From Devosia sp. A16 (GTDB lineage Bacteria > Pseudomonadota > Alphaproteobacteria > Rhizobiales > Devosiaceae), in the NCBI RefSeq assembly GCF_001402915.1, contig NZ_CP012945.1:4689501-4753500 (forward strand): a stretch of 64,000 nucleotides of DNA. Direction: 5' to 3'. Both the position numbers and the translations under genes were made by a program. Under the pieces are notes generated by a model. It was not told the DNA's origin, made no database searches, and was given only the letters and a program-made list of their open reading frames with translations. Positions 1 to 64,000 of this stretch are shown piece after piece. How positions within the stretch are numbered: position 1 is the first letter of the stretch; each line of letters begins with the position of its first letter.

Positions 1-141
1 CCTGTTGTCACGGTCATCCGCCGAGCCCCCGCTCCGCTCGATCACACGGAGATGCTAGCCGGGCGCGACAGCCATGCCAACTGCTGCGCTTGCGCTTCGG
101 CCCCGGGGTGCTTACACACCGCCAAACGCCAATTCTCCGGG
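1..141. other. upstream region of gltX, possible divergent gene start
   Basis: No convincing coding sequence is visible. On the minus strand an ATG lies at 16-14 and reads off the window edge as M-T-V-T-T, so a divergent gene (comEC/Rec2 often sits here in Hyphomicrobiales) may begin here. Five codons are too few to identify it, and its upstream Shine-Dalgarno is weak. No clear gltX promoter could be picked. Confidence 0.25.
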
Positions 142-156
142 ATGTTTCACCGACCC

Positions 157-1572
157 ATGGCTACCCCAGTCGTTACCCGCTTCGCCCCCTCGCCCACCGG
201 CTACCTGCACATCGGTGGGGCCCGAACCGCCCTGTTCAACTGGGCCTTTGCCCGTCACACCGGCGGCAAGATGCTGTTGCGCATCGAGGACACCGATCGC
301 GAACGTTCGACCGAAGGCGCCGTGAAGGCGATCTTCGATGGGCTGAAGTGGCTGGGGCTGGATTGGGACGGCGAGCCGTTCATGCAATTCTCCCGCGCCG
401 CTCGCCACGCCGAGGTCGCCAATGAGCTGTTGGCACGCGGCCAGGCCTACTATTGCTACTGCTCGCCCGAGGAACTGGCCGAGATGCGTGAGACAGCACG
501 CGCCAATGGCTTGCCGCCGCGGTACAACGGCTACTGGCGCGACCGCGACCCATCCGAGGCTCCGGCCGGCGTCGCCCCGGTGATCCGCATCAAGGCGCCG
601 CAATCGGGTGAGATCCGGGTGGAGGATCACGTCCAGGGCGAGGTGGTGTTCAAGGCCGAGAACCTCGACGACTTCATCATCCTGCGCTCGGACGGTACTC
701 CGACCTATATGCTGGCCGTGGTGGTCGATGACCACGACATGGGCGTCACCCATATCATTCGTGGCGACGATCACCTGACCAACGCTGCCCGGCAGATCGT
801 CATCTACAATGGCATGGGCTGGTCGGTGCCGGAGATGTCGCACATCCCGCTGATCCATGGACCCGACGGCGCCAAGCTCAGCAAGCGTCACGGGGCCCTC
901 GGCGTCGAGGCCTATCGCCAGATGGGGTATCTTCCCGAGGCGCTGCGCAACTACCTGGCCCGCCTCGGCTGGAGCCATGGCGATGAGGAGCTGTTCTCGA
1001 CCGCGCAGATGGTCGAGTGGTTCACCCTCGAGGCGCTCAACAAGGGCGCGGCGCGCTTCGACTTCGTCAAGCTCGAGAACATCAACGGTCACTACATCCG
1101 CCAGGCCGCCCCGCAGCGGCTCTATGACGTGATGCTGGAGACGGCGACCGAGCTCAACCGCGTCTTCGATATGGACGGCCTCGCGGCCAACAAGGACACC
1201 GTGCTCGCCGCCCTGCCCGAGTTGCAGCCGCGCGCCAAGACGGTGCTCGAACTGATCGACCTGGCGCAGTTCATCTACGCCGTTCGTCCGCTCGCCATCG
1301 ACCAGGCCGCCTCGGACCAGTTGACCCCCGATGCCCGTGCCAATGTAGGGGCCTTTGCCGATATCCTGAAGGGCCTCAACGACTGGTCGGTGGAAGCCAT
1401 CGACGCCGCCGCCCGCGCCTTCGCCGAAGCCCGTGGCCTGAAGCTCGGCAAGGTCGCGCAACCGCTGCGCGCCGCGCTGACCGGCCGCACCGTCTCACCC
1501 GGGATCTTCGAGGTCATGGTGCTGATCGGACGCGACGAAACCCTGGCCCGGCTGGGTGATCAGGCCGGCTGA
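157..1572 (+). CDS. gltX: glutamate--tRNA ligase
   Basis: Class I aminoacyl-tRNA synthetase that charges tRNA-Glu (and in many alphaproteobacteria also tRNA-Gln, later amidated by GatCAB) in the cytoplasm. The Rossmann-fold HIGH-type motif appears as HIGG at residues 18-21 after FAPSPTG, and the second signature KLSKRH is at 240-245. The C-terminal half is the helical anticodon-binding region. The frame stays open back to base 52, but conservation begins at [15 protein letters not shown], so the ATG at 157 is chosen (471 aa, normal for the family). The ATG at 142 is the alternative. gltA follows 158 bases downstream on the same strand, a common alphaproteobacterial order. Confidence 0.95.
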
Positions 1573-1609
1573 TGCATATTGGGAAAAGTGATTAGGTCAG
1601 CGTTGTTCA

Positions 1610-1630
1610 CCCACCTGTTGCAGAGGTGGG
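1610..1630 (+). terminator. stem-loop after gltX
   Basis: CCCACCT at 1610-1616 and AGGTGGG at 1624-1630 form a 7-bp GC-rich stem with a 7-base loop in the gltX-gltA spacer. No run of T follows, so it could be a weak terminator, an mRNA stabiliser or part of the gltA leader. Confidence 0.35.
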
Positions 1631-1730
1631 GTATATGAGCTACGCCAACCGAACCTGCCTCTAAACGACCATACGGCCTGCCCGCTCCCACCTTCCGCGG
1701 GCCCATAGAAGGCCATCAAGGAGTGCGAAG

Positions 1731-3023
1731 ATGAGCGATACCGTCGCCAAACTCACCATCGGGGACCAGACTTTCGAGTTCCCGGTGCTTTCGGGCTCGG
1801 TTGGGCCGGATGTCATCGACATCCGCTCACTCTACGCCAAGACCGGCATGTTCACTTATGACCCGGGCTTCACCTCGACGGCGGCGACCGACAGCGCCAT
1901 TACTTATATCGACGGCGACAAGGGCGAGCTGATGTATCGGGGCTATCCGATCGAGCAGCTGGCCGAAAAGTCGAACTATCTCGAGGTCTGCTACCTGCTG
2001 CTCTACGGCGAGTTGCCCAACAAGGCGCAGATGGCCGATTTCGAGCAGCGCGTCACCCGCCACACCATGGTGCACGAGCAGATGCACTATTTCTATCGCG
2101 GCTTCCGTCGCGATGCGCACCCGATGGCCATCGTCTGCGGCGTGGTCGGTGCGATGGCTGCGTTCTATCACGACTCGATCGACATCAACGATCCCGAGCA
2201 GCGTGAGATCGCCTCGATCCGCATGATCGCCAAGATCCCGACGATCGTCGCCATGGCCTACAAATACTCGGTCGGCCAGCCCTTCGTGTACCCTCGCAAC
2301 GACCTCGACTACGCCTCGAACTTCCTGCGCATGTGCTTCTCGGTTCCGGCTGAGGACTATGTGGTGAACCCGGTCGTGGCGCGCGCCATGGACCTGATCT
2401 TCACGCTCCATGCCGATCACGAGCAGAACGCCTCGACCTCGACCGTGCGGCTCGCCGGCTCGTCCGATGCCAACCCGTTCGCTTGTATCGCGGCCGGCGT
2501 CGCCTGCCTCTGGGGCCCCGCCCATGGCGGCGCCAACGAGGCGGCGCTCAACATGCTCAAGCAGATCGGCACCGTCGATCGCATCCCCGAGTTCATCGCC
2601 AAGGCCAAGGACAAGAACTCGGGCTTCCGCCTGATGGGCTTTGGCCACCGCGTCTACAAGAACTACGATCCGCGCGCCAAGGTAATGCAGCAGGCCGCCA
2701 ACGACGTGCTGGCCCAGCTCGGAGCCGACAACCTGTCCCCAACCCTGCAGGTGGCCAAGGAGCTCGAGAAGATCGCGCTCTCCGATCAGTACTTCATCGA
2801 TCGCAAGCTCTACCCCAACGTCGACTTCTACTCGGGCATCATCCTCGATGCGATCGGCTTCCCGACCTCGATGTTCACCGCCATCTTCGCACTCAGCCGC
2901 ACCGTCGGCTGGATCGCTCAGTGGAAGGAAATGATCGCCGATCCGCAGAAGAAGATCGGCCGTCCGCGCCAGCTCTACAACGGCTCGCCGGTGCGGGACT
3001 ACGAGCCGATCAGCAGCCGTTGA
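1731..3023 (+). CDS. gltA: citrate synthase (TCA cycle)
   Basis: Condenses oxaloacetate and acetyl-CoA to citrate. The 430 residues match the Gram-negative hexameric (long) type. The catalytic triad is visible: His265 in [11 protein letters not shown], His306 in [14 protein letters not shown] and Asp365 in PNVDFYSG. The N-terminal beta-rich domain with a [20 protein letters not shown] stretch is typical of this type. AAGGAG lies about 9 bases before the ATG. It is convergent with lpxB. Two further short citrate-synthase-like genes lie at 53830-56134; this one is the clear housekeeping enzyme. Confidence 0.97.
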
Positions 3024-3038
3024 CCTGGAGCGTCTTCA

Positions 3039-3059
3039 GGAAAAGTTGCAGACTTTTCC
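3039..3059. terminator. stem-loop between convergent gltA and lpxB
   Basis: GGAAAAGT at 3039-3046 and ACTTTTCC at 3052-3059 form an 8-bp stem with a 5-base loop. The A-rich and T-rich arms put a T-run at the 3' side in both directions, so it may end transcripts of gltA and of lpxB. Confidence 0.5.
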
Positions 3060-3102
3060 GGCTCGAAAGCGCGGCAACCAAAGACCTGAAGCATTGATCG
3101 GT

Positions 3103-4242
3103 TCAGCGAAACGATCGATGCTCCAGATGATCCAGCACCCGCTCGGCGGGATCGACAAGGGGCGCCTCTGGCGCCCCTTTCTGCATCAGCGTGCGAAGCT
3201 CGCGGAAGGCGGCGACCTGGTCGGCTACCGCGTCCCGATCGTCGAGTAGCGCGGCGAGCGGCTGCATTGAGCGTTGGGCTTTTGGGTCGACGAACTGCAG
3301 TTCGGGGACCACCTCGCGCCCGAGGATGATATTGGGCAATGCGATCCGCACCGGATGCCCGATCCTTGCCGCGCGCTTTGCCTGGTGCGGATCGGCGACA
3401 TAGGTGACGACCATCGGCACCCCTGACATGGCGAGCTCGAGGCTGATCGTCCCGCTGACGGCGAAAGCCGCATAGGCCGACTGAAAGGCGGCGCTGCGAT
3501 CATCGCCGGCCACTACCTGCACCGCTACCGGCCAGGTCGCCACTTCGGCCCGGAGACGGTCGGCAAGCGATGCAAGCGTCGGCAGCACAAGGCCGTCGAT
3601 GCGCGGGTGCGCCTGCAGCCTCGTCGCCGCCTCGCGCATTAGCGGCAGATGCCGGCGCAACTCGCCCTCGCGGCTGCCCGGCAACAACAGCAGCGGGCCG
3701 CGCTCCGGCTGCGTCGGTCGCATCGGGAAGCGCGTCAGCGCCGGGTGTCCGACATAGCTGGTTGGCGGCCCGTCCAGGTCTGCCATCGCCTGGGGCTCGA
3801 ACGGCAGCACCGCCAGCACCTCGTCGAACAGCGGCCTCAGTTCGGCGGCGCGCTCGGGCCGCCAGGCCCACACACTGGGTGCTACGTAAAGCAGTATCGG
3901 GATGCGCAGTCCGGCCTTGCGCACGCGGCTGGCCACCGCTTTGACGAACACCTGCGAGTCGATGAGCACCACCACGTCGGGGCGTTGCCTGACGATGGCA
4001 TTCGCGGTCTGGCGGACGCGCCAGAGCAGCAGCGGCAAGCGTTTCAGCACATCGCTCCAACCCATGACCGAGAGGTTGTCCATGGGGAACAGGCTTTCTA
4101 CCCCCTCCCCCTCGAGTTCAGGCCCGCCGACGCCGGAAAGTGTGAGATCGGTGCGTCGGCGAAGCCGCTGGACCAGATCGGCGCCGATGCGATCACCCGA
4201 TGGCTCCCCGGCGAGGACGAACAGGCGCAACGGCTCAGCCAT
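3103..4242 (-). CDS. lpxB: lipid-A-disaccharide synthase
   Basis: Glycosyltransferase that joins UDP-2,3-diacylglucosamine to lipid X to form the lipid A disaccharide at the inner face of the inner membrane. The N-terminal LAGEPSGDRIGADL motif is diagnostic, and LLLPGSREGEL, where the second Rossmann domain begins, is also typical. The frame is open upstream, but the ATG at 4242 gives MAEPLRLFVLAGEPSGD, 379 aa, and overlaps the lpxI stop by 8 bases, as expected for a coupled operon. It is the last gene of the bamA-lpxD-fabZ-lpxA-lpxI-lpxB run. Confidence 0.94.
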   Translation of the reverse strand: MAEPLRLFVLAGEPSGDRIGADLVQRLRRRTDLTLSGVGGPELEGEGVESLFPMDNLSVMGWSDVLKRLPLLLWRVRQTANAIVRQRPDVVVLIDSQVFVKAVASRVRKAGLRIPILLYVAPSVWAWRPERAAELRPLFDEVLAVLPFEPQAMADLDGPPTSYVGHPALTRFPMRPTQPERGPLLLLPGSREGELRRHLPLMREAATRLQAHPRIDGLVLPTLASLADRLRAEVATWPVAVQVVAGDDRSAAFQSAYAAFAVSGTISLELAMSGVPMVVTYVADPHQAKRAARIGHPVRIALPNIILGREVVPELQFVDPKAQRSMQPLAALLDDRDAVADQVAAFRELRTLMQKGAPEAPLVDPAERVLDHLEHRSFR

Positions 4243-5056
4243 CGGCGCCAAGGCCGATGACCGCGATGCCATACCGGTCGGCCGCTGCGACCAGCTCCGA
4301 ACGGGCAAGGATCAGCGATCGCGCCGCTTCTACCGCGATCGCGCTGATTCCAGCGGCGACCGCACCGGAAAGAGTGTCAGGCCCGATCGCCGGCAGGTCG
4401 ACATGGAGCGGTTGCTGCGGCTTCGCCGCCTTGACGAGGACCAGCGGTCCGGCGCCATCGCCGATGCGGCCGGCGGCGCGGTGCGCGGCCACCCGCTCGA
4501 GCAGTTCGTCCGTGCCGCCGACATCTTCGGCCGCGACCACCCGGCGGCCGGCGACAACCACGGCCTGCCCGAGATCGAGCCTGCCGATCTCCCGCGCGGC
4601 CACCAGGCCCTGACGCGCCGCGGCCAGTTCGGCCGCCGTTGGCGACCGTCCGGCGACCTGACCGATGGGCGCCAGCAGGTCGGCTGCGACCTCGTGCACG
4701 CCGATTACCTTGGCGCCGGAGAATTTCTCGATTGCCGCGGTCACCGACGAGAGGGCCGCGTCGCCCTGGGCTGCACCGTGGCCGCCGCCGGCGAACCTGG
4801 CCAGCGCCTCGCGGTCGCCGTCGGAGATCATCAGGCCCCCTGCCAGCACCACATGGGTGGCCTTGAAGGCGACGATCGCGGCAATGGCGCCTGTCGGGTT
4901 CCTGAGGTCGCCTCCGACCAGCAGTACGCCGGCACGCTCAGGCTGCGGCGCAAAACCCACGACCTGGACTGCATCGCCCGCCGCCATGGCCGCAGCGACC
5001 ACATGGGAGACCAGGGCTCCCGATCCGGCAAGGACGGAGAGCCGGCGAGACATCAT
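4235..5056 (-). CDS. lpxI: UDP-2,3-diacylglucosamine pyrophosphatase, LpxI type
   Basis: Hydrolyses UDP-2,3-diacylglucosamine to lipid X and UMP. LpxI (formerly DUF1009) is the enzyme alphaproteobacteria use instead of LpxH. The N-terminal LSVLAGSGALVSHVVAAA and the C-terminal half ending in RYGIAVIGLGADG fit the two-domain LpxI family at about 273 aa. The position between lpxA and lpxB is the decisive context. The start is ATGATG at 5056-5051, and the lpxA stop TGA lies inside it (5055-5053), indicating translational coupling. The second ATG at 5053 is equally possible. Confidence 0.9.
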   Translation of the reverse strand: MMSRRLSVLAGSGALVSHVVAAAMAAGDAVQVVGFAPQPERAGVLLVGGDLRNPTGAIAAIVAFKATHVVLAGGLMISDGDREALARFAGGGHGAAQGDAALSSVTAAIEKFSGAKVIGVHEVAADLLAPIGQVAGRSPTAAELAAARQGLVAAREIGRLDLGQAVVVAGRRVVAAEDVGGTDELLERVAAHRAAGRIGDGAGPLVLVKAAKPQQPLHVDLPAIGPDTLSGAVAAGISAIAVEAARSLILARSELVAAADRYGIAVIGLGADG

Positions 5057-5862
5057 TCCTCGCCCGGAGCGTTTATCGGCAAGTGTCCGGGCAGGGTCAG
5101 CGGCCGCTCGGCTGCGACCACGAACTTCACCACGTCCTGCACCAGTTCCTCGTCGGGGAACATGGCGGATGCATCGTCCACGCGCTCGCGCAGCGTGCCT
5201 TCGGTGGAAAAGATCATCCGGTAGGCAGTGCGCAGGCGATGGATTGCCTCGCGATCGAAACCGCGCCGCTTCAGGCCGACGAGGTTGATGCCCGACAGCG
5301 CCGCCGGGTTGCCCAGCACCGTGCCATAGGGGATCACGTCCTTTTCGACCTTGGTCATGCCGCCGATGAAGGCGTGGGCGCCGATATGGACGAACTGGGC
5401 CGAGCCGGAGTGGCCGCTCATGATCACATAGTCGTCGATCACGCAATGCCCGGCGATGCCGGTATTGTTGGAGAGGATGATGTGATTGCCCAGGATGCAG
5501 TCGTGGCCGATGTGAACGCCGATCATCAGCAGGCAGTGGTCGCCGATGACCGTCTTCATGCCGCCGCCGGCGGTCCCCGGGTTGATCGTCACATGCTCAC
5601 GGATCACGCAATCCGAGCCGATCGTCAGGGTCGATGGCTCGCCAGCATACTTGAGATCCTGCGGCCGGTGGCCGACGGATGCGAAAGGGAACACCGTGGT
5701 ACGGGCGCCAACGCTGGTGCGCCCGGTCACCACCGCATGCGAGATCAGCTCGACGCCATCGTCGAGCGTCACGTCGCTTCCGACCATGCAGAATGGTCCG
5801 ATCTTGACGCGGGCGCCGATCCGCGCGCCGGGTTCGACGATCGCCGAGGGATGGATGGTCAT
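5053..5862 (-). CDS. lpxA: acyl-ACP--UDP-N-acetylglucosamine O-acyltransferase
   Basis: First enzyme of lipid A synthesis, a cytosolic trimer with a left-handed beta-helix. Hexapeptide repeats run from residue 3 ([14 protein letters not shown]) through about residue 190, followed by the C-terminal helical domain. The catalytic His region is visible in the central repeats around [12 protein letters not shown]. The 269 aa length is normal. The start ATG overlaps the fabZ stop by 4 bases (ATGA), and the end overlaps lpxI. Confidence 0.96.
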
Positions 5863-6347
5863 TGTTCGCTGGGGCTCACCATGGCGCCGACTTCGGCCTC
5901 GGCGATAACGACGCCGTCGACCATTGCTTTCGCCTCGAACCAGCCCATGGTCATCCGGCGGCGCAGTTTCCTGATGTGATACTCAATCTGGTCGCCGGGC
6001 TTTGCCGGTTTGCGGAACTTGCACTTGTCGATGGTGAGCAGGTAGACGATGTGCTTGTCGCCGCCCGCAGCGCCGGCGGCAATCGCCATGGCGCCGGCCG
6101 TCTGCGCCATGCCCTCGATGATCAGCACGCCCGGGAACACCGGCTCTCCCGGGAAATGTCCCTGGAAGATCGGCTCGTTGAACGTGACGTTCTTGATGCC
6201 GATACCGGAATTGTCCCCGTCGACCTCGATGATCCGGTCGATCAGCAGAAACGGGTAGCGATGCGGCAGGAGCTGGAGGATCCGGCCGATATCCATCGAC
6301 GAGAGTTCCGTCTTCTCCCTCGCTGGCGCCTCGTTCGTAACCGTCAC
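5859..6347 (-). CDS. fabZ: 3-hydroxyacyl-ACP dehydratase FabZ
   Basis: Hot-dog fold dehydratase of type II fatty acid synthesis; it also competes with LpxA/LpxD for hydroxyacyl-ACP. [14 protein letters not shown] carries the catalytic His, and [19 protein letters not shown] plus EGMAQTAG carries the catalytic Glu. A GTG at 6347 is chosen: it overlaps the lpxD stop (GTGA), follows an AGGGGA Shine-Dalgarno and gives 162 aa. An internal ATG (MDIGRILQ) would give a shorter protein. Confidence 0.93.
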
Positions 6348-7381
6348 TGTTGTCCCCTTTTGTTCAGTCGCCGCAACATCGCTACCTCGCGCTGCCAGAC
6401 TTTCAGATCCTGCGCAGGGTAGCCGCCAACTCTCGCGCCCGCCGGCACATCCTTGGTCACCAGGCACCGGGCCGACAATATGCTGCCATTGCCGATGCGC
6501 AAATGTCCCGCCGTGCCGGCGCCGCCGCCGACCAGCACATTGTCGCCAATGATCGTGCCGCCGCCGATACCGCAGGTACCGGCGATGAGGCAATATCGCC
6601 CGATGCGGGAGTTGTGGCCAATCTGGACCAGATTATCGATCTTGGTTCCTTCGCCGACCACGGTGTCGCCAAGCGCACCACGGTCGACCGTCGAATTGGC
6701 GCCGATCTCGACGCCATCCTGCACGATGACCCGGCCCAGTTGCGGAATCTTGCGATTGCTGCGGCCCTGCCCGAGCCAGCCGAAACCCTCACCGCCGATC
6801 CGTACGCCGGCATGCAGCACGACGTTGTTGCCCAGATAGGCGCACTCGATCGACACGTTCGAGGCGATGACGGCGTTGCGCCCGATAGTGACGCCACGCC
6901 CGATCACCGTATTGGCGCCGATCACCGTGTTGCGGCCGATCTCTACGCCGGGCCCGATGACGACATTGGCGCCGATGCGCACACCCTCCTCGATGAGCGG
7001 CGCCGCGCCGCCGGCCTCGAACATTCCCATGGCGACGCCGCGCGTGCCAAGCGGATAGAGCCGCTCGAGCAGGTCGACAAACAGTTCATGCGGACGCTCG
7101 TCGACAATGGCCACCGCGCCGCGCGGTACATCGGACAAGAACCGGGGATGGACGATCACCGCTCCTGCTGTCGTGTCGGCAAGTGCCTCGCGATACTCGG
7201 CCTGTGCCGCCAGCGCCAGATGGTTCGGACCCGCGAGCGGCAACTCTTCGGCCCCGTGAATGACCAGGGCGGCGGCGCGTTTTTCGTCGACGTCGACCGA
7301 CCGGCCCAGCGTCGACAGCACGACGCCAAGCGAAATCGGTCCCGACGAAGAATGGAAGCGCGTGTCGACCATGGCTGTCAT
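6344..7381 (-). CDS. lpxD: UDP-3-O-acylglucosamine N-acyltransferase
   Basis: Third lipid A step: transfers a 3-hydroxyacyl chain to the 2-amino group. The N-terminal uridine-binding domain (about residues 1-100) is followed by a long run of hexapeptide repeats such as [20 protein letters not shown], then a short C-terminal helix. The 345 aa length is normal. The start is MTAMVDTRF at 7381; a second ATG lies at 7372. It is separated from bamA by 83 bases that hold two GC-rich hairpins; no skp/ompH gene lies between, unlike in enterobacteria. Confidence 0.94.
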
Positions 7382-7392
7382 TACACAACAAA

Positions 7393-7458
7393 GAGGCCGC
7401 GGGGCAACCGCGCCGCGGCCTCGATAACCAGGAAGGAAGGCCGGCGCTGACGCCGGCC
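7393..7458 (-). terminator. double hairpin in the bamA-lpxD spacer
   Basis: Stem 1 pairs GGCCGGCG (7439-7446) with CGCCGGCC (7451-7458) around a 4-base loop. Stem 2 pairs GAGGCCGCG (7393-7401) with CGCGGCCTC (7414-7422). Read on the minus strand, stem 2 is followed by TTTGTTGTG just before the lpxD start. This looks like a partial terminator or attenuator that lowers lpxD-lpxB transcription relative to bamA. Confidence 0.55.
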
Positions 7459-7464
7459 GTCCGA

Positions 7465-9627
7465 TTACAGCAACTGCTGCAGGGTGAGCGAGAACACCTG
7501 GGTCTTGTCGTCCGTCGCCTTGTTCAGCACGTAGGCGAAGTCGCCACGCAGCGGACCGAACGGGCTGTCCCAGATGATCGAGGCACCAACCGACGACTTG
7601 AAGTTCTCGTCGACGGTGTTCGGGTTGAGCGTAGCACTGCCGAGCGAACCATTGCCGTCGATGAGGGCGGCATCAGCCCACACTGCACCACGCACGCCGT
7701 AGGTCTCCGGCAGAACAGGGATCGGGAACTCGATCTCGGCCGACGCCCCGACGTAAGCGGTGTAGCCAAGCGCCTCGCCCGAGCCATTGGTCTTCGGGCC
7801 CATGCCACCGCTCTGGAAGCCACGCACCAGTGAACTGGAGCCGCGGAAGGCTTCGAGCGGGAACACGCCGTTGTCGTCGAGCGAAGTGATGTACCCTGCC
7901 TGGGCCTTGACGCTGCCGATGACGTTCCAGTCCGACATCAGCGGCATGAAGTAACGCGCCTTGGCCTCGGTCTTCAGCAGGTTGTAGTCCCAGCCCAGAT
8001 ACTGCTGCGTGAAGGTCGCGTAGAGGCCTTCGGTCGGATGCTTCGCATCGTCGAGCGTGTTGTAGGTCAGCGAGTAGCCAACCCAGGCCTTGTTGTAGGT
8101 CTCGCCGTCGGCAACGATCTCAGAACGCTTGCACGGCACTTCCGGCGTGTTCGGATTGTTGTCGTCGTCGCACGTCGAACTATCTTCGATGACCTTCTGC
8201 TCGAGACCGACGAAAACCGAACCAGTCAGGTCCGTGGTAATCGGAGCACCAAAGCGGATCTGACCACCGGTTGCAGTCGTGCCGTAGACATTGCTGTCCT
8301 TCTCGCCGACCACACGATGGTAGGCGTCGAAGCCGGCCGAAACCCGCAGACCCATGAAGCGCGGCTCGGTGAACGAGAAGTCGATGCTGTTGCCGGACTC
8401 CGACGCGCTCAGCGCGGCGCGGACGTACTGGCCGCGACCGAGGAAGTTGCGCTCGGTGACCGAGACTTCACCCAGCAGGCCCGAGTTCGAGTCGAAACCT
8501 GCCGTCAGGCCATAGTCACCCGTGGACTGCTCGTCGACGGTGATGTTGATGACCACCTTGTCGGGGGCACTGCCCTGCTGCATGTCGAAGTTGACGGTCT
8601 TGAAGAAACCGAGCTTCTCGATGCGCGACTTGCCGCGCTGCACCATCGAACGGTTGAAGGGGTCGCCTTCACCGAAGTCCAGCTCACGGCGGATCACCGC
8701 ATCGCGGGTCTTGGTGTTGCCGCTGATGTTGATGCGCTCGACATAGACGCGCGCGCCCTCGTCGACCAGGTAGGTGACGTTGAACGTGCTGTTCGCCACG
8801 TCGCGATCGACACGCGGACGCACATCGGCAAAGGCATAGCCCTGAGCGGTAGCCTCGAATGCCAGGTCTTCCTGCGACTTCTGCAGGTCGGCCAGCGAAT
8901 AGGTGCTGCCCTTGCCGGTGCGGATCGCGCCGGTCATGGCGTCGGGGTTCAGGCCCGGGATCGAGGTCTCGACGCCGATCTGGCCGAACTTGTACCGCTC
9001 ACCTTCGGAGATGGTGAAGTTCACGAAATATGCGTTGCGCGAGGCATCGTACTCGCCGACGGCCGAAGTGACCTGCGCATCCGGATAACCATGATTCATG
9101 TAGTAGAGCTCGATCAGCCCGCGATCGACGGTCAGCAGATCTTCGCTGTAGGTGTCGTCGCGGAACAGCCAGCTCAACAGGCTCGTCTCGTGCGTCCGGA
9201 TGATGGACTTGAGGGTGCCCGAGCTGATCGAGTTGTTGCCGGTGAAGTTGATCGCCGCGATACCGGTGCGCTGGCCTTCGTTGACCACGAAGGTGATGCG
9301 CGACCGGCCATTCTCCGACTGCTCGACCCGCGGCGTCACCGTCACGCCCATGTAGCCCTTGGCCACATAAGCCTGCCGGATCGACTCGGCGTCAGCCGCG
9401 AGGCCGGCCTCGGTGAAGCTCCCCTGCTCCGCCACGTTGACCATCGCCAGCAACTGGGAGTCGGAGAAACCGCTATTGCCCTCGAACAGCACCGCCGAAA
9501 TGAGGCGCTGTTGTTGAGCCTGGGCCGCATCGACGCCGATGAATGTACTGCTGACGCCTGCGAGCGGCGCCGCCACGAGGGCGAGCGCTACAAAAACACC
9601 GCGCATCAGCTTTTTCGGGTTCGTCAT
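7465..9627 (-). CDS. bamA: outer-membrane protein assembly factor BamA
   Basis: Central component of the BAM complex that inserts beta-barrel proteins. Residues 1-37 form a Sec signal peptide ending in AQA. POTRA repeats follow up to about residue 350 (for example VLFEGNSGFSDSQL), and the rest is the Omp85 barrel with the FRGSSSLVRGFQSGG lid-loop motif (V/IRGF). The ATG at 9627 starts MTNPKKLMRG (720 aa); the open frame upstream is not needed. The chain ends in Leu (VFSLTLQQLL) rather than the aromatic residue of a canonical beta-signal. rseP lies 268 bases upstream on the same strand. Confidence 0.95.
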   Translation of the reverse strand: MTNPKKLMRGVFVALALVAAPLAGVSSTFIGVDAAQAQQQRLISAVLFEGNSGFSDSQLLAMVNVAEQGSFTEAGLAADAESIRQAYVAKGYMGVTVTPRVEQSENGRSRITFVVNEGQRTGIAAINFTGNNSISSGTLKSIIRTHETSLLSWLFRDDTYSEDLLTVDRGLIELYYMNHGYPDAQVTSAVGEYDASRNAYFVNFTISEGERYKFGQIGVETSIPGLNPDAMTGAIRTGKGSTYSLADLQKSQEDLAFEATAQGYAFADVRPRVDRDVANSTFNVTYLVDEGARVYVERINISGNTKTRDAVIRRELDFGEGDPFNRSMVQRGKSRIEKLGFFKTVNFDMQQGSAPDKVVINITVDEQSTGDYGLTAGFDSNSGLLGEVSVTERNFLGRGQYVRAALSASESGNSIDFSFTEPRFMGLRVSAGFDAYHRVVGEKDSNVYGTTATGGQIRFGAPITTDLTGSVFVGLEQKVIEDSSTCDDDNNPNTPEVPCKRSEIVADGETYNKAWVGYSLTYNTLDDAKHPTEGLYATFTQQYLGWDYNLLKTEAKARYFMPLMSDWNVIGSVKAQAGYITSLDDNGVFPLEAFRGSSSLVRGFQSGGMGPKTNGSGEALGYTAYVGASAEIEFPIPVLPETYGVRGAVWADAALIDGNGSLGSATLNPNTVDENFKSSVGASIIWDSPFGPLRGDFAYVLNKATDDKTQVFSLTLQQLL

Positions 9628-9895
9628 GATTCTTGTTGCCTCGTGCGACCTATGCCGGGGAATCGCCATGCACAGCGTCCCCAGCTAACTCCATCAAAAG
9701 CTTTTACTGGAATTTTAACCACGGACAAGCCGCGAAGGTCGTCGAGGTTAGCGAAAGATTGGTCCCCGTGTATTCCTGCAACACCTGGAAAACTAAGCTT
9801 ATCCAAGGGTTAACGGGAATGTAGGGGCATTCGAGCAAATGCGTCCGAGGCGCGGCATCAATGTGGCCGCGCCGTGCCTTGCCCGCCGGGCAGCC
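9628..9895 (-). promoter_or_regulatory. rseP-bamA spacer with terminator-like hairpin
   Basis: An 8-bp perfect stem (GGCGCGGC 9849-9856, GCCGCGCC 9866-9873) lies just after rseP and can act as its terminator or attenuator, though the following bases are only mildly T-rich. The AT-richer remainder probably contains the bamA promoter, but no -35/-10 pair stands out. Confidence 0.4.
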
Positions 9896-11029
9896 TCACC
9901 CGAGGCTGCGGATGTAGCTCAGGATCGTGTCGTTGAAGGTCGTGAAGATCATCAGGGTAAAGACAACGGCCAGCCCGAAGCGGTTTCCGATCTCCTGAAC
10001 CCTCTGGCTGAGCGGCTTACCCCGCGCCGCTTCGGCGAGGTAGTACATCAGATGGCCGCCATCGAGCACCGGGATCGGCAGCAGGTTGAAGATGCCGATA
10101 TTCAGCGACAGCAAGGCCATCAGGTTGATCAGGGCCACGATGCCGAGGCTCGCAACCTCGCCCGAAACCTTGGCGACCTTGACCGGGCCGCCGAGCTGTT
10201 CGACGTCGCCGCGACCAACGAAGAAGTCGCCGAGGAACGCCACCGTGCGATCGATGATGAAGCGGACTTCCTCGAAGGTCATGCCGATCGCTTCGACAGG
10301 ACCGGGGCGATAGAGCACGACGTCGGATTGCTCGATGCTCTTGGTCACCCCAAGGCGCCCGATACGGTGCGAGTTGCCGAACCGGTCGGTCGTCGTCACT
10401 GCCTGGGGTACCGCTGTGACGGTTTGCGTACGTCCGCCACGTTCGAAGGTGATGCTGACCTGGCGCTCCGGCGCCGTGGCGATCAGGCGCTGGAAATCCT
10501 CGAAGCCGCGCACGCCGTAGCCGTCGACCGAAACGATCCGGTCGCCCTCGGCGAGCCCCGCCTGTCCGGCGACCGATTCCACCGGCACGGCATCGAGCAC
10601 CGCCGGGATGGTGTAGCGCCCATAGCCGAGCAGCAGCGCATAGAGCACCAGCAGCGTGAAAATGATGTTGGCGACCGGGCCGGCGACCACCACTGAAATA
10701 CGCTGCCAGACGTTCTTGTTGACGAACAGTTGTCGGCTCAGCTCCGGCCCAGCGCGCTCGATGAAATCCTCGTCCGGCATGCTCGCGGCATTCATGTCGC
10801 CGACGAATCGAACATAGCCGCCAAGCGGAATCGCCGAGAGCTTCCAGCGCGTGCCGCGCCTGTCATTGAAGCCGATGAGCTCGGGACCGAACCCGATCGA
10901 GAAGGCCTGGATCGCGATGCCGTTCCAGCGCGCCACCAGATAGTGCCCCATCTCGTGCACGAACACGATGATGGTGAGCACCACCAGGAACGGCACCACG
11001 TAGGAAAGCAGCCAGAAAACAAAGTCCAT
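9896..11029 (-). CDS. rseP: RIP metalloprotease RseP (site-2 protease)
   Basis: Inner-membrane zinc protease of the S2P family that cleaves anti-sigma factors and remnant signal peptides. The HEMGH zinc motif is in the first transmembrane segment (about residues 25-29). A PDZ domain follows in the middle (AEGDRIVSVDGYGVRGFEDF), and the second active-site motif NLLPIPVLDGGHL lies near residue 320. The 377 aa length is typical. It lies 84 bases downstream of cdsA and upstream of bamA, the usual order in proteobacteria. Confidence 0.95.
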   Translation of the reverse strand: MDFVFWLLSYVVPFLVVLTIIVFVHEMGHYLVARWNGIAIQAFSIGFGPELIGFNDRRGTRWKLSAIPLGGYVRFVGDMNAASMPDEDFIERAGPELSRQLFVNKNVWQRISVVVAGPVANIIFTLLVLYALLLGYGRYTIPAVLDAVPVESVAGQAGLAEGDRIVSVDGYGVRGFEDFQRLIATAPERQVSITFERGGRTQTVTAVPQAVTTTDRFGNSHRIGRLGVTKSIEQSDVVLYRPGPVEAIGMTFEEVRFIIDRTVAFLGDFFVGRGDVEQLGGPVKVAKVSGEVASLGIVALINLMALLSLNIGIFNLLPIPVLDGGHLMYYLAEAARGKPLSQRVQEIGNRFGLAVVFTLMIFTTFNDTILSYIRSLG

Positions 11030-11113
11030 GTCGTCGGTTCCGAATGCCCCGCAGCTGCAAAGAAGCTAGGGGCCGAATGCGTTAAGATTGCGATAGGACG
11101 GGGTGCCGCAGCT

Positions 11114-12001
11114 TCACCAGATCAGGAACCCCGAAGCCGCAGCGCCCAAGCCGCTGTGCAGCACGCCGACGGCGCACAGAAAGATCGCGCTCAGCGTCAG
11201 GCTGTCGAGCCGGTCCATCAGGCCACCATGCCCCGGAATGATGTCGCCCGAATCCTTGATCCGGAAGCGTCGTTTTATGGCGCTCTCAGCCAGGTCACCC
11301 ACCTGCCCGAGGATGCTGAGCGCGGCGCAGAGCGCGAGCCCGATCCACCACGGCGATTGCGGCGCGACCAGCAGCCAGACCACCAGCCCCACCAGCGTCC
11401 CCAGTGCGAAGCCGCCAATGGCGCCGGACCAGGTCTTGGACGGCGAGATATCCGGCGCCAGCTTTTCGCCCCCCACCTGTCGCCCGGTGAAATAGGCGCC
11501 GGTATCGGTGGCCCAGATCACACAACCCAACAGCAGCCCTGCCCACAGTCCGGCGTCGAACACGCCGGGCTGGTTCCAGGTCGCTTCGCCCCGGATAGTG
11601 AGCAGCGCGATGATGACGATCCCGTAGAATACCACCCCGCCGATCCGCCACAGCCGCGTCCCGGCACTGCCGAACGCCGCCACCACACCGGCGATCGCCA
11701 CCGCTGCCAGCGAGGCCAGTGGTCCCAGTGCCGGATAGATCAGGGCGGCAATCACCAGCAGCCCGATCAGCGCCCCGCCGAGCGTCCCCAGGGGCTTCAG
11801 CGTCACCATCCGCTCCCATTCGCGATAGCAGCCGGCAAAGACGGCAGCGACCAGGGCGGCAAACACGTAGGAACCGAAATAGAGCCCTACCCCAGCCATG
11901 ACCAACAGCACGAGGGCGGAAGCAACCCGGGGGCCGAGATCCGTCCAGGACCGGCGGGCCAGCGGATTGAACTGGGGACCCTGGTCCTCCGGTGCGCTCA
12001 C
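11114..12001 (-). CDS. cdsA: phosphatidate cytidylyltransferase
   Basis: Makes CDP-diacylglycerol from phosphatidate and CTP for phospholipid synthesis. It is a polytopic membrane protein with many hydrophobic segments. The family signature is visible in KDSGDIIPGHGGLMDRLDS near residues 245-263, and PSKTWSG precedes it. The 295 aa length is normal. The start ATG overlaps the uppS stop by 4 bases. Confidence 0.93.
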   Translation of the reverse strand: MSAPEDQGPQFNPLARRSWTDLGPRVASALVLLVMAGVGLYFGSYVFAALVAAVFAGCYREWERMVTLKPLGTLGGALIGLLVIAALIYPALGPLASLAAVAIAGVVAAFGSAGTRLWRIGGVVFYGIVIIALLTIRGEATWNQPGVFDAGLWAGLLLGCVIWATDTGAYFTGRQVGGEKLAPDISPSKTWSGAIGGFALGTLVGLVVWLLVAPQSPWWIGLALCAALSILGQVGDLAESAIKRRFRIKDSGDIIPGHGGLMDRLDSLTLSAIFLCAVGVLHSGLGAAASGFLIW

Positions 12002-12759
12002 GGGCTCCTCGACTCGATCCCGCCGAAGCGCCTGCTGCGCGAAGAGTACTCGTCGAGCGCCTTGAGGAAGACCTGCTCGCCGAAATCGGGCCAGTTCTCC
12101 TCCACGAAGACCAGTTCCGAATAGGCGCCCTGCCAGAGCAGGAAATTCGAAACCCGCTGCTCGCCGCTGGTCCGGATGATCAGGTCGGGGTCGGGTGTTC
12201 CGGAGGTGTAGAGCGCCCGCGCGATGGTCTCTTCGGTGATGTCTTCGACCCGGAGATTGCCGGCCGCTACCGCCCGGGCAATCGCCCTGGTGGCCTCGGT
12301 CAGCTCGGACTTGCCGCCATAGTTGAAGGCGACGATCAGCTCGAGCCCGGTATTGCGGGCGGTCTTGGACTGCACTTCGTCGATCAGCCGGCTCAACGCC
12401 TCGTCTAGGCCGGACCGCGTGCCGATGATGCGGACCCGGACATTGTTCTGGATCAGGGTCGCCAGATCCGACGCCACGAAGCGATGCAGCAGGCCGAAGA
12501 TGAAGTTGACCTCATCCCGCGGCCGGCTCCAGTTTTCGGAGGAAAAGCTGAACACCGTCAGGTGCTTGACACCGTAGCGGATCGAAAGATCGACCAGACG
12601 CCGGAGGGCCTTGACGCCTTCGACATGTCCCTCGGTCCGCAGCTTGCCGCGCGCCTTGGCCCAGCGGCCATTACCATCCATGATGACTGCCAGATGGGCA
12701 GGAATCTTGAGGCCGGGCTTTTCGTCGGGCGTCGTTGCTACGGCAGTATCGGCGGACAT
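11998..12759 (-). CDS. uppS: isoprenyl transferase (undecaprenyl diphosphate synthase)
   Basis: cis-Prenyltransferase that builds the C55 lipid carrier for peptidoglycan and O-antigen. HLAVIMDGNGRWAK near residue 22 contains the catalytic Asp, FSSENWSRP is the next conserved block, and the C-terminal LIIRTSGEQRVSNFLLWQ and YSELVF motifs are present. The 253 aa length is normal. It lies between frr and cdsA, coupled to cdsA. Confidence 0.95.
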   Translation of the reverse strand: MSADTAVATTPDEKPGLKIPAHLAVIMDGNGRWAKARGKLRTEGHVEGVKALRRLVDLSIRYGVKHLTVFSFSSENWSRPRDEVNFIFGLLHRFVASDLATLIQNNVRVRIIGTRSGLDEALSRLIDEVQSKTARNTGLELIVAFNYGGKSELTEATRAIARAVAAGNLRVEDITEETIARALYTSGTPDPDLIIRTSGEQRVSNFLLWQGAYSELVFVEENWPDFGEQVFLKALDEYSSRSRRFGGIESRSP

Positions 12760-12795
12760 TGGTGCCCTCCAGGGGCAGCGCGTTACAGGTCCATA

Positions 12796-13356
12796 CTAGA
12801 CCTGCATGATTTCCTGTTCCTTGACGGCCAGCACATTGTCGATATCGGCCACGGCGGCGTCGGTCGCCTGCTGCACCTGATCGCCCATTTTGCGGCTGTC
12901 GTCCTGGCTGAGGTCGCCGTCCTTCTCGAGCTTCTTGAGCAGGTCCATGCCGTCGCGGCGGATGTGGCGCACGGCGACCCGGGCCTGCTCGGCATAATTG
13001 TGCGCGACCTTGGTCAAGTCGCGGCGACGTTCCTCGTTGAGTTCCGGCAGCGGCACGCGGATCACCACACCCTCGGCAGCCGGGTTGAGCCCGAGGCCGG
13101 AATTGCGAATGGCCTTCTCGACGGCGCCGGCGAGGCTGCGGTCCCACACCTGCACGCTGAGCATGCGCGCTTCCGGCACGGTGACGGTCGCCACCTGGTT
13201 GAGCGGCATGCGGCCACCATAGGCCTCAACCATCACCGGCTCCAGCAGGCTGGCGCTGGCACGGCCGGTCCTCAGCCCAGCCAGTTCCTCCCTGAGCGAG
13301 GCGATCGACTTCTGCATCCGGTCCTTGAGTGCGGGGAGCGAGAATGTCTCGGCCAT
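12796..13356 (-). CDS. frr: ribosome recycling factor
   Basis: Splits post-termination ribosomes together with EF-G. Conserved blocks include [20 protein letters not shown] and [18 protein letters not shown]. Long helical segments form the three-helix bundle, and the chain ends in KEQEIMQV. The ATG at 13356 ([10 protein letters not shown], 186 aa) is chosen because AGGAG lies upstream and the longer open frame has no family resemblance. A small inverted repeat (CAGGTC 12786-12791, GACCTG 12799-12804) straddles the stop codon. It follows pyrH in the rpsB-tsf-pyrH-frr order. Confidence 0.96.
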
Positions 13357-13381
13357 CGTAAAACTCCTTGATATCCGCGCC

Positions 13382-14095
13382 TTAACCGACGCGTGTACTC
13401 TTTGCCCGGCCGGCCAGGACGCCCTTGAGGCCTTCCTTGTCGTCGAGCGCGTAAACAATTATCGGCAAGCCGTTGTCGCGGGCAAGCGCGAAGGCCGCCG
13501 TATCCATGACCCTGAGGTCCTTGGCGATCACTTCTTCATGGCTGATCGTTTCAAAACGCTTCGCCTCGGGATTCTTCTTGGGGTCCTCGGAATAGACCCC
13601 ATCCACCTTGGTGCCCTTGAGCAGCACGTCGCATCTGAGCTCGATCGCCTTGAGCGCCGCCGCGGTATCGGTGGTGAAGAACGGGCTGCCGGTCCCGCCG
13701 GCGCACACCACGACGTAGCCGTCGCTCAGCGCCAGGTTGGCGTCCCGGGCGGTGAACGTATCGGCTACCGTCTCCATCGGCACGTTCGAGTAGACTTTGA
13801 CCTTGAGGCCCTTCTGCTCGATGGCGTCGCCCAGCGCCAGCGAGTTGATCACCGTGCCCAGCATCCCCATCAGGTCGCTGGTGACACGGTCGCCGCCCTT
13901 GGCGGCCACGGCCATGCCGCGGAAGATGTTGCCGGCGCCGATGACGATCGCCACCTGGATGCCGCTCTTGGCGACTTCCGCGATCTGATCGGCCATGGCG
14001 TGGAGGAATTTCGGCTCGATGCCGAAGGATTGGTCGCCGGCAAGCACTTCGCCGGAGACTTTCAGCAGAATCCGTTTGTAGGCGGATTTGGCCAT
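13382..14095 (-). CDS. pyrH: UMP kinase
   Basis: Hexameric bacterial UMP kinase of the amino acid kinase family, making [19 protein letters not shown] at the N-terminus is the phosphate-binding loop, GAGNIFRG the next glycine motif, and [14 protein letters not shown] with [10 protein letters not shown] the nucleotide-binding region. The 237 aa length is normal. frr starts 25 bases after its stop; a strong hairpin separates it from tsf. Confidence 0.96.
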
Positions 14096-14161
14096 TCGTC
14101 AGTCTCCCGAGGTGCGTTGCAAAGCCCCGAATCTACGGGCATCGCAGGCGGTTATGGCATA

Positions 14162-14192
14162 TTCGGACGGGCTGGTGACCAGCCCGTCCGAA
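14162..14192 (-). terminator. perfect 14-bp hairpin between tsf and pyrH
   Basis: TTCGGACGGGCTGG (14162-14175) and CCAGCCCGTCCGAA (14179-14192) are exact inverse complements around a TGA loop. There is no T-run after the stem on the minus strand. It probably protects the 3' end of rpsB-tsf mRNA or acts as a partial terminator, separating abundant rpsB-tsf transcripts from pyrH-frr. Confidence 0.6.
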
Positions 14193-14206
14193 ACTTATCC
14201 CGCGTC

Positions 14207-15133
14207 TTACTTCACGCCGGCTGTGGCGGCAACTTCCGCGGCGAAGTCGGTCTCTTCCTTGGCGATGCCTTCGCCCAGCGCGTAGGCGACGAAGCCCGTC
14301 ACCTTGATTGGGGCGCCGACATCCTTCTCGGCATTCTTGACCACGTCGGCGATCTTGGTCTCGCCGTCGATCACGAACACCTGCGAGAGCAGCGTCACTT
14401 CCTCGTAGAACTTGCGCACGCGGCCTTCGATCATCTTCTCGATCACGGCGTCCGGCTTGCCGGACTCCCTGGCCTGCTCGGTGAAGATGGCACGCTCGCG
14501 CGCCACCACGTCCTGGTCGATATCGTCCGGCGACACGCTCAGCGGCTTGGTGTTGGCGATGTGCATGGCGAGCTGCTTGCCCAGGGCATTCAGCGCTGCC
14601 TTGTCACCGGTCGACTCGAGCCCGACGATCACGCCCAGCTTGCCGAGGCCCGGCGCCACCGAGTTGTGCACATACGAACCGATCACGCCGTCCTTGACGG
14701 TGAGCGTGCCGGTGCGTCGCAGGTTCATGTTCTCGCCGATCTTGGCGATGGCGTCGGTCAGCTCGGCCGAAGCCGAGCGGCCCGAACCCGGATACGGCAT
14801 CTCGCTGAGCTTGCTCACGTCGCCATTGGCGTCGAGGGCGAGCTTGGCGATGTTGCCGACGATGGTCTGGAACTGGTCGTTGCGGGCAACGAAGTCGGTC
14901 TCGGAGTTGACTTCGACGATCGCGCCGCGGGTGCCGTCGATCGACACGCCGACCAGGCCCTCGGCCGCCACGCGGCCGGCCTTCTTGGCGGCCTTGGCCA
15001 GACCACGGGTGCGTAGCCAGTCGACTGCCGCTTCCATGTCGCCACCGGTCTCTTCGAGGGCCTTCTTGCAGTCCATCATCCCCACGCCGGTCAGTTCGCG
15101 GAGCTCTTTAACCTGCTGAGCGGAAACAGCCAT
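14207..15133 (-). CDS. tsf: translation elongation factor Ts
   Basis: Guanine nucleotide exchange factor for EF-Tu. The N-terminal UBA-like domain reads VKELRELTGVGMMDCKKALEE and ETGGDMEAAVDWLR; the core contains the TDFVARN motif that contacts EF-Tu. The 308 aa length is typical of alphaproteobacteria. It lies 73 bases downstream of rpsB and is very probably cotranscribed with it. Confidence 0.97.
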   Translation of the reverse strand: MAVSAQQVKELRELTGVGMMDCKKALEETGGDMEAAVDWLRTRGLAKAAKKAGRVAAEGLVGVSIDGTRGAIVEVNSETDFVARNDQFQTIVGNIAKLALDANGDVSKLSEMPYPGSGRSASAELTDAIAKIGENMNLRRTGTLTVKDGVIGSYVHNSVAPGLGKLGVIVGLESTGDKAALNALGKQLAMHIANTKPLSVSPDDIDQDVVARERAIFTEQARESGKPDAVIEKMIEGRVRKFYEEVTLLSQVFVIDGETKIADVVKNAEKDVGAPIKVTGFVAYALGEGIAKEETDFAAEVAATAGVK

Positions 15134-15206
15134 TTGATATCACCTTTCCGCGGCCCCTGCCCGGAGCCGCGCCATTGTTCGAATTGGTAACCCGGAACGA
15201 ACCGGA

Positions 15207-15989
15207 TTAGTTGGCGGACGACGTATCGGCGTCTTCGGCGCTGAGCGCCGGCTCTTCCGGGGCCTCGGCGGAAGCGCCGAGGTCAGCGCCACGGCCGGCA
15301 GCCGACCGGCCGATGCCGTCGATGGCCGCACGCGACACCAGCGAGCAGTAGAGCTCGAGGGCGCGGGCCGCGTCGTCATTGCCCGGAATGGCAAAGTCGA
15401 CGGTGTCGGGATCCGAGTTCGAGTCGACGATGGCGATCACCGGGATGCCGAGGCGCTTGGCTTCCTTGATGGCGTTCGCTTCCTTGTTGGTGTCGATCAC
15501 GAACAGCAGGTTCGGCAGGTTGCCCATGTCCTTGATGCCGCCCAGGTCGCGCTCGAGACGCTCCTGCTCACGGCTGAGGAGCAGCAGCTCCTTCTTGGTC
15601 AGGCCATGGCCGCCTTCGGCCTGCTGGGCCTCGAGCTCGCGCAGACGGGCGATCGAGTTCGAAATCGTCTGCCAGTTGGTCAGCGTACCACCGAGCCAGC
15701 GCGAGTTGACGTAGTACTGGGCGGACTGGCGGGCAGCCTCGGCCACTACCGGCGCGGCCTGGCGCTTGGTGCCGACGAACAGCACGCGACCACCGTCAGC
15801 GACGGTGTCCGAGATCAGCTGCAGCGCGCGCTGCAGGGCCGGAACGGTCTGGCTGAGGTCGAGAATGTGGATGTCGTTGCGAACGCCGAAAATGTGGCGT
15901 TCCATCTTGGGGTTCCAGCGGTGCTTCTGGTGGCCGAAGTGAACACCTGCTTCGAGCAGCTGACGCATGGAAAAATCGGGCAATGCCAT
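15207..15989 (-). CDS. rpsB: 30S ribosomal protein S2
   Basis: Structural protein of the small subunit and the docking site for S1. [18 protein letters not shown] near residue 8 is diagnostic, as is [13 protein letters not shown] in the centre and the [12 protein letters not shown] segment. The 260 aa length is normal, with an acidic alanine-rich tail from about residue 230. It is first in rpsB-tsf, with a plausible promoter about 140 bases upstream. Confidence 0.97.
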
Positions 15990-16128
15990 GGAAGGCTTCC
16001 TTTACCGGTTATTGCCTCCGCGAGCGTTTGCGGCGGGCTTGCCCCGCCACCGGTTGGAGCCATCGGCCTTAATGCCATGGCGCCGCGCTTCGCGTGTGAA
16101 TTACGCCCGGTTATCCGGACGCGCCGCG

Positions 16129-16157
16129 CATATAGGGGGTTTTGCTGTCATAGGCAA
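16129..16157 (-). promoter_or_regulatory. putative rpsB promoter
   Basis: On the minus strand TTGCCT (16157-16152) and TATATG (16134-16129, preceded by CCCC) are separated by 17 bases, close to the alphaproteobacterial sigma-70 pattern TTGAC-N17-CTATAT. It leaves an untranslated leader of roughly 130 bases ahead of rpsB, which contains a GGCGGGGC...GCCCGCC stem near 16030-16055. Such leaders often serve S2 autoregulation, but that is inference. Confidence 0.5.
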
Positions 16158-16207
16158 GGTGGTAGCCGATCTACTCTTGCCTACCGCGGCTGCCACTAGG
16201 GAAAGAC

Positions 16208-16474
16208 ATGTCTGCAGATCGTCCCCACCTAGCTGACAAGTGGATTGTCGACGGCACCCATGTCATCGCGTCCGGAGATGCGGGGGCAATAGACGAACTC
16301 CTTGCGAACAGCCTCGAGGAAGTTGCGTCCAACGACGGCGGCTGGCGAAGGCTGTATCGTCATCGCACGGGCGGCCATTTTTGGGAGCTATCCTACCCAA
16401 ACAGTGAGCTGCAAGGTGGCGGGCCGCGACGGCTGGTACAGCTGGTGCTACGCCGAGCCAGCGACTGGTCCTGA
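16208..16474 (+). CDS. Imm27-like immunity protein, orphan
   Basis: This 88-aa acidic cytoplasmic protein resembles the Imm27 family of polymorphic-toxin immunity proteins: an N-terminal KWIVDGTHVIASG stretch, a helical middle, and the family-like C-terminal block with GWRRLYR, FWELSYPNSE and GGGPRRL. Imm27 proteins neutralise contact-dependent or secreted nuclease-type toxins, but no toxin gene lies beside it. AGGGAAAG precedes the ATG. It sits between dnaE1 and rpsB, both on the other strand, a spot that is otherwise core genome. The assignment rests on remembered family patterns, not a search. Confidence 0.65.
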   Translation: MSADRPHLADKWIVDGTHVIASGDAGAIDELLANSLEEVASNDGGWRRLYRHRTGGHFWELSYPNSELQGGGPRRLVQLVLRRASDWS

Positions 16475-16483
16475 TCGACCCGG

Positions 16484-19400
16484 CTAGTTCAACCGCACGT
16501 CCACCACGCCTTCCATCGCCTTGATGCTGCCGGCGATCTCGGCGCTGAGGCGGTAGCCGCCCTTGAGCTCGATCTCATATTCCTTGGCGCCCGCATCGCG
16601 GATGACGATGAAGCTGACCTGCCCCTCGCCGCCGGGCTTCAGCTGCGAAGCGATCGGGGCAAGGCATTTCTCGGAGCCGGCGAACACGGTGAGGCGGCGG
16701 CCGATCTTTTCCGCCAACCCGTCGATCGGCTCGGCATTGATCAGCCTCAGGCTGATGCCATCCGGCCGTTCGTCGGCTTCGACCGTCAGCACCACGGATT
16801 TGCCCGGCTGCAGCACATTGGTGAACTGGCTGATCTGCTCGGAGAAGGCAATCACTTCGTAGCCACCGCTGGCGTCCGACAGGCTGATGATCGCCATCGG
16901 CGTACCCTTTTTGGTACGCCGGTCGTTACGGGTTGCGATGGTGCCGGCAAGGCGCCCTGCCCGCGCGTCGGCTTCCTTCACCGCCCGCTCGAAATCGCCA
17001 TACGGCGTTACCCGCAGTCGGTCGAACAGCTCGGCATACTGGTCGAGCGGATGCCCCGAAAGGTGGAAGCCGATGGCGCTGTGTTCACGCGCCAGCCGCT
17101 CGGCCGGTGACCAGTTGGTTACGGCTTGATTGAGCATGATCGGCTCCGGCCGGTCGGCCGCGAACATGTCCATGATGCCGTCGGCGGCATTGGCATTGGT
17201 GCGCTGCGCCGTGGCGACGATCGCGTCGATGGCAGCGAAGGCCTGCTCCCGCCGCGGCACCAACTGGTCGAAGGCACCAGCATTGATCAGCGCTTCCAGC
17301 GTGCGGCGGTTGATGATCCGCGCATCCACCCGGGCGGCGAAATCGCCGAGGTCGGTGAACGGCTTGTCGCCACGGGCCTCCATGATGTGCTCGGCCACCG
17401 CCTGCCCCACGCCCTTCACCGCGCCGATGGCATAAAACACCTTGCCATCTCGAGTGTTGAACACCGCATCCGAACGGTTGACGCAGGGCGGCACGATCTC
17501 GATGCCGTGCTTCTTGGCGTCCTGGCGGAATTCGTTGAGCTTATCGGTGTTGCCCATATCGAGCGTCATGGTCGCCGCAAAAAACTCGTGCGGGTAATGC
17601 GCCTTGAGATAGGCCGTCTGGTAGCTGACCAGTGCATAGGTCGCGGCGTGCGACTTGTTGAAACCGTAGTTGGCGAACTTGGCCAACAGGTCGAAGATGG
17701 TGTCGGCAAGACCCTTCTTCAGCCCGTACTTGATCGCACCTTCCTGGAAACGCGCCCGCTGCGCGTCCATTTCGGCCTTGATCTTCTTGCCCATGGCGCG
17801 GCGCAGCATATCGGCTTCGCCGAGCGAATAGCCGGAAAGGATCTGCGCGATCTGCATCACCTGTTCCTGGTAGACGATGATGCCGTAGGTCTCGTCCAGC
17901 ACCTCGCTCAGCGCTTCGTGCGGATACTCGATATCCTCGTCGCCGCGCTTGCGGGCGTTGAACAGCGGGATGTTCTCCATCGGACCGGGGCGGTAGAGCG
18001 CCACCAGCGCGATGATGTCCTCGAAGCGGTCGGGCTTCATGTCGACCAGGGCGCGGCGCATGCCGGCGCCTTCCACCTGGAACACCCCGGCGGTGTCGCC
18101 GACCGAGTAGAGCTTGTAGGTCTTCTCGTCGTCGATCGGGATGTCTTCGATGCGGAACTTGCCGTCGCCGTGACGGTTGATCATGTCGACGGCGCGCTTG
18201 ATCGTCGTCAGCGTCTTGAGGCCAAGAAAGTCGAACTTCACCAGCCCGGCCGTCTCCGACCATTTCATGTTGTACTGGCTGACCGGCATGTCCGAGCGCG
18301 GATCTCGGTACAGCGGCGCCAGTTCCTGCAGCGGCCGGTCGCCGATGACGATGCCGGCGGCGTGGGTCGAGGCGTGACGATAGAGCCCCTCGAGCTTCTG
18401 GCCGATGGCCAGCAGGTCGCGCACCTGCTCATCCTCGTCGGCCAGCTGCTGGAGCTGCGGCACTTCCTTGAGTGAGCGTTCCAGCGTCCAGGGATCGGCC
18501 GGGTTGGCCGGTACGAGCTTGGCGATGCGGTCGACCTGCCCATAGGGCATCTGCAGCACGCGCCCGACGTCGCGCAGCACGGCGCGCGCCTGCAGCGTAC
18601 CAAAGGTGATGATCTGCGCGACCTGCGCCTCGCCGTACTTCTGCTGAACGTAGCGGATCACCTCTTCGCGGCGATCCTGGCAGAAGTCGATGTCGAAGTC
18701 CGGCATCGACACGCGTTCGGGGTTGAGGAAGCGCTCGAACAGCAAATTGTAGGCGAGCGGATCGAGGTCGGTGATGGTGGTCGCATAGGCCACCAGCGAG
18801 CCGGCGCCCGAACCACGGCCGGGGCCGACGGGGATATCGTGGGCCTTGGCCCACTGGATGAAGTCGGCCACGATCAGGAAATAGCCTGGATACTTCATGC
18901 GCTCGATGATGCCGAGCTCGTATTCCAGCCGCTCGCGGTAGATCTCTTCGGTCTTGCCGGGGGCGACTCCCACGACACGGAACCGCTCCTCGAGGCCGGT
19001 CCGCGCCATGTGTGCTAGCGCCTGCGCCTCGGCAGCCACGGCTTCCTCGGCCGTCTGTCCAGGAGACGCCGCAAAGGTCGGCAGCACCGGGTTGCGCTTC
19101 TTCGGCCGGTAACCGATGCGTTGCGCGATTTCGATGGTGTTGTCGAGCGCCTCGGGCAGGTCGGCGAAGAGCTTCTGCATCTCCTCGCGGGTCTTGAAGT
19201 AGTGCTGGTCGGTGAGCTTGCGGCGCTCGGTCTGCGCCACCACCGTGCCGCCGGCGATGGCCAGCAGCGCGTCATGCGCCTCATGGTCGGCGGGGGCCGG
19301 ATAGAACGGCTCGTTTGTCGCCACCAGCGGCACGCCGCGGGCATAGGCATAATCGATCAGCTTGGCTTCGTTCAGCGTTTCCTGTGGCCGGCCATGCCGT

Positions 19401-19957
19401 TGCAGTTCGATGTAGAACCGATCGCCGAACAGCTCGCGCAGCCGATCGAGCCGGGCCTGCGCAATGGCATCGGCATTGTTGGCGAACCACGGGTCGATGG
19501 CCCCCTCGGGGCCACCGCTGAGGCAGATGATGCCCTCCAGCGCCTCGCGCCGCATCCAGTCGAGCTTTGCGGCCGCGCGTCCGTTCTCGCCTTCGAGATG
19601 CGCGCGGCTCACCAGGGTGGAGAGATTGGCAAAACCGGCTTCCGATGCCGCCAGCAGCACCACCCCGCCCTTGCCGTAGCGCCCCCGGTCATGGCCGCGC
19701 TCCTGCATGCGATCCTGGCTGTCTTCCATGACGGAGAAATCGACATCCAGCTCGACACCGATCAGCGGCTGGATACCCTTGCCGGCAGCCTTCTCGGAGA
19801 ACTCCAGCGCCCCGAACAGATTGTTGGTGTCGGCGATGCCGAGCGCCGGCTGTTTGTCCGCCTTGGCGAGATCAAGCAGCTTGCCGAGCGGCAACGCCCC
19901 CTCGAGAAGCGAGTAAGCCGAGTGTACGTGCAGGTGAATGAAGCCGGGGCCAGCCAT
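16484..19957 (-). CDS. dnaE: DNA polymerase III subunit alpha (replicative, DnaE1)
   Basis: Catalytic subunit of the replicative polymerase. The N-terminal PHP domain begins FIHLHVHSAYSLLEGA. The palm motif PDFDIDFCQDRREEV carries catalytic aspartates (near residues 415-420), with a GPGRGSGAGSLVAY block just before it. The finger and beta-binding regions follow, and an OB-fold lies near residues 980-1060 before the C-terminal domain. The 1157 aa length and the intact C-terminal region fit DnaE1 rather than the shorter mutagenic DnaE2. A 32-codon peptide gene with a LexA box lies just upstream on the same strand. Confidence 0.96.
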   Translation of the reverse strand: MAGPGFIHLHVHSAYSLLEGALPLGKLLDLAKADKQPALGIADTNNLFGALEFSEKAAGKGIQPLIGVELDVDFSVMEDSQDRMQERGHDRGRYGKGGVVLLAASEAGFANLSTLVSRAHLEGENGRAAAKLDWMRREALEGIICLSGGPEGAIDPWFANNADAIAQARLDRLRELFGDRFYIELQRHGRPQETLNEAKLIDYAYARGVPLVATNEPFYPAPADHEAHDALLAIAGGTVVAQTERRKLTDQHYFKTREEMQKLFADLPEALDNTIEIAQRIGYRPKKRNPVLPTFAASPGQTAEEAVAAEAQALAHMARTGLEERFRVVGVAPGKTEEIYRERLEYELGIIERMKYPGYFLIVADFIQWAKAHDIPVGPGRGSGAGSLVAYATTITDLDPLAYNLLFERFLNPERVSMPDFDIDFCQDRREEVIRYVQQKYGEAQVAQIITFGTLQARAVLRDVGRVLQMPYGQVDRIAKLVPANPADPWTLERSLKEVPQLQQLADEDEQVRDLLAIGQKLEGLYRHASTHAAGIVIGDRPLQELAPLYRDPRSDMPVSQYNMKWSETAGLVKFDFLGLKTLTTIKRAVDMINRHGDGKFRIEDIPIDDEKTYKLYSVGDTAGVFQVEGAGMRRALVDMKPDRFEDIIALVALYRPGPMENIPLFNARKRGDEDIEYPHEALSEVLDETYGIIVYQEQVMQIAQILSGYSLGEADMLRRAMGKKIKAEMDAQRARFQEGAIKYGLKKGLADTIFDLLAKFANYGFNKSHAATYALVSYQTAYLKAHYPHEFFAATMTLDMGNTDKLNEFRQDAKKHGIEIVPPCVNRSDAVFNTRDGKVFYAIGAVKGVGQAVAEHIMEARGDKPFTDLGDFAARVDARIINRRTLEALINAGAFDQLVPRREQAFAAIDAIVATAQRTNANAADGIMDMFAADRPEPIMLNQAVTNWSPAERLAREHSAIGFHLSGHPLDQYAELFDRLRVTPYGDFERAVKEADARAGRLAGTIATRNDRRTKKGTPMAIISLSDASGGYEVIAFSEQISQFTNVLQPGKSVVLTVEADERPDGISLRLINAEPIDGLAEKIGRRLTVFAGSEKCLAPIASQLKPGGEGQVSFIVIRDAGAKEYEIELKGGYRLSAEIAGSIKAMEGVVDVRLN

Positions 19958-20020
19958 GCGTCGTTCCTAACCTCGTGCCGGCACCTCGGCCACACACGAG
20001 GACGTCAATCCACAAGTCAC

Positions 20021-20119
20021 TCACACGAGTCGGGCAGCGATATCCATCCAGGTGAGCGAAGCGACGGAGAAGCCGCAGATGGTGACGAAAGCCAGCAGAT
20101 CCTTGACGAAAGAGAGCAT
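20021..20119 (-). CDS. 32-aa single-helix membrane peptide, SidA-like candidate
   Basis: This small gene lies upstream of dnaE. The ATG at 20119 is preceded by a perfect GGAGG (20129-20125) with 5-base spacing. The peptide starts MLSFVKDLLAFVTICGF and ends MDIAARLV; residues 7-24 form one hydrophobic helix, with a short N-terminal basic patch and a basic C-terminal tail. Its promoter carries an alphaproteobacterial LexA box. Caulobacter SidA, an SOS-induced division inhibitor of 29 residues with one membrane helix, has the same architecture and control, and as I recall also lies beside dnaE. No alignment was possible, so function is inferred from size, topology, control and location only. Confidence 0.6.
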   Translation of the reverse strand: MLSFVKDLLAFVTICGFSVASLTWMDIAARLV

Positions 20120-20146
20120 CGGAACCTCCAAAGTTTCTGTTCCGTT

Positions 20147-20175
20147 CTTCTATGTTCCCAATTTGTTCTTGTCTA
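20147..20175 (-). promoter_or_regulatory. promoter with LexA box (GTTC-N7-GTTC)
   Basis: GTTC at 20154-20157 and GTTC at 20165-20168 are separated by exactly 7 bases, the LexA operator of alphaproteobacteria. It lies inside the 17-base spacer of a plausible minus-strand promoter: TAGACA (20175-20170) and TAGAAG (20152-20147). Two further GTTC copies lie at 20139 and 20144, but not at N7 spacing. The box lies 35-49 bases upstream of the peptide start codon and about 80 bases before the divergent gene at 20249. Confidence 0.6.
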
Positions 20176-20248
20176 GCGGCGGCGTCCTGTCCATGAATAC
20201 ATGGTTAACGCGCGAGTCGTGGGCCGTCGCCCGGTTCGAGGAGAACGA

Positions 20249-21079
20249 GTGTTGAACCAGCAGCAGAAAGCCGAGCGTTTCCAGGCGCTTCACCAGGGGC
20301 CGCTCTTCGTCATTCCCAACCCGTGGGATGCGGGCAGCGCACGTCTGCTGGCTGGTCTCGGCTTCTCCGCATTGGCCACAACCAGCGCCGGTCTCGCTTT
20401 CGCCCTCGGTCGACGGGACGGCGAAGGCGGCGTCAGCCGGGACGAAGCCCTGCGCAACGCTGCCGACATTATCGCAGCAACCGACTTGCCGGTCAGTGCC
20501 GATCTCGAGAACGGCTATGGCGACACGCCCGAGATCGCTGCCGAAACCACGCGGCTCGCCGGTGAGGTCGGGCTCGTCGGCAGCTCGATCGAGGACGCTA
20601 CCGGCAACCCTGCCGATCCGATCTATGATTTCAACCTGTCGGTGGAACGCGTGGCCGCAGCAGCCGAGGCCGCGCATGCGCAGTCTTTCCCGTTCACCTT
20701 CGTCGCCCGCGCCGAGAACTTCCTCCACGGGCGCAACGACCTCGACGACACCATCCGCCGGTTGCAGGCCTACGAGAAGGCTGGCGCGGATGTGCTGTTC
20801 GCCCCTGGCCTGCCGACCATCGACGCCATCCGCACCGTGTGCGCCTCCGTTTCCAAGCCGGTGAACGTGGTGCTTGGAGCCAGGAACACCCCCTACTCGC
20901 TCGCCGACCTCGCGGCCGCCGGCGTTCGGCGCGTCAGCACCGGGAGCTCTTTCGCCCGCGCGGCGCTGACCGGCCTGCGCGACGCCTCGCTCGAGCTGCT
21001 GGGCCCGGGTACGGCGACCTACCTCGATGACGCCATCAGCTTTGCCGAAGTGACGGCCCTGATGGCCCCGAAGCGCTAG
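20249..21079 (+). CDS. isocitrate lyase/PEP mutase family protein
   Basis: TIM-barrel enzyme of the phosphoenolpyruvate mutase/isocitrate lyase superfamily, acting on C-C or C-P bonds of 2-oxo acids with Mg2+. LFVIPNPWDAGSARLLAGLG opens the barrel, LPVSADLENGYGD carries metal-binding acids, VGSSIEDATG the next, and FVARAENF a further active-site strand. The KKCGH loop of true isocitrate lyase is absent, so it is more likely an oxaloacetate decarboxylase- or 2-methylisocitrate lyase-like enzyme; the substrate is unknown. GTG at 20249 with GAGGAG 4 bases upstream is chosen (276 aa); TTG at 20252 is possible. Confidence 0.8.
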   Translation: MLNQQQKAERFQALHQGPLFVIPNPWDAGSARLLAGLGFSALATTSAGLAFALGRRDGEGGVSRDEALRNAADIIAATDLPVSADLENGYGDTPEIAAETTRLAGEVGLVGSSIEDATGNPADPIYDFNLSVERVAAAAEAAHAQSFPFTFVARAENFLHGRNDLDDTIRRLQAYEKAGADVLFAPGLPTIDAIRTVCASVSKPVNVVLGARNTPYSLADLAAAGVRRVSTGSSFARAALTGLRDASLELLGPGTATYLDDAISFAEVTALMAPKR

Positions 21080-21176
21080 GCCCAAGGGACGATGAGACCC
21101 GCTCTTCGACCTCTTCCTCCAGGGGAAAAGGCAAGGCGGCTGGATTTCGCGTAGCGATCCGGTTACCCCTGTCGCC

Positions 21177-21542
21177 ATGGCGATAGATGCCCGCACCCGC
21201 AAGAAGCTCGTCCGTATCCTGAAGCTGCTCGGATCCGACAACCCCGGCGAACGCGACTCCGCCGCGCTCGCCGCCCACAAGCTGGTCGCCTCGCTCGATA
21301 CCGACTGGGATACCCTGCTCGAGCCGCCGCCCGATACCAAGGTGGTGGTGCGACGGGTGCGCGAGTGGGACATCAACCACCAGGAGGCGGCCGAGACCCG
21401 CATCCGACAGCTCCGTGATACCAATGAACGGCAGGCCCGGCAGATCCGCGGGCTGAGGACGCGCGTGAACAGCCTGCTGGACCGCGAACGACTGCGACGG
21501 GCTGGCGAGGACGATGAGGACGAGATCCGGACGGACGGCTAG
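21177..21542 (+). CDS. hypothetical protein with N-terminal DUF-like helix and coiled coil
   Basis: This 121-aa soluble protein is not recognised as a named family. The first 45 residues (RKKLVRILKLLGSDNPGERD, then AALAAHKLVASL) match a motif seen in many alphaproteobacterial and phage hypotheticals that age or count DNA-related helices; nothing more can be said of function. Residues about 70-108 are charged and heptad-like, probably a coiled coil, with an acidic tail. The Shine-Dalgarno is weak. It follows the PEP mutase family gene after 97 bases. Confidence 0.6.
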   Translation: MAIDARTRKKLVRILKLLGSDNPGERDSAALAAHKLVASLDTDWDTLLEPPPDTKVVVRRVREWDINHQEAAETRIRQLRDTNERQARQIRGLRTRVNSLLDRERLRRAGEDDEDEIRTDG

Positions 21543-21607
21543 GTTCTCACCTCGAAGGATATGAGAATGTGTTGGTCGCCGTTCACACCTAGCGTGGCAG
21601 TTCAGTC

Positions 21608-21757
21608 CCTTCTCCCCCTCAGGGGAGAAGGTGGCCGAACTCCGGTTGAGGGGTGAAGCGGCTCAAGGAGCTCTCGTTGAGAAGCTGAACCCCGCACCCT
21701 AGTTCCGCTACGGACCTTCGGTCCGAGCTGCACTACCCTTTCCCCTCAGGGGAGAGG
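21608..21757. repeat. REP-like palindromic units after the 21177 gene
   Basis: CCTTCTCCCC (21608-21617) and GGGGAGAAGG (21622-21631) are a perfect 10-bp stem with loop CTCA. A second unit pairs CCCTTTCCCC (21736-21745) with GGGGAGAGG (21749-21757), and a CGGACC/GGTCCG stem lies between (21711-21725). No gene is visible from 21543 to 21794. Related CCCTCCCC/GGGGAGGG stems occur at 56182-56262 and 57481-57498, so these are dispersed extragenic palindromes. Confidence 0.7.
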
Positions 21758-21794
21758 AAACGCCGGCCGCCCTACTTGCGTTGGACCGCAAGCC

Positions 21795-22481
21795 CTACAA
21801 AGTGATCGGCTCGATCAGCCCACCGCGCAGCGTCACGATCCGGTTCGCCCGCCTTGCCAGGTCGTGGTTATGCGTGGCGATCAGCGCCGCCGCACCTTCT
21901 TCCCGGATCAGCGATGCCAGGGCATCGAACACCACGTCGCTGGTGGTCGGATCGAGATTGCCCGTCGGCTCGTCCGCGAGAATGATACGCGGATGGTTGG
22001 CCGCCGCCCGGGCGATTGCCACGCGCTGCTGCTCGCCACCCGAAAGTTCAGCCGGCCGGTGCAGGGCGCGCGGCGCGATGCCGAGGATATCGAGCAGTTG
22101 CATGGCTCGCTGCTCGGCTGCGGCGCGGTCGCGGCCGGCGATCAGCTGCGGCATGGTGACGTTCTCGAGCGCCGAGAACTCCGGCAGCAGATGATGAAAT
22201 TGGTAGACGTAGCCGATGGTGTCGCGGCGCAGCAAAGTCCGTCCACGCTCGTTCAGCTTGCTGGTGGGGATGCCCGTGATCTCGACCTCGCCGCCTTGCG
22301 GGCGCTCGAGCAGCCCCGAAATGTGCAGCAGCGTCGACTTGCCGGCGCCCGACGGCGCGACGATGGCGACGAGCTCGCCGCCTCTGACCTCGAGATCGGC
22401 CGCCTCGAGCACTCGCACCAAGGTGTCGCCCGCGCCGTAATGGCGATGCACCTTGGCGAGCTTGAGGTGGACGTCACTCAT
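21795..22481 (-). CDS. lolD: lipoprotein-releasing ABC transporter ATP-binding protein
   Basis: ATPase of the Lol system that extracts outer-membrane lipoproteins from the inner membrane and hands them to LolA. Walker A is APSGAGKST near residue 43, the Q-loop lies in [10 protein letters not shown], the signature is LSGGEQQR, and Walker B is [12 protein letters not shown]. The ATG at 22481 ([10 protein letters not shown], 228 aa) overlaps the upstream permease gene by 8 bases, which decides the start over the longer open frame. Confidence 0.93.
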
Positions 22482-23835
22482 AGCGGAGAGCCTCGACAGG
22501 ATCGTATTGGGCGGCGCGCCAGGCGGGATAGAGCGTGGCGAGGAAGCTGAGTCCCAGGGCCACGCCGACAATGGCGATGACCTCGGACGGATTGGTGCGG
22601 CTCGGCAAGGAAGACAGGAAGAACACTTCGGGCGGGAAGATGGTGATGCCGAGCAGGCTCGACAGGAAGGCGCGGATCGCCTCGGCATTCGCCGCGATCA
22701 CCAGCCCGAGCGCCAGCCCCAACAGCGTTCCGCCGACCCCGATCGCGACGCCCGCGATGCCGAAGATCCGCATGATCGAGCCGCGGGTCGCCCCCATGGT
22801 GCGCAGCACCGCGATATCGGTGCCCTTGTCTTTCACCAGCATGATCAGGCTGGAGATGATGTTGAAGGCCGCGACGACCACGATCATCGACAGGATCACG
22901 AACATCACGCTGCCCTGCGTCTGCAGCGCATCGAAGAAGTTCTGGTGCTGCTGGCGCCAGTCCGAAAGGATCAGCGGCCGTTCGATCTGCTGGCCGATCT
23001 TCAGCCGCATGGCGTCGAGCGCATTCGGATCGGCGATGAACACCTCGATGGCCGTGGCGCGATAGATGCGGTCATAGGCCGCCTCGCGATCGGCCTCGTC
23101 CGCATCGAGCGGCGGCACGCTCGCATCGGGCTTCAGCACCCGATCGAACATCTCGAGATAGTCCTGCGCCGGCCGCAGCGGCATGTAGAGATAGAAGCTG
23201 TCGAACTCGGTCATCCCCAGGTCGAATATGACCTTGACCGGAAACGAGCGGGTGCGGGGCGCGGCGCCGCTCTGCAGGCCCGAAGCATCGGGCGCCAGCA
23301 GCGTCACCGGGTCGCCGATATTCACCTTGAGCTTCTCGGCCAGCCGCCGGCCAATGGCGATGCCGTTGCCATCGTCCCAGCCATCCCAGTGGCCCAGGAT
23401 CGCGCCACCATGCAGCAGCTTCAGCTTCTCGATCGAACCCAGCGACACGCCACGCACGATCACGCCGGTAGAATCGGCCTTGGCGCCCGACGCCAGCGCC
23501 TGGCCCTCGACGAAGGGGATCGCGGCAGTTACGCCGTCCACGCCCTGGATCTGCTCGGCCGAGCGGTCGTAGTCGGTGAAGCGCGCCTCTATCGGATAGG
23601 CGGAGAAGTGGCCGTTGAGTCCCAGCAGTTTCGAGACGATCTCGGCGTTGAAGCCATTCATCACCGAGGTGACGACGATCAGCGCCGCCACCCCGAGCGC
23701 GATTCCGGTCAGGGTCAACCCGGCGATCACCGAAACGAAGCGGTCGCGGCGACGGGCGCGCAGATAGCGGCCGGCGACCAGGAACTCGAAGCGCGAGAAC
23801 GGGCCGGGATCTGTAGCTGAGGGCCGATCGTTCAC
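22474..23835 (-). CDS. lolE: LolC/LolE-family lipoprotein-releasing permease, second copy
   Basis: Membrane subunit of the Lol ABC transporter. The N-terminal helix follows [16 protein letters not shown]; a large periplasmic domain spans about residues 60-310; three helices follow (about 315, 360 and 415). The coupling motif [15 protein letters not shown] contacts LolD. It ends PVEALRYE. The neighbour at 23832 is a clear paralogue of identical length (453 aa), implying tandem duplication. The two may form a LolC/LolE-like heterodimer; which is which cannot be told from sequence alone. Confidence 0.88.
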
Positions 23836-25193
23836 TGGTTCAACCCCTCGACCGGATCGAGCCGCGCCGCGCGCCAGGCCGGATAGAGCGTTGCGAGGAA
23901 GGTGAGCCCCAGCGACAGCACCACCACCACCACCACCTCTCCGGTATCGATCCGTGAGGGCAAGGCCGACATCAGGAACAGCTCGGGCGGAAAGATGGAG
24001 ATGTTGAGCAGGTTGGAAACCGTCGAGCGGATCGCCTCGACATTGATGGCGAACACCACTCCGAGGATTAGGCCGAGAAGAGTGCCCGACAAACCGATGG
24101 CGAACCCCGTCATCGAAAAGATCCTGAGGATCGCGCCGCGGGTCGCACCCATGGTGCGCAGCACCGCGATATCGGGCCCCTTGTCCTTCACCAGCATCAC
24201 GAGGCTGGCGATGATGTTGAAAGCGGCGACCAGGATGATCAGCGACAGGATGACGAACATCACGACGCGCTCAACCTGCAGGGCGGAAAAGAAGGTGGCG
24301 TTGCGCTGCTGCCAGTCGGTGATGTTGAACGGTCGATCGAGCACCGCCTGCAGCTTCTCGCGCATGCCCCCGATCTGGTCGGGGTCGGCGACGAACACCT
24401 CTACGCCGCTCGCCTTGTAGGCGCGCTCGTAGGCGGCATCGATCTCTTCGTCGGTCGCCATCACGCCCGGCATGGAAGCGCCCGGCTTGAGCTTGTCCTC
24501 GAACATGCGGAAGTAGACCTGGGCCTCCTGCATCGGCAGGTAGATGTAGAACCCGTCATATTCCGGCATGCCGATGTTGAAGATGACGTTCACCGGCAGC
24601 GTCAGCTCGGCGGGTGTCATGCCGAACGGCGTCGGCGTGCCGTTGGGATTGATGATGGTGATCTTGTCGCCCAGCACCACGCCCAGCCGTTCGGAGAGCC
24701 TCTGCCCGATAGCGACCCCCTGGCTGCCGTCCCACTGATCCCAACCGCCGAGCGCCGCGCCGTCGCGCAGCAATTGCAGCTTGGCCAGTGACGCCTCGCT
24801 GATGCCGCGCACCACCACGCCGGTGGCACTGGCATTGCCCGAGGCAAGCGCCTGCCCCTCGACATAGGGAATGGCGTAGCGGACGCCGGCAACCCCCTCG
24901 AGGCGCTTGACCACATCGTCGTAGTCGTCAAAGCCGTCGGCCGTCGTCTGGACGACGAAATGCCCGTTGAGACCGAGGATCTTGCCGAGCAGTTCGGTGC
25001 GAAACCCGTTCATCACCGACATGACGACGATCAGCGTCGCGACGCCGAGCACTACGCCCACGAGCGTCAGGATGGCGATCACCGAGGCGAACTTCTCCTT
25101 GCGACGGGCGCGCAGATAGCGGCCCGCCACCAGGAATTCGAAGCGCGAGAACGGCCCTGGCCCCTTCGCCGCGGTGGGCGCGGAAGCGCTCAA
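23832..25193 (-). CDS. lolC: LolC/LolE-family lipoprotein-releasing permease, first copy
   Basis: It has the same architecture as the adjacent gene: the shared start block [19 protein letters not shown], a large periplasmic domain, and the membrane block [19 protein letters not shown] with a C-terminal [13 protein letters not shown]. The 453 aa length is longer than a typical LolC (about 400) but normal for alphaproteobacteria. It overlaps both proS (upstream) and the second permease (downstream) by 4 bases, so proS-lolC-lolE-lolD is one operon. Confidence 0.9.
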
Positions 25194-26539
25194 ACGCTGT
25201 CCCGCCGCTGCGGCACGATCAACGACTTCAGGCGCCCAACGGCTTCCTCGATCGACAGCGTTTCCCGCTCGCCCGACTTGCGGTGCTTGATCTCGACCAC
25301 GCCGTCCCTGAGACCGCGCGGCCCGACGATCAGCTGGTACGGAATGCCGATCAGGTCGGCCGCGGCGAACTTGCCGCCGGCGCCCTGGTCGCGATCGTCG
25401 AGCAGGACATCGATGCCCTCGCGAGTGAGGTCGTCGTAAAGCCGCTCGGAGGCCTTGTCGCTCTCGGCGTCACCGACCTTGAGGTTGATCACCACCGCCT
25501 CGAACGGCGCGACGCTCACCGGCCAGACGATACCGGCATCGTCGTGCGATGCTTCGATGATGGCCGGCACCAGGCGGGTCGGGCCGATGCCGTAGCTGCC
25601 ACCTTGCACCTCGATTTCCTTGCCATCGGGACCGGTGACGGTCGCCTTCATCGGCTTGGAGTACTTCGTACCGAAATTGAAGATGTGGCCGACCTCGATG
25701 CCGCGCGCGGCGAGCTGATGCTCGGGATCGACGGCGGCCTTGAAGCCGGCTTCGTCGGTCATTTCGTCGGTGGCGGCGAACAGCGAGGTCCAATCCTTGA
25801 AGATCGGCGTCAGGTCGCTGCGATAGTCGGTATCGATCGCGGGAATCGGCTTGTCCACCAGGCGCTTGTCGAGGAACACCGCACTCTCGCCGGTCTCGGC
25901 CAGCACGTGGAACTCATAGCTCAGGTCGCCGCCGATCGGGCCCGTATCGGCACGCATCGGCACGCCGACCAGGCCCATACGGTGGAAGGTCCTGAGGTAG
26001 GCGACGAACATCCGGTAGAAGGCCTGTGTCGCGCCGGCCTCGTCGAGGTCGAACGAGTAGGCGTCTTTCATCAGGAACTCGCGCGAGCGCATGGTGCCGA
26101 AGCGCGGCCGCACCTCGTCACGGAACTTCCACTGGATGTGGTAGAGGTTGAGCGGCAGGTCCTTGTAGGACTTCACATAGGTGCGGAAGATGTCGGTGAT
26201 CATCTCCTCATTGGTCGGCCCGAACAGCATGTCGCGCTCGTGCCGGTCCTGGAGGCGGAGCATTTCCTTGCCGTAGTCGTCATACCGGCCGGACTCCTTC
26301 CAGAGGTCGGCGGACTGAAGGGTCGGCATCAAGAGCTGGATGGCGCCCGAGCGGTTCTGCTCCTCTTCGATGATGCGGATAATCTTGTTGAGGACCTTGA
26401 AGCCGAGCGGCAGCCAGGAATAGCTGCCCGCAGCCTGTTGCTTGATCATGCCGGCGCGCAGCATCAGCTGGTGCGAGACGATCTCAGCCTCTTTCGGCGT
26501 CTCCTTCAGCAGGGGCAGGAAGTAGCGGCTCAAACGCAT
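25190..26539 (-). CDS. proS: proline--tRNA ligase (short type)
   Basis: Class II synthetase charging tRNA-Pro. [15 protein letters not shown] opens the chain; the motif 2 region reads [22 protein letters not shown]; motif 3 lies in [13 protein letters not shown]; the C-terminal anticodon-binding domain contains [20 protein letters not shown]. The 449 aa length lacks the editing insertion of the E. coli enzyme, the form typical of alphaproteobacteria. The ATG at 26539 is chosen over a longer open frame because it begins the conserved block. First gene of the lol operon. Confidence 0.95.
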
Positions 26540-26752
26540 GTACGGTCCTCGGTGGCGCCGGATTCGGGTTGTGAACCCTATAGCGTAAAGTTGCGCGAAG
26601 TGGAGCCCGCAAAAGCGCGCGAAACTTAGGCAAACGCTTGGTCGTGCGGCGCTTTTGCGCACCCGGTGACGGCGACCAATTGTTGACCCGAAAACTATGT
26701 AAAAATGCGATGGCTGCCATGCAGAATCCGCTTGGCAGCCCCAGATTCAGTT

Positions 26753-26906
26753 GTTAGGGTCCGTCGCCATAAGAACACAGGCAACCACAAGTTGCCGGAC
26801 GTCGACAACGTCAAGGGAGGAGCGTTGGCAGCCACCTAACCGTGTGCCTAAGACCAGCGTATTGTCGAGAAACTTTACCAAGCAGGGCCTCGGCCCTGCT
26901 TTTTTC
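26753..26906 (+). ncRNA. putative structured RNA or leader ending in a terminator
   Basis: Bases 26540-26922 hold no protein gene. Within them a plus-strand fold is visible. GTTAGGGT (26753-26760) pairs with ACCTAAC (26834-26840) with one bulge, enclosing GGCAAC/GTTGCC (26780-26796) and GACGT/ACGTC (26799-26813) hairpins. The RNA would end at the perfect terminator at 26881-26906. The family is not recognised; it does not match my memory of 6S, SRP, tmRNA or known riboswitches. It is either an independent small RNA or an attenuated leader of the MmcQ/YjbR gene. Confidence 0.45.
26881..26906 (+). terminator. strong intrinsic terminator
   Basis: AGCAGGGCC (26881-26889), loop TC, GGCCCTGCT (26892-26900), then six T in all (26900-26905). 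It lies 17 bases before the GTG of the MmcQ/YjbR gene and belongs to a transcript arising upstream in a stretch with no protein gene. Confidence 0.85.
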
Positions 26907-26922
26907 ATTTGCGGGTGAAGAC

Positions 26923-27255
26923 GTGGCGACAACTTCTTCTGATTTCAGCGCAATTGCATTGGCACTCGACGGGACGAGCGAGGCGCCACACTTCGATCGC
27001 CGGGCCTTCAAGGTCGCTCGCATCTACGCCACGCTCGCCGCCGACGGGCTTACGGCGAACCTCAGGCTCACCCCCGACGAGCAGGAGTTCAAGGCCATGC
27101 TGGCGCCGGAAGCGTTCGTGCCGCTCGACAATGCCTGGGGGCGCCAAGGCTGGACTACGGCGGTGCTGTCGGAGTTGTCGGTGGAGGATTTGCGGGCGGC
27201 GCTCGAGATGGCCCACGCGCACGCGCTGCCGAAGACGAAGACGAAGAGAGGCTAG
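26923..27255 (+). CDS. MmcQ/YjbR family DNA-binding protein
   Basis: A small protein of the MmcQ/YjbR (CyaY-like fold) family, about 110 aa. APHFDRRAFKVARIYATLA followed by LRLTPDEQEFKAML and GRQGWTTAVLSELSVEDLRAAL is the family pattern. Its exact role is unknown; family members are described as putative DNA-binding proteins. GTG at 26923 gives VATTSSDFSAIALAL with a modest GGTGAAG upstream. The upstream GTG at 26842 is rejected because the terminator would fall inside the gene. Confidence 0.75.
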   Translation: MATTSSDFSAIALALDGTSEAPHFDRRAFKVARIYATLAADGLTANLRLTPDEQEFKAMLAPEAFVPLDNAWGRQGWTTAVLSELSVEDLRAALEMAHAHALPKTKTKRG

Positions 27256-27272
27256 AACCCTCCTACCCACCG

Positions 27273-27356
27273 GGTGTCATCCCAGCGAAAGCTGGGACCC
27301 ATCTATCCACTTGCGCGGGCTGCGAGTTGGATCCCAGCTTTCGCTGGGATGACACC
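27273..27356. repeat. 25-bp inverted repeat between convergent genes
   Basis: Bases 27273-27297 (starting GGTGTCATCCCAGCGAAAGC) and 27332-27356 are exact inverse complements, and each arm itself contains CCCAGCGAAAGCTGGG. It is the widespread extragenic palindrome whose translation looks like PAFAGMT. It lies between the ends of the MmcQ/YjbR gene and the DUF1467 gene and could terminate both. Confidence 0.8.
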
Positions 27357-27401
27357 GAGTGTTTGGAGGCGACGTGCTCTCCCACACGGCGCCTGCCACT
27401 C

Positions 27402-27650
27402 TTACCGCCAGTATTCCTGCAGCCATGGAGCGGTGAGGCCCCACAGCAGTAGCGCTGTGACCACTGCGGCAAGCACAGTGGTCGCCAGCAGTTTCGGCCA
27501 CAGCCGAAGGATGCCTGCCGGCGCACCGCGCTCCGTGCCTTGGATCCACTCGCCGGCGTCCACCTGATTGCGCACCTTGAACGGCAGCACCAGGAAGAGG
27601 CAGATCCACCAGGTGACGAAGAAGATGGCGAGAAAGGTTCCGACTTGCAT
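27402..27650 (-). CDS. DUF1467 family membrane protein
   Basis: An 82-aa inner-membrane protein with two helices (about residues 5-23 and 54-74). The loop between carries VRNQVDAGEWIQGTERGAPA, the DUF1467 hallmark. Function is unknown. The family is found in alphaproteobacteria next to RNase J and proS, as here; it starts 8 bases after the RNase J stop and is the last gene of the nuo-birA-rnj run. Confidence 0.85.
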   Translation of the reverse strand: MQVGTFLAIFFVTWWICLFLVLPFKVRNQVDAGEWIQGTERGAPAGILRLWPKLLATTVLAAVVTALLLWGLTAPWLQEYWR

Positions 27651-27658
27651 GGCGAGCC

Positions 27659-29338
27659 TCAGACTCGGTGGACGAACACCGTTACATTGGGTTTGCGGCC
27701 CCAGTAGGACGAAACCTCGCTGCGGACCGCCCGCTGCAGCGCCGTATTGACCAGTTCGGGGTCGTTGCGGCGCTTGGGCGGAATCGACTTGAGCGTCCCT
27801 GTTACCGCACGGCGCACGATATCGGGCAGCGACTCATCGTCATCCTCGACGTCCGGCAGGCCCTCGATCACCGTCTCCGGCCCGGCCAGCACCTGGCCCG
27901 AGGCGTTGACGCAAAGGCTGACCACGATATGGCCGCCGAAGCTCAGCCGCCGTCGGCCCTTCACCCCGCTCTCCTCGGGCGTGCACAGCACATTGCCGTC
28001 GAGATAGAGCTGGCCGACGCGGATCTCGCCAGGGAACTGCGTGGTGTTCGGAAACAGTCGCACCATATCGCCGTTGCGGGCGTGGACGACCGTTTCGATG
28101 CCATGCTGGCGGCCGAGCAGCGCGTGCGCCTCGAGATGCGCCGCCTCGCCATGCACCGGCACCAGCACGTCCGGCTTGACCAGGTCGTAGAGCCGCTTCA
28201 ACTCCTCGCGCCGCGGATGGCCGGTCGTGTGCACCAGCCCATGCGTTTGGGTGATGACGTCGATACCGCGGTCGATCAGCAGGTTCTGGATATCGATGAC
28301 TTCGCGCTCGTTGCCCGGAATCGCCCAGGACGAGAAGATCACCCGATCCCCTGCGTTGAGCGAAATCTCCGGATGATCCTCGCGCGCAATACGGGCAATG
28401 GCGGCGCGGGCTTCGCCCTGACTGCCGGTGCACAGCAGCACCACCTTCCCGCGTGGCAGCGCCTTGTATTCGTTCTGATCGAGGAACGGATCGATACCTT
28501 CGAGCATGCCGAGCTCGCGCGCAATCCCGCTGATGCGATGCAGCGCCCGGCCCGACATCACCACCTTGCGTCCGGCCTTCTGGGCGGCCCGCGCCACCGA
28601 GATCACCCGCCCGACATTGGAGGCAAAGGTGGTGACGGCCACCCGATGCGTCGACCCGGCGATCAACGCTTCAAGCGTCGCGGCCACCTCGTCCTCCGAT
28701 GGGCTGGTGCCATCCTTCATCGCATTGGTGGAATCGCAGATCAGCGCGATCGGGCTCGAGCGGTCTTCGCCGATCTGCGCGAAGCGACCGACATCGGTCG
28801 GGGGCGCACCCACCGGGTGCGGATCGAGCTTCCAGTCGCCGGTGTGGATCACCCGACCGACCGGCGTGGTGATCAACAGGGCGCAACTCTCAGGAATCGA
28901 GTGCGCGACATTGATCGCCTCGATGGTGAAGGGGCCGACGGTGAAGGGCTTGCCCACCCGCATCGGTTTCACCTCGACATCCTCGATGATGCCCTCGGAT
29001 TCCTGCTTGGCGCTCAGCATCGCCGCGGTGAAGGCGGTCGCGTAGACCGGGCGATCGAAGGCCGGCCACAGGTCCAGCACGGCGCCGTAGTGGTCCTCGT
29101 GGCTGTGGGTAAGGACCAGCGCCAGGATGTCGTCGGCATTCTCTTCGAGAAAAGCCGGGTCGGGCAGGATCAGCTCGACGCCGGGCTCCTGGGGGCCGGC
29201 GAAGGTGACGCCGCAATCGACCACGATCCACTTGCGGCTCCGCTCCGGCCCGAAGCCGTAGGCGCCCATGTTCATGCCGATCTCGCCGACACCGCCAAGC
29301 GGCACGAACACGAGTTCATCTGCTCTCGGCTTTGCCAT
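27659..29338 (-). CDS. rnj: ribonuclease J
   Basis: Metallo-beta-lactamase/beta-CASP ribonuclease with 5'-exonuclease and endonuclease activity on mRNA and rRNA. The zinc motif LTHSHEDHYGAV lies near residue 76; HTGDWKLD, CDSTNA and the beta-CASP motif C region HGEAAHLEAHA follow, and the C-terminal domain completes 559 aa. In Hyphomicrobiales this enzyme works alongside RNase E in 5'-end rRNA maturation. It lies 3 bases after birA and so reads through from the nuo operon. Confidence 0.94.
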   Translation of the reverse strand: MAKPRADELVFVPLGGVGEIGMNMGAYGFGPERSRKWIVVDCGVTFAGPQEPGVELILPDPAFLEENADDILALVLTHSHEDHYGAVLDLWPAFDRPVYATAFTAAMLSAKQESEGIIEDVEVKPMRVGKPFTVGPFTIEAINVAHSIPESCALLITTPVGRVIHTGDWKLDPHPVGAPPTDVGRFAQIGEDRSSPIALICDSTNAMKDGTSPSEDEVAATLEALIAGSTHRVAVTTFASNVGRVISVARAAQKAGRKVVMSGRALHRISGIARELGMLEGIDPFLDQNEYKALPRGKVVLLCTGSQGEARAAIARIAREDHPEISLNAGDRVIFSSWAIPGNEREVIDIQNLLIDRGIDVITQTHGLVHTTGHPRREELKRLYDLVKPDVLVPVHGEAAHLEAHALLGRQHGIETVVHARNGDMVRLFPNTTQFPGEIRVGQLYLDGNVLCTPEESGVKGRRRLSFGGHIVVSLCVNASGQVLAGPETVIEGLPDVEDDDESLPDIVRRAVTGTLKSIPPKRRNDPELVNTALQRAVRSEVSSYWGRKPNVTVFVHRV

Positions 29339-29341
29339 TGT

Positions 29342-30166
29342 TCAATTCCTAACGCTTGCGGTCGTGCCGAAATGCACATCACCGGCGGTGATGGCAATGC
29401 GGCTGTTGTCATTGGCGCGGACGATCAATCGTCCGCTCTCGTCGATGGTTTCAAAGGTGCCGCGCACGATGTCGCCGTCGCGGTTCACCGCGACTTCGGC
29501 GCCGATACCGGCGGCGGAGCGGCGCCACAGCTGCAGCACCTCGGTAACCCCCCTGCCCCGGTCCCACAGTTCGAACGCCTCGACCCAGGCGTCGGAGAGC
29601 GCCCCGAACACCGTCTCGGCGGTGGCGTCGACCCCGAGCGCACGCAGCGATGTCGCCGGATACGGCAGGCCCTCGGGAGCCTCCACCACGTTGACGCCGA
29701 TCCCCACCACGATCGCCATAGCGCCATCCGGGCGCTTGTGCGCTTCGAGCAGGATGCCGGCCAGCTTGGCGCCGTCGGCCAGCACGTCGTTCGGCCATTT
29801 GAGCGCGATGCGCCCGTTCGCCATGTCGGCGCCGTCGATCCCGGTCTTCAGCGTCGCGGCCGGCACGATGCTGGACAAGGCCTGATTGAGCGACACGCCG
29901 GCGACAAAGCCGAGCGTCGCAGCGACCGACGGCTCCGCATCGGGAACCACGAGGAGGCTCGCTGCCAGGTTGCCGTGCGGCGATTGCCACGCTCGACCTC
30001 GCCGCCCGCGCCCGGCGGTCTGCTGCAAGGCGCAGAACCAGACGTCTCCGATGTCACCGGCCTGCGCGGCCTTCGCCGCCTCGGTCGAGGTCGAACCGAC
30101 GCTGTCGAAGCCGTTCAGCCTGTAACCGCGAGAACTCGCGCGGGACCCCAGCCAGAAGCCTGCCAC
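29342..30166 (-). CDS. birA: biotin--[acetyl-CoA carboxylase] ligase
   Basis: Attaches biotin to the carboxyl carrier protein. The N-terminal helix-turn-helix of E. coli BirA is absent, so this is a monofunctional ligase and not a repressor. GSTSTEAAKAA and QQTAGRGRRGRAWQSPHGN form the biotinyl-AMP loop, and the WPNDVLADGAKLAGILLE block contains the catalytic Lys. The 274 aa length is normal. Its start shares one base with the nuoN stop. Confidence 0.93.
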   Translation of the reverse strand: MAGFWLGSRASSRGYRLNGFDSVGSTSTEAAKAAQAGDIGDVWFCALQQTAGRGRRGRAWQSPHGNLAASLLVVPDAEPSVAATLGFVAGVSLNQALSSIVPAATLKTGIDGADMANGRIALKWPNDVLADGAKLAGILLEAHKRPDGAMAIVVGIGVNVVEAPEGLPYPATSLRALGVDATAETVFGALSDAWVEAFELWDRGRGVTEVLQLWRRSAAGIGAEVAVNRDGDIVRGTFETIDESGRLIVRANDNSRIAITAGDVHFGTTASVRN

Positions 30167-31611
30167 TAGAACAGGCTTCCGGCCGCGCTATGGGCAGCCG
30201 CGGTCAGCGGTGAACCCACCGTGACGAAATAGGTGACGATCAGGAAACCGATACCGGCCATGACCACTTTCAGCTCGCCCGGAACGGCGGCGAACTTGGC
30301 TACCGGCTCGTCGAAATACATCACCTTGACGATGCGCAGGTAGTAGAACGCGCTCACCGCCGATGCGAGGACGCCGATCACCGCCAGGATGAACAGGTTC
30401 TGCTCGACCGCGGCGAGGAACACCTGCCACTTGGCGAAGAACCCGGCCAGCGGCGGCAGGCCGATCAGCGAGAACATCAGGATGGCGATGATTGCGGCAA
30501 CGAACGGCCGCTTCTGCGCAAGACCCGCCAGTTCGGAGATGGTCTCGACCGGCCCGTTCTCGGTGCGCAGCGCCAGGATGCAGGCGAAAATACCCACGGT
30601 CATGGCGATGTAGATCGCCATGTACACGGCCACGCCCTCGACGCCGACCGCAGTGCCCGCCGACAGCCCCACCAGCGCGAAGCCGACATGGCCGATCGAC
30701 GAATAGGCGAGGAGGCGCTTGAGGTTGTTCTGACCGATGGCGGCAAATGCCGCGAGCACCATCGAGGCGATCGACAGGAAGATGATGATCTGCTGCCAGT
30801 CATGGGTGATCGGCGCGAAACTGACCGTGGTGACGCGAATGAACAGCGCCATCGCCGCCACTTTCGGCGCCGCCGCGAAGAAGGCGGTCACCGGGGTCGG
30901 CGCGCCCTCATAGACGTCGGGCGTCCACATGTGGAAGGGCACGGCCGAAATCTTGAAGGCAATGCCGGCGAGCAGGAACACCATGCCGAAGATCAGCCCG
31001 ATCGAGCGGCTGTCGAGCGTGATGGCGGCAACGATCTGATCGATCTGCGTAGTGCCGGTGAAGCCATAGACCAGCGAGGCGCCGTAAAGCAGCATGCCGG
31101 ACGACAGCGCGCCGAGCACGAAATACTTGATGCCGGCTTCGGTGGCCCGCTTGTCTTCGCGCTTCATCGCCGCGACCACGTAGAGCGCCAGGCTCTGCAG
31201 CTCGAGGCCGATATAGAGGCTCATCAGATCGTTGGCCGAAACCATGATCATCATGCCCAGCGTCGCCAGCAGCACCAGCACCGCATACTCGAACTTGTCG
31301 ATGCCATGCTCTTTGGAGTTGGACAACGAGATCAGCAGCGTCGCCGCCGCGCCGCCCAGCACCAGCGCCTTCATGTAGCGGGCGAAGCCGTCGACGATGA
31401 ACACGCCATTGAACAGCACGCCGGTGGCCGGCTGCAGCAACAGCAGGGCGAGCACCACGAGGAGCAGCCCGATGGCAACGATCGAGATCGCCGTCGAGCT
31501 GATGCCCTTCCAGAACAGCGACACCAGCAGCACCACTACGGCGCCGACGGCGAGCAGCAGTTCCGGATAGGCAGGGGCGAGCGAAGCGAAGCTCGTGACG
31601 TCGGACAGCAT
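30166..31611 (-). CDS. nuoN: NADH-quinone oxidoreductase subunit N
   Basis: Antiporter-like proton-pumping subunit of complex I. It is a highly hydrophobic chain of about 14 helices. The conserved Lys in the LLAYSSIGHVGFALVG region and the helix VPFHMWTPDVYEGAPTPVTA are typical. The 481 aa length is normal. It is the last nuo gene, 9 bases after nuoM. Confidence 0.96.
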   Translation of the reverse strand: MLSDVTSFASLAPAYPELLLAVGAVVVLLVSLFWKGISSTAISIVAIGLLLVVLALLLLQPATGVLFNGVFIVDGFARYMKALVLGGAAATLLISLSNSKEHGIDKFEYAVLVLLATLGMMIMVSANDLMSLYIGLELQSLALYVVAAMKREDKRATEAGIKYFVLGALSSGMLLYGASLVYGFTGTTQIDQIVAAITLDSRSIGLIFGMVFLLAGIAFKISAVPFHMWTPDVYEGAPTPVTAFFAAAPKVAAMALFIRVTTVSFAPITHDWQQIIIFLSIASMVLAAFAAIGQNNLKRLLAYSSIGHVGFALVGLSAGTAVGVEGVAVYMAIYIAMTVGIFACILALRTENGPVETISELAGLAQKRPFVAAIIAILMFSLIGLPPLAGFFAKWQVFLAAVEQNLFILAVIGVLASAVSAFYYLRIVKVMYFDEPVAKFAAVPGELKVVMAGIGFLIVTYFVTVGSPLTAAAHSAAGSLF

Positions 31612-31620
31612 GCCCGTCTC

Positions 31621-33141
31621 CTAATGGCCGGCCGCCGCGGCGACCGCTTGCGGCGCGGCGCCGATGGCGTTGGCGAAGTTGTCCGCAACCAGGTTCACCG
31701 ATGCGGCGGTCGCATCAAGGATCGGGGCGGGATAGAAGCCGAAGAGAATGGTGAGGATCACCAGCGGCACCAGTACGACAATCTCGCGCCGGTCGAGATC
31801 GAGAATGCCCTTCAGCGATTCCTTGGTGAAGGCGCCGAAGATCACCCGGCGATACAGCCAGAGCGCGTAAGCCGCCGACAGGATCACGCCGAAGGCCGCG
31901 AAGAACGCCACCCAGGTATTGGCCTGGAATGCTGCCAGCATGGTGAGGAACTCACCCACGAAACCCGAGGTGCCCGGCAGGCCGACATTGGCCATGGTGA
32001 ACACCATGAACACCACGGCATAGCGCGGCATCGGCGAGACCAGCCCGCCATAGGCATCGATCTCACGGGTGTGCATCCGGTCGTAGACCACGCCGACACA
32101 GAAGAAGAGCGCCGCCGAGACGATACCGTGCGAGATCATCTGGAAGATCGCGCCATGGATGCCGTAGATGTTCCCGGTGAAGATGCCCATGGTCACAAAG
32201 CCCATATGGGCCACCGACGAATAGGCGATCAGCTTCTTGATGTCGGTCTGCACCAGCGCAACGAGCGAGGTGATGATGATCGCCGCGATCGACAGGACGA
32301 ACACGAAGTTCGCGAACTGGTGCGAGGCATCGGGGAACATCGAGATCGAGAAGCGGATGAAGCCGTAGCCGCCGAGCTTGAGCAGGATTGCGGCCAGGAT
32401 TACCGAGCCGCCGGTCGGCGCCTCGACGTGGGCTTCCGGCAGCCAGCGATGGAACGGCCACATCGGCATCTTTACTGCAAACGAGGCGAAGAACCCGATC
32501 CACAGCCAGGTCTGCACCTCCGGCGGGAACTTGAAGGTGAGCAGCTTTGCGATATCGAGCGTGCCGGCCTGCCAGAACATCGCCATGATGGCGATCAGCA
32601 TCAGGACCGTGCCGGTGAAGCTGTAGAAGAAGAACTTGTAGGTCGCCTGGATGCGCCGCGCCCCGCCCCAGATGCCGATGATCAGGAACATCGGGATCAG
32701 CGTGCCCTCGAAGAACACGTAGAACATCGCCAGATCGAGCGTCGCGAAGGCGCCGATCATGAACGTTTCGAGGATCAGGAAGACGATCAGGTACTCCTTT
32801 ACCCGCTTGGTGATCGAGCCGAAGCTCGACAGGATCACCGCCGGCATCAGCACCGCCGTCAGCGGAATGAACAGCACCGAGATGCCGTCGACGCCCATGC
32901 GGTAGCCGATGGAGTCACCGATCCAGTCAAAGTTCTCGACGAACTGGAAGCCGGTATTCGACGGATCGAACAGGTACCAGAGCCACAGGCTGAGGGCGGC
33001 AGTCACCAGCGTCACGCCGAGCGCGATGTAGCGCGCCAGGTTGTTGGCCGCCTCGTCGCGACCGCCGACGAACAGCAGCAGCAACGCGCCCAGCGTCGGC
33101 AGGAAGGTGATGACCGTCAGAAGGTGGTCACTGAAGATCAT
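31621..33141 (-). CDS. nuoM: NADH-quinone oxidoreductase subunit M
   Basis: Second antiporter-like proton-pumping subunit. The conserved [20 protein letters not shown] loop and the [18 protein letters not shown] helix carry the key Lys/His residues. About 14 helices in 506 aa. It overlaps nuoL by 4 bases. Confidence 0.97.
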
Positions 33142-35198
33142 CCCAGGAGTCCCCCGGCGGCGATGGCCCAGGTGAGCAGCGCCGCGATACCGATAAGCAT
33201 GGCGAAAGCGTAGTGATAGAGGTAGCCCGACTGCAGCTTCACCACCCTGCCCGTGATGTCCTTGACGCGGTTGCCAAGGCCCTCGGTGATGGTCTTGTCG
33301 ACCAGCATGTCGTCAAAACCCTTCCACAGGGCGTTGCCCAGCCAAAGCGCCGGCTTGACGAAGATACGGTCGTAGAGCTCGTCGAAGTACCACTTGTTGA
33401 GCAGGAACAGGTAGAGCCCCGGGTTGGCATGCGCCAACCGCTTCGGCGCTGCCGGATCGCGGATGTACATCTGGTACGCCGCGGCAAAGCCGAGCAGCAT
33501 GGCGATCGTCGCCGACCACTTGACCCAGAGCGGCACGCCATGCGCCGCCTCGAGCAGGCCTTCGGAGACGACGAGCGAGCCCTGGAAGAAGTGCTCGATA
33601 TGCTCGGCATGGCCGAAGAACAGGTCGTTGAACACCACGCCGGCCAGCACCGCGCCCACCGCCAGCACGTAGAGCGGCACCAGCATGACGCTCGGGCTCT
33701 CATGCGCGTTGTCGTAAGCGCTGCCGTGATGCCCGTGGTCGTCATGGGCGTGATCGTCATGGGCATGGTCGGCATGAGCGTCGTGCCCGTGATGCTGCCC
33801 GCGTGGCTCCCCATGGAAGGTGAGGTGGATCAGGCGCCACGAGTAGAAGCTCGTGAACATCGCCGCGATCACCAGCGCCCAGAAGGCGATGTAGCCGGTC
33901 GAGGCACCCGCCGCGTAGGCGACTTCGATGATGCCGTCCTTCGAGAAGAACCCGGCGAAGCCGAGCGGCGTGCCCGGGATACCGACGCCGGTCAGCGCCA
34001 GCGTGCCGATGATCATCATCCAGTAGGTGATCGGGATCTTCTTCCTGAGCCCGCCCATGTTCCGCATGTCCTGCTCGTGATGCATCGCATGGATGACCGA
34101 GCCGGCGCCCAGGAACAGCAGCGCCTTGAAAAAGGCATGGGTGAACAGGTGGAAGATACCGGCTGAATAGACCCCTGCCCCCAGCGCCACGAACATGTAG
34201 CCGAGCTGCGAACAGGTCGAATAGGCGATGACGCGCTTGATGTCGTTCTGGACGAGGCCGACGGTGGCCGCGAAGAACGCCGTCATGGCGCCGATCAGCA
34301 TCACCACGGTCATGGCGAAGGGCGAGAGCTCGAACAGCGGCGACAGGCGCGCCACCATGAACACGCCGGCCGTCACCATGGTGGCGGCATGGATCAGCGC
34401 CGACACCGGGGTCGGGCCTTCCATCGCGTCCGGCAGCCAGGTGTGGAGCAGGAACTGTGCCGACTTGCCCATCGCGCCCATGAACAGCAGCAGGCAGACG
34501 ACGGTCATGGCGTCCAGATCCCACGACAGGAAGTGGATGACCGGAAGATTGCCCTTGAGGCCGTCGGCGGCATGGAACGCGCCGTCGAAATCGAGGTGGC
34601 CGAGCACCACAAACGCCGCAAAGATGCCCAGTGCGAAGCCGAAGTCGCCGACGCGGTTGACCACGAACGCCTTCATCGCCGCAGCGTTGGCCGACGGCTT
34701 CTTGTACCAGAAGCCGATCAGCAGATAGGACGCGAGGCCCACGCCTTCCCAGCCGAAGAACATCTGCAGGAAGTTGTCGGCGGTCACCAGCATCAGCATG
34801 GCGAAGGTGAACAGCGACAGGTAGGCAAAGAACCGCGCCCGATGCGGATCGTCGGCCATGTAGCCGATCGAATAGAGGTGGACGAGGCTGGAAACGGTGG
34901 TGACCACCACCAGCATCACCGCGGTGAGCGTATCGACGCGCAGCACCCAGCGCAGGTCGAGCGCACCGGAGACGATCCAGCGCATCACCTCGACCTTGGT
35001 CGCCGTGGCGTGTCCGCCCGCCTGGGCCGCTTCAGGTGCGAACCAGAAAGCGGCAAAGACGATCCAGCTCAGCACCGCGGCGCCGATCAGCAGCCCGGTG
35101 GTGATGTACTCGCTGGTGCGGTGACCGATGATGCGGCCCAGCAAGCCTGCGATCAGGGCCCCGACGAGTGGGAAGAATACGATGGCCTGGATAAGCAC
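33138..35198 (-). CDS. nuoL: NADH-quinone oxidoreductase subunit L
   Basis: Largest antiporter-like subunit, with a lateral amphipathic helix at the C-terminus that spans Nuo[25 protein letters not shown] is the core signature. A His/Asp-rich stretch (about residues 470-495, repeated [12 protein letters not shown]) sits in a loop, an unusual patch that could bind metal or simply be a linker. The 686 aa length is slightly long for the family. It lies 4 bases after nuoK. Confidence 0.97.
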
Positions 35199-35202
35199 CG
35201 GG

Positions 35203-35523
35203 TCAGCCCTTCAGCGAGTTGACGTCTTCCACGGCGATCGAGCCGCGGTTGCGATAGAAGATGACGAGGATGGCAAGACCGATCGCCGCTTCCGCGGCAG
35301 CGACCGTCAGGATCAACAGCGCGAACACCTGCCCGGCGAGATCGCCCAACTGCGACGAGAACGCTACGAAGTTGAGGTTCACCGCCAAGAGGATGAGTTC
35401 CACCGACATCAGGATGACGATGATGTTCTTGCGATTGAGGAAGATCCCGAACACGCCCAGCGTGAAGAGGATCGCCCCGACGGTCAGGTAGTGCCCGAGG
35501 CCGATGCCCGTTTCTGCCAGCAT
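35203..35523 (-). CDS. nuoK: NADH-quinone oxidoreductase subunit K
   Basis: Three-helix membrane subunit with conserved buried glutamates (in [19 protein letters not shown] and in [10 protein letters not shown]) of the proton channel. The 106 aa length is normal. It directly follows nuoJ with no gap. Confidence 0.96.
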
Positions 35524-36132
35524 TTAGAGCCCCTGCCCCGATTTGACCTTCACCAGTTCCGTGCCTTCCGAGCGCTTGCGGCCGGTCTGGCGGAACACGT
35601 CCTGCCGCTTGACGTTCGACTTGTGCCTCAGCGTCAGCACGATCGCGCCGATCATGGCGACCAGCAGCACACCGGCCGCGCCCTGGAACAGGAAGACGTA
35701 GCGGGTGTAGAGCAACTGCCCGATAGCGCGGGTATTGTCGATCGCCGCATCCATCGGCACTGCCGCCGCCGCACCGGAATCGACCGGAAGCACGAAGCTC
35801 CCCGCCACCAGCAGCAGCTCGAGCAGGAGGATCACGCCGACCACCACGCCCACCGGCGCGTATTGCAGCATGCCTTGGCGCAAAGACGCGAAATCGACGT
35901 CGAGCATCATGGTGACGAACAGGAACAGCACCGCGACCGCGCCGACATAGACGACGATCAGGATCAGCGCCAGGAACTCGGCGCCGGCCAGCATGAACAG
36001 GCCGGCTGAATTGACGAACGCCAGGATCAGGAACAGCACCGAGTGCACGGGATTGCGCGCCGCGATCACCATCAGCGCCGAAGCGACCGTGATGAGCGAG
36101 AACACATAGAAGAAGAACAGCGGCAGCGTCAT
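35524..36132 (-). CDS. nuoJ: NADH-quinone oxidoreductase subunit J
   Basis: Five-helix membrane subunit. The helix containing LILIVVYVGAVAVLFLFVTM with its central Tyr/Gly pi-bulge is diagnostic. At 202 aa it has the C-terminal cytosolic tail common in alphaproteobacteria (SNVKRQDVFRQTGRKRSEGT). It follows nuoI by 9 bases. Confidence 0.95.
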   Translation of the reverse strand: MTLPLFFFYVFSLITVASALMVIAARNPVHSVLFLILAFVNSAGLFMLAGAEFLALILIVVYVGAVAVLFLFVTMMLDVDFASLRQGMLQYAPVGVVVGVILLLELLLVAGSFVLPVDSGAAAAVPMDAAIDNTRAIGQLLYTRYVFLFQGAAGVLLVAMIGAIVLTLRHKSNVKRQDVFRQTGRKRSEGTELVKVKSGQGL

Positions 36133-36141
36133 CTCGATCCC

Positions 36142-36630
36142 TTACCGGTACGGCGCGTCGGCGGCGAGGTTGGCCGCGATTTCGCGCTCCCAACGATCGC
36201 CATTGGCGAGCAGCTTCTCTTTCGAGAAATACAGCTCCTCGCGCGTTTCGGTCGCGAACTCGAAGTTCGGCCCTTCGACGATGGCGTCGACCGGGCAGGC
36301 TTCCTGGCAGAAGCCGCAATAGATGCACTTCACCATGTCGATGTCGTAGCGCACCGTGCGACGAGTGCCGTCGTTCTGGCGCGGGCCGGCCTCGATGGTG
36401 ATGGCCTGTGCCGGGCAGATCGCCTCGCACAGCTTACAGGCGATGCAGCGCTCTTCGCCATTGGGATAGCGGCGCAGTGCGTGCTCGCCGCGGAAGCGCG
36501 GCGAGTACGGGATCTTCTCGAACGGATAGTTCACCGTCTTCTTGGGCGCGAAGAAGTAACGCATCGCGAGGAAGAAGGCGCCGACGAACTCTTTCAGCAG
36601 CAGGCCGTTGAGGAACTGGGCGAAACGCAT
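36142..36630 (-). CDS. nuoI: NADH-quinone oxidoreductase subunit I
   Basis: Ferredoxin-like subunit carrying clusters N6a and N6b. Two CxxCxxCxxxCP motifs are present: [12 protein letters not shown] (near residue 62) and [12 protein letters not shown] (near residue 101). The 162 aa length and the N-terminal amphipathic stretch are typical. Its start shares one base with the nuoH stop. Confidence 0.97.
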
Positions 36631-37727
36631 CAGACGGACCCTCCGTGCCAGCCCCAGCCGGTGAGCTGGAGAACCGCGGCGACGACGACCACCATGACGA
36701 GCGAAATCGGCAGGAACACCTTCCAGCCGATGCGCATCAGCTGGTCATAGCGGTAGCGCGGCACGATCGCCTTGGCCATCGCGAACATGAAGAACACCAG
36801 GCAGAGCTTGAGGACGAACCAGACGACGCCGGGAATCCAGTTGAACGGCGGCGCATCGATCGGCGATGCCCAGCCCCCCAGGAACAGGATCGTCGTCATC
36901 GAGCACATCAGGATGATGGCGATGTATTCGCCCAGCATGAACAGCAGGTACGGCGTCGAGGAGTATTCGACCATGTAACCGGCCACCAGCTCGGATTCGC
37001 CTTCCGGCAGGTCGAACGGCGGACGGTTGGTTTCCGCCAGTGCCGAGACGTAGAAGATCACGAACATCGGGAACAGCGGCAGCCAGTACCAGTTGAGGAA
37101 ACTGAGCCACGGCACGCCGAGCATGTGCGCGATGCCGCCCGACTGCTGCGCCACCACGATATCGGTGAGGTTCAGCGAGCCCACGACCAGCAGCACCGTG
37201 ATGATGACGAGGCCGATCGAGACTTCGTACGAGACCATCTGCGCTGCTGATCGGAGCGCACCGAGGAAGGCGTACTTCGAGTTCGAAGCCCAGCCGCCCA
37301 TGATGATGCCGTACACGCCCAGCGACGAGATGGCGAAGATGTAGAGGATGCCGATATTGATATCAGCCAGCGCCCAGCCCTTGTCGAACGGGATCACCGC
37401 ATAGGCCGAAAGCGCCAGGATCGAGGTGACGAGCGGCGCCAGGATGAACAGCACCTTGTCAGAACTTGCCGGAATCACAGGCTCTTTGAGCACGAACTTC
37501 AACAAGTCCGCGAAGCTCTGCAGCAGTCCGAGCGGACCGACGACGTTGGGGCCCCGACGCTGCTGCACCGCCGCCCAGATCTTGCGGTCGGCGAGCAGGA
37601 TATAGGCGGTGAACAGCAGCAGCGCCACGAGGAGCAGCAGCCCCTTGTAGATGAAGCCGACCTGCGTCCCCCACCCGAAGATCGGGATACCGAGCAGGTA
37701 GTCCAGCGCTGAAACGACGAAATCCAT
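36630..37727 (-). CDS. nuoH: NADH-quinone oxidoreductase subunit H
   Basis: Membrane subunit that forms the quinone tunnel entrance. The conserved cytoplasmic loop reads [20 protein letters not shown], and the [20 protein letters not shown] block lies nearby. Eight helices in 365 aa. It lies 9 bases after nuoG. Confidence 0.97.
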
Positions 37728-37736
37728 CTGGGCCCC

Positions 37737-39848
37737 TTACTCTGCTGCCTGCCGGAGACCGGCCTGCAGCGCGGCGCATTCGCCCATCGTCGCGGACGCC
37801 CGCGCGATCGGGTTGGTGAGGTAAAAGTCGGCGATCGGCGAAGTGAAGGTCGCCGACTTGGTCTTGATCGGAGCGCCGGCGAGCTTTTTCACATCGGCAA
37901 GCGAGCCCTGGGCGATCTGGTCGAGCCGTGCCAGGTGCGGGAACTCGGCATAGATAGCGGCGCGCAACCCAGTCAGCGAGTTGAACGGCAGCGGCTGGCC
38001 GAGCACGGCGCTGAGCGCGCGGAAGATCGCCCAGTCTTCCTTGGCCTCGCCCGGCGGGAACACGGCGCGCTCGGCGAGCTGCACGCGACCCTCGGTATTG
38101 ACGTAAGTGCCCGACTTTTCGGTGTAGGCGGCGGACGGCAGGATCACGTCGGCGCGGTGCGCACCGGCATCGCCGTGCGTGCCGACATAGACCACGAACG
38201 CCTTGCCCATGGCCGAGGTGTCGTACTCGTCGGCGCCGAGCAGGAACAGCACATCGAGCTCACCCTTGCCGGCAAGGCCGATCTGGTCGGCCGAGCAGAC
38301 GCCGCCGTCATGCGGCACGAAGCCGATGTCGAGGCCGCCCACGCGACCGGCCGCATTGTGCAGCAGGGCGAGGCCGTTCCAGTCTTCGGAGGCGCCCGAA
38401 CCGGTAGCAAGCTTCGCTGCCATGGCCAGCACGTCACGGCCGATCTGCTTGGAATGCGCGGCGCCATGCGACACGGCGCCCTCGCCCACGATGATCAGCG
38501 GCCGCACGGCCTTCGACAGGATCTCGCCGAAGCTGCCCTTGCGCGCGACGAGATCGGCCAGCGCCGACAGCCCGTTGCCCAGATACTCGTAGTTGTAGGT
38601 GAGGTCGGCATTATCGCCGATCACCGCGATCGGCGTATTCTTGGCGCGCCAGGCCTTGCGGATGCGGGCATTGACCAGCGCCGCTTCCTTGCGCGGGTTC
38701 GAGCCGATGATCAGGATGGCATCGGCTTCCTCGATCCCCGCAATGGTCGGGTTGAAGATATAGGCCGAACGCGGCATCGACGGGTCGATCCCCGACATCG
38801 CCGGACGGCAATCGGTCATCCCTGAGCCAAGCGAGGTCATCAACGCCTTGAGCGCATACATGTCCTCGACCGCCGCCAGGTCGCCGGCAATGGCGCCGAC
38901 CCTGTTACCGCCGCCCGAAGCCTTGATCGCCTTGGCGATGGCGGCGAACGCCTCGTCCCAGGACGCCGGCTTCAGCTTGCCGCCGGTCCGCACATACGGG
39001 CGGTCGAGGCGCTGGCTCTTGAGGCCATCCCAGATGAAACGGGTCTTGTCCGAGATCCACTCCTCGTTGATCGCCTCGTTGACGCGCGGCAGGATGCGCA
39101 TCACTTCGCGGCCGCGGCTGTCGACGCGGATATTGGAGCCGACCGCATCCATCACGTCGATGGTCTCGGTCTTGACGAGTTCCCACGGACGCGCGTGGAA
39201 GGCATAGGGTTTCGACGTCAGCGCGCCGACCGGGCAGAGGTCGATGACATTGCCCTGCAGTTCGCTGGTCAGCGCCTGCTCGAGATAGGAGGTGATCTCG
39301 GCATCTTCACCGCGGCCGAGCAGGCCCATCTCAGTGATGCCGGCAACCTCGGTGGTGAAACGGACGCAGCGCGTGCAGTGGATGCAGCGGTTCATCTCGG
39401 TCTTCACCAGCGGCCCGAGATACTTGTCCTCGACGGCGCGCTTGTTCTCGGCGAAGCGGTTCTTGTCCACGCCATAGGCCATGGCCTGGTCCTGCAGGTC
39501 GCACTCGCCACCCTGGTCGCAGATCGGGCAATCCAGCGGGTGATTGATGAGCAGGAACTCCATCACCCCCTCGCGGGCCTTCTTGACCATCGGGGTGTTG
39601 GTGAACATCTCGGGCGGTTCGCCGTTCGGACCGGGACGCAAGTCCTTGACCGACATGGCGCAGCTGGCCTGGGGCTTCGGCGGGCCGCCCTTCACCTCGA
39701 CGAGGCACATGCGGCAATTGCCCGCGACCGACAGGCGCTCGTGGTAGCAGAACCGCGGAATCTCGGCGCCGGCCGCCTCGGCCGCCTGCATCAGCGTGTA
39801 GTAGTCGGGGACCTCGACGAGCGTACCGTCGACCTTGATCTGGGCCAT
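37737..39848 (-). CDS. nuoG: NADH-quinone oxidoreductase subunit G
   Basis: Large peripheral subunit with one 2Fe-2S and several 4Fe-4S clusters. The N-terminal ferredoxin domain includes [40 protein letters not shown] and [10 protein letters not shown] follow; the rest is a molybdopterin-oxidoreductase-like fold without cofactor. The ATG at 39848 ([17 protein letters not shown]) is chosen over a longer open frame, giving 703 aa. It begins 5 bases after nuoF. Confidence 0.96.
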
Positions 39849-39853
39849 GGGCC

Positions 39854-41166
<1,313 letters not shown>

Positions 41167-41167
<1 letters not shown>

Positions 41168-42441
41168 CAGCGCGGGTCCTTCCCGAACACCTTGCGATAT
41201 TCCTCGACGCCGCCCTTGGCGAGCGCCTTGGCCTGCTTGATCCACTCATCGCGGGCCACGCGGCCCGGGAATGCGAGGTGATCTTCGAGCCTGGCGATGT
41301 CGGCCTTCTTCAGCGCCGCCACCTGCGCCCAGGTGGTGATACCGATGGCATTGAGCCGGCCCTCGAGCGCCGGGCCGACGCCCGAGATCAGCTTGAGGTC
41401 GTCGCGCTGTCCGGGAGGCGCCTGGAATAGCGTCGCTCCGGCGTCCCGGGTCGGCGAGACCGCGCTGGCCGAGGCCGGCGGGCGCTTGGCCTTGGTGTCG
41501 GTCTTGCCGGCGTCGATCTTGCCGGCCGGCGATTCCGCCCCCGTCGCGGTCTCCCGCATTGCCCGGTTCGGCGTGCCATCGGCTTTGGCAGCCTTGTTGG
41601 CAGCGTTGCGCTCGGCCTCCGCCGTCGACACCGAAACCTTTTCGGGCGACGGCGACTTCAGCGCCGGCGCCGTCTCTTCCGTGGTGGTGTTCTTCCGGCC
41701 AGCCGCGGTCGGCTCGGCCGCCTTGGCAGGCGCCGGTGCAGCGGCGGCGGGAGCCGCCGGGGCTGCACCCGGAGCCGCCGCAGGAGCGGCTGGCGGCGGC
41801 GGGAACGGCTTGTAGGTGCGCTTGGCGGTCGGCTTTTCGAGCAGCGTTGTCTGCCCGCCTTCGGCGGCGCCGAACTGCCGTTCGATCTGCGGGCCGGGCT
41901 TCACGGCGCTGCCATTGCCGGCGGCGAACTTGTCGAGGATCGCCTCGAACCTCTCGACCGTCAGGTCTTCGTAGGTGTCACTGCCCACCATCACCAGCGG
42001 AGCGTTGACGCAGGCGCCGAGGCACTCGACCTCTTCCCAGCTCAGCGTGCCCTCGGCATTGGTCTCGAACGGCTTGTGATTGATGCGCCGCTCGCAGACG
42101 TGGCGGATCTCTTCGGCGCCGCGCAGCATGCACGGCGTCGTGCCGCACACCTGGATATGGGCGCGCGTGCCCACCGGCTGCAGCAGGAACTGCGTGTAGA
42201 AGGTCGCGACTTCCAGCACGCGGATATAAGGCATGTCGAGCAGCTTGCCGACCGCTTCGATGGCGGCGCGGCTGACCCAGCCCTGCTGCTCCTGGGCGCG
42301 GAACAGCACCGGGATCACGGCCGACTGCTGGCGGCCCGGCGGATACTCCGCCATCTTCTTCTGCGCCCAGGCCAGGTTTTCCTTCGTGAAGGCGAAGGTG
42401 GTCGGCTGAACGGCCTCATCTGCTAAACGGCGGACGGACAT
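41167..42441 (-). CDS. nuoE: NADH-quinone oxidoreductase subunit E, extended
   Basis: Thioredoxin-like 2Fe-2S subunit (cluster N1a). The ligands are in [12 protein letters not shown] and [14 protein letters not shown] within the first 175 residues. The remaining about 250 residues are a low-complexity Pro/Ala/Lys-rich linker (about 215-335) and a C-terminal helix-hairpin-helix-like segment beginning [20 protein letters not shown]. Canonical NuoE is about 165-220 aa; long versions occur in Hyphomicrobiales. The GxGP(A) motif resembles DNA/RNA-binding HhH domains, but its role here is unknown. Its start shares one base with the nuoD stop. Confidence 0.93.
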
Positions 42442-43631
42442 TACCGGTCGACCTCACCAAACACGATATCGAGCGAACCGAGGATGGCGGCGACGTCGGC
42501 CAGCATGTGTCCCCGGCAGAGGAAATCCATCGCCTGCAGGTGCGCGAAACCCGGGGCACGGATCTTGCAGCGATACGGCTTGTTGGTGCCGTCGCTGACC
42601 AGATAGACGCCGAACTCGCCCTTGGGCGCCTCGACCGCGGCGTAAACCTCGCCGGCCGGCACCTTGTAGCCCTCGGTGTAGAGCTTGAAGTGATGGATCA
42701 GCGCTTCCATCGACTGCTTCATCTCACCACGCTTGGGCGGCACCACCTTGCCGTCTGTCGACGACACCGGCCCCTGCCCTTCGGGCGAGTTCAGCAGCTC
42801 GAGTACCTGCTTCATGATGCGGATCGACTGGCGCATCTCGTCCATGCGGACGAGGTAGCGATCGTAGCAGTCGCCGTTCTTGCCGACCGGCACGTCGAAT
42901 TCCAGCCGGTCATAGCACTCGTAAGGCTGCGCTTTGCGCAGGTCCCAGGCATCGCCCGAGCCGCGCACCATCACGCCGGAAAAGCCCCACTTCCACGCAT
43001 CCTCCGCCGACACCACGCCGATATCGGCGTTGCGCTGCATGTAGATGCGGTTGCCGGTGAGCAGGCCCTCGAGATCGTCGAGCACCTTGAGGAACGGATC
43101 GCAGAACGCGCCGATGTCGTCGATCAGCGCCTGTGGCAGATCCTGATGCACGCCACCCGGACGGAAATAGGCCGCATGCATGCGGCTGCCCGAGGCGCGC
43201 TCGTAGAAGATCATCAGCTTCTCGCGCTCGTCGAAACCCCAGAGCGGCGGGGTCAGCGCGCCGACGTCCATCGCTTGCGTAGTGCAGTTGAGCATGTGCG
43301 ACAGGAGCCGGCCGATCTCGGCGTAGAGCACACGGATCAGCTGGCCACGCATCGGCACTTCGATGCCGAGGAGCTTTTCCACCGCGAGGCAGAAGGCGTG
43401 TTCCTGGTTCATCGGCGCGACATAGTCGAGCCGGTCGAAATACGGCACCGCCTGCAGATAAGTCTTGGTCTCGATCAGCTTCTCGGTGCCGCGATGCAGC
43501 AGCCCGATATGCGGATCGACGCGCTCGACCACTTCACCATCCAGCTCGAGAATGAGCCGGAGCACGCCGTGTGCGGAGGGGTGGATTGGCCCGAAGTTGA
43601 TCGTGAAGTTTCTTACATCGACTTCGGACAT
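42441..43631 (-). CDS. nuoD: NADH-quinone oxidoreductase subunit D
   Basis: 49-kDa quinone-site subunit related to the NiFe hydrogenase large subunit. [20 protein letters not shown] opens the chain, and [14 protein letters not shown] and [14 protein letters not shown] are diagnostic. The 396 aa length is normal. One-base overlap with nuoC and with nuoE. Confidence 0.97.
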
Positions 43632-44242
43632 CAGTTTTTCGCTTTCTCGTCGCCCGGGAGCACGTAGTCAGTGCCTTCCCACGGAGAGAGGTAATCGAAC
43701 TGCCGGAATTCCTGCGGCAGCTTCACGGGCTCATAGACGACGCGCTTGCGCTCTTCGTCGTAGCGGACTTCCACGTAACCGGTGGTCGGGAAGTCCTTGC
43801 GCAGCGGATAGCCGTCGAAGCCGTAATCGGTCAGCAGGCGACGCAGGTCGGGATGACCGGTGAACAGGATGCCGAACAGATCGTAGGTCTCGCGCTCGAA
43901 CCAGTCGGCGCCCGGAAACATGCCGGTGATCGACGGGACAGGCTGCGTGTCGTCGGTCGACAGCTTCAACCGCACCCTGAGGTTCTGCTTGGGGCTTAGC
44001 AGGTGGTAGATCACGTCGAAGCGCTCTTCACGCTCCGGGTAATCCACCCCGCACACGTCGGTGATACCGACAAACGCCTCATGGTCGTGCAGGAACGTCG
44101 CGACATCGATTATCGTGTCGCGCCGCACTGTCAGCGTCAGTTCGCCGAAGGCCAGCTTGTGGTCGACAATCTTGTCGCCCAGCACATTGCGCGCACGCTC
44201 GGCGAGCGCCGCAAGCGGAGAAGGAATGGGGCCGTCGTTCAT
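43631..44242 (-). CDS. nuoC: NADH-quinone oxidoreductase subunit C
   Basis: 30-kDa subunit. The signature is in the [20 protein letters not shown] region and the C-terminal [19 protein letters not shown]. The 203 aa length is normal, and it is separate from nuoD (not fused as in E. coli). It lies 8 bases after nuoB. Confidence 0.97.
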
Positions 44243-44250
44243 GGCCGGTC

Positions 44251-44826
44251 CTAACGTTCGATCGTGCCGGTGCGGCGGATTTTCTTCTGCAGCAACAGGA
44301 TGCCGTAGAGCAGCGCCTCAGCCGTCGGCGGGCAGCCCGGGACATAGATGTCGACGGGCATCACGCGATCGCAGCCGCGCACCACAGAGTAGGAATAGTG
44401 ATAGTAGCCGCCGCCATTGGCGCAGCTGCCCATCGAGATCACGTAACGCGGCTCCGGCATCTGGTCGTAGACCTTGCGTAGCGCGGGGGCCATCTTGTTG
44501 GTCAGCGTGCCGGCGACGATAAGGACGTCGGCCTGGCGCGGCGAGGCGCGCGGCGCGGTGCCGAATCGCTCGATGTCGTAGCGCGGCATCGACATCTGGA
44601 TCATTTCCACGGCACAACAGGCGAGGCCTGTCTGCATCCACATCAGCGAGCCGGTGCGGGCCCAGGTGATCAGTTGCGACGCCGTCGAGACCAGGAAACC
44701 TTTGTCGGCAAGCTCGGCGTTCACATCCATCATGAACGGATCGTCGGCGCCGATCGGCTTGTTGGTGCGCGGGTCGATCAGGCCCTTGGGCTGCGGCGCG
44801 ACCAGCGTCTGTTCACTCAATCCCAT
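44251..44826 (-). CDS. nuoB: NADH-quinone oxidoreductase subunit B
   Basis: Carries cluster N2, next to the quinone site. Cysteine ligands are visible in [19 protein letters not shown] and [11 protein letters not shown]. The start at ATG 44826 ([11 protein letters not shown], 191 aa) overlaps the nuoA stop by 10 bases; a start 7 codons further upstream (44847) is open but not needed. Confidence 0.96.
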
Positions 44827-45182
44827 TCCAGCGCGCCCTTCTTCCATTCGTAGATGAAGCCGATGGTCAAGACGCCCAGGAAGATCATGACCGACCAGAA
44901 GCCGAACCAGCCGACGTCGCGGAACGCCACCGCCCAGGGGAACAGCAGCGCCACTTCGAGGTCGAAGACGATGAACAGGATCGACACCAGGTAGAAGCGC
45001 ACATCGAACTTCATGCGCGCGTCGTCGAATGCTTCAAAGCCTGCCTCGAACGCCGACACCTTCTCGGGGTCGGGTCGCTTGTAGGCAACGATGAAGGGGG
45101 CAATCATGAGGGCCAGGCCGATAACAGCAGCCAGACCGACGAATATGATGATCGGCAGGTAGTTGCTGAGCAACTCGTTCAT
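44817..45182 (-). CDS. nuoA: NADH-quinone oxidoreductase subunit A
   Basis: Three-helix membrane subunit near the quinone chamber. [20 protein letters not shown] is the conserved loop, and the [20 protein letters not shown] helix follows. The 121 aa length is normal. First gene of the 14-gene nuo operon; the upstream 287 bases contain an inverted repeat shared with the citrate synthase divergon. Confidence 0.97.
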
Positions 45183-45318
45183 TGTGCAGCCTAATGGTCG
45201 GGCCGGCTGGAGTGGCCGGCTCGCGCGGCCAGGCGGGCGATTTTGGGCCCGCGAGACGACGCGACTTCGTGTGGCACGGGCTTAGCCCACGCCTTGCAGC
45301 GATTCAAGGAAAACTAAT

Positions 45319-45337
45319 GTTGATCATTACGATCAAC
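45319..45337. promoter_or_regulatory. inverted repeat upstream of nuoA
   Basis: GTTGATC (45319-45325) and GATCAAC (45331-45337) are exact inverse complements around ATTAC, 137-155 bases before the nuoA ATG. The same TTGATC-N5-GATCAA core occurs at 54981-54997 between the two citrate synthase-like genes, suggesting a shared regulator. No -35/-10 pair for nuoA could be assigned with confidence in 45183-45469. Confidence 0.5.
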
Positions 45338-45469
45338 TTAGCACGGAAAACTCGCTGAGACGCCCTGCCCGCAACGGTCTTCCGGCGATTGGCGCCGCCC
45401 TCGGGCTGGCTCACTCGCAAAGCCCTGCGAGGATCGCATGGCTCGCCGCGCCCGCTGACGGGGATTCGC

Positions 45470-46012
45470 CTAGAAGTGGAACCGCGCTCCCAAACTGAAC
45501 TGATCCTTCGCGTTGCCGCCCTCGAGATCGAAGCCGCGCAGGTATTCCGCGTTGATCGAGATATCGTCGGTGACGGCGTACTCGATGCCGCCGCCGGCGA
45601 GGAAGTCCCGTTCGCCTGTGCCGCTGAACTCCATCCCATAGCCGGCCGAGGCATAGGCCAGAAGGTCCTCGGTCACCAGTATGCCACCCCGCCCCGTCAC
45701 CCGGCCATAAGCGGTGTCGATCGTGTCGCTGGTCAGCCCCTGGAGGGCGACCTCGCCGCCGACGAGGAAGAAATCGAGCTGCGCATTGACGCCCGCAGCG
45801 ATTCCCCCGCCGAATTCGGTGCCACGCACCTCGCTCGACTGCACCACTCCGTAGACGCCGGCATAAAAGCCGCTCCAGTCGAAGCCGGCTGCAACCGGAA
45901 CGGCAACCTCGCTGGAGCCGACCGGCACGGTGATCAGGTCCGAAGCCAGGCTGGCGCCTGCCGTAGCCGCCAGCACTGTTCCTGCGAGCATCAATCGCAA
46001 TGATTGCAGCAT
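45470..46012 (-). CDS. outer-membrane beta-barrel protein
   Basis: Resembles the small rhizobial Omp25/31-type porin-like family. MLQSLRLMLAGTVLA opens a signal peptide that ends about residue 24 (ASLASD). FDWSGFYAGVYGVVQ is the family opening of the barrel; alternating hydrophobic strands follow, and the chain ends in the aromatic FSLGARFHF beta-signal. At 180 aa an 8-strand barrel is expected. The ATG at 46012 is chosen because it begins the signal peptide. Confidence 0.8.
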   Translation of the reverse strand: MLQSLRLMLAGTVLAATAGASLASDLITVPVGSSEVAVPVAAGFDWSGFYAGVYGVVQSSEVRGTEFGGGIAAGVNAQLDFFLVGGEVALQGLTSDTIDTAYGRVTGRGGILVTEDLLAYASAGYGMEFSGTGERDFLAGGGIEYAVTDDISINAEYLRGFDLEGGNAKDQFSLGARFHF

Positions 46013-46192
46013 AGCCAGCCTCCGGGATCGCCTCCAACGGTTCCCAATGCACCTGAGTGACAGCGGTTCCATGGCAGAACTGCTCGTAGGTTACAAATGT
46101 GGTTGGGGAACGGCCATTGCAAGGAAGCAGCATGGCAAACCGTCATCCGGCGACGGCCACCCAAAGGACTTCAGCAATGTAAAGGAAAAGGG

Positions 46193-46269
<77 letters not shown>

Positions 46270-46426
46270 AGCGCTTGGCGAACAAGTCGTCCGCGCAACG
46301 TGGCGTCCGTTTAGAGGGCGGGTTGGGGAGTGTCAAGCGCCCAAACGGCGGTCACCGCATACTTTCTTCCAACTTTTCCACGTTTCCCTGCAAATGCCTT
46401 TGCAGCCATGGGTTTTTCGCCGGCTT

Positions 46427-47815
46427 TCAGCCTTCCGCGCCTGCCGGCCGGATGTTGTGGTTGTGACGGAAGACGTTATCGGGATCCCACTTGCCCTTGA
46501 GCGCACGCAGACGCGCCAGCTTCCGCGCCCCGAAGGCCGCATCGACGCGCTCCTGGCCTTCGTCGCCGATGTAGTTGAGGTAAACGCGGCCGGTCGACCA
46601 AGGCTTCAGCACCGCGGCGATCTCCTTAACCCGGGCGGTGTTCTGAGCGTTGTCGGCGGGATCCATCCAGCCGCAGATGTAGTGCACGTTCCACGGCGCG
46701 GTGCGCATCCCGAAGGCGGTGGCTTCCTCGTCGACCCGAGACGGCGCGCCGCCGCCCGGCACGAGGATGATCGCCGATTGCGGCGACAAGGGTGCCAGGG
46801 CCAGCTTCGCATAGGCATCGATCGCTTCCTCGGGCAATTCGTTGAGGAAATCGGCGGTCCAGTAGTTCTGCGAACCGGGGAAGTTGCCGCCCATCTTCTG
46901 GAACTCGGTGTAGGGCATCGGCTGCACCAGGTCGGCTGCCGGCGGACCGAAGGCACGAAACGGCGCCAACACGCCGATTCCCTCCTCGATGTCGCCGGCG
47001 TAGATCAGTTGTACCGCGACGATCGGTTTGCCGCGCGCGGGCGCGGGAACGAACGGTGCATCGGGCGCGGTGGTGAACGCCATGCCCATCCCGACCTCAT
47101 CGGGCGCCGTCCGGACGAAATCCCGCATGTTGCGCAATACTGCCCCCGCCATCGGCGCCGGGTACAGCAGCGCCCCGGCCAGCACGATGGGGCCCAGCCG
47201 GTGCAGGCGGAAATGAAACGCCGTCACGATGCCGAAATTGCCGCCACCGCCCCGCAGCCCCCAGAACAGGTCGGGGTTTTCGATTTCCGAGGCCACGACC
47301 TGGCGACCGTCAGCTGTGACCACTTCGGCCGAGATGAGGTTGTCGCAGACATAGCCGAACTTGCGCTCCAGCCAGCCGCTGCCGCTGCCCAGCGACAGCC
47401 CGGCGATTCCCGTCGTCGGGTTGCGGCCGCCGGTCAGCGCCAGCCCGTACTCGGCGGTCGCCGCGTCGAACTCGCCCCAGTTCAGGCCTGCTTCGGCGCG
47501 GCAGGTCTGCGCCGCCGGATCGATTCGAATATCCTTCATGCCGCGCAGATCGATACAGACGCCATCGTCGCAGACGGCAGAACCGGTGACCGCATGACCG
47601 CCGCCGAACACCGACACCGGCAGCCGCTCGCGGTGTGCGAGGGCCAACGCCAACACCACGTCATCGGCGCTGCTGCAGCGGGCAATGACCGCCGGTCGTC
47701 GATCGATCATGCCGTTGTAAACGCGTCGCGCGTCGTCATAGGCGGCGTGGTGCGGTTGGATGAGGCTGCCTGCGAATCCAGGCAGGTCGAAACGGCTGAC
47801 CTCGGCAATCGACAT
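46427..47815 (-). CDS. FAD-binding oxidoreductase, berberine bridge enzyme-like
   Basis: PCMH-type flavoprotein of the BBE/glucooligosaccharide oxidase group. The FAD domain includes the FGGGHAVTGSAV block, whose His is the likely 8-alpha-histidyl FAD site, and KFGYVCDNLISAEVV, whose Cys fits a second covalent bond. A GLRGGGGNFGIVTAF block and the C-terminal BBE tail KWDPDNVFRHNHNI complete it. No signal peptide is visible; oxidises an unknown alcohol, sugar or aromatic substrate. The ATG at 47815 (MSIAEVSRFDLP, 462 aa) follows GGGAGG. Confidence 0.85.
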   Translation of the reverse strand: MSIAEVSRFDLPGFAGSLIQPHHAAYDDARRVYNGMIDRRPAVIARCSSADDVVLALALAHRERLPVSVFGGGHAVTGSAVCDDGVCIDLRGMKDIRIDPAAQTCRAEAGLNWGEFDAATAEYGLALTGGRNPTTGIAGLSLGSGSGWLERKFGYVCDNLISAEVVTADGRQVVASEIENPDLFWGLRGGGGNFGIVTAFHFRLHRLGPIVLAGALLYPAPMAGAVLRNMRDFVRTAPDEVGMGMAFTTAPDAPFVPAPARGKPIVAVQLIYAGDIEEGIGVLAPFRAFGPPAADLVQPMPYTEFQKMGGNFPGSQNYWTADFLNELPEEAIDAYAKLALAPLSPQSAIILVPGGGAPSRVDEEATAFGMRTAPWNVHYICGWMDPADNAQNTARVKEIAAVLKPWSTGRVYLNYIGDEGQERVDAAFGARKLARLRALKGKWDPDNVFRHNHNIRPAGAEG

Positions 47816-47991
47816 CGAGCCCTCCCGGCTTTCGTCCGACAACCCTTCGTAGCGGAGCTCATTGTACAACCGGACGACGCGGTGGCCCAGCCAGATTCGG
47901 CGGCACGGGTTGACGGGCTGCGGCCGAGCCCCTAGTTAGGGCGCCTTCGTCGCGCCCGGCTCAGCGCTTGCTGGCCACCAGGGGCGCCGAC

Positions 47992-48067
47992 GGGCGGTTA
48001 GCTCAGTTGGTAGAGCATCTCGTTTACACCGAGAGGGTCGGCGGTTCGAGACCGTCACCGCCCACCA
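47992..48067 (+). tRNA. tRNA-Val (TAC)
   Basis: Cloverleaf: acceptor GGGCGGT/ACCGCCC, D-arm GCTC/GAGC, anticodon loop TTTACAC with anticodon TAC, T-loop TTCGAGA and an encoded CCA. 76 bases. It lies next to hupB, as in other Hyphomicrobiales. Confidence 0.97.
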
Positions 48068-48139
48068 TTCCCAAGAACAGCCGGCATGTGCAGCCCCGCC
48101 ACACGAGGGGCCACCCTGCCCTACCCCGGAAATGCAAAT

Positions 48140-48165
48140 GGCCCCGGCGACGAGCGCACGGGGCC
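48140..48165 (-). terminator. hupB terminator
   Basis: GGCCCCG (48140-48146) pairs with CGGGGCC (48159-48165) across a 12-base loop; on the minus strand the stem is followed by ATTTGCATTT. Confidence 0.65.
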
Positions 48166-48193
48166 AATCAGGTCAGTCGACCGGAACGCGGTC

Positions 48194-48469
48194 TTAGTTG
48201 ATCGAGTCCTTGAGGCCCTTGCCGGGCTTGAACTTGGCCTGGTTGGAGGCCGGAATCTTGATCTCCGCACCCGTGGCCGGGTTGCGGCCGATCGAGGCTT
48301 TGCGCTTGGAAACCGCAAACGTGCCGAAGCCGACCAGACGCACTTCGTCGCCCTTCTTCAGCGACGCCGTGATAGCGTCGAACACGGCATCGACAGCCTC
48401 CCCAGCCTGGGCCTTGGTCAGGCCCGCCTTGTCGGCGACGACGCCGATCAGATCGTTCTTGTTAGACAT
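48194..48469 (-). CDS. hupB: DNA-binding protein HU
   Basis: Nucleoid-associated protein that bends DNA. SNKNDLIGVVADKAGLTKAQA forms the helices, GFGTFAVSKRKA and GRNPATGAEIKIPAS the beta-arm with the intercalating proline, and it ends in GKGLKDSIN. The 91 aa length is normal. In many alphaproteobacteria lon lies directly upstream; here an exporter gene and an SH3-protein gene intervene. Confidence 0.97.
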   Translation of the reverse strand: MSNKNDLIGVVADKAGLTKAQAGEAVDAVFDAITASLKKGDEVRLVGFGTFAVSKRKASIGRNPATGAEIKIPASNQAKFKPGKGLKDSIN

Positions 48470-48624
48470 AGCGTTTCCTCACTGTGGGATGCCCGCCCTC
48501 TGGAGGCGAACCAAAACGCCGTGACCCTTCTTCGATTCTGCTCGGAACGCAAGGAAATCCGGGCTTTTCCGCAAGTCAGGCACAGCAATCCTGTTAATGA
48601 ACGGTCAATTCTGGCTCAACTTTG

Positions 48625-49878
48625 TCAGCCGTCGGGCGTCACTGTGGCAATGGGCCTCCTGCGGATGCCCAAAAGCAGCGGCAAAGCCAGCAAATACACG
48701 GCTCCCCCGACGATCCAGGTGAGCCCCGGCCAAGTCGGCTTGAGGGCAAAATACACCGTCGAGAAGAACAGCGGGCCGAACACCGCCGAGAGGCTGACGA
48801 GACTCGCCAGCACGCCCTGCAGCTTGCCCTGGTTGTCCGCATCGACCTGCCGTGTGGTGAGCGACTGCAGCGCCGGCATGCCGATACCGCCCAGCGCGAA
48901 CAGCGGCGCCAGCGCGAACAGGATCCAGCCCTGCGCGGCGAAGCCGAGAATCAGTAGCGCCGTCAGTTCGCAGGCCATGCCGAGGATCATCGCCCAGCGC
49001 TCGCCCAACCGCGCCGCGGCCGGCCCGGTCAGCAGCGCCTGCGCGCCGGCGTGGAACAACCCGAAGGCCCCCAGCGACAGGCCGATCATCAACCCGTTCC
49101 ACTGGAACATGTCCTGGCCGAACAGCGCCCAGATGGTGCCGTACATGGTGCCGACGAAGTTCATGATCACGAAGATGGCCATCAGCGGCAGCAACGCGGT
49201 GAAGCTCAACGCCCAGCCGAGCGGCCGGAACGGGTTGAGCGTCGCGAAATCGAACCTGGCGTTGGCGTCGCCCGACCGCGATTCCGGCAACACGAACAGC
49301 GCCAGCGCGAAGTTGACCGCGTTGAGGCCGGCTGCGACGAGGAACGGCGCCCGCACCCAGATATCGCCCAGAATCCCGCCGAGCACCGGCCCGATGATGA
49401 AGCCGATGCCGAACATGGCGTGGAAATAGCCGAAGCGCTTGGCACGCTCCTCCTCGGCCGAAATGTCGGTGATGTACGCGGTGGCGACCGCCATGTTGGC
49501 GCTGGTGATGCCGGCGATGGCGCGGCCGACCACCAGCATCCAGAGCTCCGGCGCGAAGGCCATCACCAGGTAGTCGATCGCGGCGCCGGCCAGCGAGACC
49601 AGCAGTACCGGTCGACGCCCGTAACGATCGCTGAGTACGCCGAGCACCGGCGAGAACAGAAACTGCATCGCCGAATAGAGCGCCAGCATGATGCCGATGA
49701 TCATCGTCACCTCACCGGTATGGGTGACGTCCTCGAGCAGCCGCGGCAGAATTGGGAAGATCAGTCCGATGCCGACGGCATCCAGCGTTACCGCCGCCAG
49801 AATGACGATCAGTGCCTTGTTCAAGTCGGGGCCCTCCAGCCGGCTGACACGCGGGGCGTGTTCTATATTCGTTCTCAT
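48625..49878 (-). CDS. MFS exporter, TetA-like
   Basis: Drug:H+ antiporter of the major facilitator superfamily with 12 predicted helices. LDAVGIGLIFPILPRLL in helix 1, the loop 2-3 motif GVLSDRYGRRPVLL (motif A) and GFIIGPVLGGILGD (motif C, antiporter-specific) are all visible and match the tetracycline/multidrug subgroup; whether it exports tetracycline cannot be told. ATG at 49878 gives 417 aa; TTG at 49890 is the alternative, and neither has a strong Shine-Dalgarno. It interrupts the usual lon-hupB pair. Confidence 0.85.
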   Translation of the reverse strand: MRTNIEHAPRVSRLEGPDLNKALIVILAAVTLDAVGIGLIFPILPRLLEDVTHTGEVTMIIGIMLALYSAMQFLFSPVLGVLSDRYGRRPVLLVSLAGAAIDYLVMAFAPELWMLVVGRAIAGITSANMAVATAYITDISAEEERAKRFGYFHAMFGIGFIIGPVLGGILGDIWVRAPFLVAAGLNAVNFALALFVLPESRSGDANARFDFATLNPFRPLGWALSFTALLPLMAIFVIMNFVGTMYGTIWALFGQDMFQWNGLMIGLSLGAFGLFHAGAQALLTGPAAARLGERWAMILGMACELTALLILGFAAQGWILFALAPLFALGGIGMPALQSLTTRQVDADNQGKLQGVLASLVSLSAVFGPLFFSTVYFALKPTWPGLTWIVGGAVYLLALPLLLGIRRRPIATVTPDG

Positions 49879-50002
49879 TTGGCGTGGCAAACGAAATGCC
49901 TAGATGGGGATCACGCGGGCGTTACACCAGAGGGAATCTTCGTGATCGCAGCACCACCGCCGGGGCCGGACGCGTTTGTTCGCAACCGCACAGACAAACA
50001 GA

Positions 50003-50024
50003 AGCGGCGCCCGCAGGCGCCGCT
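50003..50024 (-). terminator. terminator of the SH3 protein gene
   Basis: AGCGGCGCC (50003-50011) and GGCGCCGCT (50016-50024) with a 4-base loop; the minus strand continues TCTGTTTGTCTG, T-rich. Confidence 0.7.
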
Positions 50025-50046
50025 GGCTACGTGTAAAGCGCGGTGG

Positions 50047-51015
50047 TCAGTTCACTGCAATGAACGTACCATCCCCTTTGAAATAGCAGTTGAAGAAGGT
50101 CGTGCCGCTCGAGCCATCGAAGTAACCCTGCGAAACGTAGAGCTTGCCGCTCTTGAATGCGGCGTTGCTGGTGATGTCCTGCGGGCGCACGCCGAACTTG
50201 GCCGACGCTTCCCCGGTGCAGAAGCGAGGCATCAGGGCCACCGGCACCCCGTCGGCCGCGCTCACGGGCGGTTGGCTGGATGGCGGCGGCGTTGCGGGGC
50301 GGGACGGGCTCGGGTTCCGGGTCGACTCGTGCAGGTACTTGCCCGATACCCAACCATTGAGGCCGGTCTGATCCTCGATCCGGCACCAGCGGGTGGCCCC
50401 ATTCATCTTGCAGCCGAGATTGCGGATGATGTCTCCCTCATCGATCACCCCGAGCACCGAGGCGCTCGATGAGGCCGAGGCGCGCACGTTCAGCGTGTCG
50501 CCGCGCGCCAGTCCATGAACCTGCCAGTAGTCCGGACCGCCCGCCAGGCCATCGGCGAAGTCCGGAGCCGGCTTGCCGGGCGCGGGCTTGCTCGCCGCTG
50601 CCTTGCCCTCGACCGAGATGGTCAGGTCGTAGTTGGCCTCCTCGCCGCGGCGCGCCGCATTGCGCATCAGGTAGACGTCGATCTTGTAGGCGCCGCTCGA
50701 CGGAATGACGAACGAGGTGCTGTTGCCGTCGATCGAGCCGTTGTAGAGCGCCTCGGACGCCCCGGGCGCCGTGATATTGAAGTAATTGCTGGTATTGTCG
50801 GTATCGAGCTGCACGCTCATCCGTTGACCGGCCGTAACTCCCACCAGGTAGGTGACCGCCTCGTAGCCGGTTATGCTGTCCTCGATCGAGGTACTGCTTG
50901 CGCCGCGCTTGAACTTCACCGTTTCGGTCCGGGTATCCTGGGCAAGCGCCAGTCCGGTCAGGGCGACGACGGCGATCAATACCGTCGTGAGCCCAACACT
51001 CCATTTGCTTCGCAT
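50047..51015 (-). CDS. secreted SH3-domain protein
   Basis: 322 aa with a signal peptide (residues 1-26, ending ALAQD), so exported to the periplasm. Residues about 30-140 form a beta-rich module like PPC/bacterial pre-peptidase domains, with SGAYKIDVYLMRNAARR near its end. A bacterial SH3 domain follows (LNVRASASSSASVLG, then RWCRIEDQTGLNGWV, about 175-230), then a Pro/Ser linker and a C-terminal domain with two Cys (FCTGEAS and FFNCYFKGDG), perhaps disulphide-bonded. SH3b domains often bind peptidoglycan; the role is unknown. Confidence 0.7.
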   Translation of the reverse strand: MRSKWSVGLTTVLIAVVALTGLALAQDTRTETVKFKRGASSTSIEDSITGYEAVTYLVGVTAGQRMSVQLDTDNTSNYFNITAPGASEALYNGSIDGNSTSFVIPSSGAYKIDVYLMRNAARRGEEANYDLTISVEGKAAASKPAPGKPAPDFADGLAGGPDYWQVHGLARGDTLNVRASASSSASVLGVIDEGDIIRNLGCKMNGATRWCRIEDQTGLNGWVSGKYLHESTRNPSPSRPATPPPSSQPPVSAADGVPVALMPRFCTGEASAKFGVRPQDITSNAAFKSGKLYVSQGYFDGSSGTTFFNCYFKGDGTFIAVN

Positions 51016-51126
51016 TCGCCGCTCCAATGCTGCCTTGAGAGTCCAATGGTGCAGCTACTCGTACGAGCATGAAGATTTCGTGGCGAGGTGGGGCCGCCAT
51101 TGCTGCAACTGCGAGGATACAAACGA

Positions 51127-51150
51127 AAACGGCGCCTCACGGCGCCGTTT
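51127..51150 (-). terminator. lon terminator
   Basis: AAACGGCGCC (51127-51136) and GGCGCCGTTT (51141-51150) with loop TCAC; the minus strand continues TCGTTTGT, giving a T-rich tail just past lon. Confidence 0.75.
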
Positions 51151-51175
51151 CCAGTTTCATCGATCAAAGCCAAGC

Positions 51176-53617
<2,442 letters not shown>

Positions 53618-53726
53618 ATTTGGTCCTTTCCTGGGCGTCGGGCCTGTTGGGAGGAAGGGCAAGCCCGCGCCCGTCTAGCAATCGGGCCGGTCCCCAGGAT
53701 GGGCGGCGAGCCTGATTCTGCTGATT

Positions 53727-53754
53727 AAATAGGGCGTCAGCACCAAAGGGCAAG
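53727..53754 (-). promoter_or_regulatory. possible heat-shock-type promoter of lon
   Basis: On the minus strand CTTGCC (53754-53749) and CTATTT (53732-53727) lie 16 bases apart, near the alphaproteobacterial RpoH pattern CTTGAA-N17-CTATAT. Lon is a classic heat-shock gene, so the placement fits, but the match is imperfect. Confidence 0.4.
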
Positions 53755-53829
53755 TCAACCTACCCGTAATGACGGGTATGCTCGCAATGCGGCACTACTG
53801 TGTGCTGCGGTTGCATCAGCCGCAAACCG

Positions 53830-54966
53830 CTATGCAGCACCGACTGCCGGGCCGACATAGCGGGCCCGGGGCCGGATCAACTGGCCGCTTCCCGCCTGCT
53901 CCAGCATATGCGCTAACCAGCCGACGGTGCGCGCCAGGGCAAAAATGGTGGCCGGTGCGTGGGGTGGCAAGTCATAAGTGGCGCACAATGCCGCCAGTGC
54001 GAAATCGACATTGGGCCGCTCGCCCAGAAGGTCCTCGCCGGCCAGCGCCAGCGTCGCGAAGGCCGGCGGCACGTCGATGGCGCCCAGCAGCGCCTCGGCC
54101 CGAACGTCGCCCCGCCCATACAGCCTGTGCCCGAAACCGGGAACGATGCGCCCCTCCCCCAGCCATTCGCGCAAGCCGTCGCCCGGTCGGTCGGCAAGCA
54201 AACCGATATCGAGCGCCAGTGCCAGGACCGCCGACGCAGCCGTGCCGTGACGCGGCCCGGTGAAGGTGGCGAGGCCCGCCAGGGCGCCGGCCGACAACGA
54301 CGCCCCGGTCGACACGGCGACGCGCGCCGCAAAGGTCGAGGCGTTGAGCTCGTGGTCGGCCAGCAGCACCAGGGCCTGCCGCAGCACCCCAGCCGAGTCG
54401 GGCCGCCCCAGGCTGTGCGCTAGACGCACATGCAGCGGACCGGCGCCGACGCCCAGCATCGCGTCTGCAACACCTCCGAGAACGCCCGCCGCCTCATTCC
54501 GCAACTGCCATGGCCCCAGACCGATGCTGGCACCGCCGGCGGCGGTCCGTGCCGCCAGTGCGGCAAGGGCCGCGGCCATCGGCGTCGCCGCAACCGGCCC
54601 TGGCGGGCTTGCCGGCAGGCTCCAGGCTCCGTCCCAGAGCAGCGTGGCGATATCTTCGAGCATTGCTGTCGTCGCCAGTTCCACGGCGTCCCGGCCGCGA
54701 TAGTAGAGCCGGCCCTCGCTCACCGTGGAAATGGCCGACGGCAGCACGGGATCGCCCCAACTGATCGCCTCCGAGGCCACCGTAGCCGAACTTCGCCGGC
54801 CTCGCGCCCGCGATGCCAGCCGGTCGACGTCCTCCTCGCGATAGAGGCTGCGACGCGAATCCAACGGATCGGGCTTGGCTCGGATGCGACCGCGGCTGAC
54901 GCTGGCATAGAGCGACTGCGGCTTCGAGCCGAGCCGCGACAGGGCCTCGCTGGCGTTCAGCCACAT
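53830..54966 (-). CDS. citrate synthase family protein fused to N-terminal helix-turn-helix
   Basis: Residues 1-60 are a MerR/excisionase-like HTH: LNASEALSRLGSKPQSLYASV, then GRIRAKPDPLDSRR and the beta-wing SLYREEDVDRLASRA. Residues about 80-378 are a short citrate synthase with an intact triad: His240 (GPRHG), His280 (GFGHRLY) and Asp321 (NVDFA). The architecture implies a DNA-binding enzyme or metabolite sensor. GGGAGG precedes the ATG at 54966, and an inverted repeat lies 14-31 bases upstream. It is divergent from a second citrate synthase-like gene; the protein may autoregulate the pair, which is inference. Confidence 0.82.
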   Translation of the reverse strand: MWLNASEALSRLGSKPQSLYASVSRGRIRAKPDPLDSRRSLYREEDVDRLASRARGRRSSATVASEAISWGDPVLPSAISTVSEGRLYYRGRDAVELATTAMLEDIATLLWDGAWSLPASPPGPVAATPMAAALAALAARTAAGGASIGLGPWQLRNEAAGVLGGVADAMLGVGAGPLHVRLAHSLGRPDSAGVLRQALVLLADHELNASTFAARVAVSTGASLSAGALAGLATFTGPRHGTAASAVLALALDIGLLADRPGDGLREWLGEGRIVPGFGHRLYGRGDVRAEALLGAIDVPPAFATLALAGEDLLGERPNVDFALAALCATYDLPPHAPATIFALARTVGWLAHMLEQAGSGQLIRPRARYVGPAVGAA

Positions 54967-54980
54967 GTTGACCTCCCACG

Positions 54981-55010
54981 TTGATCAATATGATCAAGAT
55001 TGACGTCAAT
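54981..55010. promoter_or_regulatory. twin palindromes in the divergent citrate synthase promoter
   Basis: TTGATC (54981-54986) and GATCAA (54992-54997) around AATAT form a 17-base inverted repeat, and ATTGACGTCAAT (54999-55010) is a perfect 12-base palindrome beside it. Both lie in the 88-base gap between the two divergent starts. The first core also occurs upstream of nuoA (45320-45336). A likely operator for the HTH-citrate synthase itself or another regulator. Confidence 0.6.
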
Positions 55011-55054
55011 ATTAGCGCGCCTACCTTCCCTTGCAACTGCCAAGGAGAACTCGC

Positions 55055-56134
55055 ATGAGCAACGGACTCGAAGACATCATCGCCGCGGAAACCGTCCTCT
55101 CGGACGTGGATGGACTGGCGGGCCGACTGATCATCCGCGGCGAGCCGCTGGCCGCGCTGGCGGGCCGCGTCGGTTACGAGGATGTGCTGTCGCTGCTGTG
55201 GGACGGCTTCTTCCCGGATTTGCCCCACGATCTGCGGCAGCCGCTGGGTGCTGCCCGTGCGCGGATGTTCGAGATGCTGCATCGCGAACTGCCGCTGGTT
55301 GCGAACCGCTCCGCCTTCGACGCGATGCGGTCGCTGATGGCGCTCCTGCCCGACGGCACCGACCTCGACAGTGCCCTGCTGCTCACCGCCGCCCCCGGGG
55401 TCCTGCTCTCCGCCTTGCTTCGCCTCCGGGCCGGAAACCAGCCGCTGACGCCGGATACCGACCTCGATCACGCAACCGATGTGTTACGAATGATGGGCGG
55501 CGCGGCACCGCGGCCCGAGCTGGCGCGGGCGCTGGGCAGCTACCTCGTCACCGTCGCCGATCATGGGCTCAATGCTTCGACCTTTGCGGCGCGCGTCGTC
55601 GCCTCGACCGAGGCGGGGTTGACCTCGTCCGTCCTCGCGGCACTTGGCGCGCTCAAGGGCCCACTGCATGGCGGCGCGCCAGGCCCGGTCCTCGACATGC
55701 TCGATGCGGTCGGCAAGCCGGAGAATGCCGAAGCCTGGATAAGCGCCGAGCTTGCTCGCGGCGAGCGGCTGATGGGCTTTGGACATCGCATCTATCGGGT
55801 GCGCGATCCGCGAGCCGATGCGCTGAAAGCGGCGCTGGCGCAGATCAGTGGCGCCGTCGACACCAACAGGATGGCGCTCGCCGCCGCAGTCGAGACGGCT
55901 GCCCTCAAGGCCTTGAAGCAGCACAAGCCCGATCGGCCGCTCGATACCAATGTCGAGTTCTACACCGCCGTGCTGCTCGAGGCAGTGGGCTTTCCACGCG
56001 ATTGCTTCACCGCGGTGTTCGCTACGGGGCGGGTCGGCGGCTGGATTGCGCACGCCCGGGAACAGGCGGCCACCGGTCGCCTGATCAGACCGAAATCGCG
56101 CTATATCGGGCCGATGCCGAAAGTGGCGGCGTAG
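55055..56134 (+). CDS. citrate synthase/2-methylcitrate synthase-like protein
   Basis: Short citrate synthase-type enzyme, 359 aa, without the HTH of its divergent neighbour. The catalytic His205 (GPLHGGAP) and His244 (GFGHRIYRVRDPRAD) are present, but the third residue, usually Asp in NVDFY, is Glu301 in NVEFY. The same change may exist in related paralogues, so activity is likely but altered chemistry or substrate (2-methylcitrate, homocitrate or other) cannot be excluded. CAAGGAGAA precedes the ATG at 55055; the upstream open frame is not used. No prpB/prpD genes lie nearby. Confidence 0.82.
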   Translation: MSNGLEDIIAAETVLSDVDGLAGRLIIRGEPLAALAGRVGYEDVLSLLWDGFFPDLPHDLRQPLGAARARMFEMLHRELPLVANRSAFDAMRSLMALLPDGTDLDSALLLTAAPGVLLSALLRLRAGNQPLTPDTDLDHATDVLRMMGGAAPRPELARALGSYLVTVADHGLNASTFAARVVASTEAGLTSSVLAALGALKGPLHGGAPGPVLDMLDAVGKPENAEAWISAELARGERLMGFGHRIYRVRDPRADALKAALAQISGAVDTNRMALAAAVETAALKALKQHKPDRPLDTNVEFYTAVLLEAVGFPRDCFTAVFATGRVGGWIAHAREQAATGRLIRPKSRYIGPMPKVAA

Positions 56135-56181
56135 TTCAGCTGCTTTCAGAGCCGCCGGTGCTAGACGACCCCACCCCTGTC

Positions 56182-56262
56182 CCCTCCCCCTAAAAATGGG
56201 GAGGGAGACCAAAGCACTGGCTTCTCGGCAGGCGTCTCCCTCCCCCTGTTTGAGGGGGAGGG
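56182..56262. repeat. REP-like palindromes after the 55055 gene
   Basis: CCCTCCCC (56182-56189) with GGGGAGGG (56198-56205), and CCCTCCCCC (56238-56246) with GGGGGAGGG (56254-56262), plus an overall inversion GGGGAGGGAGAC (56198-56209) with GTCTCCCTCCCC (56234-56245). Sits between convergent 55055 and cysK and belongs to the same family as 21608-21757 and 57481-57498. Confidence 0.7.
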
Positions 56263-56294
56263 ATCAAGGGCCGAACCGATAGGCCTGCTCGGAA

Positions 56295-57350
56295 CTATGC
56301 CGCCACCTTGGGCGGCAGTTGCTGGCCGGGGGTCGACATCGAAATGGCTTCCTCCTCCGGCGACATGTCGGCCGGGACGTCGGCGAATAGCGGGGTCGAG
56401 AGGTAGCGCTCGCCGGTATCAGGCAGCATCGCCAGAATGGTCGAGCCCTCGGGCGCCGTCTCGGCCACCTTCAGCGCTGCGGCGAAGGTGGCGCCGGCGG
56501 TAATGCCGACGAAAATGCCTTCCTTCTGTGCCAACTGCATCGACTGCTTCATCGCATCGGGGCCGGCAATCGTCAGCACCTGGTCGAACAGCTTTTCGGT
56601 CACCGCCTCATTGGTGATCCACGGAATGAAATCCGGGCTCCAGCCCTGGAACGGATGCGGCTTCCACGCCGGATGACTGCCGGTCGCGGCATGGTCGGCG
56701 CGGCGCTCCTGCCCCTCGCCGCTGGTCAGCATCGGCGCGCCCTCCGGCTCGGCCACGATGATCCTGGTGTTCGGCATCTTGTCGCGCAGCACCCGCGCAA
56801 CACCGGTCAGCGTGCCGCCGGTGCCGAAGCCGGTCACCCAGTAGTCGAGCTTCTCGTCGGCGAAGTCGCGCAGGATTTCTTGCGCTGTGGTGCGGGAGTG
56901 CATTTCGGGGTTGGCTTCGTTCTCGAACTGGCGGGTCTGAAACCAGCCATTGGCCTCGGCCAGTGACTCCGCCTTGCGGATCATACCGTTGGCGCGCTCG
57001 GCCGCGGGGGTCAGCACCACCTTGGCGCCGAGGAATCGCATCAGCTTCCGCCGTTCGACCGAGAAGCTCTCGGCCATGGTAACGACCAGCGGATAGCCCT
57101 TGGCCGCGCAGACCATGGCGAGCCCGATACCGGTATTGCCCGAGGTGGCCTCGATTACCGTCTGGCCGGGTTTCAGCGCTCCTGACTTTTCGGCCGCCTC
57201 GATGACGCCGAGCGCCAGGCGGTCCTTCACCGAACCGAGCGGGTTGAACGCCTCGACCTTGACGTAGAGCTTGACGTTTTTCGGGCCCAGCTTGTTGATC
57301 CGGACGACCGGCGTGTTGCCGATGGTCCCCAGAATATCCTTGAACTTCAT
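56295..57350 (-). CDS. cysK: cysteine synthase A
   Basis: PLP enzyme making cysteine from O-acetylserine and sulphide. FNPLGSVKDRLALG contains the PLP Lys, EATSGNTGIGLAM the substrate loop and GFGTGGTLTGVARVL the phosphate-binding loop; the chain ends with a Met/Pro-rich tail. A stretch of about 20 residues (about 219-238, ERRADHAATGSHPAWK) is inserted before GWSPDFIP, compared with typical CysK, in a surface loop that shapes the active-site entrance. The 351 aa length is long for the family. Whether the insertion is common in relatives cannot be checked here. Confidence 0.92.
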   Translation of the reverse strand: MKFKDILGTIGNTPVVRINKLGPKNVKLYVKVEAFNPLGSVKDRLALGVIEAAEKSGALKPGQTVIEATSGNTGIGLAMVCAAKGYPLVVTMAESFSVERRKLMRFLGAKVVLTPAAERANGMIRKAESLAEANGWFQTRQFENEANPEMHSRTTAQEILRDFADEKLDYWVTGFGTGGTLTGVARVLRDKMPNTRIIVAEPEGAPMLTSGEGQERRADHAATGSHPAWKPHPFQGWSPDFIPWITNEAVTEKLFDQVLTIAGPDAMKQSMQLAQKEGIFVGITAGATFAAALKVAETAPEGSTILAMLPDTGERYLSTPLFADVPADMSPEEEAISMSTPGQQLPPKVAA

Positions 57351-57480
57351 GGTTCTTCCCTCTTGCTACCCCGTTGAGCGAAGAGATTACGCTCCGGCTA
57401 TGACAGCGACAAGTGAACCAATGGTACGGAATCTGGGATGGGGGTCCATTGGTGATCACCGGACCACCCCCTCCCTCAAT

Positions 57481-57498
57481 CCCTCCCCTCGGGGAGGG
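57481..57498. repeat. REP-like palindrome between cysK and the Rsm22-like gene
   Basis: CCCTCCCC (57481-57488) and GGGGAGGG (57491-57498) with loop TC, another copy of the dispersed family. Confidence 0.6.
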
Positions 57499-57515
57499 AA
57501 GCAGGGGCACCGCGC

Positions 57516-58472
57516 TTATTCCGTCGTCGCATCACCCCAATCGAGTTTCTTCGCCGCCTTGAACGCCGACTTGTCGCGGCTCGGCACGACGCGCGATTCG
57601 AGCCCATCCGCACCGCACACGGCCAGCGTCACCGAGAACTTGTTCTCCTCCGGCCGCCGCAGCACGCGTCCAGCCGCGGGCGCCCCTATGCCCGGCCGCG
57701 CGATGATCAGGTAGCTGTACTTCTCGTCTTCGTAGCCCAGCGTCCCGCCCTTCATCCGCATGTGCTCGCGGCTGCGGCTGAGCCGCACTGAGAAGTGGCA
57801 CCAGTCGGGCTCAACCAGCGGGCACGCCCGTTCGTGCGGACAGGGCGCCAGCACCCTGCCCCCAAGTTCGATCAGCTGGCGCCGCACCGTCAGCAGGCGC
57901 TGGTAGTCGCGCGGCCGGCCCGGCTCGATGATCGCCAGCACCCCGTCGCTGTGCCGCCACAGCTGCTCCGCCGCCGCCAGCATCTGGGCATCGGGCAATT
58001 CGGTCAGCGCATAGGCACAGGTGACCAGGTCGTAGCGGGTCGCGAGCTGGAACCGCCCGAGATCGGCTTCCAACAGCTCTGCCGCGGCCAGCGCCGTGCC
58101 CTCGGCCAGTCTGGCGGCAAGCGTGAGGAACGCCCGGTTGTGATCCATCAGCGTCGCTGCAATTCCTTCGAATGCCGCCGCTGCCACCCAGCCCGCCGTC
58201 CCCGGCCCCGACCCGGCATCAAGCAGCGTTCGTGGCGCGAAATCCGGCGCCCTTGCCTGCAATTCATCGAGCACCGCCGACACCGCCGCATAGGTCGCCG
58301 GCATTCGGCTCAGCGCATAGGCGACCGCATCGTCGGCGCCGCCGATCACCTGGCGCGATGCGCCGCGTTGTCGATAATGCTCGGAGATGCGCGCCGAGCT
58401 GTCGCCCAGTCCCTTGCGTCCCTCGGCGAAACGCCGAACGGCGGCGCTGAGATCGGCCGGCAGGTCGGTCAA
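57516..58472 (-). CDS. Rsm22-like small-subunit rRNA methyltransferase
   Basis: SAM-dependent methyltransferase domain with the motif I glycine block LLDAGSGPGTAGW near residue 80. The C-terminal part carries four Cys (CPHERACP, and EPDWCHFSV) typical of Rsm22, mitochondrial METTL17 relatives that bind an Fe-S cluster and help assemble the small ribosomal subunit. The 318 aa length is normal for the bacterial branch. Its start overlaps the patatin stop by 4 bases. Confidence 0.85.
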   Translation of the reverse strand: MTDLPADLSAAVRRFAEGRKGLGDSSARISEHYRQRGASRQVIGGADDAVAYALSRMPATYAAVSAVLDELQARAPDFAPRTLLDAGSGPGTAGWVAAAAFEGIAATLMDHNRAFLTLAARLAEGTALAAAELLEADLGRFQLATRYDLVTCAYALTELPDAQMLAAAEQLWRHSDGVLAIIEPGRPRDYQRLLTVRRQLIELGGRVLAPCPHERACPLVEPDWCHFSVRLSRSREHMRMKGGTLGYEDEKYSYLIIARPGIGAPAAGRVLRRPEENKFSVTLAVCGADGLESRVVPSRDKSAFKAAKKLDWGDATTE

Positions 58473-59314
58473 GGCCGGTTCGCCTTGCGGATGCTGTGTG
58501 CCAGTAGCGCGTCGCTGACCGCCCGCTTGAATCGGTCCTTGTCGGCGGCGGCATTGTCGACGATCTCGCGCACCCGCCAGAACTCGCTGCCGCCGAACGG
58601 TCCGACTTCGGCCCGGACATAGACGTCCGGCGAGTACTGCAGCACGGTGGCGTCGACCAGCTTCTGCGACATGATCTCGGTCGCCACCACGGCGGAATCG
58701 GTAATGCTCGGCTCACGCGAGGCGTCCAGCAGTTCGGGCGTCCGATGGACGTCGATGCCGATGAGCACGTCGCATCTGCCGGCGATGAGGCCGAGCGGCA
58801 ACGGGTTGGTGACGCCGCCATCGATGTAGTACCGGCCCTCGACATTCACCGGTCGGAACAGGCTGGGGATCGCCAGCGATGCCGCGATCGCCGGCCGCAG
58901 CGGACCGCTGTCGAACACCTTCTCCTTCCACCCGTAGAAATCGGTTGCAACGACGGAGAACGGAATCCTGAGCTCGGCAAAATCGTCCGGGAAGCCGTCC
59001 GGCAGGAACGCCGTAGTGATCCCCATCGAGTTCACCTGCATCGACAGCCCGTCTTCGACCATCTGCTTGAAGCTGAACCGGTTGCGGTTCCACAGCGTCG
59101 AGGCAATCTGCTGCAGGCTGCCGAGCACGCTGTAGGCGTGCTCGCGCAGCTCGGCGCCGGTCATGGCGTTGGCCCAGCCCGAGCCGATCAATGCGCCGAT
59201 CGACGAGCCCGCGATCACCGACGGCCGTAAGCCAAGTTCGTCCATCGCTTCGATATAGGGGATGTGGGCCAGACCGCGCGCCGCGCCGCTGCCCAGTGCC
59301 ACGCCGATCCGCAT
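58469..59314 (-). CDS. patatin-like phospholipase family protein
   Basis: Serine hydrolase of the patatin/RssA group. GSGAARGLAHIPYIEAM forms the oxyanion loop, AGSSIGALIGS carries the nucleophile Ser, and YIDGGVTNPLP the catalytic Asp. The 281 aa length fits the RssA-like cytoplasmic members; substrate and role (lipid turnover, or regulation as in RssA) are unknown. It lies downstream of clpX and upstream of the Rsm22-like gene. Confidence 0.85.
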   Translation of the reverse strand: MRIGVALGSGAARGLAHIPYIEAMDELGLRPSVIAGSSIGALIGSGWANAMTGAELREHAYSVLGSLQQIASTLWNRNRFSFKQMVEDGLSMQVNSMGITTAFLPDGFPDDFAELRIPFSVVATDFYGWKEKVFDSGPLRPAIAASLAIPSLFRPVNVEGRYYIDGGVTNPLPLGLIAGRCDVLIGIDVHRTPELLDASREPSITDSAVVATEIMSQKLVDATVLQYSPDVYVRAEVGPFGGSEFWRVREIVDNAAADKDRFKRAVSDALLAHSIRKANRP

Positions 59315-59362
59315 GGTTCGCCTCCAGAAGGATCTCTTATGCGACGGCCACGCCCCAAATGA

Positions 59363-59390
59363 AAAGGCCCCGCCGGGTGACGGGGCCTTT
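59363..59390 (-). terminator. clpX terminator
   Basis: AAAGGCCCCG (59363-59372) and CGGGGCCTTT (59381-59390) with an 8-base loop; on the minus strand the stem ends in TTTTC, a strong terminator just past clpX. Confidence 0.85.
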
Positions 59391-59410
59391 CGAAGTGAGG
59401 GCGCGAGGGA

Positions 59411-60691
59411 TCAGGCGCTGGTGGACAGCGCTTCTTCCTTCTTGCGCTCGGCATAGATGTAGAGCGGACGCGCGTCCTTGCCGTTCACCACTTCCTCGCT
59501 GATCACCACCTCTTCGACGCCATCGAGCGACGGCAGGTCGTACATGGTGTCGAGCAGGATGCCTTCGAGGATCGAGCGCAGGCCGCGTGCGCCGGTCTTG
59601 CGCTCGATGGCATGCTTGGCGATGGCCTTGAGCGCATCCTCGTGGAAAGTCAGTTCGACCTCTTCCATCGAGAACAGGCGCTGGTACTGGCGCACCAGGG
59701 CATTCTTGGGCGCCGTCAGGATCTCGATCAGCGCAGGCTCGTCGAGATCTTCGAGCGTCGCGAGGATCGGCAGGCGTCCGATGAACTCGGGGATCAGCCC
59801 GAACTTCACCAGGTCTTCCGGCTGCACATCCTTCAACAGGTCGCCGACGCGACGATCCTTGGGATCCTTGACCACGGCCGAGAAGCCGATGCCCGAGCCC
59901 TCGCCGCGCGCCGAGATGATCTTCTCGAGCCCGGCAAACGCGCCGCCGCAGATGAACAGGATATTGGTCGTGTCCACCTGCAGGAATTCCTGCTGCGGGT
60001 GCTTGCGGCCGCCCTGCGGCGGCACCGATGCAACCGTGCCTTCCATGATCTTCAGCAAGGCCTGCTGCACACCCTCGCCCGACACGTCGCGGGTGATCGA
60101 GGGGTTGTCGGACTTGCGCGAGATCTTGTCGACTTCGTCGATATAGACGATGCCGCGCTGCGCCTTCTCGACATTGTAGTCGGCGGCCTGCAGCAGCTTG
60201 AGGATGATGTTCTCGACGTCCTCGCCGACATAGCCGGCTTCGGTCAGCGTCGTCGCGTCAGCCATGGTGAACGGCACATCGAGGATGCGGGCCAGCGTCT
60301 GCGCGAGCAGCGTCTTGCCGGTACCGGTCGGGCCGATCAGCAGGATATTCGACTTCGACAGCTCGATGTCCTGGTTCTTGGTGGCGTGATGCAGGCGCTT
60401 GTAGTGGTTATGCACCGCAACACTCAGCACGCGCTTCGCGCGCGCCTGGCCGATGACGTAGTCGTCCAGCACCTTGCAGATTTCGGCCGGCGTGGGCACG
60501 CCGTCCGAGGACTTCACCATCGAGGTCTTGTTTTCCTCGCGGATGATGTCCATGCACAACTCGACGCATTCATCGCAGATGAACACCGTCGGGCCGGCGA
60601 TAAGCTTTCTGACCTCATGCTGCGATTTTCCGCAGAACGAGCAGTAAAGCGTGTTCTTGCTGGATTCGCCGCTGGTCGTGTCCTTGGACAT
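59411..60691 (-). CDS. clpX: ClpXP unfoldase ATP-binding subunit ClpX
   Basis: AAA+ unfoldase that feeds substrates to ClpP. The N-terminal zinc-binding domain has [18 protein letters not shown] and [10 protein letters not shown]. Walker A is GPTGTGKT (near residue 121), Walker [10 protein letters not shown]; the pore-loop and the [10 protein letters not shown] sensor region follow. The ATG at 60691 ([14 protein letters not shown], 426 aa) is chosen over a longer frame. clpP lies 176 bases upstream. Confidence 0.97.
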
Positions 60692-60867
60692 CCTGTCACT
60701 CCTGGGAGTTGGGGCTCCCATTCCCGGCTAGGATAGAACGCTAGCCCCGGATACCTAAACAAAATGTAAGCCCGACCGACCTTAACGGCCAGCCGGGACC
60801 CACACAATCACACAAGTGTCACACTCGCGTATGCCGATCGGATTCACCTTAACAGGTAAAACCCCAC

Positions 60868-61491
60868 TCACGCGTCGGGCGCCGCCCGCTTCTCGAAGAT
60901 CGAGTCGATGAGACCGAAATCCCTGGCCTCTTCGGGGCTGAGGAAACGGTCGCGCTCGAGGGCGTTGTGGATGGCCTCGTAGTCCTGGCCGGTATGCTTG
61001 ACGTAGATCTCGTTGAGCCGGCGCTTCAGTTTTTCGGTGAACTGGGCGTGGATCAGGATATCGGTCGCCTGGCCCTGATAGCCGCCGGACGGCTGGTGCA
61101 CCATGATCGAAGCGTTCGGCAGCGCGGCGCGAAGGCCCTTCTCGCCGCCGGCAAGGAGGAGCGACCCCATCGAGGCTGCCTGCCCGATGCAGAGCGTCGC
61201 CACCGGCGGGCGGATGAACTGCATCGTGTCGTAGATGCCGAGGCCGGAGGTGACGACGCCGCCGGGAGAATTGATGTAGAGGCTGATTTCCTTCTTCGGG
61301 TTTTCCGACTCGAGGAACAGCAGCTGCGCCGCGATCAGGGACGCCATCTGGTCTTCGACCTGGCCGGTCACGAAGATGATGCGCTCCTTGAGCAGGCGCG
61401 AATAGATGTCGAAGGCGCGCTCGCCGCGCGTCGTCTGCTCGACCACGGTGGGCACGAGGTAGTTGTAGAAGGTATCGACCGGATCTCTCAT
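60868..61491 (-). CDS. clpP: ATP-dependent Clp protease proteolytic subunit
   Basis: Tetradecameric serine protease. Catalytic Ser107 is in GQAASMGS, His132 in [10 protein letters not shown] and the Asp in the C-terminal [16 protein letters not shown] region. The 207 aa length is normal. A possible promoter on the minus strand has TTGCGG and CTATCT 16 bases apart near 61580-61610 but is weak. Confidence 0.97.
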
Positions 61492-61674
61492 CTCGAGATT
61501 TGCCCCTGGTGGAAAGAAGAATCAGCGCTCGCGGCCGACTGAAGGCGATGCCCTGTTAAGGGCGGGTAAAGCGACAGATAGGCGCCAATGTGGCGGGCCG
61601 CAATACTCACATAATCGCGCAATATCCGCGATCAACGGAACCTGCCCGGATGGGGAGGGCCCCTGTTGCATCAG

Positions 61675-61691
61675 GTAAGGAAGTTCCTTAC
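61675..61691. promoter_or_regulatory. palindromic operator before the antitoxin gene
   Basis: GTAAGGAA-G-TTCCTTAC is a perfect 17-base palindrome with a central G, 9 bases before the ATG at 61701 and covering the Shine-Dalgarno region. Such sites are bound by MazE/AbrB-type antitoxins to repress their own operon. Confidence 0.6.
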
Positions 61692-61700
61692 ATTTGCAGC

Positions 61701-61916
61701 ATGATCAAGAGCAAACTGACCAGCAAGGCCCAAACGACGATCCCGCAGCCGGTGCGGTTGGCGCTTGGCCTTAGCGAGGGCGATGAGCTTGCCTATCAGA
61801 TCGAGCGCGACCGGGTGATTCTGACCAAGGCCATGGTTGTGTTGCTCGATGACCCGTTCGCGTTGTTCGAGGAATGGGACAGCGAGGCCGACCGGGTGGC
61901 ATATGCCAAGCTTTAG
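61701..61916 (+). CDS. AbrB/MazE-family antitoxin
   Basis: 71-aa protein with an N-terminal SpoVT-AbrB DNA-binding domain: SKLTSKAQTTIPQPVRLALG followed by GDELAYQIERDRVILTKA. The C-terminal tail (FALFEEWDSEADRVAYAKL) should wrap the toxin. The ATG at 61701 opens the conserved block. Its stop overlaps the toxin gene start by 14 bases, and the palindrome at 61675 lies directly upstream, so the operon is probably autoregulated. Confidence 0.88.
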   Translation: MIKSKLTSKAQTTIPQPVRLALGLSEGDELAYQIERDRVILTKAMVVLLDDPFALFEEWDSEADRVAYAKL

Positions 61917-62247
61917 AGCCGGAAGCGTCGTCAGGGTCCCCTTCCCTTACACGAACCGGGAAACGACCCAGCATCGTCCTGCTCTGGTCGTCTCAGATGG
62001 GGCGATCGGCTCCGGGATGTTCCTTTGGGTGCTGATGATCACCAGTGAGAGCAACCGTGCTTGGCCGGGAGACGTGTCGCTGGCGGACGGCTACGCTGAC
62101 GCCGGCCTGCCCGCCCCCTCGCGGATCAGAACGCTCAAGCTCGCGACGATCGAGGCAAACGTAGCCGAACTGATCGGGTCCGTCGCGCCCGCCATCCTGC
62201 AATCCGTTCGGGCGGAGCTCCGGGAAATCCTGGGCCTAGCCCCCTGA
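61903..62247 (+). CDS. MazF/PemK-type endoribonuclease toxin
   Basis: 114 aa. The fold is recognisable: GSVVRVPFPYTNRETTQHRPALVVSD forms the first strands, WVLMITSESNRAWPGDVSL is the middle with the conserved PGDV, and RTLKLATIEANVAELIG the C-terminal strands. PemK/MazF toxins cut mRNA at short sequence motifs to stop growth. ATG 61903 overlaps the antitoxin gene, supporting coupled translation. Its end converges with a small gene on the other strand (12-base overlap). Confidence 0.87.
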   Translation: MPSFRAGSVVRVPFPYTNRETTQHRPALVVSDGAIGSGMFLWVLMITSESNRAWPGDVSLADGYADAGLPAPSRIRTLKLATIEANVAELIGSVAPAILQSVRAELREILGLAP

Positions 62248-62484
62248 GACGACACCGCCGCTGAACGCCACCGTGACGCCGCGCTTCTTGAAGTAGGACT
62301 GCATCATCTTACGTCCCTGGCGGTTGTTCTGCGCAAGCTTGGCGGGATCGAACACCGCTTCCTTGGCGCCCTCCTTGGCCATCGCCGCCTTCAGCGCCGC
62401 GATGTGAACATCGATGTCCGCATTGTTCTCGCGCAGCGAGGTGTAGATGTTGTCGATCGCTTCATTGAGGGTGAGGTCGCTCAC
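62236..62484 (-). CDS. small hypothetical protein
   Basis: 82 aa if the GTG at 62484 is used (GGAG upstream), 87 aa from TTG at 62499. No named family is recognised. The N-terminal half is helical (SDLTLNEAIDNIYTSLREN, then IDVHIAALKAAM); the C-terminal RRQGRKMMQSYF-like block (actual QGRKMMQSYFKKRGVTVAF) is basic. No signal or membrane segment. It overlaps the toxin gene end by 12 bases on the opposite strand. Confidence 0.6.
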   Translation of the reverse strand: MSDLTLNEAIDNIYTSLRENNADIDVHIAALKAAMAKEGAKEAVFDPAKLAQNNRQGRKMMQSYFKKRGVTVAFSGGVVSGG

Positions 62485-62628
62485 AGGCTCGAACTCCAAT
62501 GGTGTCTGGCGAGGCTACTAGCCACTTTTTCCGTTGCGGCAAGCTGTTTCAGCAGGTCGTGGCGGCTTCCCGTTCGCCCGACCGGCCGTATAGCATGGGC
62601 CGCAGTATCAGTTTCAACGGGTCTAACC

Positions 62629-63871
62629 TTGTCCGCAGCCGCTCCCTTCACCCTCGCCGACCGTCACGCCAGCGCCCAGCCGCGCGAACTCGCCTTCTAC
62701 CGCGACCCCTATGCCTTCTATGACGCGGTGCACGCCGCTTCCCCCGCCTTCTTCTGGGACAACTACGATCACTGGTGCTTCGCTGGCTTCAAGGATGTGA
62801 GCGCCCTGCTTCGCGACAAACGCTTCGGCCGGCAGATTCTCCACCTGATGAGCCGCGAGCAGCTCGGCATGGGACCGCCAAAGGCTCATACCGCCGCCTT
62901 CGACCAGACCGAGAAATACACCCTGCTCAACCTCGAACCGCCGGCTCACACCCGGCTGCGGGCGCTGGTCAACCGGGCTTTCGTCTCGCGCAATGTCGAG
63001 CAGCTGCGGCCGCGCATCGAGCGGCTGGCGAACGAGCTGATCGACGGGTTCGAGCCCGACGGCCAGGTCGAGCTGCTGCGCGCCTTCGCCGCGCCGATCC
63101 CGGCCATCGTCATCGCCGAAATGATCGGCATGCCGCGCGACATGGCGATGCAGCTGGTCGACTGGTCCAACCGCATGGTCGCCATGTACATGTACGGCCG
63201 TCACCCACGAGACCGAGCTCGATGCCAACCAGGCCTCGATCGAGTTCATGGACTACGTGCGCGAGATGATCGCAGAGCGCCGCCGACAGCCCCGCGAAGA
63301 CCTGCTCACCCACATGCTGACCACCGAGGTCGATGGCGAGACGCTGACCGAGGACGAGGTGATCTCGACCACCATCCTGCTGCTCAATGCCGGCCACGAG
63401 GCCACGGTGCACACCACCGGCAACGGCGTAAAGGCGATCCTCGAAAGCGGCCTCGACCCCAAGGCCTTGTTCGCCGATGCCGACCAGACCGAAGCGACCG
63501 TCGAGGAGTGCATTCGCTTCGATGCGCCGCTCCACATGTTCACCCGCTATGCCCTGCAGGACGTGACGCTCGACAACGGCCTGAGCTTCAAACAGGGCGA
63601 GACCATCGGCCTGATGCTGGGCGCCGCTAACCGCGACCCCGCCCGCTTCGCCGAGGCCAACCGGTTCGACCCGTTCCGCCAGGACGGCGCCAATGTCAGC
63701 TTCGGCGCCGGCATCCACTTCTGCATCGGCGCGCCGTTGGCCCGCATCGAGTTGCAGGTGGCGATGAAGACACTGTTCGATCGGCTGCCTGGCCTGAAGC
63801 TCGCTACAGAGCCGCAGTACAAGAACATCTACCACTTCCATGGGTTGGAGCGGCTGGAGGTGGCGTGGTGA
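62629..63871 (+). pseudogene. cytochrome P450, split by a one-base frameshift
   Basis: Heme-thiolate monooxygenase of the bacterial CYP class. Frame 1 (from a TTG at 62629, SAAAPFTLADRHASAQ) runs to about base 63198 (NRMVAMYMYG); an extra base at about 63199 then shifts the reading frame, and frame 2 continues VTHETELDANQASIEFMDYV to the TGA at 63871. Removing one base gives a continuous protein of 413 aa with the I-helix LLLNAGHEATVH, ExxR (EECIR) and heme motif FGAGIHFCIGAPL, Cys codon at 63722. It is either a recent pseudogene or a sequencing error. Confidence 0.85.
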
Positions 63872-64000
63872 GCGAGAAGACGCTGGACGACATCTGGTCG
63901 GAGATGCCGCAACGCCGACTTTTCGTCGGCGATTATTCCAAAGCTGGGCCGCCTAAGTACCGGGCTGTAAGCGTCGATACGTTGCTTAGCTTGGCGCCAT
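63868..64000 (+). CDS. unidentified gene, 5' part only
   Basis: GTG at 63868 overlaps the P450 stop by 4 bases and continues open to the window edge (44 codons: SEKTLDDIWSEMPQRRLFVG and so on). The family is not recognised. The coupling suggests it belongs to the P450 operon. Confidence 0.5.
   Translation, partial: MSEKTLDDIWSEMPQRRLFVGDYSKAGPPKYRAVSVDTLLSLAP

Follow-up and report, generated by a model that had tools for sequence, protein, structure and literature searches.

A conserved gene for a divergent SidA-like peptide, preceded by a LexA-type box, upstream of dnaE1 in Devosia sp. A16

Gene and promoter layout

The window (the whole 64-kb stretch of Devosia sp. A16 DNA that was analysed, from a genome of 5.03 Mb) carries on its minus strand a gene for a SidA-like peptide of 32 aa with a single predicted helix (20021..20119). 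The gene begins with an ATG at 20119, has 32 codons and ends with a TGA at 20023-20021; the letters were rechecked. A Shine-Dalgarno sequence, GGAGG (20125..20129, minus), is separated from the ATG by a gap of 5 nt. Further upstream is a LexA-type box, GAAC-AAATTGG-GAAC (GAACAAATTGGGAAC; 20154..20168, minus), which reads GTTC-N7-GTTC on the plus strand. The box is flanked by a -35-like hexamer, TAGACA (20170..20175, minus), and a -10-like hexamer, TAGAAG (20147..20152, minus), with 17 nt between them. The downstream gene of this module is dnaE1 (16484..19957, minus), which encodes the 1157-aa alpha subunit of the replicative DNA polymerase III; the protein matches DNA_pol3_alpha, PHP and others in Pfam and scores above the TIGR00594 cut-off. 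A terminator scan found no sites in the 63 nt between the peptide stop and dnaE1 (19958..20020, minus). The order in the direction of transcription is thus TAGACA, box, TAGAAG, GGAGG, peptide ORF, 63 nt and dnaE1. The earlier note had listed the GGAGG, a 32-codon ORF with one hydrophobic helix, a box inside the spacer of a -35/-10-like pair and the adjoining dnaE1, and all of these are present.

Two LolC/E permease genes, both above the TIGR02212 cut-off, lie farther upstream on the minus strand. Also upstream on that strand is an ABC ATPase gene, whose top NCBIfam name is LolD with 243 bits against a cut-off of 307.75. Between this LolD-like gene and the peptide, the plus strand has a PEP-mutase-family gene and a 121-aa ORF of no assigned kind (20201-21542). 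In L090 and some other loci the end of an ABC ATPase gene is about 100 nt ahead of the peptide.

The box by itself is not significant against chance in a shuffle test of the 64-kb window. GAAC-N7-GAAC has 4 matches there compared with a mean of 1.61 in 100 shuffles, and 12 of the shuffles reached at least 4. Since such a box is common enough in 64 kb, the case was built on comparison and conservation. A strict sigma-70 consensus scan found no promoters in 19900-20300 and left the -35/-10-like pair unscored, so the promoter claim relies on the conserved register of the hexamers. Both results would suit a spurious ORF that happens to follow a chance box. When 42 distinct box-bearing Devosiaceae promoters were aligned on the box, the T, G, A and C of the -35-like hexamer (consensus TgGACA, in equal register in all 42) were 0.95-1.0 conserved. 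The T, A, A, A and G of the -10-like hexamer (consensus TAtAAG) were 0.98-1.0 conserved at the 17-nt spacing. The consensus is cTgGACA-aGAACAAAaaa.GAACaTAtAAGAAC, from which it follows that the box fills the 17-nt spacer.

A third GAAC half-site (20144..20147, minus) lies 10 nt past the second half-site of the box, with a conservation of 0.93-0.98 at each of its four bases across the 42 promoters. In the Devosiaceae set this half-site overlaps the -10 and keeps the 10-nt spacing from the box. Another complete box lies 21 nt downstream in some relatives, e.g. L346, L347, L384 and L385. This arrangement may be an extended LexA operator.

Conservation in Devosiaceae

By DnaE1 the closest named relatives belong to Devosia (Hyphomicrobiales, Devosiaceae). 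The peptide is found in most of the family. A search with the 32-aa sequence found a match in 28 of 41 relatives at the loose limit of E<=10 and in 127 of 136 family genomes (Devosia and kin) at E<=0.1, with no internal stop among the matches listed. A profile recovered two (G139 and G144) of the nine family genomes that were missed. In most of the first 75 loci the box stands some 47-55 nt ahead of the ATG, and most have a DnaE motif downstream. L044 and L056 were left out of the peptide list. The K-D ORF is kept in 53 of the 55 named Devosiaceae loci, 50 times with 32 codons and three times with 33 (the misses are L352 and L390). A perfect box occurs in 42 of the 55 loci, and the ORF is present in all 42.

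The pooled dN/dS in the Devosiaceae set is 0.37, taken over 925 pairs that are mutually non-independent. Column entropy at codon positions 1, 2 and 3 is 0.83, 0.45 and 1.12, i.e. position 2 varies least. Together, the dN/dS and the entropy give the pattern of a translated gene. At the level of sequence, the comparison confirms the ORF as a real, conserved gene.

Occurrence in Hyphomicrobiales and the wider class

The start of dnaE1 was located in 120 Hyphomicrobiales genomes and in 113 of the 114 genomes of a class sample. The order set covers 97 loci of these 120 genomes; four have no motif match and 93 were counted. Most of the omitted loci are same-genus duplicates; the duplicates G222, G247, G154 and G260 were kept because their profile hits were already known. 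The class set, from outside Hyphomicrobiales, has 68 loci from the 113 genomes, of which three have no motif match and 65 were counted.

A perfect box within 650 nt upstream and on the dnaE1 strand was found at 53 of the 93 order loci and is missing from the upstream region of the other 40. The spacing controls N6, N8 and N9 gave 4, 3 and 3 matches in the same 93 loci, two permuted words gave 0 and 0, and the reverse orientation gave 14. L180, L229, L237 and L245 have a forward and a reverse box with starts 18 nt apart ahead of the peptide, which is possibly a compound operator; these paired boxes explain part of the 14 reverse-orientation matches.

An ORF rule was applied downstream of the box, requiring an ATG 38-74 nt after it, 23-42 codons, a Shine-Dalgarno sequence and a hydrophobic stretch. 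The rule was fixed after the loci had been seen, and the random control was run under the identical rule. A matching ORF follows the box in 48 of 53 order loci (L225, L231, L232, L251 and L270 are the others) compared with 75 of 1860 random positions. With a stricter residue pattern that was fixed beforehand, box and ORF occur together in 25 of 93 order loci and 2 of 65 class loci. The class set has the box at 9 of 65 loci (reverse orientation 6, N6 and N8 two each), and six of these nine have the ORF compared with 12 of 1300 random positions. The box is also present in 18 of 23 additional named loci, from Ensifer, Sinorhizobium, Rhizobium, Jiella, Hoeflea and others, and 17 of these 18 carry the ORF; an example is the 28-aa peptide of Sinorhizobium medicae, MADFIRDLAAFASMSLFIASISVIALGL. 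Conservation, selection and these positional statistics oppose a spurious ORF with a chance box, which we regard as refuted.

Profiles were also searched over whole genomes, and the count for profile A3 over the 120 genomes involves no selection of loci. The first profile (A1) matched 185 of 297 genomes across the order at E<=1, many of these being partial matches in long frames that were taken as chance. Profile A3 was made of 37 peptides, with rows chosen at dnaE1, and matched 68 of the 120 Hyphomicrobiales genomes at E<=0.05; the other 52 had no match at this limit. In 60 of the 68, the best genome-wide A3 match precedes the DnaE1 match by 67-681 nt (median 156) on the same strand. When the 21 genomes that gave A3 rows are omitted, 39 of 47 remain at dnaE1, some of the remainder being close kin. 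The earlier note had held that its reading would be refuted if relatives lacked a conserved ORF ahead of dnaE; the ORF is conserved, both in the family (127 of 136 genomes) and at dnaE1 (60 of 68 best matches). A class-wide A3 run matched 30 of 289 genomes, some of which had supplied A3 rows. A box is close by in 19 of the 29 new class-wide loci that were checked, and a DnaE motif is present in 16, including all of the 12 best. L433 and L435 (family f60) have a SidA-like peptide (MKNMIEDVMALGTLLGLSYVILVWGS... and a near twin) and a LexA-type box with no DnaE motif in the locus examined.

The eight A3 exceptions bear on whether the peptide is a cis-acting leader or upstream ORF that tunes dnaE1 expression. 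The position 63 nt before dnaE1 with no terminator-like site between would fit such a role. However, in G210 and G175 the peptide match is 1.6 and 2.5 kb upstream of dnaE1 and is preceded by a box, and in G216 the match (L228) is 0.6 kb from dnaE1 on the opposite strand, where cis action is impossible. In the remaining five the best match is elsewhere in the genome. The amino acids are also under purifying selection, and according to PMC4211646 SidA acts from plasmids, i.e. in trans. Since the amino acids are selected and the box with its peptide also occurs at a distance from dnaE1 or on the opposite strand, the leader reading is disfavoured and seems very improbable. The L228 match itself, upstream of dnaE1, sits in the last part of a 97-aa open frame and has inverted-orientation boxes nearby.

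Relationship with SidA

The NCBIfam model of SidA (NF033228, curated cut-off 35 bits) gives the window peptide no score at a limit of E 10. It is above the cut-off in none of the 193 genomes of the class sample and in 58 of 99 genomes of a family (f93) that we infer to be Caulobacteraceae. In 14 control genomes it matches seven, including Caulobacter vibrioides, and one of these, taken to be Caulobacter, is above the cut-off. Since the model does not reach the window peptide, the peptide is called a divergent homologue (SidA-like) and not a member of NF033228.

The SidA loci in f93 have the same arrangement as the window. Among the 30 loci examined, which are the best-scoring of the 58 genomes above the cut-off, the 29-aa SidA ORF stops 49-113 nt short of the conserved DnaE motif in all 30. 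A perfect box is present in 21 of the 30; the ORF rule holds in 15 of the 21, and the others start nearer the box or fail the rule. The end of an ABC ATPase (ATHN..LA) is seen in 19 of the 30 loci, and the window has a like neighbour. The place directly upstream of dnaE1 is a trait of SidA found in this analysis and not a published definition known to the author.

The window peptide aligns with SidA ungapped over residues 1-18, with R/K6, E/D7, A10, S/T13 and F17 in common. A comparison of the window-peptide profile with the SidA profile by hhalign gave a probability of 88.9 and an E of 2.4e-6, with residues 1-18 in register. The alignment is limited to these residues, and the C-terminal half (W24-M-D26) is unlike SidA.

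Two-way profile searches covered 5587 open segments, drawn from upstream regions in every set, and included reverse-strand controls. A Devosiaceae-only profile finds SidA in 24 of the 30 f93 loci at E<=1 and in seven at E<=0.1; it has two reverse-strand matches over all sets, one of which is the inverted G216 peptide. In the other direction, the segments beyond f93 that the SidA profile ranks first are the window peptide and its two identical copies (E 0.0076), and at E<=1 outside f93 there are 35 forward matches against one reverse. An iterated profile that was trained without f93, with one of its 110 training segments mis-cut, finds SidA in all 30 f93 loci at E<=1 and in 17 of them at E<=0.01; it has no reverse matches there. 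By these sequence comparisons the window peptide is a divergent SidA homologue and positional orthologue outside NF033228.

The earlier proposal of a SidA counterpart is therefore supported and extended to homology and positional orthology by hhalign, the two-way profiles and the synteny at dnaE1. The suggestion of an undescribed small-protein family was only half right because SidA is a described member of that family. In the samples searched NF033228 is above its cut-off only in f93, which makes SidA look like a local speciality. As a new point, SidA appears from the sequence comparisons to be one branch of a widespread module of LexA-type box, peptide and dnaE1. The matches suggest that this module extends through a large part of Hyphomicrobiales and into several further families of alphaproteobacteria.

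Predicted structure

AlphaFold2, run on the single sequence, models the window peptide as one helix over residues 2-31 with a mean pLDDT of 90.7 and a pTM of 0.47. The best 17-residue hydropathy is 1.86. The peptide is thus predicted to be a single membrane helix like that of SidA. In 109 anchored rows D7 is conserved at 93, A10 at 89, F17 at 95 and W24 at 70 percent. By arithmetic these four residues lie within an arc of about 100 degrees on an ideal helix, which is compatible with one contact face toward a membrane partner. The helix-face periodicity is weak (permutation p 0.046), the rows being anchored on D, A and F.

LexA-type boxes elsewhere in the genome

The extended word AGAAC-N7-GAACA has 13 sites in the genome compared with two for the reversed control; the box ahead of the peptide gene is among the 13. 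One site precedes lexA (L334), whose product is above the TIGR00498 cut-off, and another (L331) is near radA. At L328 a site is beside a gene that weakly resembles imuA, about 3 kb from a second polC match; since the ImuA score is 40.9 bits against a cut-off of 150, the identity of this gene stays a suggestion. The recA locus (L416) has no perfect box and has an imperfect GAAC-N7-GTAC after TTGACG. In the window, a further AGAAC-N7-GAACA (49859-49875, minus; L336) is just upstream of an MFS transporter ORF, whose score against the Tet(A)/Tet(B)/Tet(C) efflux model is right at the cut-off (475.1 compared with 475 bits). At L324 (C1:294759) a LexA-type box starts 34 nt before a 65-aa ORF of no assigned kind.

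Proposed function

SidA is described in PMC4211646 as an inner membrane protein of 29 aa with FtsW and FtsN as interaction partners. Mutations in ftsW or ftsI suppress the lethality of its overproduction, and the divisome still assembles (PMC4211646). Two further papers (PMC12700426; PMC13384398) state that the filamentation of a delta-lexA strain depends on sidA.

The explanation that we consider highly probable is that the window gene is a divergent sidA homologue and positional orthologue that is repressed by LexA, and that its product most likely blocks septal wall synthesis through FtsW, FtsI and FtsN after DNA damage. The gene, the box and the homology are read from sequence, and SOS induction and division arrest are argued by analogy with SidA. 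In undamaged cells LexA on the spacer box would keep the gene off, as the box and the promoter geometry imply. After DNA damage RecA would become active, LexA would cleave itself and the peptide would be made, probably in one transcript with dnaE1. The peptide, as a predicted single helix, would enter the inner membrane. There it may contact FtsW, together with FtsI and FtsN, as SidA does, and keep the assembled divisome inactive, so that septation would wait for repair.

The peptide could also be a LexA-controlled membrane peptide that shares its ancestry with SidA but has another function now. For example, it could depolarise the membrane and slow metabolism during SOS in the manner of TisB or DinQ. 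The size, single helix and SOS box suit a toxin and a division inhibitor alike, and the SidA alignment is confined to the N-terminal half. However, the synteny with SidA at dnaE1 and the D7/A10/F17/W24 pattern indicate a specific partner. Since synteny and homology are shared with SidA, the division inhibitor is favoured over a TisB/DinQ-type toxin, which is considered unlikely.

For the module as a whole a wider reading is advanced tentatively, as somewhat less likely than not. The box, the SidA-type peptide and dnaE1 would be an old alphaproteobacterial checkpoint module in which one damage-inducible promoter drives a division brake and the replicative polymerase. Its peptide family, which the curated model does not recognise outside f93, would supply the general SOS division inhibitor in much of Hyphomicrobiales (Sinorhizobium/Ensifer, Rhizobium, Devosia and others) and in several further families of alphaproteobacteria. 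With one promoter for both, the block of septation would be made at the same time as the polymerase that completes replication. If the function is shared, an SOS division brake could be named for a large part of an order with symbionts, pathogens and soil bacteria. The bacteria of this order are known for polar growth. A replicative polymerase gene behind a promoter that is probably controlled by LexA would make the link between replication and division directly testable. The variants of 28-32 residues, with near-fixed D7, A10 and F17 and usually W24, are a natural set for mapping how a tiny helix could arrest FtsW.

Comparison with known systems

None of the literature matches listed describes a SidA homologue from a genus other than Caulobacter, and none describes a peptide encoded ahead of dnaE; subscription papers were mostly beyond this search and absence from print is not claimed. 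In the profile collections, the window peptide has no Pfam match in a search with 26 members (best relative E 0.011). A PHROGs search with 37 members gave only weak families of no assigned function (best E 0.015), and a search of solved structures gave no matches at E<=1. YmiC (NF041484) is likewise a small membrane protein. Its model matched 7 of 26 relatives weakly (best E 0.0047), did not match the window peptide and gave a signal in 1 of 37 in a wider alignment; this was judged to be shared hydrophobicity and the candidate was rejected.

TisB/DinQ-type toxins are under antisense RNA control and depolarise the membrane. DinQ is an SOS single-transmembrane peptide according to PMC3567139. 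DidA of Caulobacter is, like the proposed product of the window gene, a damage-induced single-helix inhibitor, and it acts through FtsN and the FtsW/I/N complex (PMC4211646). By its description in that source it differs in being 71 aa long, SOS-independent and DriD-activated, and in binding the SPOR domain of FtsN. YneA, SosA, DivS, ChiZ and SulA, also compared by description, have an equal role in the SOS circuit; yneA, divS, chiZ and sidA are named as unrelated to sulA in PMC4211646.

The closest known system is SidA itself. SidA differs in its host, being found in Caulobacter while the window peptide is in Hyphomicrobiales, and in its C-terminal consensus F-V-W-M-x-C, where the window peptide ends in W24-M-D26. 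The two are alike in size (29 and 32 aa), in their single helix (predicted for the window peptide), in the LexA-type box and Shine-Dalgarno sequence ahead of the gene, and in their place directly upstream of dnaE1.
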